A stretch of DNA of 64,000 bases from Enterocytospora artemiae (Eukaryota; Microsporidia): contig JASNGC010000001.1 of the NCBI GenBank assembly GCA_038659295.1, forward strand, positions 730,580 to 794,579, written 5' to 3'. Made by a program: the position numbers and the translations under genes. The notes beneath the pieces are model-generated. The model was not told where the DNA came from, did not search any database, and saw nothing but the letters and a program-made list of their open reading frames with translations. Of the stretch, positions 1-64,000 are shown piece after piece; position 1 is the stretch's first letter, and each line of letters opens with the position of its first letter.

Positions 1-471
1 AGATTAAGCAGGCAAATTAGGAGTTCTGATGTTTAACTTTCTGAATCTATACGGAATAAAAACACCAGTTGAAAAATTACCACAATGTTTATAACACACC
101 TCCCACTTACTTATAAAAGATATATGAAGTTTATATTAGCATCCAAAAGAATAATTGAATTCATGAAATCTAATGGCTTTTATTACTCGTATATATTCGA
201 GCATCATATATAATCCATAGCAACAAGTCTAATTTAAAAATGCTTTTGCTTCATATTCTATTAATATTATGCTTTAGCCCTGGTAAAAATCCTTAATTGC
301 TTTTATCTGTAATAACCTAATGACTGCATTACCTAGGAAATAAGTACCCCTGGTAATTACGTAAGTTTTTCATTGCCACGCTTTTTAATTAAAGCGATAT
401 ATTAAATATATTTGATTGGGAAAATATTACAGATATGAAAGATCAATTAAACACAAGTCTGTTGAACTAAT
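1..471. other. Left-edge intergenic stretch
   Basis: No supported gene. A short open stretch at 8-94 in the + frame ends at a TAA (92-94). It reads GKLGVLMFNFLNLYG near its start and is vaguely like the end of Trf4-type poly(A) polymerases, but an in-frame TAA at 5-7 precedes it. I could not call it a gene. Confidence 0.4.
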
Positions 472-654
472 TTATTCACTATCATCCTCACTTGAACTAT
501 CAGTTTCGCACGAGGACGTTGTAATGCAAGAAGAAGACGTAGTTGAAGAGTCTGTCGAACTTGAAATTTCGGAATCACTATCATCAGAGGATGAAGAAAT
601 ACTATCAGAGTCAGAATTCTCATGTTTGGTACTTGCTTGCTTTTCTGGGCACAT
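472..654 (-). CDS. Small acidic serine-rich protein
   Basis: This 60-residue ORF is supported mainly by its start: the ATG is immediately preceded by CCC, the start-proximal motif shared by most genes in this window. The protein is almost entirely Ser, Asp, Glu and Thr after the first dozen residues and ends SSSEDDSE. No domain is recognisable. Such tails are typical of casein-kinase-2 targets or histone/ribosome-binding acidic peptides, but that is only an analogy. The opposite strand carries a longer Ser/Glu-rich ORF (416-679) that has only a TTG start and no motif, so the minus strand is preferred. Function unknown. Confidence 0.55.
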   Translation of the reverse strand: MCPEKQASTKHENSDSDSISSSSDDSDSEISSSTDSSTTSSSCITTSSCETDSSSEDDSE

Positions 655-984
655 GGGATTATTTCCAAAAAAATTTTAAAAAACAAAAAAATTCTAGAAA
701 AAATATGAAAGAAATTATTGAGTCAGTACAATAAAATTACAGAGAAATCAATGATATAATGTAAGGTAAACTTGCTTTGCAAAAAGAGTTTAAATCTTTG
801 AGAAATTTATTTTCCTCAATCTTGTATCAATTTTGAATGCATTTATATAGATCAATGTAAGATTTCATTCATAAATGTTGGAAAATTGTCGAAACATCGA
901 GTTTTCAAAGTTTGTTTGAAATTTCTTGATAATTGATTTTTATTTGCCTTAATCTTTTCATAAAAACTAATTTTATTTTGCCCT
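655..984. other. Intergenic, divergent promoters
   Basis: AT-rich spacer between the divergent genes at 472-654 and 985-1869. It should carry both promoters. No ORF, tRNA or repeat was seen. Confidence 0.5.
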
Positions 985-1869
985 ATGCTTTCATGGTATT
1001 TTCCACTTATTTACAATATATTTATTATTATGCTCTGCAATTTGTTTACGGCCACACTGCTAAATTCCAGGAAATATTTCATATATTCTACATTTTCCAT
1101 CTTGAATCTCTTCATACAAAATAATTCTATAAAACTAGCTGCTATAGAAAATGTTTTAATAGCTATTTTATTGAGATATTCTGTAAGGGATACTTTATTT
1201 AAACATTATAATGCTATTGGCAGCAGCGTAGAGTTGATTGATTCACAAAAGCCTTTAGTGAGAAATATCAATGGCCCCTGGTGTCTTTTTGATCAAATCT
1301 TAGAATGGTTCTATAACAGTGTAGGGGAAGACTTCATATTTTATATTTTGGAGCTTATAAGTCCATATAATTCAATAAGATATATTAAGCAATTCTCAAA
1401 GAATGTTACATTTCTTCAGCACATCTTGTATAGTATTCCAATATTTATTCAACACAACACATTGCATAACAGTAGTATAATGCGTGATACTACATTCTAT
1501 CATCTACCTTCAGAGAGTCATTCTTATAGTCTGTCTCATTTGCCTTCTTTAAATGCATCATGGTCTCTTCACTTAAATATTGACCAACAATATGCCGATT
1601 ATTCAAGCACCGTTGTATTCATCATTGCCAAATATTTTACTTATAAAAATATCAAGTTGATCAACATTTTCAAACCACAGGTTAGTTTTCTAAACCATCT
1701 TATATTCATTCATAACTCAGAGCTTATCAATTTATATCTTACCATAAACTTTTGCTTTATTTACATGTACCACTCATTTACTAATTACTGCATAATTAAT
1801 AATAATTTTCTGCAATGGTTTACAATAGCATATATACTAATCTATATAGTTGAAAAAACAAACAAATAA
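985..1869 (+). CDS. Hypothetical protein with hydrophobic ends
   Basis: Predicted 294-residue protein. The ATG is directly preceded by CCCT (bases 981-984), which supports this start. The first 45 residues are strongly hydrophobic, with phenylalanine- and isoleucine-rich stretches suggesting one or two membrane helices. The last 60 residues are again hydrophobic (around LTINFCFIYMYH and FTIAYILIYIV). The middle is moderately polar and contains WCLFDQILEWFYNSVGEDF. I do not recognise the family. It could be an integral membrane protein or a divergent helical-repeat protein. The stop is followed by about 220 bp of AT-rich DNA before the convergent choline kinase gene. Confidence 0.6.
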   Translation: MLSWYFPLIYNIFIIMLCNLFTATLLNSRKYFIYSTFSILNLFIQNNSIKLAAIENVLIAILLRYSVRDTLFKHYNAIGSSVELIDSQKPLVRNINGPWCLFDQILEWFYNSVGEDFIFYILELISPYNSIRYIKQFSKNVTFLQHILYSIPIFIQHNTLHNSSIMRDTTFYHLPSESHSYSLSHLPSLNASWSLHLNIDQQYADYSSTVVFIIAKYFTYKNIKLINIFKPQVSFLNHLIFIHNSELINLYLTINFCFIYMYHSFTNYCIINNNFLQWFTIAYILIYIVEKTNK

Positions 1870-2090
1870 ATAATTAGTCTGCTACAGTTGAAATAAGTCT
1901 ATTTGTAATAAACAGCAACCTCTTGCCTATCTAATGTTTTGCAATTATCACAAATTAATTAAAATTGTTACTAGTCCTTAAATAGATCAAAACGTTATAA
2001 CAACATAATGTAACGAATAAAACTAAGTCTGTGGGAAAAGCTCGTATGATTAATTGAATACTAAGTGGAAACATATTTATCTTTCACGGT

Positions 2091-3110
2091 CTATTGCAGC
2101 AAACTTAACTTTTCTTCTAAGTCGATCATTTTATTTATAAAAAGATACTCTAGTCTGTCTGCTCTATATGTCCTATGGTTAAAGTCAGAGTTGACCTCTT
2201 CAAATAAAAGACTCCATATATACCAAAGTAAATGAGAGTAATTTTCAGCCAACTCTATCCCTTCCAAAATTTGATCGAAAATTTCGTTGTTATATACTAC
2301 ATTTGAATCTTCAAAATCTTGATCGAATCTTAAATATTCGTATAAGAATCTTTTTTTTTCCAATCTAGTTAACCCAGAATTTTTCTCAAGCATACATTTG
2401 GTATAATCCATTTCAATTTCTAGAAAATAATTTGCAATTTCAGAAAGTGGAATATTCTTAGAAACGGTTTCAAAATCTATCAAAACAGCCTCTCCATTAA
2501 CAATAAGTATATTTCCTATTTGTAAATCATTGTGGCAAATGGTGTCATTTAAAAGAGAATTTGTGTCAAGGTTCAAGGTGGGATAATTACAGTTGTTTGA
2601 ATGATTAACAGCCAAATCATAATGGCTTTCAATCCACCCATCGACTTTTTTGTCTATTCTTTGCAAAATACTACTTAGTAAGTTATATTTTTCAATAGAT
2701 CCAATATTTCGAAATCTCTCTAAAAAATCTTCATAAAGGCGAACGTGGGCCCATGTATCATCGGTTGTACTAGTATGCGAATGACCATTTGTGGTCAAAC
2801 TATTTCTTTTGTACTTGTGTAATTTCCTCAAAGCTCTAGCAACCAATAAATAATCTTTTGAAGGATTACTACCTGTTGATTCTAAGTATTCTTCTATCTT
2901 AAATATTTCGTCTTCATGAAATACACGGATATTATTAAACTGTGGCCGATGATATTTCTTTTTGGAGTATATTTTTAGTATATATTTTTGCTTTGTGGTG
3001 GTAACTACATACACTATATTGGTATAGGCTGTTTTTAGACGATTAATATTAAGTATTGGTTCTTTTACGACTGAATTGAATAGTGACCTTGGGTATTGAA
3101 ATTTTGTCAT
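2091..3110 (-). CDS. Choline/ethanolamine kinase
   Basis: Predicted to phosphorylate choline and/or ethanolamine with ATP, the first step of the CDP-choline/CDP-ethanolamine (Kennedy) route, in the cytosol. The 339-residue protein carries the signature CHNDLQIGNIL (about residues 192-202; catalytic Asp within HND) and the metal-binding IDFE segment at about 211-214, followed by IANYF as in the family. The N-terminal lobe is short compared with fungal enzymes (about 450-580 residues). A longer reading frame starts at 3137, but the ATG at 3110 is chosen because CCCC lies five bases upstream of it. Substrate preference cannot be read from sequence. Lipin (24676) and a CTL-like transporter (10166) in the same window belong to the same lipid network. 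Confidence 0.9.
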   Translation of the reverse strand: MTKFQYPRSLFNSVVKEPILNINRLKTAYTNIVYVVTTTKQKYILKIYSKKKYHRPQFNNIRVFHEDEIFKIEEYLESTGSNPSKDYLLVARALRKLHKYKRNSLTTNGHSHTSTTDDTWAHVRLYEDFLERFRNIGSIEKYNLLSSILQRIDKKVDGWIESHYDLAVNHSNNCNYPTLNLDTNSLLNDTICHNDLQIGNILIVNGEAVLIDFETVSKNIPLSEIANYFLEIEMDYTKCMLEKNSGLTRLEKKRFLYEYLRFDQDFEDSNVVYNNEIFDQILEGIELAENYSHLLWYIWSLLFEEVNSDFNHRTYRADRLEYLFINKMIDLEEKLSLLQ

Positions 3111-3234
3111 GATTTGGGGTAAAAACATTCTTAACATTATTTAATAATAGGCCGGTAAATTAGATCTTAAGGTAATTGTTTATGTGAGATACATTACCTG
3201 ATATTTTTCTATTTATGAAGATAACTCCATACTG

Positions 3235-3471
3235 TTAAAAAATTAATGCAGTATAATTATAATGGTGGACATTTCTGCATGAGACTATCTTAGAATTTTC
3301 CACATAGCAATGCAAACATAACCCATTAAAAATATGGTTAAATAGCTTTAATAAGCCTTGATAGTTTAGTATACCAAAGAAATCGTCCCAATCTGTACAT
3401 CCCATACAAAAACCATTTCCCTCCTCTACCTCATAATTATATAACCTATAATCAAAATTTTGAATTTTCAT
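3235..3471 (-). CDS. Small Cys/His-containing ORF, doubtful
   Basis: A 78-codon ORF lies between the choline kinase and proteasome genes. It contains FCMGCTDWDDFF and LCLHCYVEN, two CxxC pairs that could in principle bind zinc, but the pattern matches no family I know. The only in-frame ATG (3471) has no CCC motif. The ORF is divergent from the proteasome gene and starts 75 bp from it. It may be real, or a chance ORF in AT-rich DNA. Confidence 0.3.
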   Translation of the reverse strand: MKIQNFDYRLYNYEVEEGNGFCMGCTDWDDFFGILNYQGLLKLFNHIFNGLCLHCYVENSKIVSCRNVHHYNYTALIF

Positions 3472-3545
3472 AACGTTCTGTACGGTTATATTATTTTTAC
3501 TCAACAATTAAACATTTTCTATTTGGTTTTTCTTTTTTAGCCCTT

Positions 3546-4160
3546 ATGTCGGATATTTCTACTCATTATGGCGGCTCTATCCTGGCGATTGCAGGAAAAG
3601 ATTCCATTTCACTAGTTTCAGATTGTCGTCTTGGGGAAGCTTCATTTACAATTTCTACTAAGCGACAGAGTATTTTCAGCATAAATTCAAAGTGTGTAGT
3701 GGGTTTAACCTCTTTTCTCCCAGATTGTCAATTTCTTTTAGGAAAAATTAGGAAGAATGTTATGCTGTTTGAAATTAGCGAAAATAGGGAGATTGAGCCC
3801 GAGGAGTTAGCAAATTTGATTTCTTACACACTATATTCACGCAGAGCATCACCACTCTATGTAAGTGTTATTGTTGGGGGAATTAGGTCAGGGGGACAGC
3901 CATATATTTGTAGCATGGATTGTTTGGGCTGTAAATCAGTAACTCCATTTGCTGCAATTGGTACTGCAGAGAATAATCTTATGGGAATTACTGAAGCACT
4001 CTTTGTAGAGAACCAAACGGAGGATGAATTATTTACACAGAGCATGCAAGCATTCCTAAATGCAGTAGATAGAGATGCTTTGAGTGGTTGGGGAGCTGAG
4101 TGTGTTATATTATCTAAGAAGGGTAAGAAGATCAGGCATGTGAAAGGAAGAAATGATTAA
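3546..4160 (+). CDS. PUP3: 20S proteasome subunit beta 3
   Basis: Structural beta subunit of the 20S proteasome core, which degrades ubiquitinated proteins in nucleus and cytosol. The 204-residue length matches Pup3/beta3. The N-terminus reads THYGGSILAIAGKDSISLVSDCRLG, the beta3 form of the beta-fold start without an N-terminal catalytic threonine or propeptide, so it is a non-catalytic ring member. The C-terminal GWGAECVILSKKG is also characteristic of beta3. The ATG at 3546 follows CCCTT. It lies back-to-back with the small ORF on the opposite strand. Confidence 0.92.
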   Translation: MSDISTHYGGSILAIAGKDSISLVSDCRLGEASFTISTKRQSIFSINSKCVVGLTSFLPDCQFLLGKIRKNVMLFEISENREIEPEELANLISYTLYSRRASPLYVSVIVGGIRSGGQPYICSMDCLGCKSVTPFAAIGTAENNLMGITEALFVENQTEDELFTQSMQAFLNAVDRDALSGWGAECVILSKKGKKIRHVKGRND

Positions 4161-4620
4161 TAAATGATATGACTTTGGTATTAATGAATATTTTTTGCCT
4201 GACAATCCATATTATAATCAAATTATATGTGTGTTGCTCTTATCTATGCCTTATGTATAATTTACCGGTTGAAAACAGTGATTCATGACAGGCAGCCTGT
4301 CCATGGAGCGAATTAAAAAATGCGTTTAAATATACATTTAGGGTACTAGACTACGCTTATTTGAAAATGTTATGATGTAAACTATTTAATATATAATAAT
4401 ATTGCTTTATGGAGTTTATTGTAGTTTGGATTTCCGTGAGATGAAATCAAAATGATATGTTTGTAAAAAATAACAAATTTACAAAAGTAATCCATGCGTA
4501 TAGAAGACACCCAATAATTATGCATCAAGATAATTTTTTATTTATGGCATCTACATTTATAGAAGCTTATGCAAAATTATAATTTTTTAAATCGTTATTT
4601 TTTTGTTTTTTACCCCACAA
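4161..4620. other. Intergenic with a GC-rich hairpin
   Basis: A 460-bp gap between PUP3 and the P5A-ATPase gene. It holds no ORF. A compact inverted repeat at about 4281-4318 stands out: GACAGGC and GCCTGTC are separated by one base, with flanking CATG and ATTC/GAAT pairing outside. It could be part of a structured RNA or a terminator, and no known RNA family was recognised. Confidence 0.4.
4611..4620 (+). promoter_or_regulatory. CCCC start-proximal motif, P5A-ATPase gene
   Basis: CCCC at 4613-4616 lies four bases before the ATG at 4621, inside an otherwise T/A-only stretch. It is one of the clearest examples of the motif and decides this start over an upstream TTG at 4603. Confidence 0.7.
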
Positions 4621-7600
4621 ATGATTCAACTAAATAAGAATAAAAATAGAACAAGTAAAGAGAACGAGAAAAGTATTATCGATGATGATGCTTCTTTTAA
4701 TATTCTTAGATATTCTCGTCGGTCATTTTTTACAGGATTTTACCTAATAGGATTTTATATTCTACCAATTTCGTTGGTCTATTCCATGGAACTATCATTA
4801 TTCTGTATCTTTCTATCTTTCTTCCTATTTCTTTCGACTTACTGGACCATCAATTCGGAACTGTTGTTGTATTATAAGAATCCAAAAGGTAAATATGCTT
4901 TGTTTGATAAAATAGAAAGGATAGAGAAACAACGTATTGGTAATGAAAAGACGGTTGAATATTGTTTTAATAATAGAGTGAAATATATTGTTGAAGGAAA
5001 CAGATGTAAGAAACTAATTCCTAAAATTGAATATTCTGTAAGTGACTACTTAAAATATTATAGAGGTGGTAGTGATGTTACTAATATTTTCGAAGATTAC
5101 TTACTTTATCCTGATAATTCGCTAGTCTTTCCTACACCTTCGTTCTTACCAATTTTCATTTCTCAATGTACTACACCAATTTTCACGTTTCAGATGTTTT
5201 CTTCATTTCTGATGATTTTTGATGAATATATCTTGCAATCTGTTTTTTCAGCAATAATGAATATCGGAGTGGAGGCGATGATGGCTTTTAGCCGGGTACA
5301 AACTATGAAGTTGTTTAAAGGAATGGGAAAGAAAGAGGGGGTAGTAGAAATAATACGTAAGCCTGTTGACCTTAAAAAAGATAATCGTGGTGATATGGCC
5401 AATAATCACATTACAAGTATTAATTCATTGAGAACAGGAGATATTTTTATTATTTCCAACAATGGAGATGTTCCTTGCGACTGTCTTATTATGAGTGGTT
5501 CATGTATAGTAAATGAATCTATGCTTTCTGGTGAGTCTACTCCTTTATTAAAAAGTAGTATTGATAATAGTATAGATAGAAAATTGGATGTAAAGGCAGA
5601 TAAAAGACACATATTATTCAGTGGAACAACAATAATGAAGATAAATGAGGATGATACTGGTACTGGCAATAGCACATCTAATAATGTATTGATGTGCATT
5701 GCTATTAGGACCGGTTTCAATACGGAACAAGGATTATTACTTAGTAAAATGCTGCAATCAGATTCTTCATACGATTTTGAAGCATTAAAGTTTGTATTAA
5801 TTCTTTCTATAAATGCACTCGTTGCTTCAATATTCACCTATTTTAATTCCCTTAAATCGGGTAGAGCACTTTTTTTGGATCTGATTATCCTCTTCACAAA
5901 TGCTATTCCATTTGAATTGCCCATGGAAATGGGTATATCTATACAAATGGCTGTAAGAACCTTGATATCAAAAAATATTTATTGTTTAGAACCATTTCGA
6001 GTGGCTTTGGCAGGAAAAGTAGAGGTGTGTTGTTTTGATAAAACAGGGACATTAACCAATACTGAATTGAAAATAGAGGAGATAGTAAGTAGCAATCATA
6101 TAAATGGCAACAATCACACAAATGATAATCTGATGTTTCAATTTTTGAGTTGTTGTAATGAATTGGTTGATATTAACGGTAAATTACAAGGAGATCCTAT
6201 TGACATGGAAATCCACAAATATATAGGCACTACTGCTATTAACACCAACAATTCCACTAAAATGGTCTTCCCCTTCTCTTCAGAGTTAAGAAAGCAAGCG
6301 GTAGTTGCTAGTATTGATGGGGTCGATTATTATATTGTTAAGGGTGCTCCAGAACAACTGTATAAAAATATTACCAATAAGAAGAATTATGACAAATATG
6401 AGGAATATGCAAAGAAAGGACTTAGGGTTATTGCATTAGCACACTGTCGAGTAAACAGCGTAGAAGAAGCAATAAAGATACACGATGTGAATGATATGGT
6501 TCATCATCAGTTAATTTGGGATGCTTTTATTCTATTTGGGTCAAATATCAAACATGGTGCCGTAGATATGGTTAAAATTCTTCTGGAAAGCAATCATAAA
6601 GTGGTGGTTATCACCGGAGACAATTTATTGACAGCTAAGAATGTTTGTGAACTTCTCGGAATTAAGGTAAAAGGTGTAGAAGGTGAGGAAATAACAGATA
6701 TAGTTAACGATTCAGATTTTATGAATTATAATCTATTTGCTAGAGCTGATCCAAGGCAAAAGGAATTGATTATTAAGGAGTATAAGAAGAGAGGATTTGT
6801 TACTATGATGGTGGGTGATGGGACAAATGATGTTGGTGCATTAAAGCTAGCTGATGTAGGAATAGCTGTAATACCAATTAATGAAATGGAAAAGAAGAAC
6901 TCTGGAGGTACTACTACACCTGCTAATCATGGTAAGAATACCAATTTAATGGACTCCGTATTAGATAATCTTACTCCAGTTAAGATAGGAGATGCTTCAG
7001 TTGCTGCTCCTTTTTCTGTAAAGTCAAATAGTCTAACTCCTATAATTGATATTATTCAGCAAGGTAGATCTTCTGCTGTTACTACTATTCAGATGTATAA
7101 GATAATTGCCCTGAACTCCATTATCTCGGCATTTACAATGGGTTCTTTAGATTTATTAGGAATTAAGTTTACAGAAAAACAAATGTTGGCTCTGGGCGTA
7201 CTACAATCTATTGCCTTTAATTCCATAAGTAGCTCAAAAATAACCCAAGGAATTTCAAAGGCGAGAGTCATTGAAAGTATTTTTACAAAGTATATCATAA
7301 TAAGTATTATTGGACAAAGTATAGTCCATATTGGTAGCTATTATATATTATTTAATATAATAAAAGGAAGTGGTATAACCACCGATACTATTAAAATTAA
7401 TGATGGCAATTCATCACCTAACTCTGATAGCATTAGGGGAAATAATTTCATCAATTCTTCAGTATTTATTCTTACTGTGTTTCAATCAATTGCAACATTT
7501 ATCGCCAATTATATCGGCAGGCCTTTTCGAGAAGATATCTTGGAAAATAATTCACTTCTCCTCAGCTTGCTGGGTATGATTTTAGGTGGTATCAATTGCA

Positions 7601-7767
7601 TCATAAATATTCATCAAGAATTAAACGAGATGCTTGAAATAGTTGATTTGGGAGAGAACAGAAATTCTATTGTTTTACTGTGTGCTTCTGTTTTAGTTTT
7701 AACTTATTTTATTGAAAAGATCTGTGCAAAGTTGTTTTTACAGAAGAAGACTACTAAAATCCAATAA
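4621..7767 (+). CDS. SPF1: P5A-type ATPase (Spf1/ATP13A1-like)
   Basis: P-type ATPase of the P5A subfamily. In fungi and animals this ER pump extracts misinserted transmembrane helices. The 1048-residue protein has SGES near residue 303 (actuator dephosphorylation loop), PFELPMEMG near 430-438 (the P5A form of the membrane ion-site motif), the phosphorylation motif DKTGT at 473-477, and GDGTNDVGALK from about 732 (hinge motif, in P5A form). Hydrophobic segments flank these blocks, and the C-terminus has the expected membrane helices. It is somewhat shorter than yeast Spf1 (1215). The start at 4621 follows a CCCC motif. Assignment to P5A rather than P5B rests on the ELPME-type motif and the VGALK sequence. 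Confidence 0.9.
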   Translation: MIQLNKNKNRTSKENEKSIIDDDASFNILRYSRRSFFTGFYLIGFYILPISLVYSMELSLFCIFLSFFLFLSTYWTINSELLLYYKNPKGKYALFDKIERIEKQRIGNEKTVEYCFNNRVKYIVEGNRCKKLIPKIEYSVSDYLKYYRGGSDVTNIFEDYLLYPDNSLVFPTPSFLPIFISQCTTPIFTFQMFSSFLMIFDEYILQSVFSAIMNIGVEAMMAFSRVQTMKLFKGMGKKEGVVEIIRKPVDLKKDNRGDMANNHITSINSLRTGDIFIISNNGDVPCDCLIMSGSCIVNESMLSGESTPLLKSSIDNSIDRKLDVKADKRHILFSGTTIMKINEDDTGTGNSTSNNVLMCIAIRTGFNTEQGLLLSKMLQSDSSYDFEALKFVLILSINALVASIFTYFNSLKSGRALFLDLIILFTNAIPFELPMEMGISIQMAVRTLISKNIYCLEPFRVALAGKVEVCCFDKTGTLTNTELKIEEIVSSNHINGNNHTNDNLMFQFLSCCNELVDINGKLQGDPIDMEIHKYIGTTAINTNNSTKMVFPFSSELRKQAVVASIDGVDYYIVKGAPEQLYKNITNKKNYDKYEEYAKKGLRVIALAHCRVNSVEEAIKIHDVNDMVHHQLIWDAFILFGSNIKHGAVDMVKILLESNHKVVVITGDNLLTAKNVCELLGIKVKGVEGEEITDIVNDSDFMNYNLFARADPRQKELIIKEYKKRGFVTMMVGDGTNDVGALKLADVGIAVIPINEMEKKNSGGTTTPANHGKNTNLMDSVLDNLTPVKIGDASVAAPFSVKSNSLTPIIDIIQQGRSSAVTTIQMYKIIALNSIISAFTMGSLDLLGIKFTEKQMLALGVLQSIAFNSISSSKITQGISKARVIESIFTKYIIISIIGQSIVHIGSYYILFNIIKGSGITTDTIKINDGNSSPNSDSIRGNNFINSSVFILTVFQSIATFIANYIGRPFREDILENNSLLLSLLGMILGGINCIINIHQELNEMLEIVDLGENRNSIVLLCASVLVLTYFIEKICAKLFLQKKTTKIQ

Positions 7768-8178
7768 ATTTACTCCTATAGAACAGGTTTTACGGTGCTA
7801 TCATATAATTCCCCCTATTCTACATTTTTGCTCAAACTAACATAAAATATAATAAATTTTTGAAGAATTTCGAAAAATACAGAAAAGCTAATATTTTCAT
7901 TAATTTAATAATTTTGCACTCATAAAGCATGGTATTGCGGTTCTAGTTTTATTGTCTAACTAATGTATTATTCTCCTAAAAGAGTTATTTATGGTAAGAG
8001 TAGTCATAAAAGCATTATCCTTATCATATTCAGTTCTGGTACTTTAGAAAAGAATTGATTTTTGTTTCTAAGAATTGTCTTTAAATACTTCAGAAGAAAA
8101 TTTTGGCCCTAATTTATCCTTTAGCCTATAGCATTTGTGTTATTAACACAAATTGTACATTATAAACCCCTTAAATTT
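7768..8178. other. Intergenic, nothing seen
   Basis: AT-rich spacer before the SulP transporter gene. CCCC at 8167-8170 belongs to that gene's start region. Otherwise empty. Confidence 0.5.
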
Positions 8179-9792
8179 ATGAAAAAATCCATAGTATCAT
8201 TGTTTTTAGAAATTCCGAAATGCTTTTTGGCAGTACTTATTTTTACTACCGTGGACTTTTATGCTTATGGAACTCAACTATTTTCTATTAGATCTTCTGA
8301 AATCTACCACTCCAATAAAGAATTATTTGATATACTGTCCAAATATTCTGCATGTGTCTTTATATGTACTTGCTGTATTGGTCAATTGGTCATGGGTGCT
8401 ACTACTTCCATCAATTCAACTATAATGTCATTAATGATATATGAGTCAATCTCATCCTCGAGAAAGATTGCTGAAGTCGTTATCGAGAATATTTCAGACA
8501 AAGAAAACTATGCATTGATTTTGTTTAATATTCACATGATTATGGTAATTTCTACTATTTTATTCGCCATTATTTCTTTCTTAGTTTTTAAAATGAATGT
8601 TGCAAACCTATTCAGGAATATTCCAAAAATTGCAGTCAATTCAGTAATGGTTGTAGTAGGGATTTCAATGTTTCAGGATGTTTATTCAGAGATTTTAATA
8701 GACTATTCTCTTTTTAGTTTCTCCATGCTTTTATTGGCTATTCTTTTGGGAGGTTTGCTATTTTATTTGGATTCTAAATATCAATCTGACTATCTTATTC
8801 CGATTTCCTCTGTAATTGTTGTTGGGCTATTCAATTGGATTTCGAGATATATTTTTCAGAAAAATGATCACTTTTTGGAATCCAATCAATTTACAGTAAA
8901 TTCAAGAATTGAGGAAATTGGTTTGTTGGAATTCTATAAGATATTTTCTGGGGGTTGTCGTTTTGAATTCAAATGTCTTTTGTATAATTTAGGCAATATT
9001 CTTACCGCAATCATTTTTAATTTAATCCATATAAATGTTAATATTCCAAGTTTCTCAAATACTACAGGAATCGACATAAATATGAATAGAGAATGGCTTT
9101 CTCAATCGATGTCTAACTTTTTGTCGGCACCCTTTGGATATCCAACCTATTTTGTAAACTGCTACTCAGTCTATCTTAATAAAATCGGTGGGGTAAGTAA
9201 AATCACATCAGTTTTGTGTTCTCCAGCCGCAATTGTTTTGGGATTGTTAATTCCATACATCAGCCGATTCATACCTACGCTTTTATCTGGGATGATTATG
9301 TCATTTCTATCGCTTTGTTTTCTGAAATCCTTCTTGATTGATTATTTATCCATTATGTCTTTGGCTGATATGTCTATAATGATCATATCCATTTTATTCT
9401 GCGTAGAAATAAATGTAGTTAGTGGATTCTGCTGTGCAATTACCCTTAACTCCCTAATTATACTGAGACATTTTCTAAAGATGATAATTGTTAATAGAAA
9501 AAATCCAAAGGCAAACCTTCTCAATTCGGTCAGTCATGATAAATCAATTTGTAAAAAAATCATAAAGATCGATTATGTTGTTTATTTTCTGACAATTGAT
9601 CTTTTTAAAAATGACATTGAATTGTTATCTAGTGAAACCACACTTGATTTGACAGAATGTCTTTATATGGATATGAATGGAAATATGGCTTTATATGATA
9701 AGATATCGGAGTTGGGAATGGTAAATGTGTTGGGAATTCCGAACAATTTCTATCAAAAATTATTTGAAGGAAAAATAAATTCAATTAATTAA
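8179..9792 (+). CDS. SulP/SLC26-family transporter, Vsb1-like
   Basis: Multi-pass membrane protein of 537 residues resembling SulP/SLC26 anion-transporter-superfamily proteins, in particular the fungal Vsb1/YGR125W branch that acts at the vacuole. The family-like block is IPSFSNTTGIDINMNREW followed by LSQSMSNFLSAPFGYPTYFVN and a GGVSK motif. About ten hydrophobic helices precede a C-terminal hydrophilic region (around IDYVVYFLTIDLFKNDIELL) that fits a short STAS-type domain. The substrate cannot be inferred: in yeast this branch is linked to basic amino-acid storage, not sulfate. The ATG at 8179 is chosen because CCCC lies eight bases upstream; the longer frame begins only with GTG. Confidence 0.8.
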   Translation: MKKSIVSLFLEIPKCFLAVLIFTTVDFYAYGTQLFSIRSSEIYHSNKELFDILSKYSACVFICTCCIGQLVMGATTSINSTIMSLMIYESISSSRKIAEVVIENISDKENYALILFNIHMIMVISTILFAIISFLVFKMNVANLFRNIPKIAVNSVMVVVGISMFQDVYSEILIDYSLFSFSMLLLAILLGGLLFYLDSKYQSDYLIPISSVIVVGLFNWISRYIFQKNDHFLESNQFTVNSRIEEIGLLEFYKIFSGGCRFEFKCLLYNLGNILTAIIFNLIHINVNIPSFSNTTGIDINMNREWLSQSMSNFLSAPFGYPTYFVNCYSVYLNKIGGVSKITSVLCSPAAIVLGLLIPYISRFIPTLLSGMIMSFLSLCFLKSFLIDYLSIMSLADMSIMIISILFCVEINVVSGFCCAITLNSLIILRHFLKMIIVNRKNPKANLLNSVSHDKSICKKIIKIDYVVYFLTIDLFKNDIELLSSETTLDLTECLYMDMNGNMALYDKISELGMVNVLGIPNNFYQKLFEGKINSIN

Positions 9793-10165
9793 TATTGCAT
9801 GTTATTAAGAATTAAATGTGAAGTCTAAAGATATACTGGTTTTGATTAATATTTAGGCCTTTTTTCTTTATCATATTGACATATACCACTAATAACTGAA
9901 ATATATGAAACTTTTAATTTACTTTATATGTATCATCTTTATCCTAAAAAGATGTATATTGGCTTGTAAAACATATAATAAAAGTTATTTACTGTTAATC
10001 AGAAAGTAATAGATGTACCAGTGAATTTATTTTTCATCGGCATTGTTGTTTTGTTATAATTGTGAACAATTACTCCTTAACATTACTATTTACCTGATAT
10101 TAATTAAATTATAATCTTCAATATAGTATGATTATCGTTTTCATATTTTTTTTAAATTACCCCTT
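9793..10165. other. Intergenic, nothing seen
   Basis: AT-rich spacer between two co-oriented transporter genes. Only the CCCC motif just before 10166 is notable. Confidence 0.5.
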
Positions 10166-11491
10166 ATGAATTCGAAGAATCCAGAATTAGAAAGCCATTC
10201 ATCAGCCAAGTTCAGCAAAGGTCCAAAAGATATTATATACTTTGCATTTTACATCTTCTTAGGATTATTCGTATTCTACAGATACAAGGACTCTGATTTG
10301 CTAAATTTTTTCAAAAATGAAAATCCTAAAATACTTTCAACAATATTTGGAATCGCTATGGGATCGTTATTCATAGGTATTACTACAATTTTGTTGTTCT
10401 ACAGATTTATGCCTTCTTTTTTTATTCATCTTGCATGCTGGCTAAACATCGCATCTCTTTTCATTGTGGCAATTTGGACGGCAGCTACCAGCATATTAAT
10501 GGCCATGGTCTTTGCTGTTATTGGATGTGTGTGTCTATATAAGTATCTCCGCACGCCTGTATATGTATTCGCCAGTTGCTCTAAAATCTTAAAAGGATCG
10601 GCCTCCTTACTTCTATACAACATTATATCGATTTCCGGCATGGAGTTGCTTAATATTATGATGATAATTCCCCCTGCACTTGCCCTACACTTTGATTTTA
10701 TTCGTTTTGATTTGGAACACATTTCAAAGAATAACGTGGAATTCAAAGATTTTTTTTCCATGGCCCCCGCCATCTTATTCTTCTTCTGGTCACTATTCCT
10801 GGGAATTTATATACTTAGAATGTTCTGTTCTTCATTGATGGTCAGCCAGGTCAGAACCAAAGGCTCTCCTTCTAATTCATTTGCATTCTTTAACACTTTA
10901 AGATCCATTGGATCTCTCTGTTTTGCTAGTCTTCTAATTGCTATTGTCGAAACAATGTCTTACCTAGTAAGGATCTATGAAGAGGAGAAGGAAGAGAAAA
11001 AAAGGCGAGAGGGCAACAAAGGTGTAAATATAATAATGGTTATCATTTTCTTTGTCTTGAAGCTTCTTCTTGCCATCATTGCCTCTATAGTTGAAAAATT
11101 CAATAGTTTGATTATTCCATACATAGCCTGCACGAATTGTTCGTTTAAACAAGCACTTGCAGAGTCCTCTCAGATTTATATACACCACGTTGATATGGTC
11201 AATTCACTTGGTTTAATTCAAATGGCTGCGTACTCACTAATTTTCTTATTTTTCTTTGTTAATGGATTTATTTTGTCACATTTGAAAGGAGTACAATTCA
11301 TTGGTTCTGTTACCACAACTTCACTGGCATTACCATTTTTACTTTCTTTGATCATGTTCCTGCACATTTTAAGCTGTATATACTCTGTATCAGTTGCAGG
11401 ACTCTACCTTTACATTATAGAACCAGATAAGTTCTTCTATGGTTCTATAGAAATGTTTAACGGTTATAATGGGTTAAATGCCAACAATTAG
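10166..11491 (+). CDS. CTL/SLC44-like membrane transporter
   Basis: Polytopic membrane protein (441 residues, roughly ten hydrophobic helices) that best fits the choline-transporter-like family (CTL/SLC44; yeast Pns1). Family-like features are GSLCFASLLIAIVETM followed by a charged loop (EEEKEEKKRRE), and FNSLIIPYIACTNCSFKQAL, which corresponds to the NxxAY...G.sF..SA block. The conserved asparagine/tyrosine of that block is not obvious, so the assignment is moderate. If right, it could supply choline or a related substrate to the choline kinase encoded at 2091. The ATG follows CCCCTT. Another, more divergent membrane family remains possible. Confidence 0.6.
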   Translation: MNSKNPELESHSSAKFSKGPKDIIYFAFYIFLGLFVFYRYKDSDLLNFFKNENPKILSTIFGIAMGSLFIGITTILLFYRFMPSFFIHLACWLNIASLFIVAIWTAATSILMAMVFAVIGCVCLYKYLRTPVYVFASCSKILKGSASLLLYNIISISGMELLNIMMIIPPALALHFDFIRFDLEHISKNNVEFKDFFSMAPAILFFFWSLFLGIYILRMFCSSLMVSQVRTKGSPSNSFAFFNTLRSIGSLCFASLLIAIVETMSYLVRIYEEEKEEKKRREGNKGVNIIMVIIFFVLKLLLAIIASIVEKFNSLIIPYIACTNCSFKQALAESSQIYIHHVDMVNSLGLIQMAAYSLIFLFFFVNGFILSHLKGVQFIGSVTTTSLALPFLLSLIMFLHILSCIYSVSVAGLYLYIIEPDKFFYGSIEMFNGYNGLNANN

Positions 11492-11818
11492 ATAAATTTG
11501 AAACTGATTTAATGAATTCTTGCATCCAAAAATTTTTGGGAAATATTAGTCATATTACTTTTTCCTTTAACATTATTTTTTAAAATTTTCATTTAATAAC
11601 AGTTGATTATGCCACCTTCTTTCTGGACTATGCAATACCTGTGGCACATATAATTTTAGTATCATATCACAAATAGGACTTTTCCCATCTAATATGATAT
11701 GGAACATGCTTTGCACAGTCTTTATATACACCGTGTTCAAATTTTATATTTGTACTAAATTAATTACCCCTTAGTTGATCCAAACTAGTAGATATCATTG
11801 ATCCAGGGGTTGAATGTG
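11492..11818. other. Intergenic between convergent genes
   Basis: Spacer between convergent genes. A CCCC at about 11766 is not followed by a usable ATG. No feature called. Confidence 0.5.
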
Positions 11819-13663
11819 CTATTTACTATTATTCAAATATGAATTGAACTTAACATTGGTATCATTTATACTTCTTAATAAACTTGTAGCAATCTCCTCC
11901 TCACTGTCGATGATATTTCCATGTATAAAAATATCGCCAGAATCATTTTCTGATGGTGACTCAACAATTTGAGATTCTAAAGTCTGTCTGTTTTCTTTCA
12001 TTTTAGTGGATTTTCTTTTTGAATTAATAATATTGCTAGCAATTTCCACTTTATCGTTGTAATTGTTCACAGTATTCTCCTCTAATTTGATGTTTTTAAC
12101 TCTTTCTTTCTTAACCTTATGAGGTATTAATACTCTTCCAATGCTATATCTGTTACATCCTATAAATTTAATAAAATCATCGAAGAATTTTTTTATAAAT
12201 TCAAATTCATTGTCCAAATGAAATAAATTTTTTTGCAATAGGATTAGATAGCTTGGCTTATAAAACATTTGCGAGGGACTGGAAATATATAACTGTTTGA
12301 TAACTCTAAGTATTCTCAACTGATCACAAAATTCATTATTGGTATGCCCATATCTTTCACAATCATCCGCAGTGTTAAATATTTTCGAGCATCCAGCTTC
12401 ACAGTTATATTCCAAACACTGAAATACTATCCGCACTTGAACTTCATCAAACAGGCTAACTTCTAATTTTTCTAGAAAATAATACAAACAAATAACGGCA
12501 TCCTTTATAGCTACCTGCTCAATTTCAGTTTTTTTAATGGTTATTGTCTTTATAATATATGCAATCAACTCTTGGTCTGGATAACCACCAGCTTCTAAAT
12601 ATCGCCTATAGTATCGGATTGCTTTCATGTTTTTACCTTCCTTAATTACTTGTGTGATCTCTTCGTTCATAAATGACATTCTTTTATAGCAAAGGACATT
12701 TAGACATTTCTCAGATTCTAATTCTACCAGGTTGATCAAATTTGTGGATTTTAATTCCTCATAAATTTGCTCGTAAACACTACTCTGATAATTAACGGGA
12801 AATGATTTTAAAGTAATAGTTGGAGTATCTTTAAAAATCACCTCTGAATCAAATTGTTTCCTTTGAACTTCGTAAAAAACTTCTGAACCAGATCTTCGAA
12901 GGATATTAATCTCTTGATTTTCTGCAAAGTATATATCCTTAAAAATATTGTCGTACAAAGTCGCTGTTTCGTAGCAGACTAATCCATTAATTAACTTGAA
13001 AAATCCAATATCAAATAGTATGTGCAAAACAATATTGTTAATAGAGGTTATTGTGGAAATAAAATCAATAATACACCTTGTGATTATACCGATCTTCGTG
13101 TAACTTTTGCGTGTGGAATTTTTATAGCTACTTTTCTCTATCAAATTATTTTTAAGGTTGCATTCATAATAAACATCTTGTGAATGCTCAACTGCATCAC
13201 CCACCGAACTTTTTGAATCTTTCCCCAGATATATTTGATTGTTTGATCCTTCAACTACTTCAATGTTGTTGGTTCTGACAAGATCAGAAAATATTGCGTT
13301 CGTTAAAAAAAACAATAACTTTTTAGTTTTATACAAATCCGGGATGTTCTCCACAGTTTGTATAACAATTTGAGCTATTTTTAACGAAGTTAGGAATGTA
13401 ATGTCATTTCTTAGGCAATAAGGTAGTTCCTTCGTCAAAAAAGACCATTTGAACAATTCGTGGGAATATTCTGGATTATTTTCCAAAATTTCTAAAAGAG
13501 CTTTCAATTTTTCTAATGAATTCGAGACTAGCCTATTATCTTGCAAGATAGTTTTCCGTAGATAAAACAGCTCATCAATTGTCCCAAACTCACTGTTGCA
13601 GTCTTGATTATCAAGATTTTCTTCACTTTCTAACTCATTGGTAGTTGCTTTCAGAATAGACAT
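11819..13663 (-). CDS. Hypothetical alpha-helical protein
   Basis: Predicted 614-residue protein of unknown function. CCCC lies three bases before the start ATG on the coding strand, which supports the start. Composition is Leu/Ile/Glu/Lys-rich with regularly spaced hydrophobics, suggesting a helical-repeat (HEAT-like) body of about 500 residues. It is followed by a low-complexity charged tail from about residue 515. A cysteine cluster (CLEYNCEAGCSKIF) is present. No signal peptide or membrane segment is seen. I do not recognise the family; large helical scaffold or transport-factor functions are possible but unsupported. Confidence 0.7.
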   Translation of the reverse strand: MSILKATTNELESEENLDNQDCNSEFGTIDELFYLRKTILQDNRLVSNSLEKLKALLEILENNPEYSHELFKWSFLTKELPYCLRNDITFLTSLKIAQIVIQTVENIPDLYKTKKLLFFLTNAIFSDLVRTNNIEVVEGSNNQIYLGKDSKSSVGDAVEHSQDVYYECNLKNNLIEKSSYKNSTRKSYTKIGIITRCIIDFISTITSINNIVLHILFDIGFFKLINGLVCYETATLYDNIFKDIYFAENQEINILRRSGSEVFYEVQRKQFDSEVIFKDTPTITLKSFPVNYQSSVYEQIYEELKSTNLINLVELESEKCLNVLCYKRMSFMNEEITQVIKEGKNMKAIRYYRRYLEAGGYPDQELIAYIIKTITIKKTEIEQVAIKDAVICLYYFLEKLEVSLFDEVQVRIVFQCLEYNCEAGCSKIFNTADDCERYGHTNNEFCDQLRILRVIKQLYISSPSQMFYKPSYLILLQKNLFHLDNEFEFIKKFFDDFIKFIGCNRYSIGRVLIPHKVKKERVKNIKLEENTVNNYNDKVEIASNIINSKRKSTKMKENRQTLESQIVESPSENDSGDIFIHGNIIDSEEEIATSLLRSINDTNVKFNSYLNNSK

Positions 13664-14239
13664 TCTGGGGACAAAAAATATAATGCCAACATAAACTTAT
13701 CAATCTCAAATGTTTTTAATATCAATAAGTTACAAAGTAGGGAACTATTTCGAAGAAAATAGATTAATAAAAAACTCTAATGACTTGACTGTCGTTACAA
13801 AATGCTGAATCATACCTAGTTTGCTGCATTTTACGATATGATTGATGTACCCAATTTTATTACCTGATTTACACAAACTTAACGCTTCAATCAGTATATT
13901 TTTCCTATTAATTTCAGTTATTATTTTCAAATTATTATTCTAGTCCTCTTTCTCATAAGTCTGTATAGGTTAAACTATCATGGCTTTTATTCTATTTAAA
14001 ATAAATTCAATATTTTTTATATCTAACCATACCAAATAATATCAGAATTTTCATTCTGGCAATTGTATTTAAAATTTGGTGGATTTCCTAAATAGCTTCA
14101 TCAAGCCACATCAAAGTTATCAAGCAATTTACCTTGAAATTCTTTGCTATAAGATACTTATTAAATATGTAGACACATTTAGACTTTAAGATAGTAAAAA
14201 CTGTTTAATTCATAATTTTATCTTCTAAGAAACCTCCCC
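13664..14239. other. Intergenic, one doubtful ORF
   Basis: Spacer between divergent genes. An open frame on the minus strand at 13745-13930 (61 codons) starts only with TTG and has an in-frame stop just upstream, so it is not called. The CCCC before 14240 belongs to the next gene. Confidence 0.45.
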
Positions 14240-15061
14240 ATGAAAACATTTTTGAAAAATAGAGAAATTTTATTTGCAGTGGTAAAAATTCCAGGGAAAT
14301 TATTAAAGATATCTCCTATAAATATTGGGATTCGAATAGTTACTTTAATATTTTTTAGTATCTTGAGCTACTTCTCCAATCGAAAGGCTAATAAGATTGT
14401 TTCTCAACTTGGGGTGATTTCAAATCCCTCTAATTTAAAATCAAATGGAAGCAATTCTTCTCTGGATGATGGAGATCCAAGTGGTATTAATACATTCCAT
14501 TATCTAGAGAAGCCGGATCTTTCTTTGTTTCAAGTAGAATACATTCGATCACTGCCAAAATCTACAAAGGGCTGGCTAGTAATAACTGACATTGTCAATT
14601 CAACAGCACTATACTATGCAGATCCATTTACAATGAAATACCACATTGATATTCATGATTCAATTGTTAAAATTTGTGCATGGAAATTCTCCGGCCAAAT
14701 AATTAATAATGAAGGAGATAGTTGGGAAATAATTTTTGAAAAGTGTGAAGATGCTATAGGATTCGCAGCAGCCTTTTATAAAGAAATAGCAGCATCAAAG
14801 ATTTTTTTTAAGGTAAGAATGGGAATTGAAAAAGGACAGTTCCATGTTAGGAAATATATAGGATTTAAAATATTTGCAAACCTGAAAATGGACTTGCATA
14901 GTGAAATGGGCCATATTTTAACAAACTCTGTTTATATTAAAAAGTCTTCATTGAAGGATTTAGTTACAAGCTGTAGGAAACGTCTTGAGTTTAAATCACC
15001 AAATGATTACAAAAAATTTATACACAATTTGGACCAGTTAAGTATACAGAGTTGTAAATAA
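14240..15061 (+). CDS. Membrane-anchored class III cyclase-like protein
   Basis: A 273-residue protein with an N-terminal hydrophobic segment (about residues 25-45) followed by a class III nucleotidyl-cyclase-like domain (about 110-240). The fold is indicated by WLVITDIVNSTALYY, NNEGDSWEIIFE and KVRMGIEKGQ. The two metal-binding aspartates appear present (D117 in TDIVNST, D160 in EGDSW). In contrast, a gap-free alignment of G208 to L227 with the usual GPxVNxAxR...GxIL block puts Phe at 212 and Lys at 216, where the transition-state Asn and Arg normally sit. The usual adenine-selecting Lys and Asp positions read Asn156 and Lys205. It may be an inactive or changed-specificity cyclase. CCCC directly precedes the ATG. 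Confidence 0.8.
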   Translation: MKTFLKNREILFAVVKIPGKLLKISPINIGIRIVTLIFFSILSYFSNRKANKIVSQLGVISNPSNLKSNGSNSSLDDGDPSGINTFHYLEKPDLSLFQVEYIRSLPKSTKGWLVITDIVNSTALYYADPFTMKYHIDIHDSIVKICAWKFSGQIINNEGDSWEIIFEKCEDAIGFAAAFYKEIAASKIFFKVRMGIEKGQFHVRKYIGFKIFANLKMDLHSEMGHILTNSVYIKKSSLKDLVTSCRKRLEFKSPNDYKKFIHNLDQLSIQSCK

Positions 15062-15490
15062 ATTTGTTTAATTTAAAAAGTTAAGATGTGGCCAATTAGT
15101 TTGTTTATAAGTAGTGTATAGAACAAAATCTAAGAGTCTGTATCCATATCAAACTAGCAATTCTTAACATAATGATTGGACACCATATTATTCTATTAAA
15201 TATGATAAATTATTTTTAATTTGAAGGTATTGATCTAAAAACTCAAATAACAAGGCTCTATGAAATATAAAGTTTATCTACAAAATTTAATCGGGTATTT
15301 AGGAACTTATGATAAGAGTTCTATGCATTAGTACTGGTGAACTTTTAATCATAAGGATACTAAATCTATATATGATAGGAATTAATTATCGATACCCTAT
15401 AGATTCGTAATTAGGATGTCTGCTTTTTGGTACCAGAATAACACAACCAATTATATTATGCGCATTTATTGAAATTTAATACAACCAATA
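15062..15490. other. Intergenic between convergent genes
   Basis: AT-rich spacer. No ORF, RNA gene or repeat was recognised. Confidence 0.5.
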
Positions 15491-16399
15491 TTAATTAATC
15501 ATTTGTGGCGCATAAATCTGAAAAATCCCAACTAGTGCCTTCATTTGAATAGATTCAGAACATCCTTGGGATAGTCTACACTCAATGGATGCCATAAGCT
15601 TTAGAATAGTCATTTTATTCTTCAAGCTCGATTTAGCCACAAAATCAGTCAATTCACATATTAGGGCTCCACATTCTATCTCTGATATGGCTATTTTAGT
15701 CAAACACTTATCTAATGGCTCGGAAATTAGACAGTCATATATGTCCTTCACAGTTTTATGGTCTGTAATTGCCAGAAATTCCTCAATAGTACTCTTGGAA
15801 ATTATTCCGTGTGATGCTTTGATTCCCTGAATATCATTGATTATTTTTCTCATATCTCCATCACTTCTGCTATTTAATGTTTCAATGCTATGCTCATCAA
15901 ACAAAATTCCCTCCTTTAAACAAACCTCTTTAATTCTATTTATATTATTTACTGGGGAAAATCTAAATTTGGTGCAGCGAGATAGAATAGGATCGATAAT
16001 TTTCTTGGCAAAATTACAAATTAAACAAAATCGAGTATTTCTAAAATCTTCCATAATTCTTCTTAGTGCACCTTGCGCATCTTTACTCATACTGTCTGCC
16101 TCATCCAAAATAACTACTTTCAGTTTATCAGAGTATGTCGATGCAAATTGTTTAATTTGTTCTCTAACAACATTAATTCCCCTCTCATCACTTGCATTTA
16201 ATTCTAAAATATTCATCTGAGTATGAGTTGCCAAAAGCGCTCTTATAGAAGTAGTTTTGCCAGTTCCTGGTGGTCCATAAAATAGCATATTTGGTAAATT
16301 ATTCAAGTCGAACGAAAGTAGACACTTTATAATTTCCTCATTTCCCAAAACATCGTTAAGACATTTTGGACGATACTTTTCAGTGAATGGGAGTGACAT
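15491..16399 (-). CDS. Replication factor C small subunit (Rfc3-like)
   Basis: AAA+ clamp-loader subunit that helps load PCNA at primer-template junctions. The 302-residue protein has the RFC box start (FTEKYRPKCLNDVLG), Walker A GPPGTGKT at 42-49, Walker B with DEAD at 99-102, sensor 1 CNFAKKIIDP, and the SRC arginine-finger motif at 140-142. The CNFAKKIIDPILSRCTKFRFSPV region is closest in style to yeast Rfc3/human RFC5, but which of the small subunits it is remains an inference. The longer frame from 16462 lacks a suitable start. The ATG at 16399 is chosen because CCC lies six bases upstream. Confidence 0.92.
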   Translation of the reverse strand: MSLPFTEKYRPKCLNDVLGNEEIIKCLLSFDLNNLPNMLFYGPPGTGKTTSIRALLATHTQMNILELNASDERGINVVREQIKQFASTYSDKLKVVILDEADSMSKDAQGALRRIMEDFRNTRFCLICNFAKKIIDPILSRCTKFRFSPVNNINRIKEVCLKEGILFDEHSIETLNSRSDGDMRKIINDIQGIKASHGIISKSTIEEFLAITDHKTVKDIYDCLISEPLDKCLTKIAISEIECGALICELTDFVAKSSLKNKMTILKLMASIECRLSQGCSESIQMKALVGIFQIYAPQMIN

Positions 16400-16717
16400 T
16401 GAACGGGTGAAAAGTAATTTTTTAAGTTTGTGGATCAAAAAAGATATCTTTATCTGGAACAAAAGAACAAAAAATATATGATCATAAACAATAAAAATGA
16501 GTAAATTATACTATACGGCTTATAGAGTTCTACCACTATATGGCATTCAAGTACCTTTATATTATAAGTCTTGTGTTGCAGATTTCTTACTTTTTATGCA
16601 TGCTGTTTTGTGTTGTTGTATCCAGACTCATTCCAAAACATATCTGTAACAATAGTATCATTGATGCAATATAATGAAACAAATTGTCAAATATATTTCT
16701 CACATCCATTATTTCCC
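16400..16717. other. Divergent intergenic region
   Basis: Contains promoters for the RFC gene (minus) and the Spa2-like gene (plus). An open frame continues upstream of 16718, but no CCC-marked start lies within it. Confidence 0.45.
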
Positions 16718-18022
16718 ATGTCTAACAATAACTCAATAAGGTTTACTTTACAAGAGTTCATTTCAGATGATATCGATAATTTAAAGATATCCGTAAGGCA
16801 AAAAGAAGCTGTTGAAAGGTTGATGAGGCTACCGGAATCAAAGTATATGGAGCTATGTCATGATATCATAAATGAAATTAATCGAAGAAAACAGCTGAAG
16901 TTTTCAGATGATGGAATAATGTTCGAAAAACTAAAAAAACTATCTTTAGAGAAATTTAAGAACCTCGTAATCGATGTTTTGTTAGTATTTAACTCTAAAT
17001 ATACATTCCCCAAAGCACCGAATACTTCAATATGCTATACAAGTTCTAACACATCAAATAATCACCCGGCTATGGAAAATCAAACAGGTTTAGGATATCC
17101 ACATTACTTAACACAATATCCTAATCTTCTCACATTACCTACTCCGTCAGGCATAACTGATAACTCATTACCAATAAGCAGCACAGTTTCAAGCCTTGAC
17201 TCACTGTCAAGAAATGAGTCATTTCAATCTAAAATATCTAATTGTACCTTTATTAACAAAATGAAAGAATTTGTTAAATATGTTGAGGCAAATGAAACTG
17301 TAGACAAAGAAATTATAGGTCTTATTAAGAAGAGCATAGAAGTGGAGCTTAGAGAGGGAGCAGATATACTATTTCACTGTCTAGCATATCCAAATGTCTT
17401 TTTAGAACGTTGTGAACAATCAAAAATTCCCGCGGAATTACTTCAGTTTTATAAAACTAATATTTACAATTTACTAAACCAGAAGATGAATAGAAGAACA
17501 AAAGGCCAGTTATTAAAGGAAGAAATCATAAATATATTCAGATTGGCAATTGGAGAAGTATATTTGCCTGCAAAGAATGTAATGTTGTTTGTAGAAGAGA
17601 TAGATGGGGTAACAGAAATATTGAAAGAGATCAAGCTGAAGCTGGATGATAATAACCGTATTAAGAATAATGAGGAGTTAATACAAGGGAAAAATAGTGA
17701 TGAGTTAATTTCAGAAAAGAGTGAAAAGCTCCAATATAATGATAATGAAGTAGGCTTAATAAGAAAAGAGAAAAGCAAAGACAATTCCAGTGTATCTGTA
17801 GACTTGGAGCAAATGTACACAAAAATAATACCAATTGTTGATAAAATCCTCAAAAAATGTGATGAATACAATCATATTTCTGAAGAACATGTTAACACAC
17901 TGAAAATTCATAGGTTTTTAATTGATGGATTGTGTAGCATGCCGACCATTAATGAATCCTATCAACTAATTGTAGATGTTGCAGTTGATTTACACAATAT
18001 TGCACATGATACTCGATTGTGA
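16718..18022 (+). CDS. Spa2-homology-domain protein
   Basis: A 434-residue protein with an N-terminal Spa2-homology/GIT-type repeat. Residues 27-58 (RQKEAVERLMRLPESKY followed by MELCHDIINEINRR) match the R..A...L..L....F..L..D...E..RR pattern, and a weaker second repeat (FEKLKKLSLEKFKNLVIDVL) follows. In fungi such proteins (Spa2, Sph1) scaffold polarity, MAP-kinase and formin factors at growth sites. The middle is low complexity, and the C-terminal half is helical and charged with no domain I recognise. CCC directly abuts the ATG at 16718, so the upstream open extension from 16571 is treated as untranslated. The role in a parasite without hyphal growth is unknown. Confidence 0.72.
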   Translation: MSNNNSIRFTLQEFISDDIDNLKISVRQKEAVERLMRLPESKYMELCHDIINEINRRKQLKFSDDGIMFEKLKKLSLEKFKNLVIDVLLVFNSKYTFPKAPNTSICYTSSNTSNNHPAMENQTGLGYPHYLTQYPNLLTLPTPSGITDNSLPISSTVSSLDSLSRNESFQSKISNCTFINKMKEFVKYVEANETVDKEIIGLIKKSIEVELREGADILFHCLAYPNVFLERCEQSKIPAELLQFYKTNIYNLLNQKMNRRTKGQLLKEEIINIFRLAIGEVYLPAKNVMLFVEEIDGVTEILKEIKLKLDDNNRIKNNEELIQGKNSDELISEKSEKLQYNDNEVGLIRKEKSKDNSSVSVDLEQMYTKIIPIVDKILKKCDEYNHISEEHVNTLKIHRFLIDGLCSMPTINESYQLIVDVAVDLHNIAHDTRL

Positions 18023-18697
18023 GAAATAAATACGATAATTATATTTGGAGTTTTTCAATGGAGTTATTGTAGTTAATAAACTTAAAACATTTATGTCCTG
18101 GCTTGACTACAATAACCTTTTAGAATTAATAATCTGCAATTTTTGTAGAGTCTTTACTAAGCAACAGGCAATTTCAAGAATACAAATTCATTTTATCTGG
18201 TTAATCTATCTTCGTGACATGTCCTATTATGAGAATTTCAAGAAAATAAGTTTAAATATTTAATTACTTTTATTATCTTCAAGGTGATTATTACAAGTTT
18301 TAAGCTAGGCTAACCAAGCAATTACTTTGCAGTGAGATTGTTTATGGCTTATTTTCTGCTTCTAATCTATAGATTTGACTATCAAACCAATTTTTAATAA
18401 ATTATTTTATACGAAATAACATAATTGTACAGTTTTATGGGTATTCACAATATAACTATTACCAATCGAAATAAAGGTGATGTTAAGTAAAAAACATAGT
18501 TCATTTAATGTATGGATGAAAGAATTTTCTAGTTAATCTGGTGAATAAAATTTTATTTGTTCAAACAAACAAAATATTTGAACACATATCATCTAATTCA
18601 GTCGTGTTTGTTTCGTTGTTTTGAAATGTTATTGTTTCGTTTGATAATTTTTCGAGCTTTTAATCAAATATTTTTCAAAAAAATAACCCGCAATCAA
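18023..18697. other. Intergenic, nothing supported
   Basis: A 72-codon frame at 18045-18263 starts with TTG, lacks the CCC motif and resembles nothing. The rest is AT-rich spacer upstream of the GATA factor gene. Confidence 0.5.
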
Positions 18698-20302
18698 ATG
18701 ACAGAGAAAGAAAATTTAGAAAAAACTAGCTATATGCCAACGGAGCATGTTAACCCCAGGAGATTGACACAGGCGGAAGTATGCGACTTTTCAGAGAAAT
18801 CTGTACAATCATATACTAGTCATGATAAATTAGAAAGTAATCACAGATTACACTGTGATGAAGATAATAAACAAAAAAAAATTAAAGAAGTAGGTAATGA
18901 CCATATGAGCAAGATCGAGACAAAAGAAAAGGTATTTGGCAATAGTTGCGAGAAATTTAAAGGTTTGGTTACTGAAGAAAGTCTCGGTACCTATCTAAAA
19001 GGTCAATCAAATGTTGAAGAAGAGAAATGTATTAATAATAGTCTCGAAAATGCTCAACAACAAACTAATCAAAATATGAGTAATCTCAGTAAAAATATAG
19101 AGATTATAGAAAAAACCCTTCAAACAGAACAAAACTGCACTATCGAAAAAATAACTGATTCTGACAAACAAACTTTTGTTGAATCTCAGCTGTCCAACAG
19201 ACCTCCTCATAATATGGATAATATTTCTGAGGTAGGTGGCATACATTGCAACTTTAATAATACATCAAAACCAAGAACATCTTCCCTAGAGAAAAATACA
19301 TTTACGACGGTAAATCCCTTTTATCTTGAAGAGGGAAGTAATGTAAATCATTCTTTAGAAGTTTCATCATATGAAGTTGATGCGAGATATGATAATATTC
19401 AGGGCTACAATGGCTTACCAAATGCATTCTCAAAGCAGAACCATTCACAATATCCTATGGCAAACGGGTATGGGAGTATGGATCCTCAATACAATGAAGG
19501 TCAATTACATCAAATATCTTATGACCAAGATCAATATTACTTATATGGAAATATGCAACAGCCAAAAGTGCCAAGGGAGCTGAAACGTAAAGCAAAGCAA
19601 CGGATTTGCTCAAATTGCTCAACAACAAGTACGCCTTCATGGAGAAGAGGGACAAATGGGAAAGTTTTACTTTGTAACGCCTGTGGGTTGTATCTAAAAT
19701 TACACGGCAGATCCAGACCCTTTTCAATTACATCCGAGGGAAAAACTAAAGCTTTGAAAGGGACTTTTGACAAATCAACATGCATTGTCTGTAACACCGT
19801 CACACCTGTTAATAAATTAAGTAATGCCCCAAGTGGATCAACCTGTATTAGTTGTATGAACTACTATTCAAATGAAGTTGTTGGGTCTGATCCAAGATTT
19901 GCATATTCTTCTCAAGAATACTCTCAAAATGAGTATCCGCATCCTGATCAATATTACCCACATCCTGATTACTATAGCCAATATGAATATTCACAAGGTG
20001 AACAGTACTCTTCATATTATTCCTCTCAATCGATTCAGAATGGCGCAAACTATGGCTATTATCCATATGAAAATTCATACGAAATGCAATCTATGAATTC
20101 CAATGGTGGTATGCCAAACCAATACTATGGCTATCCTCCCGAATCTTATGTCCAAAATGACGAATATTACAACTATTACAATCAACATGGTTCAGAGTAC
20201 AATCTACAGCATCCTCCTGAAGGCAACAATTCTTCTCAAATGCAAGAACAAGATATTGAAGAAATCAAGAGGATGGAAAAACGTTCTGAACGTGAACTTT
20301 AA
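18698..20302 (+). CDS. GATA-type zinc-finger transcription factor
   Basis: Probable nuclear DNA-binding regulator that recognises GATA-containing sites. The 534-residue protein has one GATA finger: C304-X2-C307-X18-C326-X2-C329, with [18 protein letters not shown] between and at the second pair, followed by the basic KLHGRSRP tail. About 40 residues on there is another cysteine set (CIVCN and CISCMNYY), possibly a second, degenerate zinc site. The N-terminal 300 residues are polar and low complexity. The C-terminal 120 residues are strikingly rich in Tyr, Gln, Ser and Pro, like a disordered activation or condensation domain. CCC lies eight bases upstream of the chosen ATG; the longer frame from 18557 lacks such a motif. 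Confidence 0.88.
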
Positions 20303-20462
20303 TTATTTTAATAAATAATATGCCTTAATGATTCTTTAGGTAGAATAGAACCGACTTACTATTACAAATATTCACTTCTAACCAACTACATGAACTGAAT
20401 TTGTAGCCTTCATCTTTCAGGGCCAGACACGACCCTTTAAAATTTTGAAATCTTTTACCCAA

Positions 20463-20612
20463 ATGGCTCAAAAACCACTAAAAAAAGTAAAAGTTCTTGA
20501 AAAAGTAACCAAGTATAGAAAGATTCTGGCAAAGAAGAAAGATAACCGTTCAGTGCTAACTAAGCAAATAAATAAAGCCATAATAGAAAAATTTACAAAG
20601 GATCATTTATAG
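20463..20612 (+). CDS. Small basic protein, UPF0390/DUF2462-like
   Basis: A 49-residue ORF with CCC two bases before the ATG. It begins MAQKPLKKVKV and ends with LTKQINKAIIEKFTKDHL. The MAQ start, lysine-rich middle and (L)TK-IN-K-IE C-terminal helix resemble UPF0390/DUF2462 proteins, small nucleolar/60S-associated basic proteins, though it is much shorter than most. It could alternatively be an unrelated basic peptide. It is co-directional with, and 160 bp downstream of, the GATA factor gene. Confidence 0.65.
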   Translation: MAQKPLKKVKVLEKVTKYRKILAKKKDNRSVLTKQINKAIIEKFTKDHL

Positions 20613-21179
20613 GAGTTGAATCATTATTGATAATTCGAATAAATCAAAGTTCTATGATTTACCACCTATATGCTTCGAAACAGCCATTTATATTTATAAT
20701 GAAATATAATTGAAAGATTTTTTATTGCTATACGCAATTTATTAGTAAAAAATTTCGGACATAAAATATGTGTTAATTGAATAACAGTTGCTAACTATCT
20801 ATCATCATCGAGATTCACTACTAGAATAAAATGATTCAACTGAAGCTAAGTTTAGGGGAAATTGATTTTACATCAATAACTAAACATTTAGACCTATGGA
20901 AAATGACATAGGTGTTTGTTTAAAGTATAATGATATATATTCTTATTCTCCAAAAGACATAACCACCATTATTAATTATTATGGATATTATTACTACGAT
21001 TACATAGCTTGGAATTAAAAAACATTAATATTTCTGTTTCTTGCTTATGAACTCTATAATTAACTAAAATATTTACTTCATTTTGAGTAAATATAGAATT
21101 ATTATTATGACTCACATTTTTAACCAAATTTTTCTAATAGAATTTATTTTTGAAGATTCCCCAATGAACTCACAATCCC
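20613..21179. other. Intergenic, nothing supported
   Basis: A CCCC-ATG at about 21160 opens a frame of only seven codons, so it is not called. No RNA gene was seen. Confidence 0.5.
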
Positions 21180-21470
21180 CTATTTAGTTTTGCCAAGTCT
21201 CGAAGGAATAACTAACACCGATGGAAGTGTTTTTAGATGCCTAAATAACCTTTTTTCAATTTTTTTTGCTGCAAAATCGCAAATGAATATCATGGCTATT
21301 TCCTTCCTATCCACTAGGGAATCGAATAGTTCTTCAATAACATCCGGTTCTGTTGTGTTATCAATTTCTATAATATTTGATTGCTCTACATTTGACACTC
21401 CAGCGATTTTAAATCCTATTAATGTCTGGTCATCTCCCAAAACAGCAATTGTGGAATAATTACCGCTCAT
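21180..21470 (-). CDS. VMA7: V-type ATPase subunit F
   Basis: Subunit F of the V1 sector of the vacuolar proton pump, part of the central rotor stalk. The 96-residue protein has the family start IAVLGDDQTLIGFKIAGV (cf. GD..T..GF.LAG), the conserved acidic central segment, KEIAMIFICDFAAKKIEKRL (cf. R.DIAIILI.. IA..IR), and the end LPSVLVIPSRLGK (cf. P..LEIPSK). It is about 20 residues shorter than yeast Vma7. Unlike most neighbours, its ATG has no CCC motif within 15 bases. Confidence 0.9.
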   Translation of the reverse strand: MSGNYSTIAVLGDDQTLIGFKIAGVSNVEQSNIIEIDNTTEPDVIEELFDSLVDRKEIAMIFICDFAAKKIEKRLFRHLKTLPSVLVIPSRLGKTK

Positions 21471-22248
21471 TTGTTTATAAAAGCCTTAATTTTTTTTAAA
21501 CTGTTTCAAAGAACAAATATGTCTTTGTGATTTGTAAATAGAAGGTTTTTATTTTAGAAACTATACGCTCCCGATATATATTACTTTTTAATTAGGATAA
21601 TGAAATTTTTTATACCGGTCAGAATTATCGATCTACCAACAATTGAAGTTTATTAAAACTAAAATACTTGAGTGATTAAAAACAGCAATTAGAAGCCTTT
21701 TCATTGAGAGGATTTAAATATTAACTAGGTATCCAATATGATATGGATTCATACATTGTGTTTCTAAAATTTTCCTTTAAGGTTTGTAATATTGACCTTA
21801 ATATAACTGATTGTATTTATTGGATTTAAGAAAACACGGTTTAAAACATTGAACATGTACCACAGAAGCATCGGTGTTGTTGACTATAAATGCCACAAAA
21901 TTTCAATGGATCCGTTTATAATTTTGTTAATCAATTCAATCTCGGTAGAAATATTTTTGATATAAGGGACTATTTGTATGATAGATAAGCGAAAGGTCAA
22001 ATTTTTTGCAATCATCTAAATTAATTCATTAAATAAGAATGTATTGTATTGAGGATGATAATTTTATTAACTCCTTAATAAACTATATTAAGAGAGCTTT
22101 AGTTCAAACAATGGTTATAAAATTCGTTGTTTCAAATTTTCAGATTATATCTATTATATAAATTTGACTTGTAGTAAATTACAAATTATATTAATAAATT
22201 GTATACCTCCTGTTTTATAAAAACTAATATCCTTTTCCATTCCCCTTT
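21471..22248. other. Intergenic, nothing seen
   Basis: Nearly 800 bp of AT-rich DNA between divergent genes without a credible ORF or RNA gene. Confidence 0.45.
22242..22248 (+). promoter_or_regulatory. CCCC motif before overlapping frames
   Basis: CCCC at 22242-22245 lies three bases before an ATG at 22249 and ten bases before another ATG at 22256 in a different frame. Spacing in other genes favours the first ATG. Confidence 0.6.
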
Positions 22249-22489
22249 ATGAGCAATGAAAACAGAACAGCTTATGTGGATTTCAGAGCCAAATATTTGG
22301 GAATTGACACATCTCTTCATCTATGTAAATCAATTTCCGGAAGATATGCATTTGTACAGTGATTACCTAAAAGATAGGCTAAAAGGTTCAGTTAAGAATA
22401 AAGAACTATCTGTAATATGCAATTTGGCCAACTACGATTCGCTAAATGAAGTTGCTGAGAATCTAATCGCAATTATTGGACAGGGATAA
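22249..22489 (+). CDS. Short gene with possible +1 frameshift
   Basis: Two overlapping frames. The ATG at 22249, with CCCC three bases before it, reads 37 codons (MSNENRTAYVDFRAKYLG...) and stops at TGA 22360-22362. A second ATG at 22256 is in the +1 frame and reads 77 codons to TAA at 22489 (ending VAENLIAIIGQG). In the overlap the first frame has more AT-rich third positions and fewer tryptophans than the second. A single +1 shift near CAG-TGA would give one protein of about 79 residues. Alternatives are use of the second ATG only, a true frameshift mutation, or a sequencing error. No family recognised. Confidence 0.5.
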
Positions 22490-22624
22490 TAAAAATTTTC
22501 TAAATATCAACCTTACTTTAGTTAAGAATTCCTATTATTGAAGCCAGTAATCTATGAGAAATCGATATTTATGAAATCATTTATTTAATTGATATTTTTT
22601 AAAAAGTTTCCAGCCCTCATTTTA

Positions 22625-22930
22625 ATGGTAAGAAAAGCTACAAAGAAGTCAAAGGCTACAAGAACAGTTTCGAAATTTAACAAAAGATTTATTCTACATA
22701 AGGGAAATAGGCCACTAGACCAGATCAAAACCTCAAGCTATACTAAAGAGGATTTAGAGGAGATGGTTGCTGGAGGACGTTTCAACTGTGCTAAGTGTGA
22801 TGTGTTTTTTCGAGATGAAGACACATTGTCCAAGCATTATAAAACAAAATCCCACAAAAAAAGATTGAAAGAGTTTGAACAAAAATGCCATACTGCCAAG
22901 GATGCAGAGATGGCTGCCGGATTGTATTAA
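22625..22930 (+). CDS. BUD20: C2H2 zinc-finger protein Bud20/ZNF593
   Basis: Pre-60S ribosome shuttling/export factor of the Bud20 (yeast)/ZNF593 (human) family. The 101-residue protein has a basic N-terminus, the HKGNRPLDQI segment matching the conserved DLDQI of the family, and one C2H2 finger: C55-X2-C58 with H71 and H77 (CAKCDVFFRDEDTLSKHYKTKSH without gaps), then the basic KKRLKEF helix. The start at 22625 has CCC eight bases upstream; an extension to 22589 lacks it. It joins SBDS and the GNL3-like protein as a 60S-maturation factor in this window. Confidence 0.88.
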   Translation: MVRKATKKSKATRTVSKFNKRFILHKGNRPLDQIKTSSYTKEDLEEMVAGGRFNCAKCDVFFRDEDTLSKHYKTKSHKKRLKEFEQKCHTAKDAEMAAGLY

Positions 22931-23879
22931 TGAATATCACTTTTGTGTTAGAGTATTTATGATACATAGATTGTGAATTTATTTTTGAGTGTCCTAAAAG
23001 CATATTCTCGTTGATTTTCGGTATACCTCATAATTTCTTTACCAGATGATTCAGAATTCATATTTTTAAAGATAGACATGATTAATATTCAATTAGAGTG
23101 TTGGATATGAGTGCACTTATTGGGAATGTATTTTGTTGGTTTATCTACCCAATCTTTTTTACATCAGAATCTGTCAGTATTTGTAATAGTTTTAATGAAT
23201 AATTTTTTTATATTAATGGTAAGGTGTTTCCAACGAAAAAGTTGGGTACTAAATGTAAATGAGTATGATCCTATTTGGATTCTCAAATTAGTATTTTTAG
23301 ATAAGAGGCGTAACAAATGTATGAGACACCAAGTTATTAATGAAGATTTTTAAGATTAGTATAGAACAATTAACTTACAGAATTTCAGGATGCTTGTATA
23401 GATAAAATAAACTATTGAAGCAACTAAAGATGTTTTATAAAATATACAATAAATATATAAGTTAAAAGAAGTGAGTACCGTAGTTTAGTTTACTTTTTTT
23501 ACTTGTGCATCAAAGTTTATGAATAATCATCAAAAATGTCTTATATCTCTGACAAAACAATATTTGTTGGTATTTCATAATCTACTTGATACTTATCAGC
23601 TTTAAATGAGGAGATCATAATCACAATAAAGTGTCAGACAATATTTTATAAACTGATATCTAAACAGTGATGAGCTAAAATTATCATAATTTACCGTCAT
23701 CAAATATTTACATTTCTGATATTTTGAATAATGAAAGGATTGGACTCCTAAAAAATATTAGAAATATGAACTTATTAATATACATTTAATGAGTTTCTTA
23801 ATTGTAACACTATACAGCTGTAATTTAAATGTACTTATATTTCAAGAGGTAGACATATCAGGTTTTAAATGGTATCGAT
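22931..23879. other. Long intergenic stretch
   Basis: About 950 bp. An 80-codon frame at 23111-23353 starts with GTG, lacks the CCC motif and is not called. A weak box C/D-like pair (GTGATGA near 23668, CTGA near 23717) was noted but lacks a terminal stem. No supported feature. Confidence 0.45.
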
Positions 23880-24482
23880 TTATTTTATATTTATTAACCT
23901 CTCAAATTCTTCCTCATATTTTTTATTTATTTCAATTTTCTCATTAGTCAGCTTTTTAATTTGTATAATTTTCAGATCAATTTGCTCAATTTTCAGATCT
24001 TTTTCCAATAATTTCTTTTCAACATTCTTAATTCTCTTTTCTTTAATATCTGCAATATTCGACTCAAAAATTTCCTTTATGTACTCTCTATCTTTTATAT
24101 CTTTATAGCATATTCGATTTTCTTTGATATCTTTATCTAATTTATTCAGTAGGTATTCCAAATTATAGGAAATAATAGCCTCTTTGAAAATTTCGGAGAA
24201 AGCAGAAGCTGGACTAGATTCTACAGTAGAAGAATTCTTATTATTTGAAATAAACTTTTTGGTATTTTCTTTCTCAAGCTCACTAAGCATATTGGAGACA
24301 ACCAAATTCTTATTCTCTCCAAACTCGTAATCTAGCATCTCATCCGTATTTTGACTTGTTTTTTTATTGATATTGTATTCATTATTTTTCTCCTCGACCA
24401 GATCTATCCCATTGAATATCTCATAAACCGCTCTTTTAAACACTTCTTTTAATTTTGTAATTCTTACACCATCCTGCTTCAT
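23880..24482 (-). CDS. Probable Nnf1-like kinetochore protein
   Basis: A 200-residue, mostly helical protein. The N-terminal GVRITKLKEVFKRAVYEIF resembles the start of Nnf1/PMF1 (a Mis12/MIND complex subunit linking centromere and outer kinetochore). The central SEIFKEAIISYNLEYLLNKLDKDI resembles the Nnf1 segment around its short-helix motif. The last 70 residues are a Lys/Glu/Ile coiled coil. CCC lies eight bases before the ATG. The assignment rests on pattern similarity by eye, so an unrelated coiled-coil protein is possible. It is divergent from the lipin gene, sharing a 190-bp promoter region. Confidence 0.5.
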   Translation of the reverse strand: MKQDGVRITKLKEVFKRAVYEIFNGIDLVEEKNNEYNINKKTSQNTDEMLDYEFGENKNLVVSNMLSELEKENTKKFISNNKNSSTVESSPASAFSEIFKEAIISYNLEYLLNKLDKDIKENRICYKDIKDREYIKEIFESNIADIKEKRIKNVEKKLLEKDLKIEQIDLKIIQIKKLTNEKIEINKKYEEEFERLINIK

Positions 24483-24675
24483 AAAAAGAGGGCTGGCAAG
24501 GCAAAATACTACAAACTGAATCTAATTGTCAAAAAATTGGTTGTTGATTAAGTATGAACAAGTAATTTATTAAGGAATTTAATTATTTTAAATGTACTTT
24601 TCAAACCATGCATTAGCATATTCTTTTAAGAGTATAAGAATAGCCCTTGATAAATTTATTTACTAAGCCCCTTTT

Positions 24676-26706
24676 ATGGGTTTAGTAAATAAATTCTTCA
24701 CAGGTGTTTCTGGAATATACAATTCTGTCAATCCACTAACATTTAGCGGAGTAAATGATGTGATAGTAGTTCGTACTTCCGCAAATGAATTTAAGTGTTC
24801 ACCTTTTCAGCTGCGATTCAGTAAGTTGCAATTCTTTAGATCTCATACTGTGCACTTATACGTAAATGGACAGCTAAGCGATATAAACATGACATTGACT
24901 AGTGAAGGAGATTTATGCTTCGAGAACAACTTTTTAGCCAATGCGAATAAAACAACCGAAAGAAGTGGGCCTCAAATATTAAATATTATTGGAAATGAGG
25001 ATGATGAAATAATAGAACAAATATTACAGAATAACATCTTTGCTGAAAAGGCCACTGAAGAAAACTATGAAGCCAATAGCAGCCAAGCTGACAAAAATAT
25101 GACGAAAACTGAAGATCCAGATTTAAATACTGAAAACCATGGAGATTCTATTTATAACAGCTTACTACACAATACTTATGCAGGGAATATCCACTCTACA
25201 ATAACCAATTCCTGTAATATCAGCACTATATCCGCAACTAATAGTTTGTATGATGTTAGACTTTATAACCTTAAAAAAAGACTTTTTAAACTTCGTCCTT
25301 ATTCGGCATATGCTGCATTGGCCAAGATCCATGATAAATTTGTTTATCTACTAGAAAGTACAGAGCATTATGAATATCTGATTTCCCGTAGTAATGATTT
25401 ACTAAAAGTCTTTGAATTATTAATTTTTGACAATCCAAAAGCAACAGTCTCGTTTAGTAAATGCATGAATATAAAAATCGAACAAGTTGGGATTTTTATG
25501 AATGAAAACATTTTTGATCAGATGTTTGATGATTATCTTACTAAGGAGATTGAAGATGTAGAAAATATCGTGGTTAAATTAACCTACATTAAATATAAAA
25601 CATCAAAAGAGATGGATACTTTTATCAGTAGCAACGATTTTGTCTATTTTTACCTTTCCTTTTCCACCTTTACCAAAATCTTCTTTCAATTGAAGCAAAG
25701 CTCTAAAAAATACCATACCCTAATCAAGATTTTGGAACAGCTTCACAACAAATGTCTAGGCTGGAATATTTTTGGAACTAAAAAGGCTCTAAAAAAAGAG
25801 GTTGGCTTCAGTCTTATTCTAAATTCTGAAGAACTGAAGTCCTTAAATTTGAAAAATGGAAAGAACGAAGTCATTTTCAAAATTAATGGCATGGATAAAA
25901 AGTTGACTGGAAATCTATATCTTTGGGAAATCACTGATAAAATTATCATAAGCGATATTGATGGCACCATCACAAAGAGCGATCTATGGGGTCAGATTAG
26001 CGGATTTATTGGAACTGATTGGTCTCATACTGGTGTGGCAAGCCTCTATAGCCGGATTGTAAAGAATGGCTATAAGATTATTTATTTGTCAAGTAGGCCC
26101 CTCGGCCAGTCTAGTAGCACAAAGGCTTACTTAAGAAATGTTATTCAAGACAATTCTACCTTACCGGATGGTCCTGTTCTATTAAATCCGGATGGTTTGA
26201 TGGGGGCACTTTATAGAGAAGTAATAGCAAAAAACCCTGAAGAATTTAAAATAAGCTGCCTGAAGAAAATTCAACAGCTATTCTCAGAAGAAAATGAAGC
26301 AATATTGCTAAAATCGAGGGAAAGTAAGAATAACAAATTAATACCTGGAGAAGATCTTTTGGAAAACAAGGGTGACTGTTATAAAGAATATTCCTCACCA
26401 TCCATTTCTGAATGTAGCATATCATCATCTTCTGCTTTTAACGATTCATTATCATTCTCCAACTGTTTCGTTGCGGGATTTGGAAATAAGATTACTGATG
26501 TTGTGACCTATAAAGCCATTAATATTCCTAAAAACAGAATTTACACCATAAATCCAAAGGGACAACTACAAGCAGAGTATTCTCAAAGCTTAGTAGGTAC
26601 ATATCACACCATAAATGAATTTATAGATACAATATTCCCTCCACTTAAAAGTCAAAATAATCAAGAGAATTCAAAATATAATGATTTTCAATGGTGGTGG
26701 AGTTAG
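24676..26706 (+). CDS. PAH1: Lipin / phosphatidate phosphatase (Pah1-like)
   Basis: Mg2+-dependent phosphatidate phosphatase that makes diacylglycerol for phospholipid and storage-lipid synthesis at ER/nuclear membranes. The 676-residue protein has an N-LIP domain at the extreme N-terminus (MGLVNKFFTGVSGIYN..., about 1-100) and a C-LIP haloacid-dehalogenase domain with the catalytic DIDGT motif at 427-431, followed by SDLWGQ and SSRPLGQ blocks. The middle is low-complexity. The C-terminus ends FQWWWS; an aromatic tail of this sort suggests membrane or phosphatase-complex (Nem1-Spo7-type) contact, by analogy only. CCCC lies four bases before the ATG. Confidence 0.93.
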   Translation: MGLVNKFFTGVSGIYNSVNPLTFSGVNDVIVVRTSANEFKCSPFQLRFSKLQFFRSHTVHLYVNGQLSDINMTLTSEGDLCFENNFLANANKTTERSGPQILNIIGNEDDEIIEQILQNNIFAEKATEENYEANSSQADKNMTKTEDPDLNTENHGDSIYNSLLHNTYAGNIHSTITNSCNISTISATNSLYDVRLYNLKKRLFKLRPYSAYAALAKIHDKFVYLLESTEHYEYLISRSNDLLKVFELLIFDNPKATVSFSKCMNIKIEQVGIFMNENIFDQMFDDYLTKEIEDVENIVVKLTYIKYKTSKEMDTFISSNDFVYFYLSFSTFTKIFFQLKQSSKKYHTLIKILEQLHNKCLGWNIFGTKKALKKEVGFSLILNSEELKSLNLKNGKNEVIFKINGMDKKLTGNLYLWEITDKIIISDIDGTITKSDLWGQISGFIGTDWSHTGVASLYSRIVKNGYKIIYLSSRPLGQSSSTKAYLRNVIQDNSTLPDGPVLLNPDGLMGALYREVIAKNPEEFKISCLKKIQQLFSEENEAILLKSRESKNNKLIPGEDLLENKGDCYKEYSSPSISECSISSSSAFNDSLSFSNCFVAGFGNKITDVVTYKAINIPKNRIYTINPKGQLQAEYSQSLVGTYHTINEFIDTIFPPLKSQNNQENSKYNDFQWWWS

Positions 26707-26868
26707 AGATCCTTATATGAAAATATTGACAATACATTTTGAGACTGCTTATCTTTAATCAGTAAACTACCTTTTCCATCAGTCTTTATTTGTATATTTA
26801 TAATTTGTTTCTCTATGTTTTTATTTTGAAACTTTAGTGGTAAAAAAGGGTTTTTCGACTTCAGGTAT

Positions 26869-27939
26869 ATGAATTTTCAATACTTTTTAACAATTTCGTG
26901 TATTTTTGCTGAGACCATTGGTCTGACCATTCTGCTAGAAACAAATCAGGAGAATCCTACTTATTCCGTACCTACTCTGAAGATATTGATCGAAAATGCC
27001 ATGAACTTATATAATCAATATTTTAAGGAGATGGACATCGAGTTTAAATTGGAAAATCTACTCTTTTATGATGAATATTCGAAATTGAAGCAATTCAACA
27101 AATTTGCATCGGTTTCTGGAGATACAGACCTTTTAAGAAGAATTGAATCATTAAAAAGAATTGATAAAAACATAATTATTTTATACTCGGCAATTGAAGA
27201 TGAGGGCCCTATAAATCATGATGCACGCCTTTCAAGGGTTTCTCAAATGGACAATAATTTTTACGATATCGATTCCAGAAAGCAAGACCCATTTAATCAT
27301 CATTATGATTACAATTCTACCTATGCTGATATTGATAGTTATTCTGAAACTAGAAACAATGATGTGCTCTCTCACTCCAATAAAGATTTTGGACAAAATC
27401 ACAGGAAAATCAATATCATCAATCCCTGTAAAACAAGGTATTTTGAAAATATTTTCAAAGACAATCTATTTTACACTACGGTCTCATCCATAAATGATTG
27501 GATAAGCCAGTTAGTTGGGGTAAAACTTCCTGATGTAGTTTTGGATGACTTTAAACCAAATATTAAAGAGAAAATCGAGGGAGGATCACGTATCAAAGAT
27601 GATATTTTCAAATGTAAAATAGCCTATAATTTAGCTACCACATTACCGAAGAGCAATAAACCAGAAAAAGATACCAATTATGATATGAAATCAGGGAAAA
27701 GTAAATATAATGAAAATAATAAGAGTTTAATAGATAATCAGAGAAATTCAAGGATTGGTAAGGAGGGTATACCACAGGCGAAAGATTACTCCGATTTAAC
27801 TTCAAAAAAGTTATCAAGTTCTATTGAAATAGACAAACCCATTTTATTTGACCAAAGTACAAGAGAATACAGCATTAAAAGTGGCTACGATGCGCTATTT
27901 TCAGATAATAAAACATATCCTAAATTCCAATTTCCTTAG
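26869..27939 (+). CDS. Secreted or ER-lumen protein, unknown family
   Basis: A 356-residue protein with a likely signal peptide (FQYFLTISCIFAETIGL, about residues 3-19). The first 110 residues are folded-looking (IENAMNLYNQYFKEMDIEF; NIIILYSAI). A polar, Asp/Tyr/Asn-rich loop and a second ordered block (INPCKTRYFENIFKDNLFY; INDWISQLVGVKLPDVV; DIFKCKIAYNL) follow, then a disordered tail. The order of blocks parallels the convergent gene at 28217, suggesting divergent paralogs. The layout is loosely like a reprolysin/metzincin domain without the HExxH zinc site, which is speculative. No CCC motif precedes the ATG. Confidence 0.65.
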   Translation: MNFQYFLTISCIFAETIGLTILLETNQENPTYSVPTLKILIENAMNLYNQYFKEMDIEFKLENLLFYDEYSKLKQFNKFASVSGDTDLLRRIESLKRIDKNIIILYSAIEDEGPINHDARLSRVSQMDNNFYDIDSRKQDPFNHHYDYNSTYADIDSYSETRNNDVLSHSNKDFGQNHRKINIINPCKTRYFENIFKDNLFYTTVSSINDWISQLVGVKLPDVVLDDFKPNIKEKIEGGSRIKDDIFKCKIAYNLATTLPKSNKPEKDTNYDMKSGKSKYNENNKSLIDNQRNSRIGKEGIPQAKDYSDLTSKKLSSSIEIDKPILFDQSTREYSIKSGYDALFSDNKTYPKFQFP

Positions 27940-28216
27940 TGGAAATAAGTTATATTGAACTTATATCATAAATAAATATTATTATTAATACCGTCTACAT
28001 TATGAAATATCGCTTAAGAAAAGAAGTATCTATTGATTTCTGTTTATTATATGCAACAAGTACCTGAATGAATATAAAAGTTATTTGAAAAAGCTACTCA
28101 AAAAACCTTTCTTCTTAGCAAATAATAAGCTAATTTGATCATCAAGAAGGTAATAAAAAACATGAAAACCTAGATGATTTTTGTAATTGTAAACCCAAAC
28201 AATTTTTTCGATTAAT

Positions 28217-28948
28217 TTATTCTTTATAGCTCTTGATAAAGCATTTAGATTGGACTATCTCATTAACTATCGGGTCACTTATCGACATTTTGGTTTCTAA
28301 ACCGTCATCACCACGTGAAACCATATTAAATTTAGCATAGGAATCAACAGAAGCCCCAAGAGATTTGAGGATAGCATTTCCAAAAGCAGCCAATAATCTA
28401 CTGTATTGTGTTTCTTGGAATATAGCAAATCTCTTTGCACACTGAATATTAGATCTATAATCGATTAGAGGAATGTCTACATCAATACTTTCAAAAATAT
28501 TAAAATAGTTATTTGGAGGGCAGGGTACAAGGAGGATGTAGTTTGAAACGGGGTCTGAGGTGTTTATTTTGTTTAACAAATCTAGAATTTTTGTGACCTT
28601 CCCTTCACATGTTCCTTGGTTTATTTCCTGCAACAATGGATGATTAGGAGAAGAATTAAGATTGATTTTAAAATCAAAGTTGTTCTTTTGGAACATTTGA
28701 GATGCCTTTAGCTTATCTTCTACTTCTGCTACAATTTTCTGTAAATCCAAACCTAAACTCTCATGCGTCTTTTGATATGTATTTGCATACTCTCTTGGTG
28801 CAATAACATTAATGTTAAATACAGTTCCAGACTTTTGAACAGCTTCACAGGTTATTTTATTCAAATTTATCAAAAAATTAAGTCCAATCGCATTATAAAT
28901 AAACATACTTCCAAATAGATTTTTGAATATAAGCCGTGGCTGAAACAT
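28217..28948 (-). CDS. Secreted or ER-lumen protein, likely paralog
   Basis: A 243-residue protein with a hydrophobic N-terminus (signal peptide or anchor; alternative start at 28906). Blocks in order: FNINVIAPREYAN; VEDKLKASQMFQKNNFDFKI; NYILLVPCPPN; NIQCAKRFAIFQE; YSRLLAAFGNAILKSLGAS; IVNEIVQSKCFIKSY. The Cys-x-x-Arg-Phe element, the helix ending in LG, and a final Cys mirror the neighbouring + strand gene (26869), with which it is convergent. A zinc-binding HExxH is absent. I infer a pair of fast-evolving secretory-pathway proteins. No CCC motif is seen before the start, which is unusual here and shared with its partner. Confidence 0.6.
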   Translation of the reverse strand: MFQPRLIFKNLFGSMFIYNAIGLNFLINLNKITCEAVQKSGTVFNINVIAPREYANTYQKTHESLGLDLQKIVAEVEDKLKASQMFQKNNFDFKINLNSSPNHPLLQEINQGTCEGKVTKILDLLNKINTSDPVSNYILLVPCPPNNYFNIFESIDVDIPLIDYRSNIQCAKRFAIFQETQYSRLLAAFGNAILKSLGASVDSYAKFNMVSRGDDGLETKMSISDPIVNEIVQSKCFIKSYKE

Positions 28949-29196
28949 GTTTTATATTACGTTTCACCAATCAATACTAACACGTAAAAAATATTATGAT
29001 ACACAAGCTGGATCAATCGTAACTCGAATATTTTTACAAAAAACTTCTCAATATTGTAGTGGCAGATGCGATTTCTCCACTATAATACCCTATTATCATT
29101 TCATGTATAAAGCTTTACTCAATTTTCAGGAAATATTATTCATCGCTTTTTCATAAAAATTTTCAAAGGAATTTAGTAGTTTCTTCCAAACCCCCA

Positions 29197-30015
29197 ATGC
29201 CAGAAGAGGATAAGAAAAAAGATATTAAGCATACAAATACCTCGGGTGAATGCAAAGAAAAAAAAGTTAGCAATGAAGAGATTACATCGGAGAGTCCACA
29301 GAAAAAAGAATCGGAAGTAAATAATAGTCATGAGTCTGGGAAGAAGGACACCAAGGAAGATTTAATCCTGGGATCGGTGAATAATTCATTGTTAGGAGAT
29401 AAAGTTACTGCGGTAGATGCCCATAATCTTGAGGATATTGTCAAAAAACAGAGTCCTTTTCTGACGAAGTCGAATGGTAATGCAAGTCCTTTTCTGAAGA
29501 AATCAAGCATTCATAGTGAGGATGTGTTTTCAACCAATACCAATGGCACCTCTCCAGATATGGAAATGTCAATGGAAAATGAAATTTCCTATAAAAAACA
29601 ACAAGAACAGATTGATTCAGCAACAAAGGATATCTCGGTGTTTAATAGAATGTGTAAGTTATACTTTTTACTACCAAAGACTGGAAAACTGGAAACAAGG
29701 GGAGAAGGAAAATTGATCATCCTGAAGGATAAAGAAGGTGTATATAGAATTTTGATGGTGCGAAATAAGCTTATGTTAAAAGGCTGCTTTCATTTTATTG
29801 CACCAACTTCAAATCTCATCAAGGCCACTGCGGTAAAAAATAGTTGGGTTTGGGTGGCTGTTGATGATAAATCTGATGCAGAAGAAAACTATAAAAACAC
29901 TACTTACTTTGTGACTTTTAGTTCTGAAGAATATGCTGATGAGTTTGAAAAGATTTATAAAGAGGGACAAGAGGTCAATAGAGAAATATTTAAGAAGTTA
30001 AAGGAAAAACAATAA
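29197..30015 (+). CDS. Ran-binding-domain protein (Yrb2/RanBP3-like)
   Basis: A 272-residue protein with a C-terminal Ran-binding domain (about 148-272): VFNRMCKLYFLLPKTG, ETRGEGKLIILKDKEG, YRILMVRNKLMLKGCFHFI and NSWVWVAVDD follow the RanBP1 pattern (W/xERG.G, RllMR, lK...Nh, w.W...D). The N-terminus is charged and contains two SPFLxKS repeats (about 86-104), similar to nucleoporin-like PF/FG spacing. This suggests a nuclear Yrb2/RanBP3 or Nup2-type transport cofactor rather than cytosolic RanBP1. CCCCC ends two bases before the ATG. Confidence 0.85.
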   Translation: MPEEDKKKDIKHTNTSGECKEKKVSNEEITSESPQKKESEVNNSHESGKKDTKEDLILGSVNNSLLGDKVTAVDAHNLEDIVKKQSPFLTKSNGNASPFLKKSSIHSEDVFSTNTNGTSPDMEMSMENEISYKKQQEQIDSATKDISVFNRMCKLYFLLPKTGKLETRGEGKLIILKDKEGVYRILMVRNKLMLKGCFHFIAPTSNLIKATAVKNSWVWVAVDDKSDAEENYKNTTYFVTFSSEEYADEFEKIYKEGQEVNREIFKKLKEKQ

Positions 30016-30208
30016 ATCTTAAATATTAAAATGATACTGCTTTATTAACTTAGAATTAAATGAGCAGGTTTAGTTTATTGAAAGTGTTATTTGCAGTATA
30101 AACTATTTTAAGCAAAAGCTTGCATGTTATGTGTTTTATATATTTCAAACTGTTTCATGGCCTGAGTTTCAAATCATAGATTTATTTTTTTCTTCAAAAA
30201 ATAATAAC

Positions 30209-33052
30209 ATGAATAAGTTAGTCGAGTTAGATAAGTTAATAAGGGAAGTTAAAGAGGAAATTTCCAATTCTAACACTCCAAAAGACACAAGAACTGTCTT
30301 TAGTTCAAATGGGAAGAAGCAATATTCTGACGACTCGAATTCTTCAACGTCTGTAGAAACTAGCAATTTAAGTGGAAACAATGTGTGCCATTTACTGAGC
30401 AAACAGTTTTATAAGGATTTAGAGGATTATCAACAGCTGAAATTAAAGGCAACTGAGCAGTATACTAGATTTCTACAGGTAATTAAAAAAATGAAGACCG
30501 ATTATAATGGTGCTCCAGATACACAGGATAAAAGCTTAAGAAACGATGGTTTAAAGAATATTAGTATTACTGGAAAAGATACGGAAATATCCAAAGATAA
30601 AAAAAACAGTAGTCTGTGTCATAAGCAACAAAAATATATGTCAAAATGCCAAAATTCTGAGATTTGTAGTAGTATTGTGAGAAACGACGCAGATATTCCA
30701 AATGATAAAGAAGAATACTTCCACAAAATACTATGTAACTCTAGGGATGCATTGATTTTTATTGAGTCAGAGATGATTAGGATATCCACTAAAATAGTAA
30801 AAGTTAAAAAGTTCAATTTTGATTGTCAACAGAAGTATAAGTTGCAAGTCGAAGAAAATTTAAAATATAAAGAAAAGTGTTTCAAACTAGAAAAAAAGTG
30901 TGGTAAGTACAGAGAGGATTGTAATAACCTTGAAAAACTCATTGGTACAAAAACAGATGAAATTCATAAGCTGAATTTAAAGTTATTGGAAAATAGGCAT
31001 ACATTTGATGATTTGTATGATTGTCAAAATATGAAAATTGATGAGATAACAAGATCGGCTGAACAGTTTAAAAGGGACAAAGTACAATTAGATGAGAAAA
31101 ATAAAAATATGACAGATCAAATTGATGTGATGAATCAGAAAATTAGTGATTACCAAGCAAACGAAGGTAGGTTAATGAAACAAATTCAAGAATTAGCAGA
31201 GAGTGAAAATAGCTTAAAACAACAAATTTCTGATTTAGATTATAATGGAAACTTATTGAAGGAAAAATTGTCAGATTCTAAAACAAGAGAAAAGGAATTG
31301 CATTTGAAAATTACAAACTTAGAGTCTCAAGAAAGTAATTTAAAAAACCAGATTATGCAGCTGAAATTAAATAAGGGGACGATAAAGAAAGAAATGGATG
31401 AGGTTACTGGAATACGAACTTCTGAATTGAGAAATGATATCTCTGAAGATCAAAAATCGAATTCTAACGTGGATTTAAAATTGAGTGATAAAGAAGATAA
31501 TAAACAGAAAGAAGTATATAGCAGTTGTGGTATAGAAGAGATACGGAATAGTGCCGAGTCAACAACAGAATACGAAAGGTTGAATGTGAGATTTGAAAAA
31601 TTAGTACAAGAAAACAGAAAACTATTAAGCAAGTTGTATGATACTAAATCTATGGGAGTAACGAAAAGCTTTATATCTCAGAGTAGTTTGATTGAAGAGC
31701 AAACTGAGATATTGAGAAAATTGATCATTACAATTGATAGTATTAGAGAGCAGCTAAATAGCCAAGATAGTGACAGCAACCAAAATCCCAGAGGAATAGG
31801 CAGCAGTAAATGTTCTTCTGCAGAGTTAAGTCATGAGATAGATAAAAAAATGGCGGATATACCATCTATCACCGATTCTGACTCAAAAAATAGTAATGAT
31901 AGAGCTTCAACTTCCAAGTTAAAATCATCGTTTATGTATAATGCAGATTCTAGATTATTGAAAGAAATTAAAGAGCCAAAACAAAAATTGCAGTTAAATG
32001 ATCTTGCGTCTCTCCTTATGGAAATTTCTAAGGACATGCTAGAAAATATTCAAGGATTTAAAAAAAATATATCAACAGCTCATAGGAAAAATAATTTTCT
32101 AAATGATGCCTTTAAGTGTGATAAATTAAGGAAAACTACCAGATACAGCAAATTTTCATCTGAACAGGAAACTAATACCAAAAAATTTGAAGATAAAAGC
32201 AAGAAGTTTGAATCTAAAATTAATAGAGAAAGAGAAAAAATCACTAGAAACCAAAATAAAATTAACAATAATAATAAAAATATTGCAAATCTAGAAAACA
32301 AAATAGAAAATATGGCCACCAGCAAGCTATCAATTGTGGAAGATAATGGATGTTTGGACAGTAATGACTCTAACTTGGAAAAATATGTTGAAGAAGCGGA
32401 GTCTATGGATAATATTCGTAAAAAGATCGATATGCTTAAATCAAAAAATAGAAATTACAATAATTTAATATCAAAATATTTGTCAAAAATCAACAAATAT
32501 GAATCCATAATGGATAATTTAAGAACAAATATCAATAACAACCAGAATAAGATACCACCACAAAGCCAGCCAGAATGTTCCATTTCCGATCATGAAACTT
32601 CGAACAATATTAAGCAACTTGAAGTATTGAAAAAATTGATTGCAGATTTGTTACAATATCTACCACCCGATATAGAACCTTATTGCTCAGCACATCAAAT
32701 GAGTAGAATAATTAAGAGCCAAAATGAAAGTAAAAATACGCAAGCAGAAGATTCTGTAGTATTACAAAATATTTACAAAATAAAAGAACATTTGAAATGT
32801 ATTCCCTCACGACAAGAATATCAAAAGTGCACAACCACTATTCAACGCATTATGAATGTAGTAAATGAAGGTAATTTAAGCTGTGATATACGCTTTTTAA
32901 ATATGCTTGAGAAAACAATTAAGAAGATGGAAATTTACGATGATCCTGTGATTTGTAAAATTACTGTACAGTTTGCACTTTGTAAGAAATACGTAGAAGA
33001 TGTAATAAAAATGAAAAAAGCATTGCAAGAGTGGGCAAAGGTGGATATATAG
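30209..33052 (+). CDS. Large coiled-coil protein
   Basis: A 947-residue protein of unknown function. Residues about 230-420 form a long coiled coil (repeated LK..I..L patterns with Lys/Glu), and a second coiled-coil block lies at about 650-780. The start at 30209 is the first ATG of the open frame (upstream only GTG) and has no CCC motif. The C-terminal 150 residues are less repetitive with scattered cysteines and may be globular. Cytoskeletal, spindle-pole or tethering roles are typical of such proteins, but no family signature was recognised. Confidence 0.7.
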   Translation: MNKLVELDKLIREVKEEISNSNTPKDTRTVFSSNGKKQYSDDSNSSTSVETSNLSGNNVCHLLSKQFYKDLEDYQQLKLKATEQYTRFLQVIKKMKTDYNGAPDTQDKSLRNDGLKNISITGKDTEISKDKKNSSLCHKQQKYMSKCQNSEICSSIVRNDADIPNDKEEYFHKILCNSRDALIFIESEMIRISTKIVKVKKFNFDCQQKYKLQVEENLKYKEKCFKLEKKCGKYREDCNNLEKLIGTKTDEIHKLNLKLLENRHTFDDLYDCQNMKIDEITRSAEQFKRDKVQLDEKNKNMTDQIDVMNQKISDYQANEGRLMKQIQELAESENSLKQQISDLDYNGNLLKEKLSDSKTREKELHLKITNLESQESNLKNQIMQLKLNKGTIKKEMDEVTGIRTSELRNDISEDQKSNSNVDLKLSDKEDNKQKEVYSSCGIEEIRNSAESTTEYERLNVRFEKLVQENRKLLSKLYDTKSMGVTKSFISQSSLIEEQTEILRKLIITIDSIREQLNSQDSDSNQNPRGIGSSKCSSAELSHEIDKKMADIPSITDSDSKNSNDRASTSKLKSSFMYNADSRLLKEIKEPKQKLQLNDLASLLMEISKDMLENIQGFKKNISTAHRKNNFLNDAFKCDKLRKTTRYSKFSSEQETNTKKFEDKSKKFESKINREREKITRNQNKINNNNKNIANLENKIENMATSKLSIVEDNGCLDSNDSNLEKYVEEAESMDNIRKKIDMLKSKNRNYNNLISKYLSKINKYESIMDNLRTNINNNQNKIPPQSQPECSISDHETSNNIKQLEVLKKLIADLLQYLPPDIEPYCSAHQMSRIIKSQNESKNTQAEDSVVLQNIYKIKEHLKCIPSRQEYQKCTTTIQRIMNVVNEGNLSCDIRFLNMLEKTIKKMEIYDDPVICKITVQFALCKKYVEDVIKMKKALQEWAKVDI

Positions 33053-33303
33053 GTTAGATGAATTAGTTAATAAATTTGGCTTACCTTACATGCACCGTGA
33101 TCCTAAGGATGATATTTACTGATAATAATTTAGGTAAATTTCATAGGGACACCAAAAAGTAAGTATCAATCCCTACAATAACAATCCGTTTGTTTATTAA
33201 TTAAAACATATATAATACCTGTGTTTATAAATGTGAACTTAACCCACAAAATATTTAATAATGTTTAAAATTCATTTTTTAGAAAAAATTTTCTATCCCA
33301 TAA

Positions 33304-35277
33304 ATGATATTTGCAGATAAAAATAAAAAGATCCTAAGTGATAAAGATAAAATAATAATTATCCGAGAAAATTCCACCGTCGAATACTCTAGGAATATTC
33401 CAGACAACTTAAATACATCTATGGTATATGGAAAAACTGTTACCGATCATAAATATGGGAGGTGTAAAAAAATCAACGGTGAAATATTTGAAATTATAGA
33501 TGGTAAGATTTTTAAAAATAGTATTCACATTGGGGATATCAAGGTAGAGAATTTTATTGATTTTCATTTAATTAAAAAACATATTACTGAACAGGATGAT
33601 TGTAATGCTGATCAAAAACCATTACTAGATAATAACAACGACTCTATTAATGACTACTTGCTGTTTTTTGCTTTTGTAGCTAATGGGAAAAATATAAAGT
33701 GTACAGATATGGATGGAAATATAATAGCTGAAGACATAGATTCGTTTAAGTTTGTAGAAGAATTCCTATACTATAAAACTAAGCAGCAAATTTTGAAAAT
33801 GAATTTAACAAATTTCAAGGCTACGGTTATTTGCAAAGCAGATTCAGCAAGATTACTCAATGAAAGGATATATGTCGACTCTGGAAACAAGATTCATTTC
33901 TACAATAGTGGTCGAATAATCGATTGGCATGATTCTACAATTTTTTTTTCTGAAATTTATTCAAACTATGTTTTTTCTTCTTCTATTAGAAAAGTTACGA
34001 GATCTAGCCTGGATAGGGATGATAACCAGGTTTTGTTTTGTTTTAATGGAAAATTTATAGATATATTGATTGAAGATAATAAGCTATATTTTTTAAGTAG
34101 TGTTGAGTTTATAGTATTTGACTTGATTTCTGAGAATATAATATACAGAGACTATTTACTAAGTGGGATCCAATACCAACCAACCAATTTGATGGAAGAT
34201 ATAGAAGAGGAAAACGATATATTAAATTTGAAGAGAAAAAGTAAAGTAGAAATACTAAATTCAATACCCACAGTAATTAACTATTCCTCAGAAATAAAAT
34301 TTACTGGAAACGATTCGACAAATGATGGTGGTAAAGATGAACTAAATAGAATCGATTTTCAATACAATGATATAAAAATTCAAGAAACGAAAAATGACAA
34401 TATCCTAACGCATGCTGAAAAAAGTCACCAGATTGATTATATGGATAATATTTCTCAAGCTAGTCTGACTTTACAAGCACCTGGAAATCCATTAGAATAT
34501 CCCTCTTTCAACGACTCATATGTGGTTGCGCTTGTTGACGATATGCTATTTATTATTAATTCATACTCTGCAGAAATTGTTTCCAAATTTGATTTGCCCA
34601 ATAAGACTAACTATATCTCTGGAGATATGTTGTTTTCTATAAATAACAGGAAAAAGAGTGTTACAATAGAAAGCTACAAAATTCACTTAGGGAAATTGAA
34701 ATTAATTCGATCAGATTTTATTGATAGAGAGCATTTAAGAAACTCTGGATTAAAAAAAATTCATTTTGTTAAGAATCAACTTTATTTGCACATTCGAAAT
34801 CATATTAAAACACCGATGGGCTCAGGATTACTTATTACAAAATTTCATAAGGAAACAGATTTTAAGAGTATATCAACACTTCACAATATTTATGCTATTG
34901 ATAGTTGTGGAGTAATCGACATAGTTGAAAACAAATGTATTTCCATTCTAGTAAATATTAAGAGAATCATAATAACTGATCAATTAACTTTTTTATTAAC
35001 GACTGATGGTGAACTAAATATTCAAATGATCTCTCAATCTTCTCCTGGATCTATTCTGGGAACATTGTCCAATATCATTGACTTTTATATAGAAAAACAT
35101 ATTCTTTTTGTTTTGTCTGTTGCTGGTGATCAAAAGGTAATTTGCAGATATGATTTTACAAATGTACTAGATTTCGATTTAAAGGAGCTGGGATTAGATG
35201 TAACGAACCAGAGTGCGGAGAAATTAGTCTGTGGTAGATTTTATGAAAATACACTTGGATTTCTTGAGTACGAATAA
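33304..35277 (+). CDS. Hypothetical protein, beta-propeller-like
   Basis: A 657-residue protein. Short alternating hydrophobic/polar stretches (KIFKNSIHIGDIKV; RIYVDSGNKIHFYNSG; KLYFLSSVEFIVFDLI; MLFIINSYSAEIVSKF) suggest a beta-propeller built from degenerate WD40-like blades, interrupted by an acidic low-complexity insert at about 300-400. CCC at 33298-33300 lies three bases before the ATG. Candidates include a divergent U3 processome or nucleoporin propeller protein, but nothing specific could be recognised. Confidence 0.65.
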   Translation: MIFADKNKKILSDKDKIIIIRENSTVEYSRNIPDNLNTSMVYGKTVTDHKYGRCKKINGEIFEIIDGKIFKNSIHIGDIKVENFIDFHLIKKHITEQDDCNADQKPLLDNNNDSINDYLLFFAFVANGKNIKCTDMDGNIIAEDIDSFKFVEEFLYYKTKQQILKMNLTNFKATVICKADSARLLNERIYVDSGNKIHFYNSGRIIDWHDSTIFFSEIYSNYVFSSSIRKVTRSSLDRDDNQVLFCFNGKFIDILIEDNKLYFLSSVEFIVFDLISENIIYRDYLLSGIQYQPTNLMEDIEEENDILNLKRKSKVEILNSIPTVINYSSEIKFTGNDSTNDGGKDELNRIDFQYNDIKIQETKNDNILTHAEKSHQIDYMDNISQASLTLQAPGNPLEYPSFNDSYVVALVDDMLFIINSYSAEIVSKFDLPNKTNYISGDMLFSINNRKKSVTIESYKIHLGKLKLIRSDFIDREHLRNSGLKKIHFVKNQLYLHIRNHIKTPMGSGLLITKFHKETDFKSISTLHNIYAIDSCGVIDIVENKCISILVNIKRIIITDQLTFLLTTDGELNIQMISQSSPGSILGTLSNIIDFYIEKHILFVLSVAGDQKVICRYDFTNVLDFDLKELGLDVTNQSAEKLVCGRFYENTLGFLEYE

Positions 35278-35640
35278 ATCAAAATTCACAGAAATTTAAC
35301 TTGACACAATTCATTGGGGTTTTTAATACAATCTATAGTATTTAAAATCTTTGTTTTCTGGTTGACAATCGTGATGCATTGTAGAAAAGTAGGTGCTGAT
35401 ATAGAGGATCTTTATGACAATGGATATAACCTTGTCTCGTTAAGTTGAAAAGTTCATAATATAGCAAGACTTAAGTTCTTATAAAAAATCACATACCTAT
35501 TTTTTAAATCAAGAACAATGCTGATCACGAAAACCATACACTTAGATAGCACAACACAAGAAAACTCATAAAATACAAAGCGTAATTTTAAAAAATAATA
35601 AGAAGAAGAGACTGGTCTTTAAGATTTTTATTAAAGAAGT
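35278..35640. other. Intergenic between convergent genes
   Basis: AT-rich spacer. AATAAA-type signals near 35630 fit the end of the Hsp70 transcript on the minus strand. Confidence 0.4.
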
Positions 35641-37683
35641 TTATAAAGCTTCTCTTGCTTCTTTTTCTGCTTCCTTTTCTTTTGAAGGTACTGGTGTCGA
35701 TTGCACAGCCAATGCCAACTTCTCTGCCTCCTTCTTAAATGCTTCCAATTCAGAGGTTATTTCAGATGCAAGGGTTTTATCAGAAATGTCCTTGACCCAT
35801 GAGTTATAGGTTTCATAGACTGATCTAAACATAAGTAAATCGTCTTCCGGTAAACTAGTGGCCTTTTGAAGTAACTCATCATACATTTCAAGGGCAGTCT
35901 TAAATAGTCTAGTTTGCTCTAGCTTATTCTTAAGCTCTAAATCATCTGCCTCATGTGCTTTAGCAGCATTAAGAATTTCCTGAACCTTTGCTTTGTCAGT
36001 ACCAATATAGTTCTCCTTGAAGACTTTAGAAGAGGTAACATTGGTGTCCAAATCGGTTGCTGTAACTGAAAATTCATAATTGGCACTCATAGACACTTTA
36101 ACCTCAATTCTCGGAACTCCACGTGGACGAGGATCCTTTAAAATAAGTTCAAACGTTCCAAGAAGTGTATTTTGCTTGGCCAATGGCCTTACACCAGTGT
36201 AAACAGCAAGGGAAATTCTAGTTTGGTTGTTTTCAACAGTACTAAATTGCGAAGATGCCACAGTAGGAATAATTTTATCTTTCTCAAGAATTGGCTGGAA
36301 CGAGCCATCTGAGACTTCAATTCCGATGGGCAAAGTTGTGGAATTGAGCAGCATAACACTTTGCTCCCCATCAGAATTAGCTGCCAACCTACAAGCACCA
36401 ATAGAAACTGATTTATCAGGATCAACATCGTAGCACAATTTAGCATTAGGAAATTGCTCAGCCAAATACTGTCTAATATAAGGAATTCTAGTAGAACCCC
36501 CAACTAAAATAACCTTCTGAATTTCCGACTTAGATATTGCCTTGTCCATACCATCCACATTAGTAGTTCTGAAGAGACCAACATTTGAATCGTAAAAAAG
36601 CTCATGGATCTTGTCATAAACTGGCTTTGCCAGTTGATCGAAAGTCTTCTTATCAAGTGAGAATTCATATTCTCTATTTTGACCATCGAAAAACTTTTTA
36701 GTCGCAACATAGTTGGGATTAGTCATTTGATTATTACACGCATCTATTTTAAGCTCTTCAACAAAAAGTCTCAATCTTAATTCCTCATTTTTAGATAGCT
36801 CAAAACCCATAGATTCCATAAAATGCTTGGCTATTTGACTATTAATATTTTCTCCTCCTAAAAAATTATCTCCAGAATATTTAGCAACAGCTAAATTTGA
36901 AAAAATTCCATTATTACTTGTTCCTTCCTTCTCATTTTCCACTTCAACTACAGAAATATCAAAAGTACCTCCTCCTAGATCAAAAACAAGAACCTTCTCC
37001 TCAACATTCAATTCAATGGAGTTTTTCTGCGCATAATCAATACATGCAGCAGTAGGTTCCTTAAATATGACCACATTTGTAAATCCTGCAGTTTCTGCGG
37101 CTTTTTTAGTTTCAGAATCCTGATTGACAGAAAAGTATGCAGGTGTTGTTATAACGGTGGAAATAATATCCTTGTCTTTGGTAATTTCTGAGTACATTCT
37201 TCCCAATAAAAGAGCAGAAAGCTCCGTTGGTGTGTAATCACTCTTTGTACCGTCACTATGCTCTGCAGTGAAAACTGGGATGGCACTATTGCCTGATCCC
37301 TTTTGATTCACATCATAGGTGACATTTCTCTTAAAACGAGCTATTACGGGATCATTGGACAACAAACCCATAGCTCTTTTAAACCCATAGAAATAATTCT
37401 TTGATCTAGGATTCTTCTTGTTTTGTGCATTAGCCTTTAGACCATAATACATGAATGGTAGGCCATTCTTCTTTTCATAATCAACAAAAACTGTTGATGG
37501 CATAGTGTACTCATTATCAAAAAGAATATGAGTAAACTCGTTTGAACCTTTTAAGTGAGTTGTTACACAAGAAAATGTAGTACCTAAATCGATACCAACA
37601 TGAACCGCTTCTTTCTTAAGATTATCAGAAGCATATGCGAACAAAGAAAACAATAAAATTACTCCGCTCCAACATTTCAGCAT
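35641..37683 (-). CDS. ER-type Hsp70 (BiP/Kar2-like)
   Basis: Chaperone of the Hsp70 family, probably in the ER lumen: 680 residues with an N-terminal signal peptide (WSGVILLFSLFAYAS, about 5-19) before the ATPase start VHVGIDLGTTFSC (DLGTT 32-36). The ATPase domain has VLVFDLGGGTFD and ILVGGSTRIP; the linker is altered (VMLLNSTTLPIGIEV rather than LLLLDVTPLSLGIE). The substrate domain and lid follow. The C-terminus is KEAEKEAREAL, with no HDEL/KDEL retrieval signal in this or adjacent frames. No CCC motif is seen; GGG directly precedes the ATG on the coding strand. Confidence 0.9.
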   Translation of the reverse strand: MLKCWSGVILLFSLFAYASDNLKKEAVHVGIDLGTTFSCVTTHLKGSNEFTHILFDNEYTMPSTVFVDYEKKNGLPFMYYGLKANAQNKKNPRSKNYFYGFKRAMGLLSNDPVIARFKRNVTYDVNQKGSGNSAIPVFTAEHSDGTKSDYTPTELSALLLGRMYSEITKDKDIISTVITTPAYFSVNQDSETKKAAETAGFTNVVIFKEPTAACIDYAQKNSIELNVEEKVLVFDLGGGTFDISVVEVENEKEGTSNNGIFSNLAVAKYSGDNFLGGENINSQIAKHFMESMGFELSKNEELRLRLFVEELKIDACNNQMTNPNYVATKKFFDGQNREYEFSLDKKTFDQLAKPVYDKIHELFYDSNVGLFRTTNVDGMDKAISKSEIQKVILVGGSTRIPYIRQYLAEQFPNAKLCYDVDPDKSVSIGACRLAANSDGEQSVMLLNSTTLPIGIEVSDGSFQPILEKDKIIPTVASSQFSTVENNQTRISLAVYTGVRPLAKQNTLLGTFELILKDPRPRGVPRIEVKVSMSANYEFSVTATDLDTNVTSSKVFKENYIGTDKAKVQEILNAAKAHEADDLELKNKLEQTRLFKTALEMYDELLQKATSLPEDDLLMFRSVYETYNSWVKDISDKTLASEITSELEAFKKEAEKLALAVQSTPVPSKEKEAEKEAREAL

Positions 37684-38123
37684 ACCCTTCCTAAAAGTTT
37701 TTTTTAAAATAAAGGAAGCAATTTGGAAAATCAAACAAACAAAGCAAAAATTTTCAGGCGTTAGAAAATTTTTGTTTAAGACTTCTCAGTAATTTTCAAT
37801 GTTACTATTCAAATTGACAATGTGTAAAAGGAGTTACATTCAAAAAACTATTTTAATTTTGGCAATTTAGGCAAAATTAATTAAAAAATATTTCAAAATA
37901 ATAGGTTTAATTTTCATGGTTTTAAAGTTTGAGATATTATATAAATTCAGTCATACAAACAGTTTATCCTCCTGAAAATATTTCTAGAGGAGTTTGATAG
38001 ATCCAGAATTTTCCAAAACTGCTCTTTCTCAAATTAAGATTTATTTAACAAAGTATTTCAACAAGCAATTCGTATCAAGGCATATGCAAAATGCCATTTA
38101 TTATTGTTGCATGGTCGTTGCAT
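37684..38123. other. Intergenic, Hsp70 promoter side
   Basis: AT-rich spacer between the Hsp70 gene (minus) and tRNA-Asn (plus). GTCGTTGCATG duplicated close to the tRNA 5' end is the only visible repeat. Confidence 0.4.
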
Positions 38124-38197
38124 GGTCTAGTGGCGCAACCGGATAGCGCGTACGGCTGTTAACCGTAAGGTTGTGAGTTCGAGTCTTACCTAGACCG
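38124..38197 (+). tRNA. tRNA-Asn (GTT)
   Basis: Full cloverleaf by eye: a 7-bp acceptor stem GGTCTAG/CTAGACC, D-stem GCGC/GCGC, anticodon stem TACGG/CCGTA with loop CTGTTAA (anticodon GTT), T-stem GTGAG/CTTAC with loop TTCGAGT, and discriminator G. There is no intron. This is the only tRNA found in the window. A short T-run follows. Confidence 0.95.
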
Positions 38198-38551
38198 TTT
38201 TTGCATGATGTTAGGTATGTTTTTATAAAGAACCCCATTGGGATAAAAAGTGATCTTCTCAATATAGTGAGTCAAATTTAAGTATTTACATGCAATAGTA
38301 CTAGGGTGTTGTGGTTACAAGAATAAAGAGGCTGCAAAATCGTTATAAATTTATCTATAGCTATCTAATGTCAATAAATTACTGATTAGACATATGTGTC
38401 AAAGCCTTGATCAGCAGCAATACATCGATTAGTAGTGATATTGCTGATACTAATTATCACACTATATTTTAATAACCCATTTTACATAATGCAGTAGGTT
38501 ATTTTAATTTTACGCAGCCTAATAAATTATCTTTCCTTACAATTTTGCCCC
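38198..38551. other. Intergenic, nothing seen
   Basis: Begins with the T-rich tail of the tRNA (likely Pol III stop) and ends with the CCCC motif of the next gene. Otherwise AT-rich spacer. Confidence 0.5.
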
Positions 38552-39109
38552 ATGTTATCTCCAAGTATTCAAGAGAATCTCGAAAAAATCCAGGATACTC
38601 TTGATAAAAAGTATTCCGAGTATTCTAAGATAGAATTCATGAATAAACTTAAACATTATGAATCAATTAAAGATCTTTTGGAGAAACGAGATGCCATTTT
38701 GACAAGTCTGGGCAGAGAAGATTGGGCTCAGTATTTCACAAATGCAGTAGAGAATTTTGAGGCAATTGCGGAGTATTTCCCACTTATTGAAGATTCCGGA
38801 GAAAGCTTTTATGATACATCAATTGTGAAATCAATGAAAGCAGAGTTTCTTGAAAATTATAAATTAAGAGTTACTTTTGAATTTTTCGAAAACTCGTACA
38901 TCGAAAATCAGATATTAGTGAAAAATTATGACCTGTTCGGAAAAGATGAGGCCCCAGCTGATATTAAATATAAGAATACCATGGCACCATGTCCGTTATT
39001 TGAGTATTTTGAGTCGGAAGAAGAATCCCTAGAAACCTTTGATATATTTTATGAATTCTATTGTAATATGTCATTTTATTCGTTATTTTCAGAAAATCAG
39101 AAAGAATAA
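38552..39109 (+). CDS. NAP-family histone chaperone (SET/Vps75-like)
   Basis: A 185-residue protein of the nucleosome-assembly-protein fold. It has an N-terminal dimerisation helix (residues 1-45), then KRDAILTSLGREDWAQYFTNA and LRVTFEFFENSYIENQILVKNYDLFG, followed by CPLFEYFESEEESLETFDIFYEFY. These match the earmuff-domain sequence order of SET/Vps75 (helix, domain, strand with frequent Phe, acidic end). It is short and lacks a long acidic tail. It probably binds H3-H4 or H2A-H2B during chromatin assembly. CCCC directly abuts the ATG. Confidence 0.82.
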   Translation: MLSPSIQENLEKIQDTLDKKYSEYSKIEFMNKLKHYESIKDLLEKRDAILTSLGREDWAQYFTNAVENFEAIAEYFPLIEDSGESFYDTSIVKSMKAEFLENYKLRVTFEFFENSYIENQILVKNYDLFGKDEAPADIKYKNTMAPCPLFEYFESEEESLETFDIFYEFYCNMSFYSLFSENQKE

Positions 39110-39190
39110 ATTAATGGGCATATTATTTGTGCATACACTAATACAATCTGTCAGTATAAAATAGTTTTAACTTTTTTTAAATGGATTTAA

Positions 39191-40042
39191 TTAAATATAA
39201 ATGAATTTATAAGAACCTTGCTCTTTGGACCACAATACTTTACCGCTTTTTATATCGTTAATCACCACAAATGCACCCGCTTCTTTTATCTTCCTTGATT
39301 TTGTTTCTTTTGAAAATTTTGCTCCCATTAATTCTAAAAATTCATCTTCATTGCTAAAATCAGGAAGCTTATAGTAATCTTTTAATGTATTTGCATCAAG
39401 CGCCATAAAAATTTCTTTAAATCCAAATATACCATCTACCTTATCGGTGTCATAAACTCCTCTTAATACATCTGCTACACTCTTTGTATGCTGAGGAGTC
39501 GTAATTCTAATGGTGTTGACAGTGCCAAATTTTTCCTCTATCATCTTCGATAACAAAAATTTCCCACTCTTTCGATTACCAAATATGCAGACTTTCTTCC
39601 CTGTTAAGTCGGTATTTCCCTCAAATCTGGTAAATTTCTTGATTGCATCCAAGTTAACGCCCAGATCTTGTATATAATTCAAATAAACTTGAATTTCTTT
39701 ACCTGCATTACTTAGATATTCTTCCGCAGCAAAAGATCGACTACCATCAATATCTCTATAATCAACTATTTGTACGAATATATCACTATCCATATGTTTG
39801 TCAAATTCTATGATGTAATGTGGCTTGTTCTCTTTTATACTAGCAAAGTTCTTTGTCCTCTCTTCGGTGTCTGCTTTAATTTGATTTATCTGATCCTTTT
39901 CTTCTTGTGTTAGCAAAATAGACTTTGGAAGCCTTTTTTTATCTCTATTTTCCTTTCTGACTTTTCTATGATGCTCCTTTACTTTCTTGTTAATCTTCTC
40001 TCTCTTCCTTGTGGAAATTCTCTTTGATTGAGTCTTAGCCAT
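39191..40042 (-). CDS. GNL3/Grn1-like protein with degenerate GTPase
   Basis: A 283-residue relative of nucleostemin/Grn1/Nug1-type circularly permuted GTPases that act in 60S assembly. The basic N-terminus (RKREKINKKVKEHHRKVRKE, about 12-31) fits the GN3L_Grn1 domain. FVQIVDYRDIDGSRS (89-103) corresponds to the VLDARDPxGxR segment. The end DFSNEDEFLELMGAKFSK and SGKVLWS matches the C-terminal part. However, the NKxD guanine-specificity motif is missing from the expected gap (110-150), and the P-loop reads GNRKSGKF (155-162), with Phe for Ser/Thr. GTP binding is therefore doubtful. ACCATAA precedes the ATG. Confidence 0.75.
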   Translation of the reverse strand: MAKTQSKRISTRKREKINKKVKEHHRKVRKENRDKKRLPKSILLTQEEKDQINQIKADTEERTKNFASIKENKPHYIIEFDKHMDSDIFVQIVDYRDIDGSRSFAAEEYLSNAGKEIQVYLNYIQDLGVNLDAIKKFTRFEGNTDLTGKKVCIFGNRKSGKFLLSKMIEEKFGTVNTIRITTPQHTKSVADVLRGVYDTDKVDGIFGFKEIFMALDANTLKDYYKLPDFSNEDEFLELMGAKFSKETKSRKIKEAGAFVVINDIKSGKVLWSKEQGSYKFIYI

Positions 40043-40505
40043 TTATGGTAAAAGTTTTCTAATATTTTTAAAAATAAAATTATAGTTTGATGCTTTACGT
40101 ACAAATAATCGACAAGCAGTGAATATGAAGGCATTATACTTCATCATATTCATATATACTTGAGATATAATTTTTCAAGTACCAAGTAGTTAATTGCTTA
40201 TAAACTACAACATTTTAACTGTAGTTTGATATTACAAATCTAAGATCAGTTAGATTATATATTGATGTAGAAAATCAAGGTTAATATTCACGCCATTTAT
40301 CAATATATGGAATCTTATTATTCTGATTATAAGAGTAGATAAAAAGATAGATAGGAGTAGGTTTATGCAACGGTATGCAGCCGTCTATCAGACATATCAT
40401 AGAGGAATTACCGGTTTAAAACTATCTGTACCTATTTTCTGGAATTTCCTTTTTAATAATTTACTGCTTTATTTGTTTCTTTTTTCAAAAAACTCCTAAA
40501 TATTC
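40043..40505. other. Divergent intergenic region
   Basis: AT-rich spacer between divergent genes. No ORF or RNA gene was recognised. Confidence 0.45.
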
Positions 40506-42866
40506 ATGGAAGATTATGAGAGCGTAAATAAGGAAATTCAGAGTTTTATTGCTTCAAAAAACAGTCGTTATAACCATGAGGGAGATGCAATTCATAAGCA
40601 TAATACAGACATAGAGCCCATATTAAATTCTTTGCTGCAAGTTTACAGCGAAATAAATATGCACTTAAAAAATAACAATGCAGAAGGCTTAAAGGATGTA
40701 ATTCTGAAAAGCGATATTAAGATGAATATGGTGGCCGAAACACTTTTAGAAACTTTGAGAAAGACTATTTCAGAGAGAAATCAATTACAAGATGAAAGTG
40801 CCAAGATTGAAAAACAAAAGTTAGAATTGGAAGAAGAGTTTACAAAGAATAAAATACATCTAGCCAAACTGGAAAGTGAGGTTGAGTACAAGATGAATAG
40901 TGTTTCTGAGTTGAATCGAATTATCAAGGACCAAAAGGATAAGATTATAGAGTTCAAAGATGATATTCAAAAAATGAAAAATGAGGTGAATGTCTATAGG
41001 GTTAAACTAGAGGAATTGGAAAGCCTAAGAAAAAGATCAATCGAACGATTTGATGTTTATGAAAAAGAACTGAGCGAAATTAATAGAATAAATGCAGAAA
41101 TCGAAGATAAGCTTAAAAAGGCTAATCTTGAAAAAAAAGAAGAAGAAAATAAAAACTCTCATATTAAAACCAGACAGGTTGAAATGGAGCAAATGGTCGA
41201 AATGTTAGAAAAGAAGCTGGAATTAAAAGATCACAACTTGACCCTGTGTAATTCTGAGTTGAGCAAGTTAATAGTTGAAAACAAAAAGTTTTCTGCAGAA
41301 AATGAAAAATATAGGAGTAATGCCATTTATTACGAGAATTTATACAACAATTTAAATTCTCAAAATTCATATTTGAATAGCCAACTCAATAAAATCATTC
41401 AAAATGAGGAATATTCTAAGGATAAGGTAAAATACGTTGAAAAGTTTAAGAGAAAAATCAAAAAATACAAGAAGAAGGCCAAAATGCTTAAAAATGATAA
41501 TGATAGAATTCAAGAGGAATTTGATGAGATTAAGGATAAATTAGAAGACAAGAATTTCAATTATTCCCCTTCAGATACTACGGAAGTATTACACACGAAA
41601 ATTGAAGAATTAATTAATAAGAATAGAGAATATAAAGCGAAAATCTCCGAGCTTGAAAAAGAGAAAAAAAAACATAGTTTTAAGCAATCCTTCAATAACG
41701 ATGCATTTCATATGAAAGATGAAGATCGTTACAAATCGAAGACATATGGGGAGCCAAATCCTCGCAAAATAAAATATGACTCATCATTACTTCAACGTAA
41801 AGACAATGAATTATATAGACAAGATTTTCCAATAACAGATATATATTCAAATCGATACCCTCTTGAAAAGTCAATTTATAGCTCTTTTGAAGATGCCAAT
41901 CGTTTCCAAAATAATAGAAAGTCTCATAACATACAAAATATAGCTAATCATCCAAATAGCGATACTAAGGTTTATTCTAATTATAACGAGGCTGTAGTAT
42001 CCTCAGGACCTCCTTATAAAGAATCTTTGGACAAAAATAACAATAATTTTAACGTATCTTTACCAATTAAAAACCCTAAAAATACTAGTTCGAATGAAGG
42101 GATGTCTACGGGCTCAAGAGAAGCACCATTGAATGATTTGGAGTTTAATAATGCTAAGCTTGAAAATCAGTATAACTTAGGGACAGGAAGCTCTATAAAT
42201 GTCCCCTCTAGGTTTTATCCACATTTTAATGAGCAAGCTGTAAAGTCTTCAACTTCCTATAATCCCGTTCAGACCGACCTTAATTATAGTTCTCCAATAG
42301 TTAATAATATCTATTCAACAACCCCCCAAACAGATCCGTATAAAAATATACCAGGTGGCTTTATAGATAAAGATGAGAGTATTGAAAATGAGTCTGCCAT
42401 TGAAACTCAACTCCAGCACACATATGATTTCAAAAAAGATTTTTCCAACTATAATACGTCTCATGCTAATCCTGTTCCGGGAACTCCAGTACGTTTAGAC
42501 ACTGCAACAAAAAAAGAACTTGTTGAACAGTTAACCAAGCTATCAACTATTGCCGATGTAGTGAAATCTCAAGAAAAGCCCAAGAGAAAGTATGTAAGAA
42601 AATCACAGGTTGAAGGTAAGAATAGTGCTCACCAAGATATTGATGAAAGTTCTACGGAATCTGTTAAAACATTCCATACTACTTCCACACTTAGAGATAT
42701 GATGACAAGAACTGATAAACTTCAACAAAAATTCGAAAACTTGGAGCATCAGCTCGCTGGTATTCAAGATGGGGAAGATACAAATATACTAAGAGATAAA
42801 ATTAAAACTTACAATAACTATTACAGCGACATAAATGTTGAGGATGGAGACTCAGAAATTTTTTAA
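40506..42866 (+). CDS. Coiled-coil protein, unknown function
   Basis: A 786-residue protein. Residues about 75-400 form a long Lys/Glu/Leu coiled coil, ending in a very basic stretch (KFKRKIKKYKKKAKMLK). The following 300 residues are Asn/Ser/Tyr-rich and probably disordered. Near the C-terminus KPKRKYVRKSQ could bind nucleic acid, and a final helix (MTRTDKLQQKFENLEHQL) may dimerise. The ATG at 40506 lacks the CCC motif. It could be a spindle-pole or polar-tube-associated scaffold, but no family evidence supports either. The stop lies only 32 bp before the SBDS start. Confidence 0.7.
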   Translation: MEDYESVNKEIQSFIASKNSRYNHEGDAIHKHNTDIEPILNSLLQVYSEINMHLKNNNAEGLKDVILKSDIKMNMVAETLLETLRKTISERNQLQDESAKIEKQKLELEEEFTKNKIHLAKLESEVEYKMNSVSELNRIIKDQKDKIIEFKDDIQKMKNEVNVYRVKLEELESLRKRSIERFDVYEKELSEINRINAEIEDKLKKANLEKKEEENKNSHIKTRQVEMEQMVEMLEKKLELKDHNLTLCNSELSKLIVENKKFSAENEKYRSNAIYYENLYNNLNSQNSYLNSQLNKIIQNEEYSKDKVKYVEKFKRKIKKYKKKAKMLKNDNDRIQEEFDEIKDKLEDKNFNYSPSDTTEVLHTKIEELINKNREYKAKISELEKEKKKHSFKQSFNNDAFHMKDEDRYKSKTYGEPNPRKIKYDSSLLQRKDNELYRQDFPITDIYSNRYPLEKSIYSSFEDANRFQNNRKSHNIQNIANHPNSDTKVYSNYNEAVVSSGPPYKESLDKNNNNFNVSLPIKNPKNTSSNEGMSTGSREAPLNDLEFNNAKLENQYNLGTGSSINVPSRFYPHFNEQAVKSSTSYNPVQTDLNYSSPIVNNIYSTTPQTDPYKNIPGGFIDKDESIENESAIETQLQHTYDFKKDFSNYNTSHANPVPGTPVRLDTATKKELVEQLTKLSTIADVVKSQEKPKRKYVRKSQVEGKNSAHQDIDESSTESVKTFHTTSTLRDMMTRTDKLQQKFENLEHQLAGIQDGEDTNILRDKIKTYNNYYSDINVEDGDSEIF

Positions 42867-42898
42867 TTTTGTAAAGTATATCTTTCCACCCATTTTTC

Positions 42899-43684
42899 AT
42901 GTTTCTTCCGGAAAACAATAGAAAAATGGTAAATATATCGGTTGTTACATTAAAAAGAAACAACAGGCGTTATGAACTTGCTGTGTATCCAAATAAATTG
43001 TATGAGTTTCACAATAACTCTAATATTGATCTGTCAACCATTTTACATACTTTTGATATTTATTGTAGTATTTCAACGGGAGAAAAAGCATCTTGGGATA
43101 GTCTTGAGGAGTTAAAAGACGAAATAAAATCCAAGACCGCCATACACAAGGAAGAATCATCTTTGCAGGTTTTATCTAAAGCTCAGGAGATGTGTGATAA
43201 ACAATTTGAAAAATGCAGTGAGAATGAACATTTGAATTTAATCAAATATATCCTTAAAAATGGTCATGAAAGAAAACATTTAGAGACAAAAACATATGAA
43301 CTTCAACAAATAGAAAAGTCTATAATTGATATAGTCCAGCATAAAGTAAAATATAATGGAAGCTTCTTGAGCAAAGAGTTACTATTAAAGTATATCAAAT
43401 CCGTTTGGAGAATTAATTTAACAGAGCCAAAGAAACAAGTTGGAGGAATTATTAAAAATCTCGAAGAGATTGGATTTGAGAGAATTTCCTATAAAATTCG
43501 TGTTAATAAGAACGATATCCCTATTTTGAATGAGCTTTTTTCGAAGTGCATTGCCAAAGATTTGTCTGATTTTATCCTAGTTAAAAGTGATATTCTTCCA
43601 GATTTTGTTAATTATTGTAACCGGAGCAATATTAAATTTGTAATAATGAAGGATGTTGAGGAAGAATCAGAAGATATTTGCTAA
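42899..43684 (+). CDS. SDO1: SBDS/Sdo1 ribosome maturation factor
   Basis: Factor that, with an EF2-like GTPase, releases Tif6/eIF6 from the 60S subunit. The 261-residue length is close to the family norm of about 250. The N-terminal FYSH domain has VVTLKRNNRRYELAVYPNK, LSTILHTFDIYCSISTG and the ASWDSLEEL block. The central three-helix domain and the C-terminal ferredoxin-like domain (EEIGFERISYKIRV, ILPDFVNYC) follow in order. The first ATG (42899) has CCC seven bases upstream; an internal ATG ten residues on (MVNISVV) is a possible alternative. It sits closely downstream of the coiled-coil gene at 40506. Confidence 0.88.
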   Translation: MFLPENNRKMVNISVVTLKRNNRRYELAVYPNKLYEFHNNSNIDLSTILHTFDIYCSISTGEKASWDSLEELKDEIKSKTAIHKEESSLQVLSKAQEMCDKQFEKCSENEHLNLIKYILKNGHERKHLETKTYELQQIEKSIIDIVQHKVKYNGSFLSKELLLKYIKSVWRINLTEPKKQVGGIIKNLEEIGFERISYKIRVNKNDIPILNELFSKCIAKDLSDFILVKSDILPDFVNYCNRSNIKFVIMKDVEEESEDIC

Positions 43685-43874
43685 ATTTTATGAATAATTT
43701 ATTGGAAACTATCTTTATATTCTGCTTTTACAAATATCATTGCACATATTTCAAAGAATTAAATTTATAGATATTATGCAGTGGTTTTTACCATTCAAAA
43801 TTCTCTTGAATCTGAATTATCAATTAAAAAACATATAATTTGGTTGGCAAAAGCATATTTCATATGAATTTATT

Positions 43875-44558
43875 CTAAATCTTGGATAATTTCTCAGCTG
43901 AAACCTCACAGAACTCTCTATGAGCTTTTGCTAATCTTACTATCAGACCGTTAATAACCGACTGTCCAATAAAGTCATCCATTGCTTTCATAGTACTTTT
44001 GGAATGGGAATCTAATTTTGATTCGAGTCTCTCCCTTACATCGTCCTTATGAATATTATCCTGCTGCATTTCTTCTAAATCATATCGAGTATCAGACACT
44101 GTTTTTCTTTGCATGTCGATCTGCTTCGACTTCTTCTTTAATAATCCTAACTCCTGTATAATATCCGATAACTTCTCATTCATTGTTCTCTTTGCCTGAG
44201 CAATATTTTCATAGGCACTAGCAAAGTTATTACAAACTTCCTTTAATTTTTTATCAGATACAGAATTTCCCAGTTGCATACCGACGAACGAAGTGTCGGT
44301 ATAGATATCATCTTTCTTTAAATACTTTATTTTCGCTGACTCTGCTATCATTGATGACCAATGAGAGAAGTTCTTTAATATGGTTCCTCCATACTCATAG
44401 TTTGATAAGCTCTTAACAACAGCTTCAAGAAACTCAATTTGGTCTCTTACTTTCTTATACTGATCATTTATTCTTTCATAGTTCTCTGGTAGCTTAGTAT
44501 TTATGTAGTCTAGCTTCTTTATTTTTCTTTGTACATACCTCTTTGCATCATTAATCAT
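43875..44558 (-). CDS. BAR-like protein (Gvp36-type)
   Basis: A 227-residue all-helical protein. The segment INTKLPENYERINDQYKKV, plus FLEAVVKSLSNYEYGG, resembles the LP.DY..LE.+V..L....L..T..YE...Y pattern of fungal Gvp36 BAR-domain proteins, which bind curved membranes in Golgi/endosomal traffic. The downstream helices (FASAYENIAQAKRTMNEKL; IHKDDVRERLESKLDSHSK) fit BAR helices 2 and 3. CCCC lies three bases before the ATG. The assignment is by pattern; a general coiled-coil protein is the alternative. Confidence 0.65.
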   Translation of the reverse strand: MINDAKRYVQRKIKKLDYINTKLPENYERINDQYKKVRDQIEFLEAVVKSLSNYEYGGTILKNFSHWSSMIAESAKIKYLKKDDIYTDTSFVGMQLGNSVSDKKLKEVCNNFASAYENIAQAKRTMNEKLSDIIQELGLLKKKSKQIDMQRKTVSDTRYDLEEMQQDNIHKDDVRERLESKLDSHSKSTMKAMDDFIGQSVINGLIVRLAKAHREFCEVSAEKLSKI

Positions 44559-45020
44559 TCAGGGGAAGAGCAAAGAAAATTTTAGATGTAATGCAACAAA
44601 TCATATTCAAAGGAGAAATATTTTTTATAAGTTAATTATCTATTGGTAATGTAGCTAGCTAGGGGCAATTAGCAACTTTTGAAGGGAAGAACAAGCTTAC
44701 AACAAATTAAACAAAAAACCATTACATAAGAATTCATTTTAAAATATTTTATTTGTTAGGTATTTTTATTAAATTAATAGCTACATAAAAAACAATGTCC
44801 TAGAATTACTGAGCCCTTTAAAAAGTAGGTAAACTGTATGCATGTTTCTCCAAAATTACATCAAGATATATATCTAGCGATCGTCGATATGTCATTTAAA
44901 GTTATTTTCATATATTATACAATTTCAAAAACTTCATTTGGTCAATTTATCTTTCCTATATTACTAGAAATGAAACTCATTGTCAAAATATCACTTTCTA
45001 AAAGATTTGACTCATGAAAT
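44559..45020. other. Intergenic, nothing seen
   Basis: AT-rich spacer between two minus-strand genes. No ORF, repeat or RNA gene was recognised. Confidence 0.5.
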
Positions 45021-46319
45021 TTACCAATCGACATTAAAACTTTTCTTCTTCCCAGTTTTATATTCTCTCTCTAGAGATGGGACATACTCTGTTCCTCCTG
45101 CTACAAAACATAGTTCTTGAGAAATTTTTTTTAATTTGGTATCCTGATTCCAACTTTTTCCATCTAATTTTTCGGATTCTGCAACTTTTATTTGGGCAGG
45201 ACCAAAAAAACAACCATTTTTACAAATCCTAAGTATATGCGAGCTTCTAATAGCCTCTGAATTTTTACTATACATTTTCAACATCGTTATGCACTGTTCT
45301 AAACCGCTTATTATATGATTTGGTTCTGTATGAAATACTACTTGTTTGGAAAGGGCAGTGCCATTACTTTCTGCTTTACATTGGATGCCAATCTCTGGGA
45401 TCAGATGCATTAATTCTATTTTATTGAATTTCATTGTGATTGTAGGATCTTCCATACTATTATCACCTTCATTATACTGCTTTTTGATTTTCAATATATC
45501 TCCAACAATAGTATTTGCACTCTGCACCTCGATAATCTCTTTGAGCAATTCATCAGAATCTATGACTTCCCAGAAGTCTCGAGTACCTACAAAAAATATA
45601 TTGTCATTTGTTAGTTCATATTTTTTATCGTAGCATTGACTTACTACAATTATTTTTCTTTTAGATGACCTACCTTGGTTTATGTTATCCATAGAATTAA
45701 TTGATTTACTTTCTGTATCAGTATCATCAATAGCCCATTTCATTGCCATTTGTAAGGGTGTTGGTGCTTTATTCAAAAACTTTACCAATTTCGGATAAAC
45801 TCTTTCAATATATAACACAATTGCTGGGCACTCTGCATCAATTCGAAAGGCTTCCGAAGATAAACTCAGGTTTTCAGGTAAAGATGAGTCTTTTTGAAAT
45901 CCTATCATTTTTTCTTCATTGGTCGAACTTGTTTGAATATATTTATTATTTATTCCCATAGATATCGAAGCACTATTACTATCTCTAGTCTCCATGTTAA
46001 AAAATTTGAAGTATGAATAGTCTATTATTTTGCATTTGTTATATTTACTTTTTAGGTATCTAATTAAACCAAGTTCAAAATCTTCTAACGAATTAATTTT
46101 ATCCTTGCTTTCTGTACAAGAATAGACAATAGACATTCTTTGGAAAATATTATATTTTACGAATGGTGAAAGAATAAATGTTGTTGGAATGTTAAGATCT
46201 ATCAGACAATGTTTATCCGGTGAAAATAATTCTGATTCATTATCCGTTATACATCCACTACAAGCCAAGCAATCTGTTAATGAGATAGAAGAAGGATCTG
46301 GAAGAATACATTTGGACAT
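45021..46319 (-). CDS. NAR1: Nar1-type iron-hydrogenase-like CIA factor
   Basis: Essential cytosolic Fe-S protein assembly factor related to [Fe] hydrogenases. The 432-residue protein starts with SISLTDCLACSGCIT: Cys4, Cys17, Cys20 and Cys23 correspond to the N-terminal cluster ligands. H-cluster-type motifs follow: CPAIVLYIERVYPKLVKFL (with P-x-Q in TPLQMA), VVSQCYDKKYEL, and CKNGCFFGPAQI near the C-terminus. The C-terminus ends in Trp as Nar1 proteins do (NVDW). It is shorter than yeast Nar1 (491). It fits microsporidia that keep mitosomal/cytosolic Fe-S assembly. ACCATAA precedes the ATG. Confidence 0.9.
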   Translation of the reverse strand: MSKCILPDPSSISLTDCLACSGCITDNESELFSPDKHCLIDLNIPTTFILSPFVKYNIFQRMSIVYSCTESKDKINSLEDFELGLIRYLKSKYNKCKIIDYSYFKFFNMETRDSNSASISMGINNKYIQTSSTNEEKMIGFQKDSSLPENLSLSSEAFRIDAECPAIVLYIERVYPKLVKFLNKAPTPLQMAMKWAIDDTDTESKSINSMDNINQGRSSKRKIIVVSQCYDKKYELTNDNIFFVGTRDFWEVIDSDELLKEIIEVQSANTIVGDILKIKKQYNEGDNSMEDPTITMKFNKIELMHLIPEIGIQCKAESNGTALSKQVVFHTEPNHIISGLEQCITMLKMYSKNSEAIRSSHILRICKNGCFFGPAQIKVAESEKLDGKSWNQDTKLKKISQELCFVAGGTEYVPSLEREYKTGKKKSFNVDW

Positions 46320-47397
46320 TTATGGTACAAAAAACCTACTTTTTCTTTTAGAATATTACTTGAAATGGGTGGTATAAAATATACTTTCAAATATCAAAAT
46401 TTTTAAAAAATAATTTAAATAATGCTCAGCTAGTTATATTCAGATAAAATCCACGTTTTATATCTTATCTTTGGCAAGAAAATCTCAATAATCTCTTATT
46501 TATATTTAAATTGAAAATAATTACAAAAAATAAATTGTCTTAAACTTTTACATCTTTTTTATATGAATAAACGGAACTAATACATTCTAACATGATGAAT
46601 TAAAACCAATTAACATATTAACAATATTATCGAGTGAAACAATCCTGAATATATAAAGAGTTTAGTATATTTCGACTATATACTTATTTTATATCAAAAA
46701 ATTTAACAGCTGAAATATGACTGAGTTTTAACAAACTCTTTACCTCTGCTTATTGGACATCCACGGATACTAAATACAACCTGAAAATTAAGTGTATTTT
46801 TGAATTTTCATATTAGAATAAAAGTATCCAAGTTACAAAACTAGAAAAATTGAGTTAACATTAGAAAATAATTGGTATCTTAGAATATTTTAATAAATTG
46901 CAAAGTATGGCTTTGTTATGTCAATATTTAATATGTCGAATAGTGTAAAATTCATGTTAATAAATATTAGACTAGAATTAATATTGGGGTTATAAAAATG
47001 AAGTCAATTGATTCCTCAGCGTCAAACAATTTATATTCACTACTAGATTAATCTACTATCTAGAATTCACCTACTGGCTTATTTAGAGTCATCTCTTTTG
47101 ATCTTTTGAAGTGGAATTTCGGATAATACGCAGTCTTGTTAATTCAATTATAACTCAAAAATTAAACAAATGATGATAATTTCAAGGCTTGAAAATATAT
47201 CCTAGTACAACATATTTATCATATATCTAGAAGTAATATTACTGATACAGTTTAAGGAAAGGGGTAAGATTCATAAACAATATACATATTGATGTAGTTG
47301 TTATATTATGTAATACCTTATCAATATCTTGGAAAGATATATTAGTGATGTTAAGGGGGAAGAGGAGTAATAAATAGAGACATTAGCACCGGTATCC
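46320..47397. other. Gene-free boundary kilobase
   Basis: More than 1 kb of AT-rich DNA with no credible ORF or RNA gene. It separates the conserved single-copy genes from the repeat-rich chromosome end. Confidence 0.5.
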
Positions 47398-48372
47398 ATG
47401 AGATACCGCTATCAGCCATTCTACAGTTTGTTGTTTCTGGATCAAGTGCTTTCGGAAATATCAATGGACCAGATAGCCAAGGTAATTGGCATGGAAAAAT
47501 ATGAAAGTATGAGAAAAACAATTCTCAATCCAATGTTTGGATATTTATGGTTGAGAAACTGTGGACCCAACTTACGAAGGTATAATCCAGAAATTAAAGT
47601 TACGTATGAAAGTGGCAGAAGAGACTTTGGAGAAGATAAAAGCGATGATCCTTTTGTTAGTCTTATGATAGATCTATTCCCATCCCCAGCAGGCATATTG
47701 TGTCCTTTTAGAAATATGATGAATAATTTTGGGTATCACTATTTCTCCAAGATCACTGAGGAAAAAGCCAAAAAAGATAGATGTAACAAAGGCATAGAAG
47801 TGATGGCAGATGTATTTGTCAGAATGCTGACAGGAAGTGAAACAAATGTAGCCAGGTTGTCTGAGTCTAAACAAGACAAAATCAAATATACCGTTAATCG
47901 AATAATATACAATACCGGGATGGAATCCAAATCAGAATTGTTCAAGGGGAAGGAGAAAGAACTTAAGCTTCTTTTGATCCATGGGTTTATGGTCAAAGTA
48001 CTAGATTCCGAGGAAGAGTTGGGATTGTATCTCGATAAAATATTAGAGAAAATTGAGGATAAATCATACGAAATAGACGAATATGGTATGAGTGATCATT
48101 TCACAGAAACATTCAGTGAATTTTATAGGATTATTAACATATTTCCATATTCCAGAGTGAATACACCAGTTCCAATATACATAAGAAAAGATAATACATT
48201 TGATGAAACCAAAAAATTCACGGATTGTGCAGAAATAACACTACTTCATCTTTTCAACTGCTTATTCTGGGATATGGAAGGACAGCACTATTCATTAGAA
48301 CACCTGGGATTGGAAGAAAGTTTACCGTTGAAGAAATTCTGTAGAAATGTTGGAATAGAGAATTCACAATGA
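47398..48372 (+). CDS. Subtelomeric multicopy-family protein, N-terminal part
   Basis: A 324-residue ORF starting MRYRYQPFYSLLFLDQVLSE with ATG but no CCC motif. Blocks such as NPMFGYLWLRNCGPNLRRYNP, SPAGILCPFRNMMNNFGYH and CAEITLLHLFNCLFWDME look like conserved segments of a large uncharacterised microsporidian protein family I associate with chromosome ends; the name and extent are from memory and uncertain. The C-x-E-I-T-x-x-H-L-F-N element resembles similar motifs in other eukaryotic and bacterial proteins of unknown function. The ORF stops at 48372, but related-looking coding continues in other frames to about 49460, so it is probably the first part of a broken longer gene. Confidence 0.55.
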   Translation: MRYRYQPFYSLLFLDQVLSEISMDQIAKVIGMEKYESMRKTILNPMFGYLWLRNCGPNLRRYNPEIKVTYESGRRDFGEDKSDDPFVSLMIDLFPSPAGILCPFRNMMNNFGYHYFSKITEEKAKKDRCNKGIEVMADVFVRMLTGSETNVARLSESKQDKIKYTVNRIIYNTGMESKSELFKGKEKELKLLLIHGFMVKVLDSEEELGLYLDKILEKIEDKSYEIDEYGMSDHFTETFSEFYRIINIFPYSRVNTPVPIYIRKDNTFDETKKFTDCAEITLLHLFNCLFWDMEGQHYSLEHLGLEESLPLKKFCRNVGIENSQ

Positions 48373-48455
48373 CGGCAGACAGAAGAAAGGAATGGTCTAG
48401 GGTAGTACGAGGTTTAGGAGGGTATACGCCTAGGGATGAAGGGGAATATTTGATA

Positions 48456-48581
48456 GATGAGTGTGTATAAGAAGGTGATGAGTGTGTATAAGAAGGTGAT
48501 GAGTGTGTATAAGAAGGTGATGAGTGTGTATAAGAAGGTGATGAGTGTATATAAGAAGGTGATGAGTGTGTATAAGAAGGG
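48456..48581 (+). repeat. 21-bp minisatellite, 6 copies
   Basis: Six head-to-tail copies of GATGAGTGTGTATAAGAAGGT, with one G-to-A change in the fifth. One frame is open across it (48457-48588) and would encode a repeated heptapeptide MSVYKKV. It lies just after the 324-residue ORF and probably arose within its decaying 3' part. Confidence 0.9.
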
Positions 48582-48699
48582 TTGGTAAAGAATGAGGTGA
48601 GATGAGGAATGATAAGTATGATGAATGTGATTGTAATGGCTACGGAAGTATCTCCAGCAGATACAAGCTTAGAGGGGTTTTGGAGGAATATTAAATAAG

Positions 48700-49460
48700 T
48701 TTAGGGAATTGATTGATAGGCTAAAACATCGTAATTGTGAAGTTAAATGTGGAATCAAATCAATTAGAGGATTTACAAAGGACGACAGAAGAGATTGGGG
48801 ATACACCACTTACCTTTGGAAATACAATTAACCCGGGAGAGCTGGGAGAGGTCAAGATGGAGCTAAAAATTAGTAGTGGAAATTCTGCAATGCACTCTGT
48901 CTCGGATACTAAACTTACATTCAGTGGATATGAGAATGCAGCACCACCACATCCTATTGCATTGACCATGAAGTATCTGATGCTCTGTGATGAGAGATTT
49001 AACCTTACCATACCCGACGGTTTCTTCACAAATGTGTACAATAGAATGATCAACAACAACGAAGAGAAAATAGAAGTACTGGGATACTTGTTTGAACATA
49101 GTGATGGTAAAAAAAAAGTAGAATACTCAAATGAAATTACAAAGCAATACTAGGCACAGCAGAGTTAAGAGATGGAAGGACACAGAAGATGTTCTCACAA
49201 TTTGTACCAAAGAATGCATTATATATATGGTATAGTATATTTGATGTGTTTGTAGAGTGTAAACTAAAAGTAGTGGTTTGGAAGAGTATTGGGGAGAAGA
49301 GGTGTCCAAAGAGGTATCTAAAGAGGTATATAGATTGGAATTAGTTGATTTAGCAGGGTTTAGTAATAATGACATGGCTGGTGAAATATTAAAATATGTA
49401 CCATATGGACATTAAAGGTGAGGATTTGAATTGCTAGGAATAAGGAGGTATCACCTGTAG
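48700..49460 (+). pseudogene. Decayed 3' part of the subtelomeric gene
   Basis: An open frame from 48737 (GTG only) to 49153 encodes 138 residues with protein-like blocks (FSGYENAAPPHPIALTMKYL; RFNLTIPDGFFTNVYNRM). After its stop, another frame continues (ELRDGRTQKMFSQFVPKN, LYIWYSIFDVFVECKLKVV) to about 49340. The frame changes, missing ATG and proximity to the 47398 ORF indicate a broken, formerly longer gene of the same family. Confidence 0.5.
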
Positions 49461-49558
49461 TTGATTTACTTGGTAAGGCAGACTTGAATAGTTTGGAATT
49501 TGAAGTGGCACAGTGGGGTTACAGAGAACGTTGAAGGATAGAAATTTAACGGAAATTT

Positions 49559-49811
49559 AACGGATAGTATGAAGATGATTTAACGGATAATGTGAAGATG
49601 ATTTAACGGATAGTATGAAGATGATTTAACGGATAGTATGAAGATGATTTAACGGATAATGTGAAGATGATTTAACGGATAGTATGAAGATGATTTAACG
49701 GATAATGTGAAGATGATTTAACGGATAGTATGAAGATGATTTAACGGATAATGTGAAGATGATTTAACGGATAGTATGAAGATGATTTAACGGATAGTAT
49801 GAAGATGATTA
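49559..49811 (+). repeat. 23-bp minisatellite, 11 copies
   Basis: Eleven tandem copies of AACGGATAGTATGAAGATG plus ATTT. Copies 2, 5, 7 and 9 carry ATAATGTG in place of ATAGTATG, giving a partly alternating higher-order pattern. A partial copy precedes the array (about 49541). It sits about 300 bp upstream of the LSU rRNA. Confidence 0.9.
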
Positions 49812-50115
49812 ATTTTTGAATATGGCTCATAAGTGAGAAAATATAGTTGATGTAGCCATTATAATGAAGTGCTCAAATGATTGAGGAGTTAAGAAAGAGC
49901 AGAACGTATTGAATGCGAAATACTAATAGGATATTCTGTACTAGGATTGTGTGTGTTGTGTGTATGTTGTATACATGTAGTATTGTGTGTGTGTTATGCA
50001 GTATATGGGTTAATTTAGCGCACGTTGGGGAGGGTGGGTAGGGACGTGTGGGGGGAAGCCCCTGCATGTGAGATATTGGTATTGTTTGTTGTGGTGTGCG
50101 CAAGTGCATGACGAT
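49812..50115. promoter_or_regulatory. Probable rDNA promoter/external spacer
   Basis: Spacer upstream of the LSU rRNA with TG-rich runs (about 49945-50000) and a G-rich stretch (about 50020-50062). It should contain the Pol I start by position. No specific element could be defined. Confidence 0.35.
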
Positions 50116-51740
50116 TGATACATGATACAATTGCGTTATTCCTTGTACGGGATCGATAGGTACCGATAGCGATGACGAACGTGAAGGACACGACAATAAG
50201 ATTCTAATTGTGCACGTTGTGCAGGACAACATCCTGAACTTAAGCATATTATTAAGGATAGGAGAAGAAATCAACGGAGATTCCAGTAGTAGAGGCGATT
50301 GAACATGGAGAAGACCCGATTGTAAGGGGGCGTGCTCCCCGTTGTAGCAGAGCGCAGAGAGACGGGCATGGAAAGGCCGACCGGAGGGGGTGATAGTCCT
50401 TGGAGCGCGGAGAGGGAGAGAGTAGTGCTGCTTGGTAGTGCAGTGTGAAGGGGTGGTAACAGCATCCAAGTCTAAATATAGTCGGTGACCGATAGCGGAG
50501 AAGTAGCGCGAGCGAAGTGTGAAAAAGTCCCGGTAAGGGAGTGAAATAGTGAAAGTACAAGGAGGTAAGCCGAGAGACTCGGACCCGTATTGAAACACGG
50601 ACCAAGGAGATTACATTCCCAGCGAGGAGAAGCATGTGAAGTGCGGGCCCGGAAGCGATTTGATAGTTGGGAGGGTAAGACCCGAAAGGTAGTGAACTTT
50701 CAGCGGTTTGATTGAAGTCAGGAAAAATTCTGATGGAGGATCTGAGTCATTCTGATGTTCAACTCGATGACATGAGCTACTGAAAGGGGCGAAAGACCAA
50801 TCGAACTACCTGGTAGCTGGTTCCAGCCGAAATGTCTCTCAGGACAGCGATGCGGGAAACTAGGGACATGGTGTAGAGAGGATGTGGAAAATTTCAACAA
50901 ACTCCGAAGCTGTGGCAGCGTAATAAGTGTGTACTAGCGCTGGGGCCTAGGACGCATCAGTGGGCAGACCGAGGTAAGCTTGGTCTGCAAGAAGGGATGA
51001 ACCTGACAGAGGGATAAACAGCCAAAGGCTGAGCAGAGAACCCATAAATGCGGTAGGCAAATCCAGACAGTAGGGCGGTGGCCATGGAGGTTGGCATCCG
51101 CTAAGAAACGTGTTGCAACGTACCTACCGAATTTGCGACGGCATAAAATGGATGGCGCTGATCAGCGGTGTGAGGCCCTCGACTCTGTGAGTAGTAGGCG
51201 GGCACTATTGTTGTGGGGAAGTGCGCGGGCGACCGCGGATGGAACGACATTAGGAGCAGATCTTGGAAGTAGTAGCATCTTTACGAAGTGAATGTTGAGA
51301 CGGGTTCGTCCTTTGGATAGAAGGAGGTGATGCGGACCTAAGCGAAAGGGAGATGCATAGAAATTTGCATGGTGGCGGCCGAGGTTGCGAAACAGGGATG
51401 ACGGCAAGGGAGCGCGGAGTGAGAATTTGCTGTACCGCGCGGAGGTGTGCCGAGAGTCATACGGAGACGCAGACGGACTTGCCCGTGGAAAAAGAGGGCC
51501 GCCAGCCGTACCGAACCGCATCAGGGCTCAGGGGTTAGGAGCCCGATTCACAAGGAAAGGTAGGTAAGGGAAATCGGCAAAATGGATGAAAAACCTAGGG
51601 ATAATTATTGGCTCTAGCATGCTAGAACTGGGCTTACAAGGGGAATCTGACTGTTTAATAAAAACATAGCTTTGTGTGGATGCAAAGTGAATTCTGCCCA
51701 GTGCTTGGGACGTTAAGGAAGTAATTTTAGGTACGCACTT

Positions 51741-51818
<78 letters not shown>

Positions 51819-51890
51819 GCAACGAGATTCCCACTGTCCCTACCTACTGCTTTGCGAACCTACAGCCAAGGGAACGGGCTTGGGATATGC

Positions 51891-51927
<37 letters not shown>

Positions 51928-52206
51928 GAGGCAGATTGGCTAGTCTGGGTGTCGTAGCGAGGTGGGTTACTGTGTGAGACCACTGGCGCCCGTGACTAGA
52001 CGGTTGGTTGCCTGATGGGGAGTTTGGCTGGGGCGGCACGACTGCTACAAAGTAACGCAGACGTCCAAAGGTTCGCTTAGAGGGGATGGAAACCACTCGT
52101 GGAGCATAAGGGCAAAAGCGAGCTTGACATAGGTGCAGACGCACGTATTGATGACTGGAAACAGGGGCCTAGAGATCTTTTGCAACGGTTAGGTGCAGAA
52201 GTGACG

Positions 52207-52239
<33 letters not shown>

Positions 52240-52342
52240 GGCCGAGAGATCGTATCGACGCCGCTTTTTGATTCTTCGATGTCGGCTCTTCCTAGCATGG
52301 TGAAGCAGAAATCACCTAGTGTTGGATTGTTCACCCACCAAC

Positions 52343-52397
<55 letters not shown>

Positions 52398-52640
52398 CAG
52401 GTGTCTGAGAGCAGGCCAGAGTAGTACGAGAGGAAGTTCTGGTCTGGATCACTGGTCGGGCGCTCGTCTGTTAAGGCGGGGGCGCAGCTACATCCAGCCT
52501 GTAATGGCTGAAAGCCTCTAAGCCAGAATGGGGACTTGGGGACACGGGGGTGCGGAGACGACGCACGTAAGGGGGCTGCTGTGCGAAGCGAGTATACATT
52601 ACGAGTGTTTCAGGCAGGCCTGCGCCTTTTTGTGGGGAAG
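50115..52640 (+). rRNA. Large-subunit rRNA with fused 5.8S region
   Basis: Conserved segments appear in order: a 5.8S-like stretch (GATGACGAACGTGAAGGACA at about 50171), then GAACTTAAGCATATTATTAAG at about 50235. Domain IV follows (AACTATGACTCTCTTAAGG near 51756), then peptidyl-transferase segments (GTTACCACAGGGATAACTGG near 52213) and the sarcin-ricin loop AGTACGAGAGGAA near 52422. There is no spacer between the 5.8S-like and 28S-like parts, as is known for microsporidia. It is GC-rich compared with the core region. Both ends are estimates (about +/-30 bp); the length of about 2.5 kb fits the group. Confidence 0.92.
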
Positions 52641-52981
52641 CGGGTCGTGGTGTGTAGTGATGTTGTGCATGATATTGTGTGGTGGTGTGTGCAGGATATT
52701 GTGGTATGTGCATTGGCATGATATTGTGCAGGCTGATATGTGCATTAGCATGACATTGTACCATGCTATGACATTGTGCGACATTCTGTGCGCCTCGCGA
52801 CACATGGCCCAGCAATGGACATGCGCGGCAGGGGGTACGAGCGTGGGGAAACCCGTGTGCACAGGCATTTTGGCGAGGCGGAAATGCGTGTGGGTCTGTG
52901 GATAGAGGCAAGAGTGTGATGTGGGCAATGGATTGCCACGGATTTGCAGGATTGGGATAGGCCACGGGGTAGATGACAGGA
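52641..52981 (+). other. Spacer between LSU and SSU
   Basis: About 340 bp of TG-rich sequence with repeated TGATATTGTG/TGACATTGT-like elements (about 52660-52790), then GC-rich DNA. By position it is the internal spacer of a reverse-order rDNA unit, or an intergenic spacer if two units are joined. Confidence 0.6.
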
Positions 52982-54260
52982 CACCAGGTTGATTCTGCCT
53001 GACGTAGATGCTAGTCTCTGAGATTTAGCCATGCATGCTTAATAGAAATGGCGAACGGCTCAGTAATGTTGCGATGATTTGCTCTTGATGGTACAGATAA
53101 CCACGGCAAGCTGTGGCTAAGAGGCAAGAATAAGACGCAACCCTATCAGTTAGTTGGTAGTGTAAAGGACTACCAAGACGATGACGGGTGACGGGAAATG
53201 AGGGTTTGATTCCGGAGAGGGAGCCTGAGAGATGGCTCCCACGTCCAAGGACGGCAGCAGGCGCGAAAATTGCCCACTCTTTGGTGAGGAGGCAGTTATG
53301 AGACGTAGATTAGAGGGCACAGTAAACAAGTGCTTTGAGTATTGGAGGGCAAGTTTGGTGCCAGCAGCCGCGGTAATACCGACTCCAAGAGTGTCTATGG
53401 TGGATGCTGCAGTTAAAAAGTCCGTAGTTGTATATGCAATTGAAGGGCACAGGTCAAGGGTGCAGGGTTTGCTAAGGATGGCGGAACGGGCAGAGTGCAT
53501 AGTATAGGCGGGCGAGAGATGAAATGACCAAGACCCCGCCTGGACTGACGGAGGCGAAAGCGATGCACTTGAACGAGTCTGGGGATCAAGGACGAAGGCT
53601 GGAGGATCGAAAGTGATTAGATACCGCTGTAGTTCCAGCAGTAAACGATGCCGACAAGCAGGACACGGGAGTGTTTGCTGGGAGAAATCATAGTTTTCGG
53701 GCTCTGGGGATAGTACGCTCGCAAGGGTGAAACTTAAAGTGAAATTGACGGAACTACACTACCAGGAGTGGATTGTGCGGCTTAATTTGACTCAACGCGG
53801 GAAAACTTACCAGGACCAAGCAGCGCAGAGATCGACTACGTGAGCGCAGCAGGAGTGGTGCATGGTCGTTGGAAATTGATGGGATGACTTTCAGCTTAAG
53901 TGCTATAATCAGTGAGATCTTTGGAGACAGGTGCAGAATGGCACAGGAAGGAGAAGGCGATAACAGATCAGTGATGCCCTCAGATGCCCTGGGCGGCACG
54001 CGCAATACAATACTCGATGTTCTTGCAGATGGATTTTGGAGTGCGAGGGATTAGCTCTTGTAAATGAGCTATGAACGAGGAATTCCTAGTAACGATGATT
54101 CATTAAGTCATGGTGAATGAGTCCCTGTAGTTTGTACACACCGCCCGTCACTATCTCAGATGGTTATGGAGATGAAGAGCCCCGGTTCTGAATAGTCATA
54201 GCTAGATAAGGTACAAGTCGTAACAAGGTTGCGGTCGGTGAACCAGCCGCAGGATCATTA
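52982..54260 (+). rRNA. Small-subunit (16S-type) rRNA
   Basis: Starts at CACCAGGTTGATTCTGCC (the standard microsporidian SSU 5' end) and ends near CAGGATCATTA at 54260. Universal segments are GTGCCAGCAGCCGCGGTAAT (about 53360), AAACTTAAAGTGAAATTGAC (about 53730), TTGTACACACCGCCCGTC (about 54134) and AAGTCGTAACAAGGTTGC (about 54215). Its length of about 1.28 kb is typical of microsporidia and much shorter than fungal 18S. Confidence 0.95.
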
Positions 54261-54344
54261 CGGATTTTGTGAGGTGATGTGTCGTGGGATGTGAACCAGC
54301 CGCAGGATCATTACGGATTTTGTGAGGTGATGTGTCGTGGGATG
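54239..54344 (+). repeat. 53-bp tandem duplication of the SSU 3' end
   Basis: Two near-perfect copies (starts 54239 and 54292) containing TGAACCAGCCGCAGGATCATT and its downstream flank. The second copy recreates the last 22 nt of SSU rRNA outside the gene. Confidence 0.9.
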
Positions 54345-55024
54345 CATGTATGTGTGTGTATGTAGTATATGTTTGTGTGGTATTATATATAAAATGTGTG
54401 TATATTTTGGTTAGTATATATAAAATTTTTGTATATGTTGGTGTGGTTGTTTATATAAAATGTGTGTATATTTTGGTGTGGTAGTATATATATATTGTGT
54501 GTATATGTTGGTGTTGTAGTATATATAAAATGTGTATATATGTAGTATATGTTGGTGTGTTAGTATATATAATATGTGTGTATATGTAGTATATATAAAT
54601 GTGTGTATATGTTGGTTTGTATATATAAAATGTGTGTATATTTTGGTTAGTATATATAAAATTTTTGTATATGTTGGTGTGGTAGTGTATATAAAATGTG
54701 TGTATATGTAGTATATGTTTGTTAGTATATATAAAATGTGTGTATATTTTGGTGTGGTAGTATATATTAATTGTGTGTATATGTTGGTTTGTATATATAA
54801 AATGTGTGTATATGTTGGTGTGGTAGATCGGGGAGGGCACGTGCTATGCTGGTGTGTATAGCTGTAGTGAATAAAGATATGTTGGTGTGGTAATGAATTT
54901 ATTAATGGTGTTATGTATTCATTGGTTCTTTAATTGTGGGAATGATCGATATCCAGACCAGATATTTTAAATCATTGATATAATCGATTAAAAGGTGGTA
55001 CCAAACTTTATTAATGGGATAATC
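54345..55024. repeat. TG/TA-rich degenerate repeats
   Basis: From 54345 to about 54830, irregular repeats of TATATAAAATGTGTGTATAT and GTTGGTGTGGTAGT-like units. ORFs here are low-complexity artefacts. From 54890 to 55024 comes flanking sequence shared with other members of the gene array, including TTTATTAATGG. I found no convincing 5S rRNA. Confidence 0.75.
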
Positions 55025-55603
55025 TCATCGAAGCAGCAGGCATAAACAAAATGCGGTAAGGCCCATAATGGTGAAAATAGTGGAGGCGGCGGGATAGAGC
55101 ACCACACATCTGTATATCTGGCGACAAAGATACAAGGCAGCGAAGGCTAGCAGGCAAAATATCGAAATGACAAGGAGACCAAAGATGGAATTGCGTAGAT
55201 CTCTTTCCGATTTACACAAAAGAAGCCAGATGAGGAGGAAGGAGGTGATGGAAGAATCATCAGATTTTGACTGCTGAGAAGTGTGGTTGACAGCACAGTC
55301 ACTATCTGCACGGCTAATGCAGTCATCACCCACATGGCTAAGTTGGGTGAAATCGTTATTTTTGTGGCCAATGATGGGATCACGATCCACGTGATGGGGC
55401 TGGGTATTATCTACACGATCAAGCTTGGTGGGATGATTGTCTACGTGATGAACACATTCGTGACGAATAGGACTATCTACGCGATCCACACATTCGTGAC
55501 GAATAGGACTATCTTGATCAATGATGGGATCGACACTCTCACGATGCTTTGGAGTGTCTACGCAAAAAACCAGTGGGACTAAAATGAGAGGAAGAGAAAA
55601 CAT
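55025..55603 (-). CDS. MFSLPL-family membrane protein, intact copy
   Basis: A 192-residue protein, the best-preserved member of a subtelomeric family. It starts MFSLPLILVPLVFCVDTP (signal peptide, about 1-15). Residues 20-110 are rich in His, Asp and Cys with repeated SPIRHECV.R/H-VD units encoded by a 38-bp duplicated segment. Hydrophobic segments lie at about 119-130, 140-160 and 167-191, so the C-terminus is membrane-embedded. The stop (TGA) is followed by GATTATCCCATTAATAAAG, containing a polyadenylation-like AATAAA that recurs beside other copies. Function unknown: a variable surface or secretory-pathway protein is a reasonable inference from location and signal peptide. Confidence 0.6.
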   Translation of the reverse strand: MFSLPLILVPLVFCVDTPKHRESVDPIIDQDSPIRHECVDRVDSPIRHECVHHVDNHPTKLDRVDNTQPHHVDRDPIIGHKNNDFTQLSHVGDDCISRADSDCAVNHTSQQSKSDDSSITSFLLIWLLLCKSERDLRNSIFGLLVISIFCLLAFAALYLCRQIYRCVVLYPAASTIFTIMGLTAFCLCLLLR

Positions 55604-55963
55604 TTGGGGAATGGAACATTGAATAATATATGTGTGGCCGAAAAGAGCTAATTGGCAAAAGTAGTCTAGTTATGGGGAGGAAAATAGCTCTGGGTTCATT
55701 GATGGATGAAATAAAGGTGCATACCAGAGTAGGAGTATGCAGACGCACATCAGGGTATATTTGGAAGATGTGATGTATAGGTAAAACACATGAAACTTAT
55801 AGTATGTTATATTGTGGAGTATTGAGCCAGGAAATTACATTTATATTTCAGGGAGATCGACATATCAAATAAATTTACCCAAGGTGGTTAAGAATCTGTT
55901 ACGGACTGGGGGAAGTAATATCTTGAATTAAAAGGTCGAAATATTGATTCACAGGCAGAAGAT
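55604..55963. other. Spacer between array members
   Basis: Shared array flank, including a GAGCCAGGAAATTACATTTAT-like segment related to sequences near 56930, 57716, 59128 and 61846. No gene called. Confidence 0.45.
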
Positions 55964-56377
55964 TTAATTGCAGAGATCAGGACGGTGGTGGGCCACGACT
56001 ATGGAGGTGTTAATACAAACAACATGTGCAAAGTAATACACTAGGGTGATGAGTGCTAGAGCGGACGGAGAGAGTTTACGTCTGCATATCCAGAGATAAA
56101 GATATGAAAAGCTCTTCTTTTGCGGATCTAGGAATAAAAAGGCAAACCAAGAAGATAAACCCGAAAAGAAAATATGGATCTCTGGATTTTGGTTGTTGAG
56201 GAGTATGGTCGACATGACGGTGATTATTTGTGTGATTGAGCTTGATGGAATGATCACTTTCGTGATGGAACAGTCATTATCTGCATGATCAATGATGGGG
56301 ATGGACTCGTTGTTCTTTCGAGATGGAGTATCGACATAAAAGACGAATGGGATTAAGATGAGAGGAAGAGAAAACAT
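55964..56377 (-). CDS. MFSLPL-family copy with altered C-terminus
   Basis: A 137-residue ORF, clear paralog of 55025-55603 at the N-terminus (MFSLPLILIPFVFYVDTPSR; then IPIIDHADNDC against DPIIDQDS). The His/Asp-rich repeats are mostly missing. Two hydrophobic stretches remain (FFSGLSSWFAFLFL, and a later one), but the last 25 residues are encoded by what is non-coding 3' flank at other copies (the GCAGAGATCAGGACGGTGG region). The box with stop and AATAAA has apparently been deleted. It may be expressed with a new tail or be a pseudogene in decay. Confidence 0.5.
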   Translation of the reverse strand: MFSLPLILIPFVFYVDTPSRKNNESIPIIDHADNDCSITKVIIPSSSITQIITVMSTILLNNQNPEIHIFFSGLSSWFAFLFLDPQKKSFSYLYLWICRRKLSPSALALITLVYYFAHVVCINTSIVVAHHRPDLCN

Positions 56378-56731
56378 TTGGGTCTATATTCTATGGAATA
56401 ATATATATATGGGCGAAAAGGTTAATTAGTAAACAATGCAGGGTAGGTAATGGATTTATTAGTGGGTGAGTAGATATTAAAATGGGAATATGGGGGTTTT
56501 GGATAATTTTATATGAGATGATGTTGTATGGTAAAAAAATATTATATATGTATATAAAATTATATATTATATATATGTGTATATATTGTATATTATATAT
56601 ATGTATAAAATGAGGAAACTTTCACTTGGATACCTTATTTGGAGTAATACCTAAAAACTAAAATAAATGATCTCAGGTAGAAGATTTAACTGTAGATATC
56701 ACCAGTGAAGTTAGGGAGAGTCAATACGAAA

Positions 56732-56862
56732 TGATGGATGATGGAATTGTTGACCACATGACTGAGTTGGGTGGTGGGAACAAGAGCGATATTCCGATGG
56801 TTTTGAGATGGAGTGTGGATGAAAAGATCAGTGGGATTAAAATGATATAGAGAGAAAGGATT
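56732..56862 (-). pseudogene. MFSLPL-family relic
   Basis: The minus strand matches the 5' part of the family (ATTTTAATCCCACTG is shared), but the start codon is replaced (ATC for ATG) and only about 130 bp of body remain. It is duplicated at 61441-61578. Confidence 0.7.
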
Positions 56863-57130
56863 TGGAGAAATGAATATATTGTGATGTTATGGTAAGGACA
56901 ATTTATTGATGGGGAGTATCGGGGGAATGGAAAGAGTCAGGAAATTAAATATGTTTATTGTTGAATAAATTAGATTATAGATATGTATGGTTAAGAGTTA
57001 AGTAAAGGATATGAGAAATTAAAAATTTGATCAAAGGATCTCGATATTAATTCTGGAAGTGGGAGGGATGGAACCATAGGATTCAGAAGTGGGAACATGG
57101 TGAGGGGATTTTAATACGGTGTTGAAGAGA

Positions 57131-57458
57131 AGTTTATTAATGGGATAATCTCGTAACAGATATAAATAAGATGTGGAAGGTGGAGAACATGCAATAAGAT
57201 ATGAAATGATGGAACCAGGAAGATATAAAAGCACCGAGGAATGAACAAGATACTTTGTACAAAAGCTCAGGGGTATTCGGTTGAAGGGTAGGAGAGAAGA
57301 AACCGCTAGGAATCATCATTTCAGATTTTTGGAGAGCAGGTTGACAGAATGCCATTTTTTGTGACGGATGATGGGATCAGGAATATCATTCCTTTCGAGA
57401 AGATGAAGAAAGTGTGAAAGACCAGTTGGATTAAAATGAGAGGAAGAGGCTATTTGGA
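57131..57458 (-). pseudogene. MFSLPL-family relic
   Basis: Keeps the 3' box GGGATAATCTCGT with AATAAA (57131-57150) and the 5' end homology (CTTCCTCTCATTTTAATCC), but the start reads ATA and frames are interrupted. A 72-codon open stretch (57137-57355) preserves the hydrophobic C-terminal part. Confidence 0.7.
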
Positions 57459-57897
57459 TATTATACAATACTATATATATAGGGGAGAATTAGTAAAAAA
57501 TAAACAGATGGATTATGAATTTATTAATGGGAGAAGTAAAGAAGATAACTAGAGCAGGGTTATGACGTTCTAGTTGATGGAAAGGAGTATATGCGCTATA
57601 TATAATATATGGTATGGAAATGCAGTATTTAAGAAGATATGAGGTAATGAATATAGTGTATTGGAGAGAGTAGAGCAAAGAGAATCTATTGCGATGGGGA
57701 GTACACGGGGGAATGGAAAGGGTCAGAATAAGAATTTGTCGAGATACGTTTGATACTCCGGAGAGATTGGGATCGCTGAATAAATGGAGTCAAGTGTATA
57801 AGATATGGTTAAGAATCAAGGTTCGAGATAGATGATTTAATTGTAGGGATCATGAAGTGGTACTGCGAACTAAGGAGATATTAATACGGAATGGAGA
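57459..57897. other. Array spacer
   Basis: Flank sequence shared with other array units (AATTTATTAATGGGAGAAG near 57515; GGAATGGAAAGGGTCAG near 57712; ATGATTTAATTGTAGGGATC near 57833). No gene called. Confidence 0.5.
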
Positions 57898-58345
57898 TAG
57901 GATGGAAGCTCAGTTAGTGGGATAATCTCATGGAGCAAGATAGAAATAAGATGGGTGGAGAACAGTTAGTATGTCTGGAAGACGAGAACTATGAAGAAAA
58001 GGTCAAAACACAGAAGAAACGATGAGAGAATGGATAGCCAGGTAAAGGCCCATGCAGATTCAGTTGACGGACAGACGAGACCAGAAATAAAAACGGAATG
58101 TTCAGATTCATCTTGTTGAGAGGGATGGCTGATGTGAGAGACACTACTTTTGTGATGAATGATTATCAGTGTGGTCGAAGTGACGGACATTATTATGTAC
58201 GTGATTAGGTTTGGTGGGATTTACTTTTGTGACTAGTAGAGTATCTACAAGAATGATGGGGATGGACTCATGGTGCTTTCGAGGAGTATCGACGGAAAAG
58301 AATGGGATTAAGGCGAGAGGAAGAGAAAGGAATAGGCAAAAAGGT
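57898..58345 (-). pseudogene. MFSLPL-family relic
   Basis: Contains the 3' box (GGGATAATCTCATGG), a 74-codon open stretch (57966-58190) with a hydrophobic end (TWLSILSSFLLCFDLFFIVL), and 5' homology ending near 58345. The start codon is gone and the N-terminal frame contains a stop. Confidence 0.7.
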
Positions 58346-58912
58346 TGGGTAGGGAATGAATCACGGATTTATTGATGGGAGAAGATAAGTACAGGAGGAT
58401 ACCATTAAGATGGTGAAAAAATATATTATATATATTATATTGTATATATATATATATATGGTACGAAAAAATTATATAATATATATAATATATATTGTAT
58501 ATGTATATAGGTATAAGTATTTAGAGTAATACTCAAAAATTAAAATAAAGGATCTCAGATAGAAGATTGAATTGTAGATATCAGGACAATGGAGACAATC
58601 GAAATAGTGGTTGGAACAAAAGTTTATTAAAGAGAGAATCTCATGGTAGATATAAAGATAGTGGAAGCAGCAGGGAATCTATAAAAGGACCTCGGAATAA
58701 AGACCTTAGTACACCGTGGGGGATTGAATTGAAGAGGAGAACTAAAGTTATGAATAGTTAGTTGTAGGAGATGAGGAAAGATATTGAATGGGCGTTTCGA
58801 GATGGAATCGGTGGAAATAAAGTTAGAGGAGATGGTCTGTACAGAATACTTATATGGAGATGAAGTTAGTTAGATAGAAAGAATTATGAAATTATTAATT
58901 GGAGAAGTAAAG
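58292..58912. repeat. Segmental duplication, copy 1
   Basis: About 620 bp nearly identical to 62071-62693, differing by a few substitutions and the length of a TATATA run. It includes the 5' end of one MFSLPL relic and most of the next. Confidence 0.9.
58621..58850 (-). pseudogene. MFSLPL-family relic
   Basis: Has the 3' box with AATAAA (AGTTTATTAAAGAGAGAATC on the + strand) and traces of the 5' end (GGAAATAAAGTTAGAGGAG), with most of the body lost. An identical decayed copy lies at 62402-62632. Confidence 0.6.
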
Positions 58913-59354
58913 AAGCAACATACTAGATAGGGTTATGATGACTAGTGGAATATGATATATGAATATTATGAAGTGATAGGTATCATATGTGTATATGGTA
59001 TAAAATATTATATATAGTATATATCAAGAAGATGTGATGTACAGATAAAAGATATGAATATGGTGTATTGATGATGTTAGATCAAAGATTTATTGATTGG
59101 AGAGTACTAAGTGAAGAAATGGAAAGAGTCAGAATAAGAAATTTAAATATTTTTATATTTCAGGAAAATTGATGCTACAGAATAAATTAAATCGAGTTGT
59201 GTATAAGATATGGTTAAGGATTAAAAATGAATTTATAGGGAATCAATATTTTGAATCAAAGGATCGAAATAGTGGTTCTCAGATAGACGATTTAGTTGTA
59301 GAGATCACGAAGTGGTACAGACTATGGAGATTGGACAAAAAGATTAATATGACC
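58913..59354. other. Array spacer
   Basis: Purine-rich and AT-rich flank, with ATTTATTGATTGGAGAG near 59088 and ATGGAAAGAGTCAGAATAAG near 59129 shared with other units. No gene called. Confidence 0.5.
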
Positions 59355-59560
59355 GGAGAAAAGCTTTATCAGATATAAATAGGGTGTGGATAGTATAATA
59401 GTAAGAGTGATAGGGGATGAGATAGATATCAGAAGATGAAGATATGAAATGGCATGAAGCAGGGAATGTATAAAAGGATGTCGGAAGATACATTGAGTAA
59501 GAACTCAGATTCTGGGGAAAGAGTGGAAAGGCAGAATATTCCAGTGTATGTGACAAGAAA
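59355..59560 (-). pseudogene. Fragment of MFSLPL-family gene
   Basis: Retains 3'-box-like AAAGCTTTATCAGATATAAAT and body similarity to 58621-58850 (GCAGGGAATGTATAAAAGGA). The 5' end is absent. Confidence 0.45.
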
Positions 59561-59623
59561 ATGTTATATATAGTATATGATAAGAAAATGCTATTATGTA
59601 TAGTGTAAAGGATATGTAGTATA

Positions 59624-59709
59624 ATGAAGAAATACTCGTAAACGAAAAATTCAGTTATGAGTAGCTATGAAGAAATATTCGTAAACGAAAAATTCAGTTA
59701 TGAGCAGCT
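59624..59709 (+). repeat. 43-bp tandem duplication
   Basis: Two copies (starts 59624 and 59667) of a unit beginning ATGAAGAAATACTCGTAAAC, differing at two or three bases. Confidence 0.85.
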
Positions 59710-61097
59710 AGAAGTAAGACAGATTTGAGAAGTTATTGGGAAGATTCGAGATAGAGAGGAACGGAAAAGATAAAAGACCAAGGAATATGATGGACGAGAT
59801 ATGATTAGATGATAGTTGGTAGAAGAAGAACTTGACTAGAAGGGTCAGGAGGAGTAAGTTAAGAAATGAAAGTCATATACTAGACCAGTCATGAGACTTA
59901 TTGGTGTTTTGGGAGAAGATGCAGTTTTTGGGGATAGGTCAGGAATAGAAGACGGATACTTTAGTGGATAGTTAGAGGAGGCTAAGATTGACGAAGGGGA
60001 ACTAGTATGAAAATTGAAGTGGGAGTCAGAGGAAGGATGGAAATTGAGGACTGAAGAAGATTGGCTAATGGACAAGGAGAAAAACCAAGATTAGGTTTGC
60101 AGGAGAGAGTGGATACATATGGAGAGTATGTGGTAGGTAAGGACTTAAGATGTTTTGCGGGAGACGAATACTAGAGACTACGATATATGATTTATGGAAG
60201 AGACAGGGGACTTGCGGATGTGGGAGTGTACAGAGGAGAAGGGGAGATATATTGATGACCTGTTTGGATTAGGAGAGATGGTAGGCTAATTGAGTGGTGT
60301 TATAGGTTAAGGAAAAGCAAATATATGAAGGGGAGTGGAGTCAGGGATTTATTATGTGTAGTATAAAGGTATATGTGATATGTATATCATATATGATATA
60401 GAATATATAGTTATACCGTATATATATTATGTATAGTATAAAAAAATATAGTTTGGTAAGAATTGATATTGAGAAATATATGAATGATAAGGATTGTGAG
60501 GAAAGGATAATGGGTTATTATTATGGTGGGAAATAAAGAGATTAAATAGAAGAAGTAATTACTGAGGGTAGAGTATGGAGAGTTAGGTTGGGTGGAAAGA
60601 GGAATGTAAGGTATTTTTAATTGGGGAGAAGAATAGTGGAGAGTAGTATTGTTAGTTAAATATAAGTGAAAGTGTATTAATGTTCTTAGCCATAATGGAG
60701 AGTAGAATTTAGTATAGTTATGAATAGTTTAGTATTAAGGTTAGTTATTGACGGCCAGAGGAAAAAGAATTATGATATTTATAAGTGCAGTTTGAGGAAA
60801 TGTATGGAAGGAGGAAGAATGGGATTAGTTGGATGGTATAAAGAAAGAAGTTATGGAATGGAGAGATGAAATAGTATGATATGGTATAAAAATGGTATAT
60901 ATGGTATAAAGGATGGTATAGAATGAAGAAATTTTTAGTTATAAATCTGTATTTAGAGTAATAGTTAAAACCTAAAATAAAAGATCTTTAAGGATTGAGA
61001 GAAGTTAATATTTTGAAATAAAGGATCTCGGATATAAGATTTAATTGTAGGTATCACCAGTGAAGTTAGGGAGATGTGAATACGAAATAGTGGAAGG
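59710..61097. other. Purine-rich subtelomeric DNA
   Basis: About 1.4 kb rich in A and G on the + strand, with short TATATA runs near 60380-60440. No gene or recognisable family copy is seen. Array flank sequence (GATCTCGGATATAAGATTTA) reappears at about 61025. Confidence 0.5.
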
Positions 61098-61578
61098 ATG
61101 CAAGCTTTATTAATGAGGGATATTATTGAAAGCAATGAATGTCACAAGAGATGATTGGACGTTTGTATATCCTGAAGCAAAGATGTACAACGGCGAGAAC
61201 CATGAACATCGAAATGCGGAGGTAACAGAGGAATGGGCTGGGTAGGTCAGGTTGTATAGAAGGACGGTTGAAGAGTACAAGAAAACCAGGAATAAAAATA
61301 GAAACCTTCTGATTCTAACTGTTTCGAAGCATGGTTGGTGTGGTGGTGATTACCTTTATGAAAATGATGGGATGACGATGTACGTGATCGAAGTGATGGT
61401 GATTATGTACGTGATCAAGTTTGGTGGGAAGATCAATTCATGATGGATGATGGAATTGTTGACCACATGACTGAGTTGGGTGGTGGGAACAAGAGCGATA
61501 TTCTGATGGTTTTGAGATGGAGTGTGGATGAAAAGATCAGTGGGATTAAAATGATATAGAGAGAAAGGATTTGGAGAA
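61098..61578 (-). pseudogene. MFSLPL-family relic, long
   Basis: Near full-length relic: the 3' part begins after GCTTTATTAATGAGGG (AATAAA on the minus strand). The middle keeps the variable GTACGTGATCGAAGTGATGG-type repeats corresponding to the His/Asp region. The 5' end is identical to the 56732 relic with the start codon lost. Confidence 0.65.
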
Positions 61579-61782
61579 TGAAGGATTGAATATTATATAT
61601 AGGGGAAAAGAGTTAATTGGGAAGAAACGGTTGAATAAGTATAATTTATTAGTGGAAGAGGTAAAGAAGGTACATAGAATAGGAATATGATATTCTAGAT
61701 GATGGAATGTGTTATATATAATGTATGTTATACATAGTGTATGTATACGTTATTAGGAAATATAGATTATGAACTACTTTGC

Positions 61783-62015
61783 AGAAATGAATATATTGTG
61801 AGGTTAGAGCAAGGACAATTTATTGATGGGAGTATCGGGGGAATGGAAAGAGTCAGGAAATTAAATATGTTTATTGTTGAATAAATTAGAGTATAAATAT
61901 GTATAGTTAAGAGTTAAGTAAAGGATATGAGAAGTTGAAAATTTGATCAAAGGATCTCGGTATTAATTCTGGAAGTGGGAACATGGCGAGGGGATTTTAA
62001 TACGGTGTTGAAGAG
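61783..62015. repeat. Duplicated segment (pair with 56866-57130)
   Basis: Same sequence as 56866-57130 apart from a 34-bp deletion between short GTGGGA direct repeats and scattered substitutions. Together with 61441-61578 (pair with 56732-56869) it shows a mosaic duplication. Confidence 0.85.
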
Positions 62016-62040
62016 AGTAAATGAGGAAAGGTGGTGATGG

Positions 62041-62632
62041 AATAAGACATGAAATGATTTTCGAGATGGAGTGACGGAAAAGAATGGGATTAAGGTGAGA
62101 GGAAGAGAAAGGAATAGGCAAAAAGGTTGGGTAGGGAATGAATCACGGATTTATTGATGGGAGAAGATAAGTACAGGAGGATACCATTAAGATGGTGAAA
62201 AAATATATATATATTATATTGTATATATATATATATATGGTACGAAAAAATTATATAATATATATAATATATATTGTATATGTATATAGGTATAAGTATT
62301 TAGAGTAATACTCAAAAATTAAAATAAAGGATCTCAGATAGAAGATTGAATTGTAGATATCAGGACAATGGAGACAATCGAAATAGTGGTTGGAACAAAA
62401 GTTTATTAAAGAGAGAATCTCATGGTAGATATAAAGATAGTGGAAGCAGCAGGGAATCTATAAAAGGACCTCGGAATAAAGACCTTAGTACACCGTGGGG
62501 GATTGAATAGAAGAGGAGAACTAAAGTTATGAATAGTTAGTTGTAGGAGATGAGGAAAGATATTGAATGGGCGTTTCGAGATGGAATCGGTGGAAATAAA
62601 GTTAGAGGAGATGGTCTGTACAGAATACTTAT
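62041..62632 (-). pseudogene. Most distal MFSLPL-family relics
   Basis: The 5'-end fragment at 62041-62130 and the body/3'-box fragment at 62402-62632 are copies of 58292-58345 and 58621-58850 respectively. Neither has an open frame. Confidence 0.6.
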
Positions 62633-62693
62633 ATGGAGATGAAGTTAGTTAGATAGAAAGAATTATGAAATTATTAATTGGAGAAGTAAAGAA
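62071..62693. repeat. Segmental duplication, copy 2
   Basis: Partner of 58292-58912. Boundaries are sharp: similarity stops after GGAGAAGTAAAGAAG at the right end in both copies. Confidence 0.9.

Positions 62694-64000
<1,307 letters not shown>

Follow-up and report, generated by a model that had tools for sequence, protein, structure and literature searches.

A probable protein gene and its decayed copies between rDNA and telomere in Enterocytospora artemiae

An open reading frame and its relics

The window, by which we mean the whole 64,000-nucleotide stretch of DNA that was analysed, is the right-hand terminus of a 794,579-bp contig; the microsporidian assembly comprises 3.0 Mb in five contigs. 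An LSU rRNA gene (50207..52633, plus strand; Rfam RF02543, 1528.8 bits) runs towards the telomere upstream of a microsporidian SSU rRNA gene (52982..54260, plus strand; RF02542, 1179.1 bits), and the window closes with a plus-strand (TTAG)n telomere (63510..64000) whose last ~115 bases are TTAA-rich. Between SSU gene and telomere lies a 192-residue open reading frame on the minus strand, ORF A (55025..55603), together with an array of its relics; an AT-rich tandem repeat with 35-bp and longer periods (54365..54826), highly variable among the chromosome-end blocks described below, separates ORF A from the SSU gene.

ORF A encodes a hydrophobic N-terminus, a polar middle rich in aspartate and histidine (17 and 11 per 102 residues) and a hydrophobic C-terminal third, with 2.1 copies of a 36-bp (12-residue) repeat in the middle (55440..55514, minus strand). 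Its flanks, on the same strand, carry a CCCC candidate start motif directly upstream of the ATG (55606..55609), an AATAAA 12 bases past the stop codon (55007..55012) and an upstream stretch (55621..55656) labelled TATA-like and CCAAT-like by eye, without a promoter model; comparable stretches align with it ahead of relics B and H, of which H alone has the CCAAT-like part. Hydropathy identifies two clear hydrophobic segments besides the N-terminus, and a single-sequence structure model of low confidence (mean pLDDT 52.4) places three longer helices at the C-terminus. Both are compatible with a cleavable signal peptide and membrane helices, although on this strand chance alone often produces hydrophobic segments; the signal peptide of the original prediction is probable, and its two or three membrane segments would fit.

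A blastn search of gene A against the array recovered one intact copy, six relics with a 5' end and two with a 3' end only, all on the minus strand, in keeping with the eight or more copies or relics first proposed between rDNA and telomere. The six additional 5' ends lie at 56433-56255, 56877-56809, 57448-57417, 58328-58223, 61623-61518 and 62110-62085, and additional 3' ends at 57152, 57934, 58644, 61122 and 62423. Relic B (55964..56377) retains an A-like start and first ~30 codons before its frame shifts, and relic E (57914..58328) stays A-like and open for ~62 codons before a stop. Relic H (61101..61623) is recognisable at both ends and in its His-rich middle; relic D (57130..57448) keeps both ends, and relic G (58612..58860, its outer limit being that used in the alignment) a matched 3' end. 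Relic C (56731..56877) is a 5' part, and within H the stretch 61440-61578 repeats 56731-56869 at 99% identity; the 5' end of relic I (62059..62110) sits where the region of relic E has been locally duplicated; and the 3' end of relic J (62391..62640) is a local duplicate of G. As three pairs (56731/61440, 99%; 58277/62059, 96%; 58427/62206, 100%) are later local duplications, the independent copies number fewer than nine. A 'conveyor' of progressive decay towards the telomere is not supported: relic H, far out at 61.5 kb, resembles the start of A no less than do relics closer to it.

At the protein level, the best tblastn matches of A to the rest of the array fall in relic B (40.0 bits) and relic E (33.9 bits), against a best score of 25.4 bits in 100 dinucleotide shuffles; save for one more match in B (26.2 bits), no other protein score stands out, and the remaining relics are recognised by DNA similarity. 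His-rich peptides alignable with A persist in relics E and H.

Copies at other chromosome ends

Searching the chromosome ends for copies, the check attached to the original prediction, gave positive results at seven of the ten contig ends: both ends of C1, the left ends of C2 and C3, both ends of C4 and the right end of C5. ORF A is present at all seven ends whose assembly extends beyond the SSU gene, and at six of them it is intact. At least nine ORF A-type copies (the search gives a lower bound) were found in the genome, every one in an end block adjoining the SSU gene or rDNA on its telomere side; six are intact and 100% identical in protein, and three are damaged. No array was found within the final 10 kb of the other three ends, the right ends of C2 and C3 and the left end of C5; minisatellite expansion was rejected as the cause at C3 right, whose last 10 kb hold no large tandem array. 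The aligned blocks contain the same relics, except for a tandem extra stretch of 3.8 kb at C4 left and a shortened block at C2 left, which is cut short before the telomere. Because the block from rDNA to telomere is common to these ends and nearly identical between them, ORF A is one homogenised gene and has no variant repertoire.

The differences between blocks look like a polishing or basecalling artefact. Among minority letters in eight blocks, 54 of 82 are G>T or C>A. Comparison of the window with the outer left block of C4 shows 168 differing sites, and only 6 of the 167 gaps between neighbours are shorter than 20 bases. Segregating sites in the eight blocks amount to 1 in the 579 bases of ORF A and 45 in 5723 bases of relics. 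Given these artefact-like patterns, a selection test on end-to-end differences was rejected, and the damaged copies and polymorphism counts were set aside as evidence.

Gene or chance frame, and which kind of gene

Very probably, ORF A is a real gene. The alternative, that it is a chance frame in the C-rich, G-poor minus strand of a non-coding telomere-associated repeat, is improbable, with some points in its favour: shuffling the array gives a minus-strand frame of at least 192 residues 19 times in 1000 (2 in 2000 for the local region), so that length by itself is weak evidence, and membrane segments alone are expected on this pyrimidine-rich strand, which yields a mean of 1.4 hydrophobic segments per 192 residues by chance where ORF A has two, and whose chance pieces attain its hydrophobicity peak in 2.6% of cases. 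Differences between relics and A are, moreover, about equally frequent at all three codon positions, relic C alone being lower at second positions, and so lend no support to long constraint across the family. Several modest tests nonetheless favour a real gene. At its third codon positions ORF A shares the surplus of C over G that marks the strand (G:C 23:61), but at the first two positions it does not (84:95; Fisher p = 0.003); among 5000 shuffled versions of ORF A 7 reach this contrast, and among 1467 chance open frames 6 do. Among 26 core ORFs, 15 have a CCC within 12 nt upstream and nine a CCCC, against 68 of 1729 core ATGs with CCC; the available part of one Nosema study reports a motif of CCC or CCCC immediately before start codons, with enrichment in genes of high expression (PMC11592040). 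A point against the motif is that on the array's own minus strand CCC precedes 10, and CCCC three, of 65 ATGs. The AATAAA past the stop also counts in favour, though not as a strong marker, since among 26 core ORFs only 8 have one within 60 bases of the stop. The run of 98 polar windows in ORF A has no equal among 12,600 chance pieces, and the protein similarity of relics B and E exceeds anything in the shuffles. Over 28 codons, Ka/Ks between A and B is 0.21 (Fisher p = 0.004); the values for A-E and B-E are 0.56 (Fisher p = 0.38) and 0.92, and relic differences are about even, so the constraint signal is limited to ORF A and one short block. Of the outcomes that would count against the original prediction, a chance frame is thus disfavoured, and against a lack of copies elsewhere stand the matching copies found, within this lower-bound search, only in end blocks.

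A chance frame would also lack relatives, and ORF A has none at E <= 1 among 5.8 billion proteins, a database in which Enterocytozoonida proteins are present and likewise yield no relative. ORF A and ORF B match no Pfam family at E <= 1, ORF A matches no PDB sequence at E <= 10, and a genome-wide search for DUF3654 and DUF1686 gave no matches, which, control genomes being equally silent, is not evidence that these families are absent. Among the literature matches listed, in a search of published, largely open-access papers, no title concerns a microsporidian protein gene between rDNA and telomere; the family does appear to be undescribed, as originally suggested. The same want of homologues suits a real gene for a small membrane protein with an internal role, in the ER or nuclear envelope and away from the host, trapped in the block by recombination; genomic position says nothing of a protein's destination, and nothing direct opposes this reading, but the lack of a relative among the Enterocytozoonida proteins of the database argues against a conserved housekeeping role, and we consider it unlikely. 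Very improbable is an antigen-like or host-interface family, the analogy drawn in the original prediction, when taken to mean a variant repertoire with relics as donors. Chromosome-end position, copy number and relics recommend it; antigen families, however, hold many different live variants, whereas here the intact copies are identical at all six places, no second live variant was seen, and the relics are disrupted and the same from block to block apart from the two exceptions given above. The likeness to antigen families is accordingly not supported, and the middle of ORF A, called variable in the original prediction, does not vary between live copies.

A homogenised gene beyond the rDNA, compared with known chromosome ends

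We therefore favour, at a probability of roughly 0.62, a lineage-specific gene residing between the rRNA genes and the telomere within a block homogenised by recombination. The gene would be carried along with the LSU and SSU rRNA genes and its own decayed tandem relics, recombination between chromosome ends keeping the block nearly identical. Its product is best read as a protein specific to the lineage, either secreted or membrane-bound, whose outer part is rich in His and Asp and whose role we infer as follows. The N-terminus would lead the protein into the secretory pathway, two or three C-terminal helices would anchor it in a membrane, and the His/Asp-rich repetitive stretch would be exposed at the parasite surface or in endomembranes. 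Location at the surface is a tentative suggestion, and metal-ion binding by this stretch a yet more tentative one. Copies at many ends would serve dosage and gene-conversion repair, not variation; the fullest version, in which a protein gene has colonised the telomere-side flank of the rDNA at every end and concerted rDNA-telomere evolution maintains up to ~10 identical copies of an orphan His/Asp-rich, metal-binding surface protein, giving a host-interface protein rRNA-like dosage and not antigenic diversity, is speculative and rather doubtful. A working gene beyond the rRNA genes, homogenised along with the rDNA, would show that very small genomes can use the telomere-side flank for coding and that in microsporidia many subtelomeric copies do not have to mean diversity. 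Mutation bias at these ends would be measurable too, because a gene resisting strong strand-biased decay adjoins its own dead copies.

The closest parallels are the subtelomeric families of Encephalitozoon cuniculi, interAE/interB (DUF1609, DUF3654), interC (DUF1686) and interD (DUF2463), which, in the available portion of PMC4704409, share with ORF A a multi-copy state at chromosome ends, pseudogenes, exchange between the ends by recombination, and signal or membrane segments, predicted ones in the case of ORF A; interC and interD are, as ORF A would be, transcribed away from the telomere. They are described there as diverse and as located within EXT repeats that flank the rDNA on its core side, whereas ORF A is on the telomere side of SSU in the nine mapped blocks, has one live sequence and lacks a Pfam match at the threshold above; distal to the E. 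cuniculi rDNA the same text places degenerated telomeric tracts without GC skew. The array's position between telomere and rRNA genes is shared by the TAREs of Encephalitozoon, for which the accessible text of PMC10158259 gives short tandem repeats with units of 33-70 bp, degenerated TAREs behind them, base-composition biases at telomeres and subtelomeres, and rRNA genes as the outermost genes of the chromosome. The units of the array differ in being gene-derived, hundreds of bases long and with one intact member, short units occurring only in the tandem repeat at 54365-54826.

Nosema muscidifuracis, in the part of PMC11592040 available, has highly conserved subtelomere blocks of ~20 kb common to chromosome ends, as in this genome, but a TAGG/TTAGG telomere, and no such gene is named there. 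Nor is an ORF A-like gene named for Glugoides intestinalis, Vairimorpha necatrix or Microsporidia sp. MB in the available parts of PMC12449221 and PMC13174016. According to these same portions, the ends of Microsporidia sp. MB differ in carrying LINEs and are reported to be without shared subtelomeres; its TTAG telomere is nevertheless that of the present genome, as is that of Glugoides intestinalis, in which rRNA genes likewise follow the telomere.

Position of ORF A between rDNA and telomere

The window (C1:730580-794579) closes the right side of a contig of 794,579 bp, one of five in an assembly totalling 3,015,070 bases. Eukaryotic LSU rRNA (50207-52633, plus strand) and microsporidian SSU rRNA (52982-54260, plus strand), both identified with Rfam, are transcribed toward the window's end, followed by ORF A (55025-55603, minus strand, 192 codons) and a (TTAG)n telomere occupying the last 491 bases, TTAA-rich at its extreme end. 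The LSU to SSU order, with a gap of 348 bases (50207-54260), is the reverse of the usual arrangement. The SSU rRNA's final 23 bases and 30 bases downstream form an exact tandem duplicate of 53 bp x 2 (54238-54343). In the available portions of the sources, an rRNA rearrangement is mentioned for Glugoides (PMC12449221), and two Enterocytozoonida, Glugoides intestinalis and Microsporidia sp. MB, are described as having TTAG telomeres (PMC12449221, PMC13174016). The TTAA-rich repeats that close the telomere (63885-64000) are perhaps a basecalling artefact like the TTAGGG-to-TTAAAA miscalls described in an excerpt of PMC9414165, and otherwise a degenerate telomere. Elsewhere in the window, the top microsporidian-named matches of a lipin are from Nucleospora, Enteropsectra, Enterospora and Vittaforma (40-45% identity), with mostly unlabelled sequences ranking among them, and an ORF at 985-1869 matches the Pfam microsporidial 8-TM domain (8TM_micro, E = 1e-13). 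Together with the TTAG telomere, the lipin matches make the organism probably an undescribed or distant member of the neighbourhood of that clade.

The original prediction held that one small gene is repeated beyond the rDNA, and the array is real: blastn of ORF A with its flanks recovered six further 5' ends and five further 3' ends, and in tblastn the protein scored 40.0 bits against relic B and 33.9 bits against relic E, above the maximum of 25.4 bits in 100 shuffles. By protein score the remaining relics do not exceed that maximum, the only other match to do so being a second one in relic B (26.2 bits). One intact copy is accompanied by six relics whose start can be recognised and two that retain an end only; all relics are disrupted frames, and three pairs of them have later-duplicated stretches in common. 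Relic differences from ORF A are spread approximately evenly across codon positions, except that relic C has fewer at the second.

Evidence on ORF A as a probable gene

We put the probability that ORF A is a real gene at roughly 85%. Length alone is no proof, since minus-strand ORFs of at least 192 codons arose in 19 of 1000 array shuffles and, with local composition, in 2 of 2000. Nor are the membrane segments, because chance translation of the pyrimidine-rich strand yields 1.4 hydrophobic segments per 192 residues against two in ORF A by the same count, and 2.6% of chance pieces match its hydropathy peak. None of 12,600 such pieces attained the 98 consecutive sub-zero hydropathy windows of its polar middle. 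Within ORF A the strand's C-over-G excess is seen at third codon positions but not at the other two (Fisher p = 0.003; contrast attained by 7/5000 and 6/1467 in two nulls), as expected if protein constraint opposes mutation bias. ORF A has 45.6% GC and a skew of 0.18 against 32-41% and 0.36-0.72 in the rest of the array. For A and B, 28 codons could be aligned near the 5' end and give a Ka/Ks of 0.21 (9 changes at 19.2 synonymous and 9 at 64.8 non-synonymous sites); the ratio is 0.56 between A and E, and 0.92 between B and E.

CCCC lies immediately upstream of the ATG. Of 26 core ORFs, 15 have CCC in the 12 nt preceding the start (CCCC in 9), compared with 68 of 1729 core ATGs; CCC also precedes 10 of 65 ATGs on the array strand, which weakens the start-motif argument. 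AATAAA, 12 bases past the stop, is a weak gene marker, as it occurs in the 60 bases after the stop in only 8 of the 26 core ORFs.

Copies at the chromosome ends

A six-frame protein search of the genome, with 18 of 18 candidates scored, found at least 18 matching places, nine being ORF A-type copies and the other nine matching the start of relic B. Six ORF A copies are intact and 100% identical; of the damaged ones, one carries an in-frame stop, another is interrupted by a change of frame, and the third has 95% identity and a stop. Every copy adjoins one of the nine SSU rRNA copies, and the nine aligned blocks share the sequence that runs from LSU in the direction of the telomere. Against the window's ORF A, five of eight comparisons show 0/579 differences, and the others one base, a one-base length change and 17 differences. 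Differences between blocks bear an artefact signature and were therefore left out of selection inference.

At C2 left the block ends early, before the telomere. The C4 left block has a tandem extra 3,781 bases of relic array relative to window 58291-62694, so array length varies among chromosome ends; direct repeats (58291 and 62073) flank the stretch, the pattern expected of unequal exchange. No array was found within 10 kb of the contig end at C2 right, C3 right or C5 left: the last stops within rDNA and the others carry other sequence. C3 right (L035, C3:804691-814690) departs from the block after about 400 bases, and its further 9.6 kb has no match to the window's last 16 kb and no large tandem array.

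Inward of C4's two outer blocks lie interstitial telomere repeats that are inverted and include (CTGG)n/(CCAG)n stretches, the telomere-to-telomere junctions being at 13.2-14.2 kb and 372.0-372.85 kb (loci L028 and L031). These may mark a true chromosome fusion, but are probably nanopore artefacts combining fold-back and miscalling: fold-back reads would produce the inversion, and a CCCTAA to CCCTGG miscall is reported in the accessible text of PMC9414165. Given these artefact-like repeats, seven real ends carry the block, six of them with intact ORF A.

Strand skew, product and comparison with known systems

In the alignments with relics B, C, D, E, G and H, which omit the local duplicates I and J, 231 of the 320 cells where ORF A has a plus-strand C are changed, compared with 224 of 574 where it has G; as read from these alignments, relic decay strips C from the telomere's G-rich strand. 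G-over-C skew is 0.18 in ORF A and rises to 0.72 close to the telomere. Very strong skew spans 48001-63509, from upstream of LSU to the telomere, near which C makes up 4.5% of bases. Read-through of rRNA transcription past SSU is insufficient as sole source, since skew is already 0.44 upstream of LSU; the G-rich strand may lose C by deamination when it is single-stranded.

One ORF A sequence is copied at the ends and homogenised together with the rDNA. Its N-terminus, MFSLPL..., would lead the product into the secretory pathway. Behind it a motif, VDTP..K..ES..PII, is kept in A, B and E, followed by D/H-rich repeats and, as hydropathy and a low-confidence structure model suggest, two or three membrane helices. 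Recurring His-rich peptides in relics E and H align with ORF A, so the His-rich character predates the present copy; from composition, one might guess at metal binding. The proposed analogy with antigen families is not supported, there being a single homogenised sequence, and the location of the gene speaks for dosage and copy repair rather than variation.

The ends of this genome also have a larger multigene family, likewise an orphan, which lies on the core side of the rDNA and gives 24 genome matches, not all terminal. Several matches fall within open frames of 1,130-1,211 aa, and one 1,123-aa member has C-terminal leucine-rich repeats. Its loci, mostly near chromosome ends, include L030:4547-7918 and window 47398-48372, where a 324-aa ORF, a short form, has no homologue at E <= 0.1. 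The portion available of PMC3749934 describes expanded LRR families in Spraguea lophii and T. hominis.

ORF A is an orphan gene at an unusual place, and no title in the part of the literature covered names such a gene beyond the rDNA. As far as the available sections of the sources describe them, the E. cuniculi inter families carry Pfam domains and lie on the core side of the rDNA (PMC4704409), whereas ORF A is without such domains and lies on the telomere side. Encephalitozoon TAREs occupy the same place as the ORF A array but are short repeats, and the rRNA genes there are the outermost genes (PMC10158259), whereas here ORF A lies beyond them.
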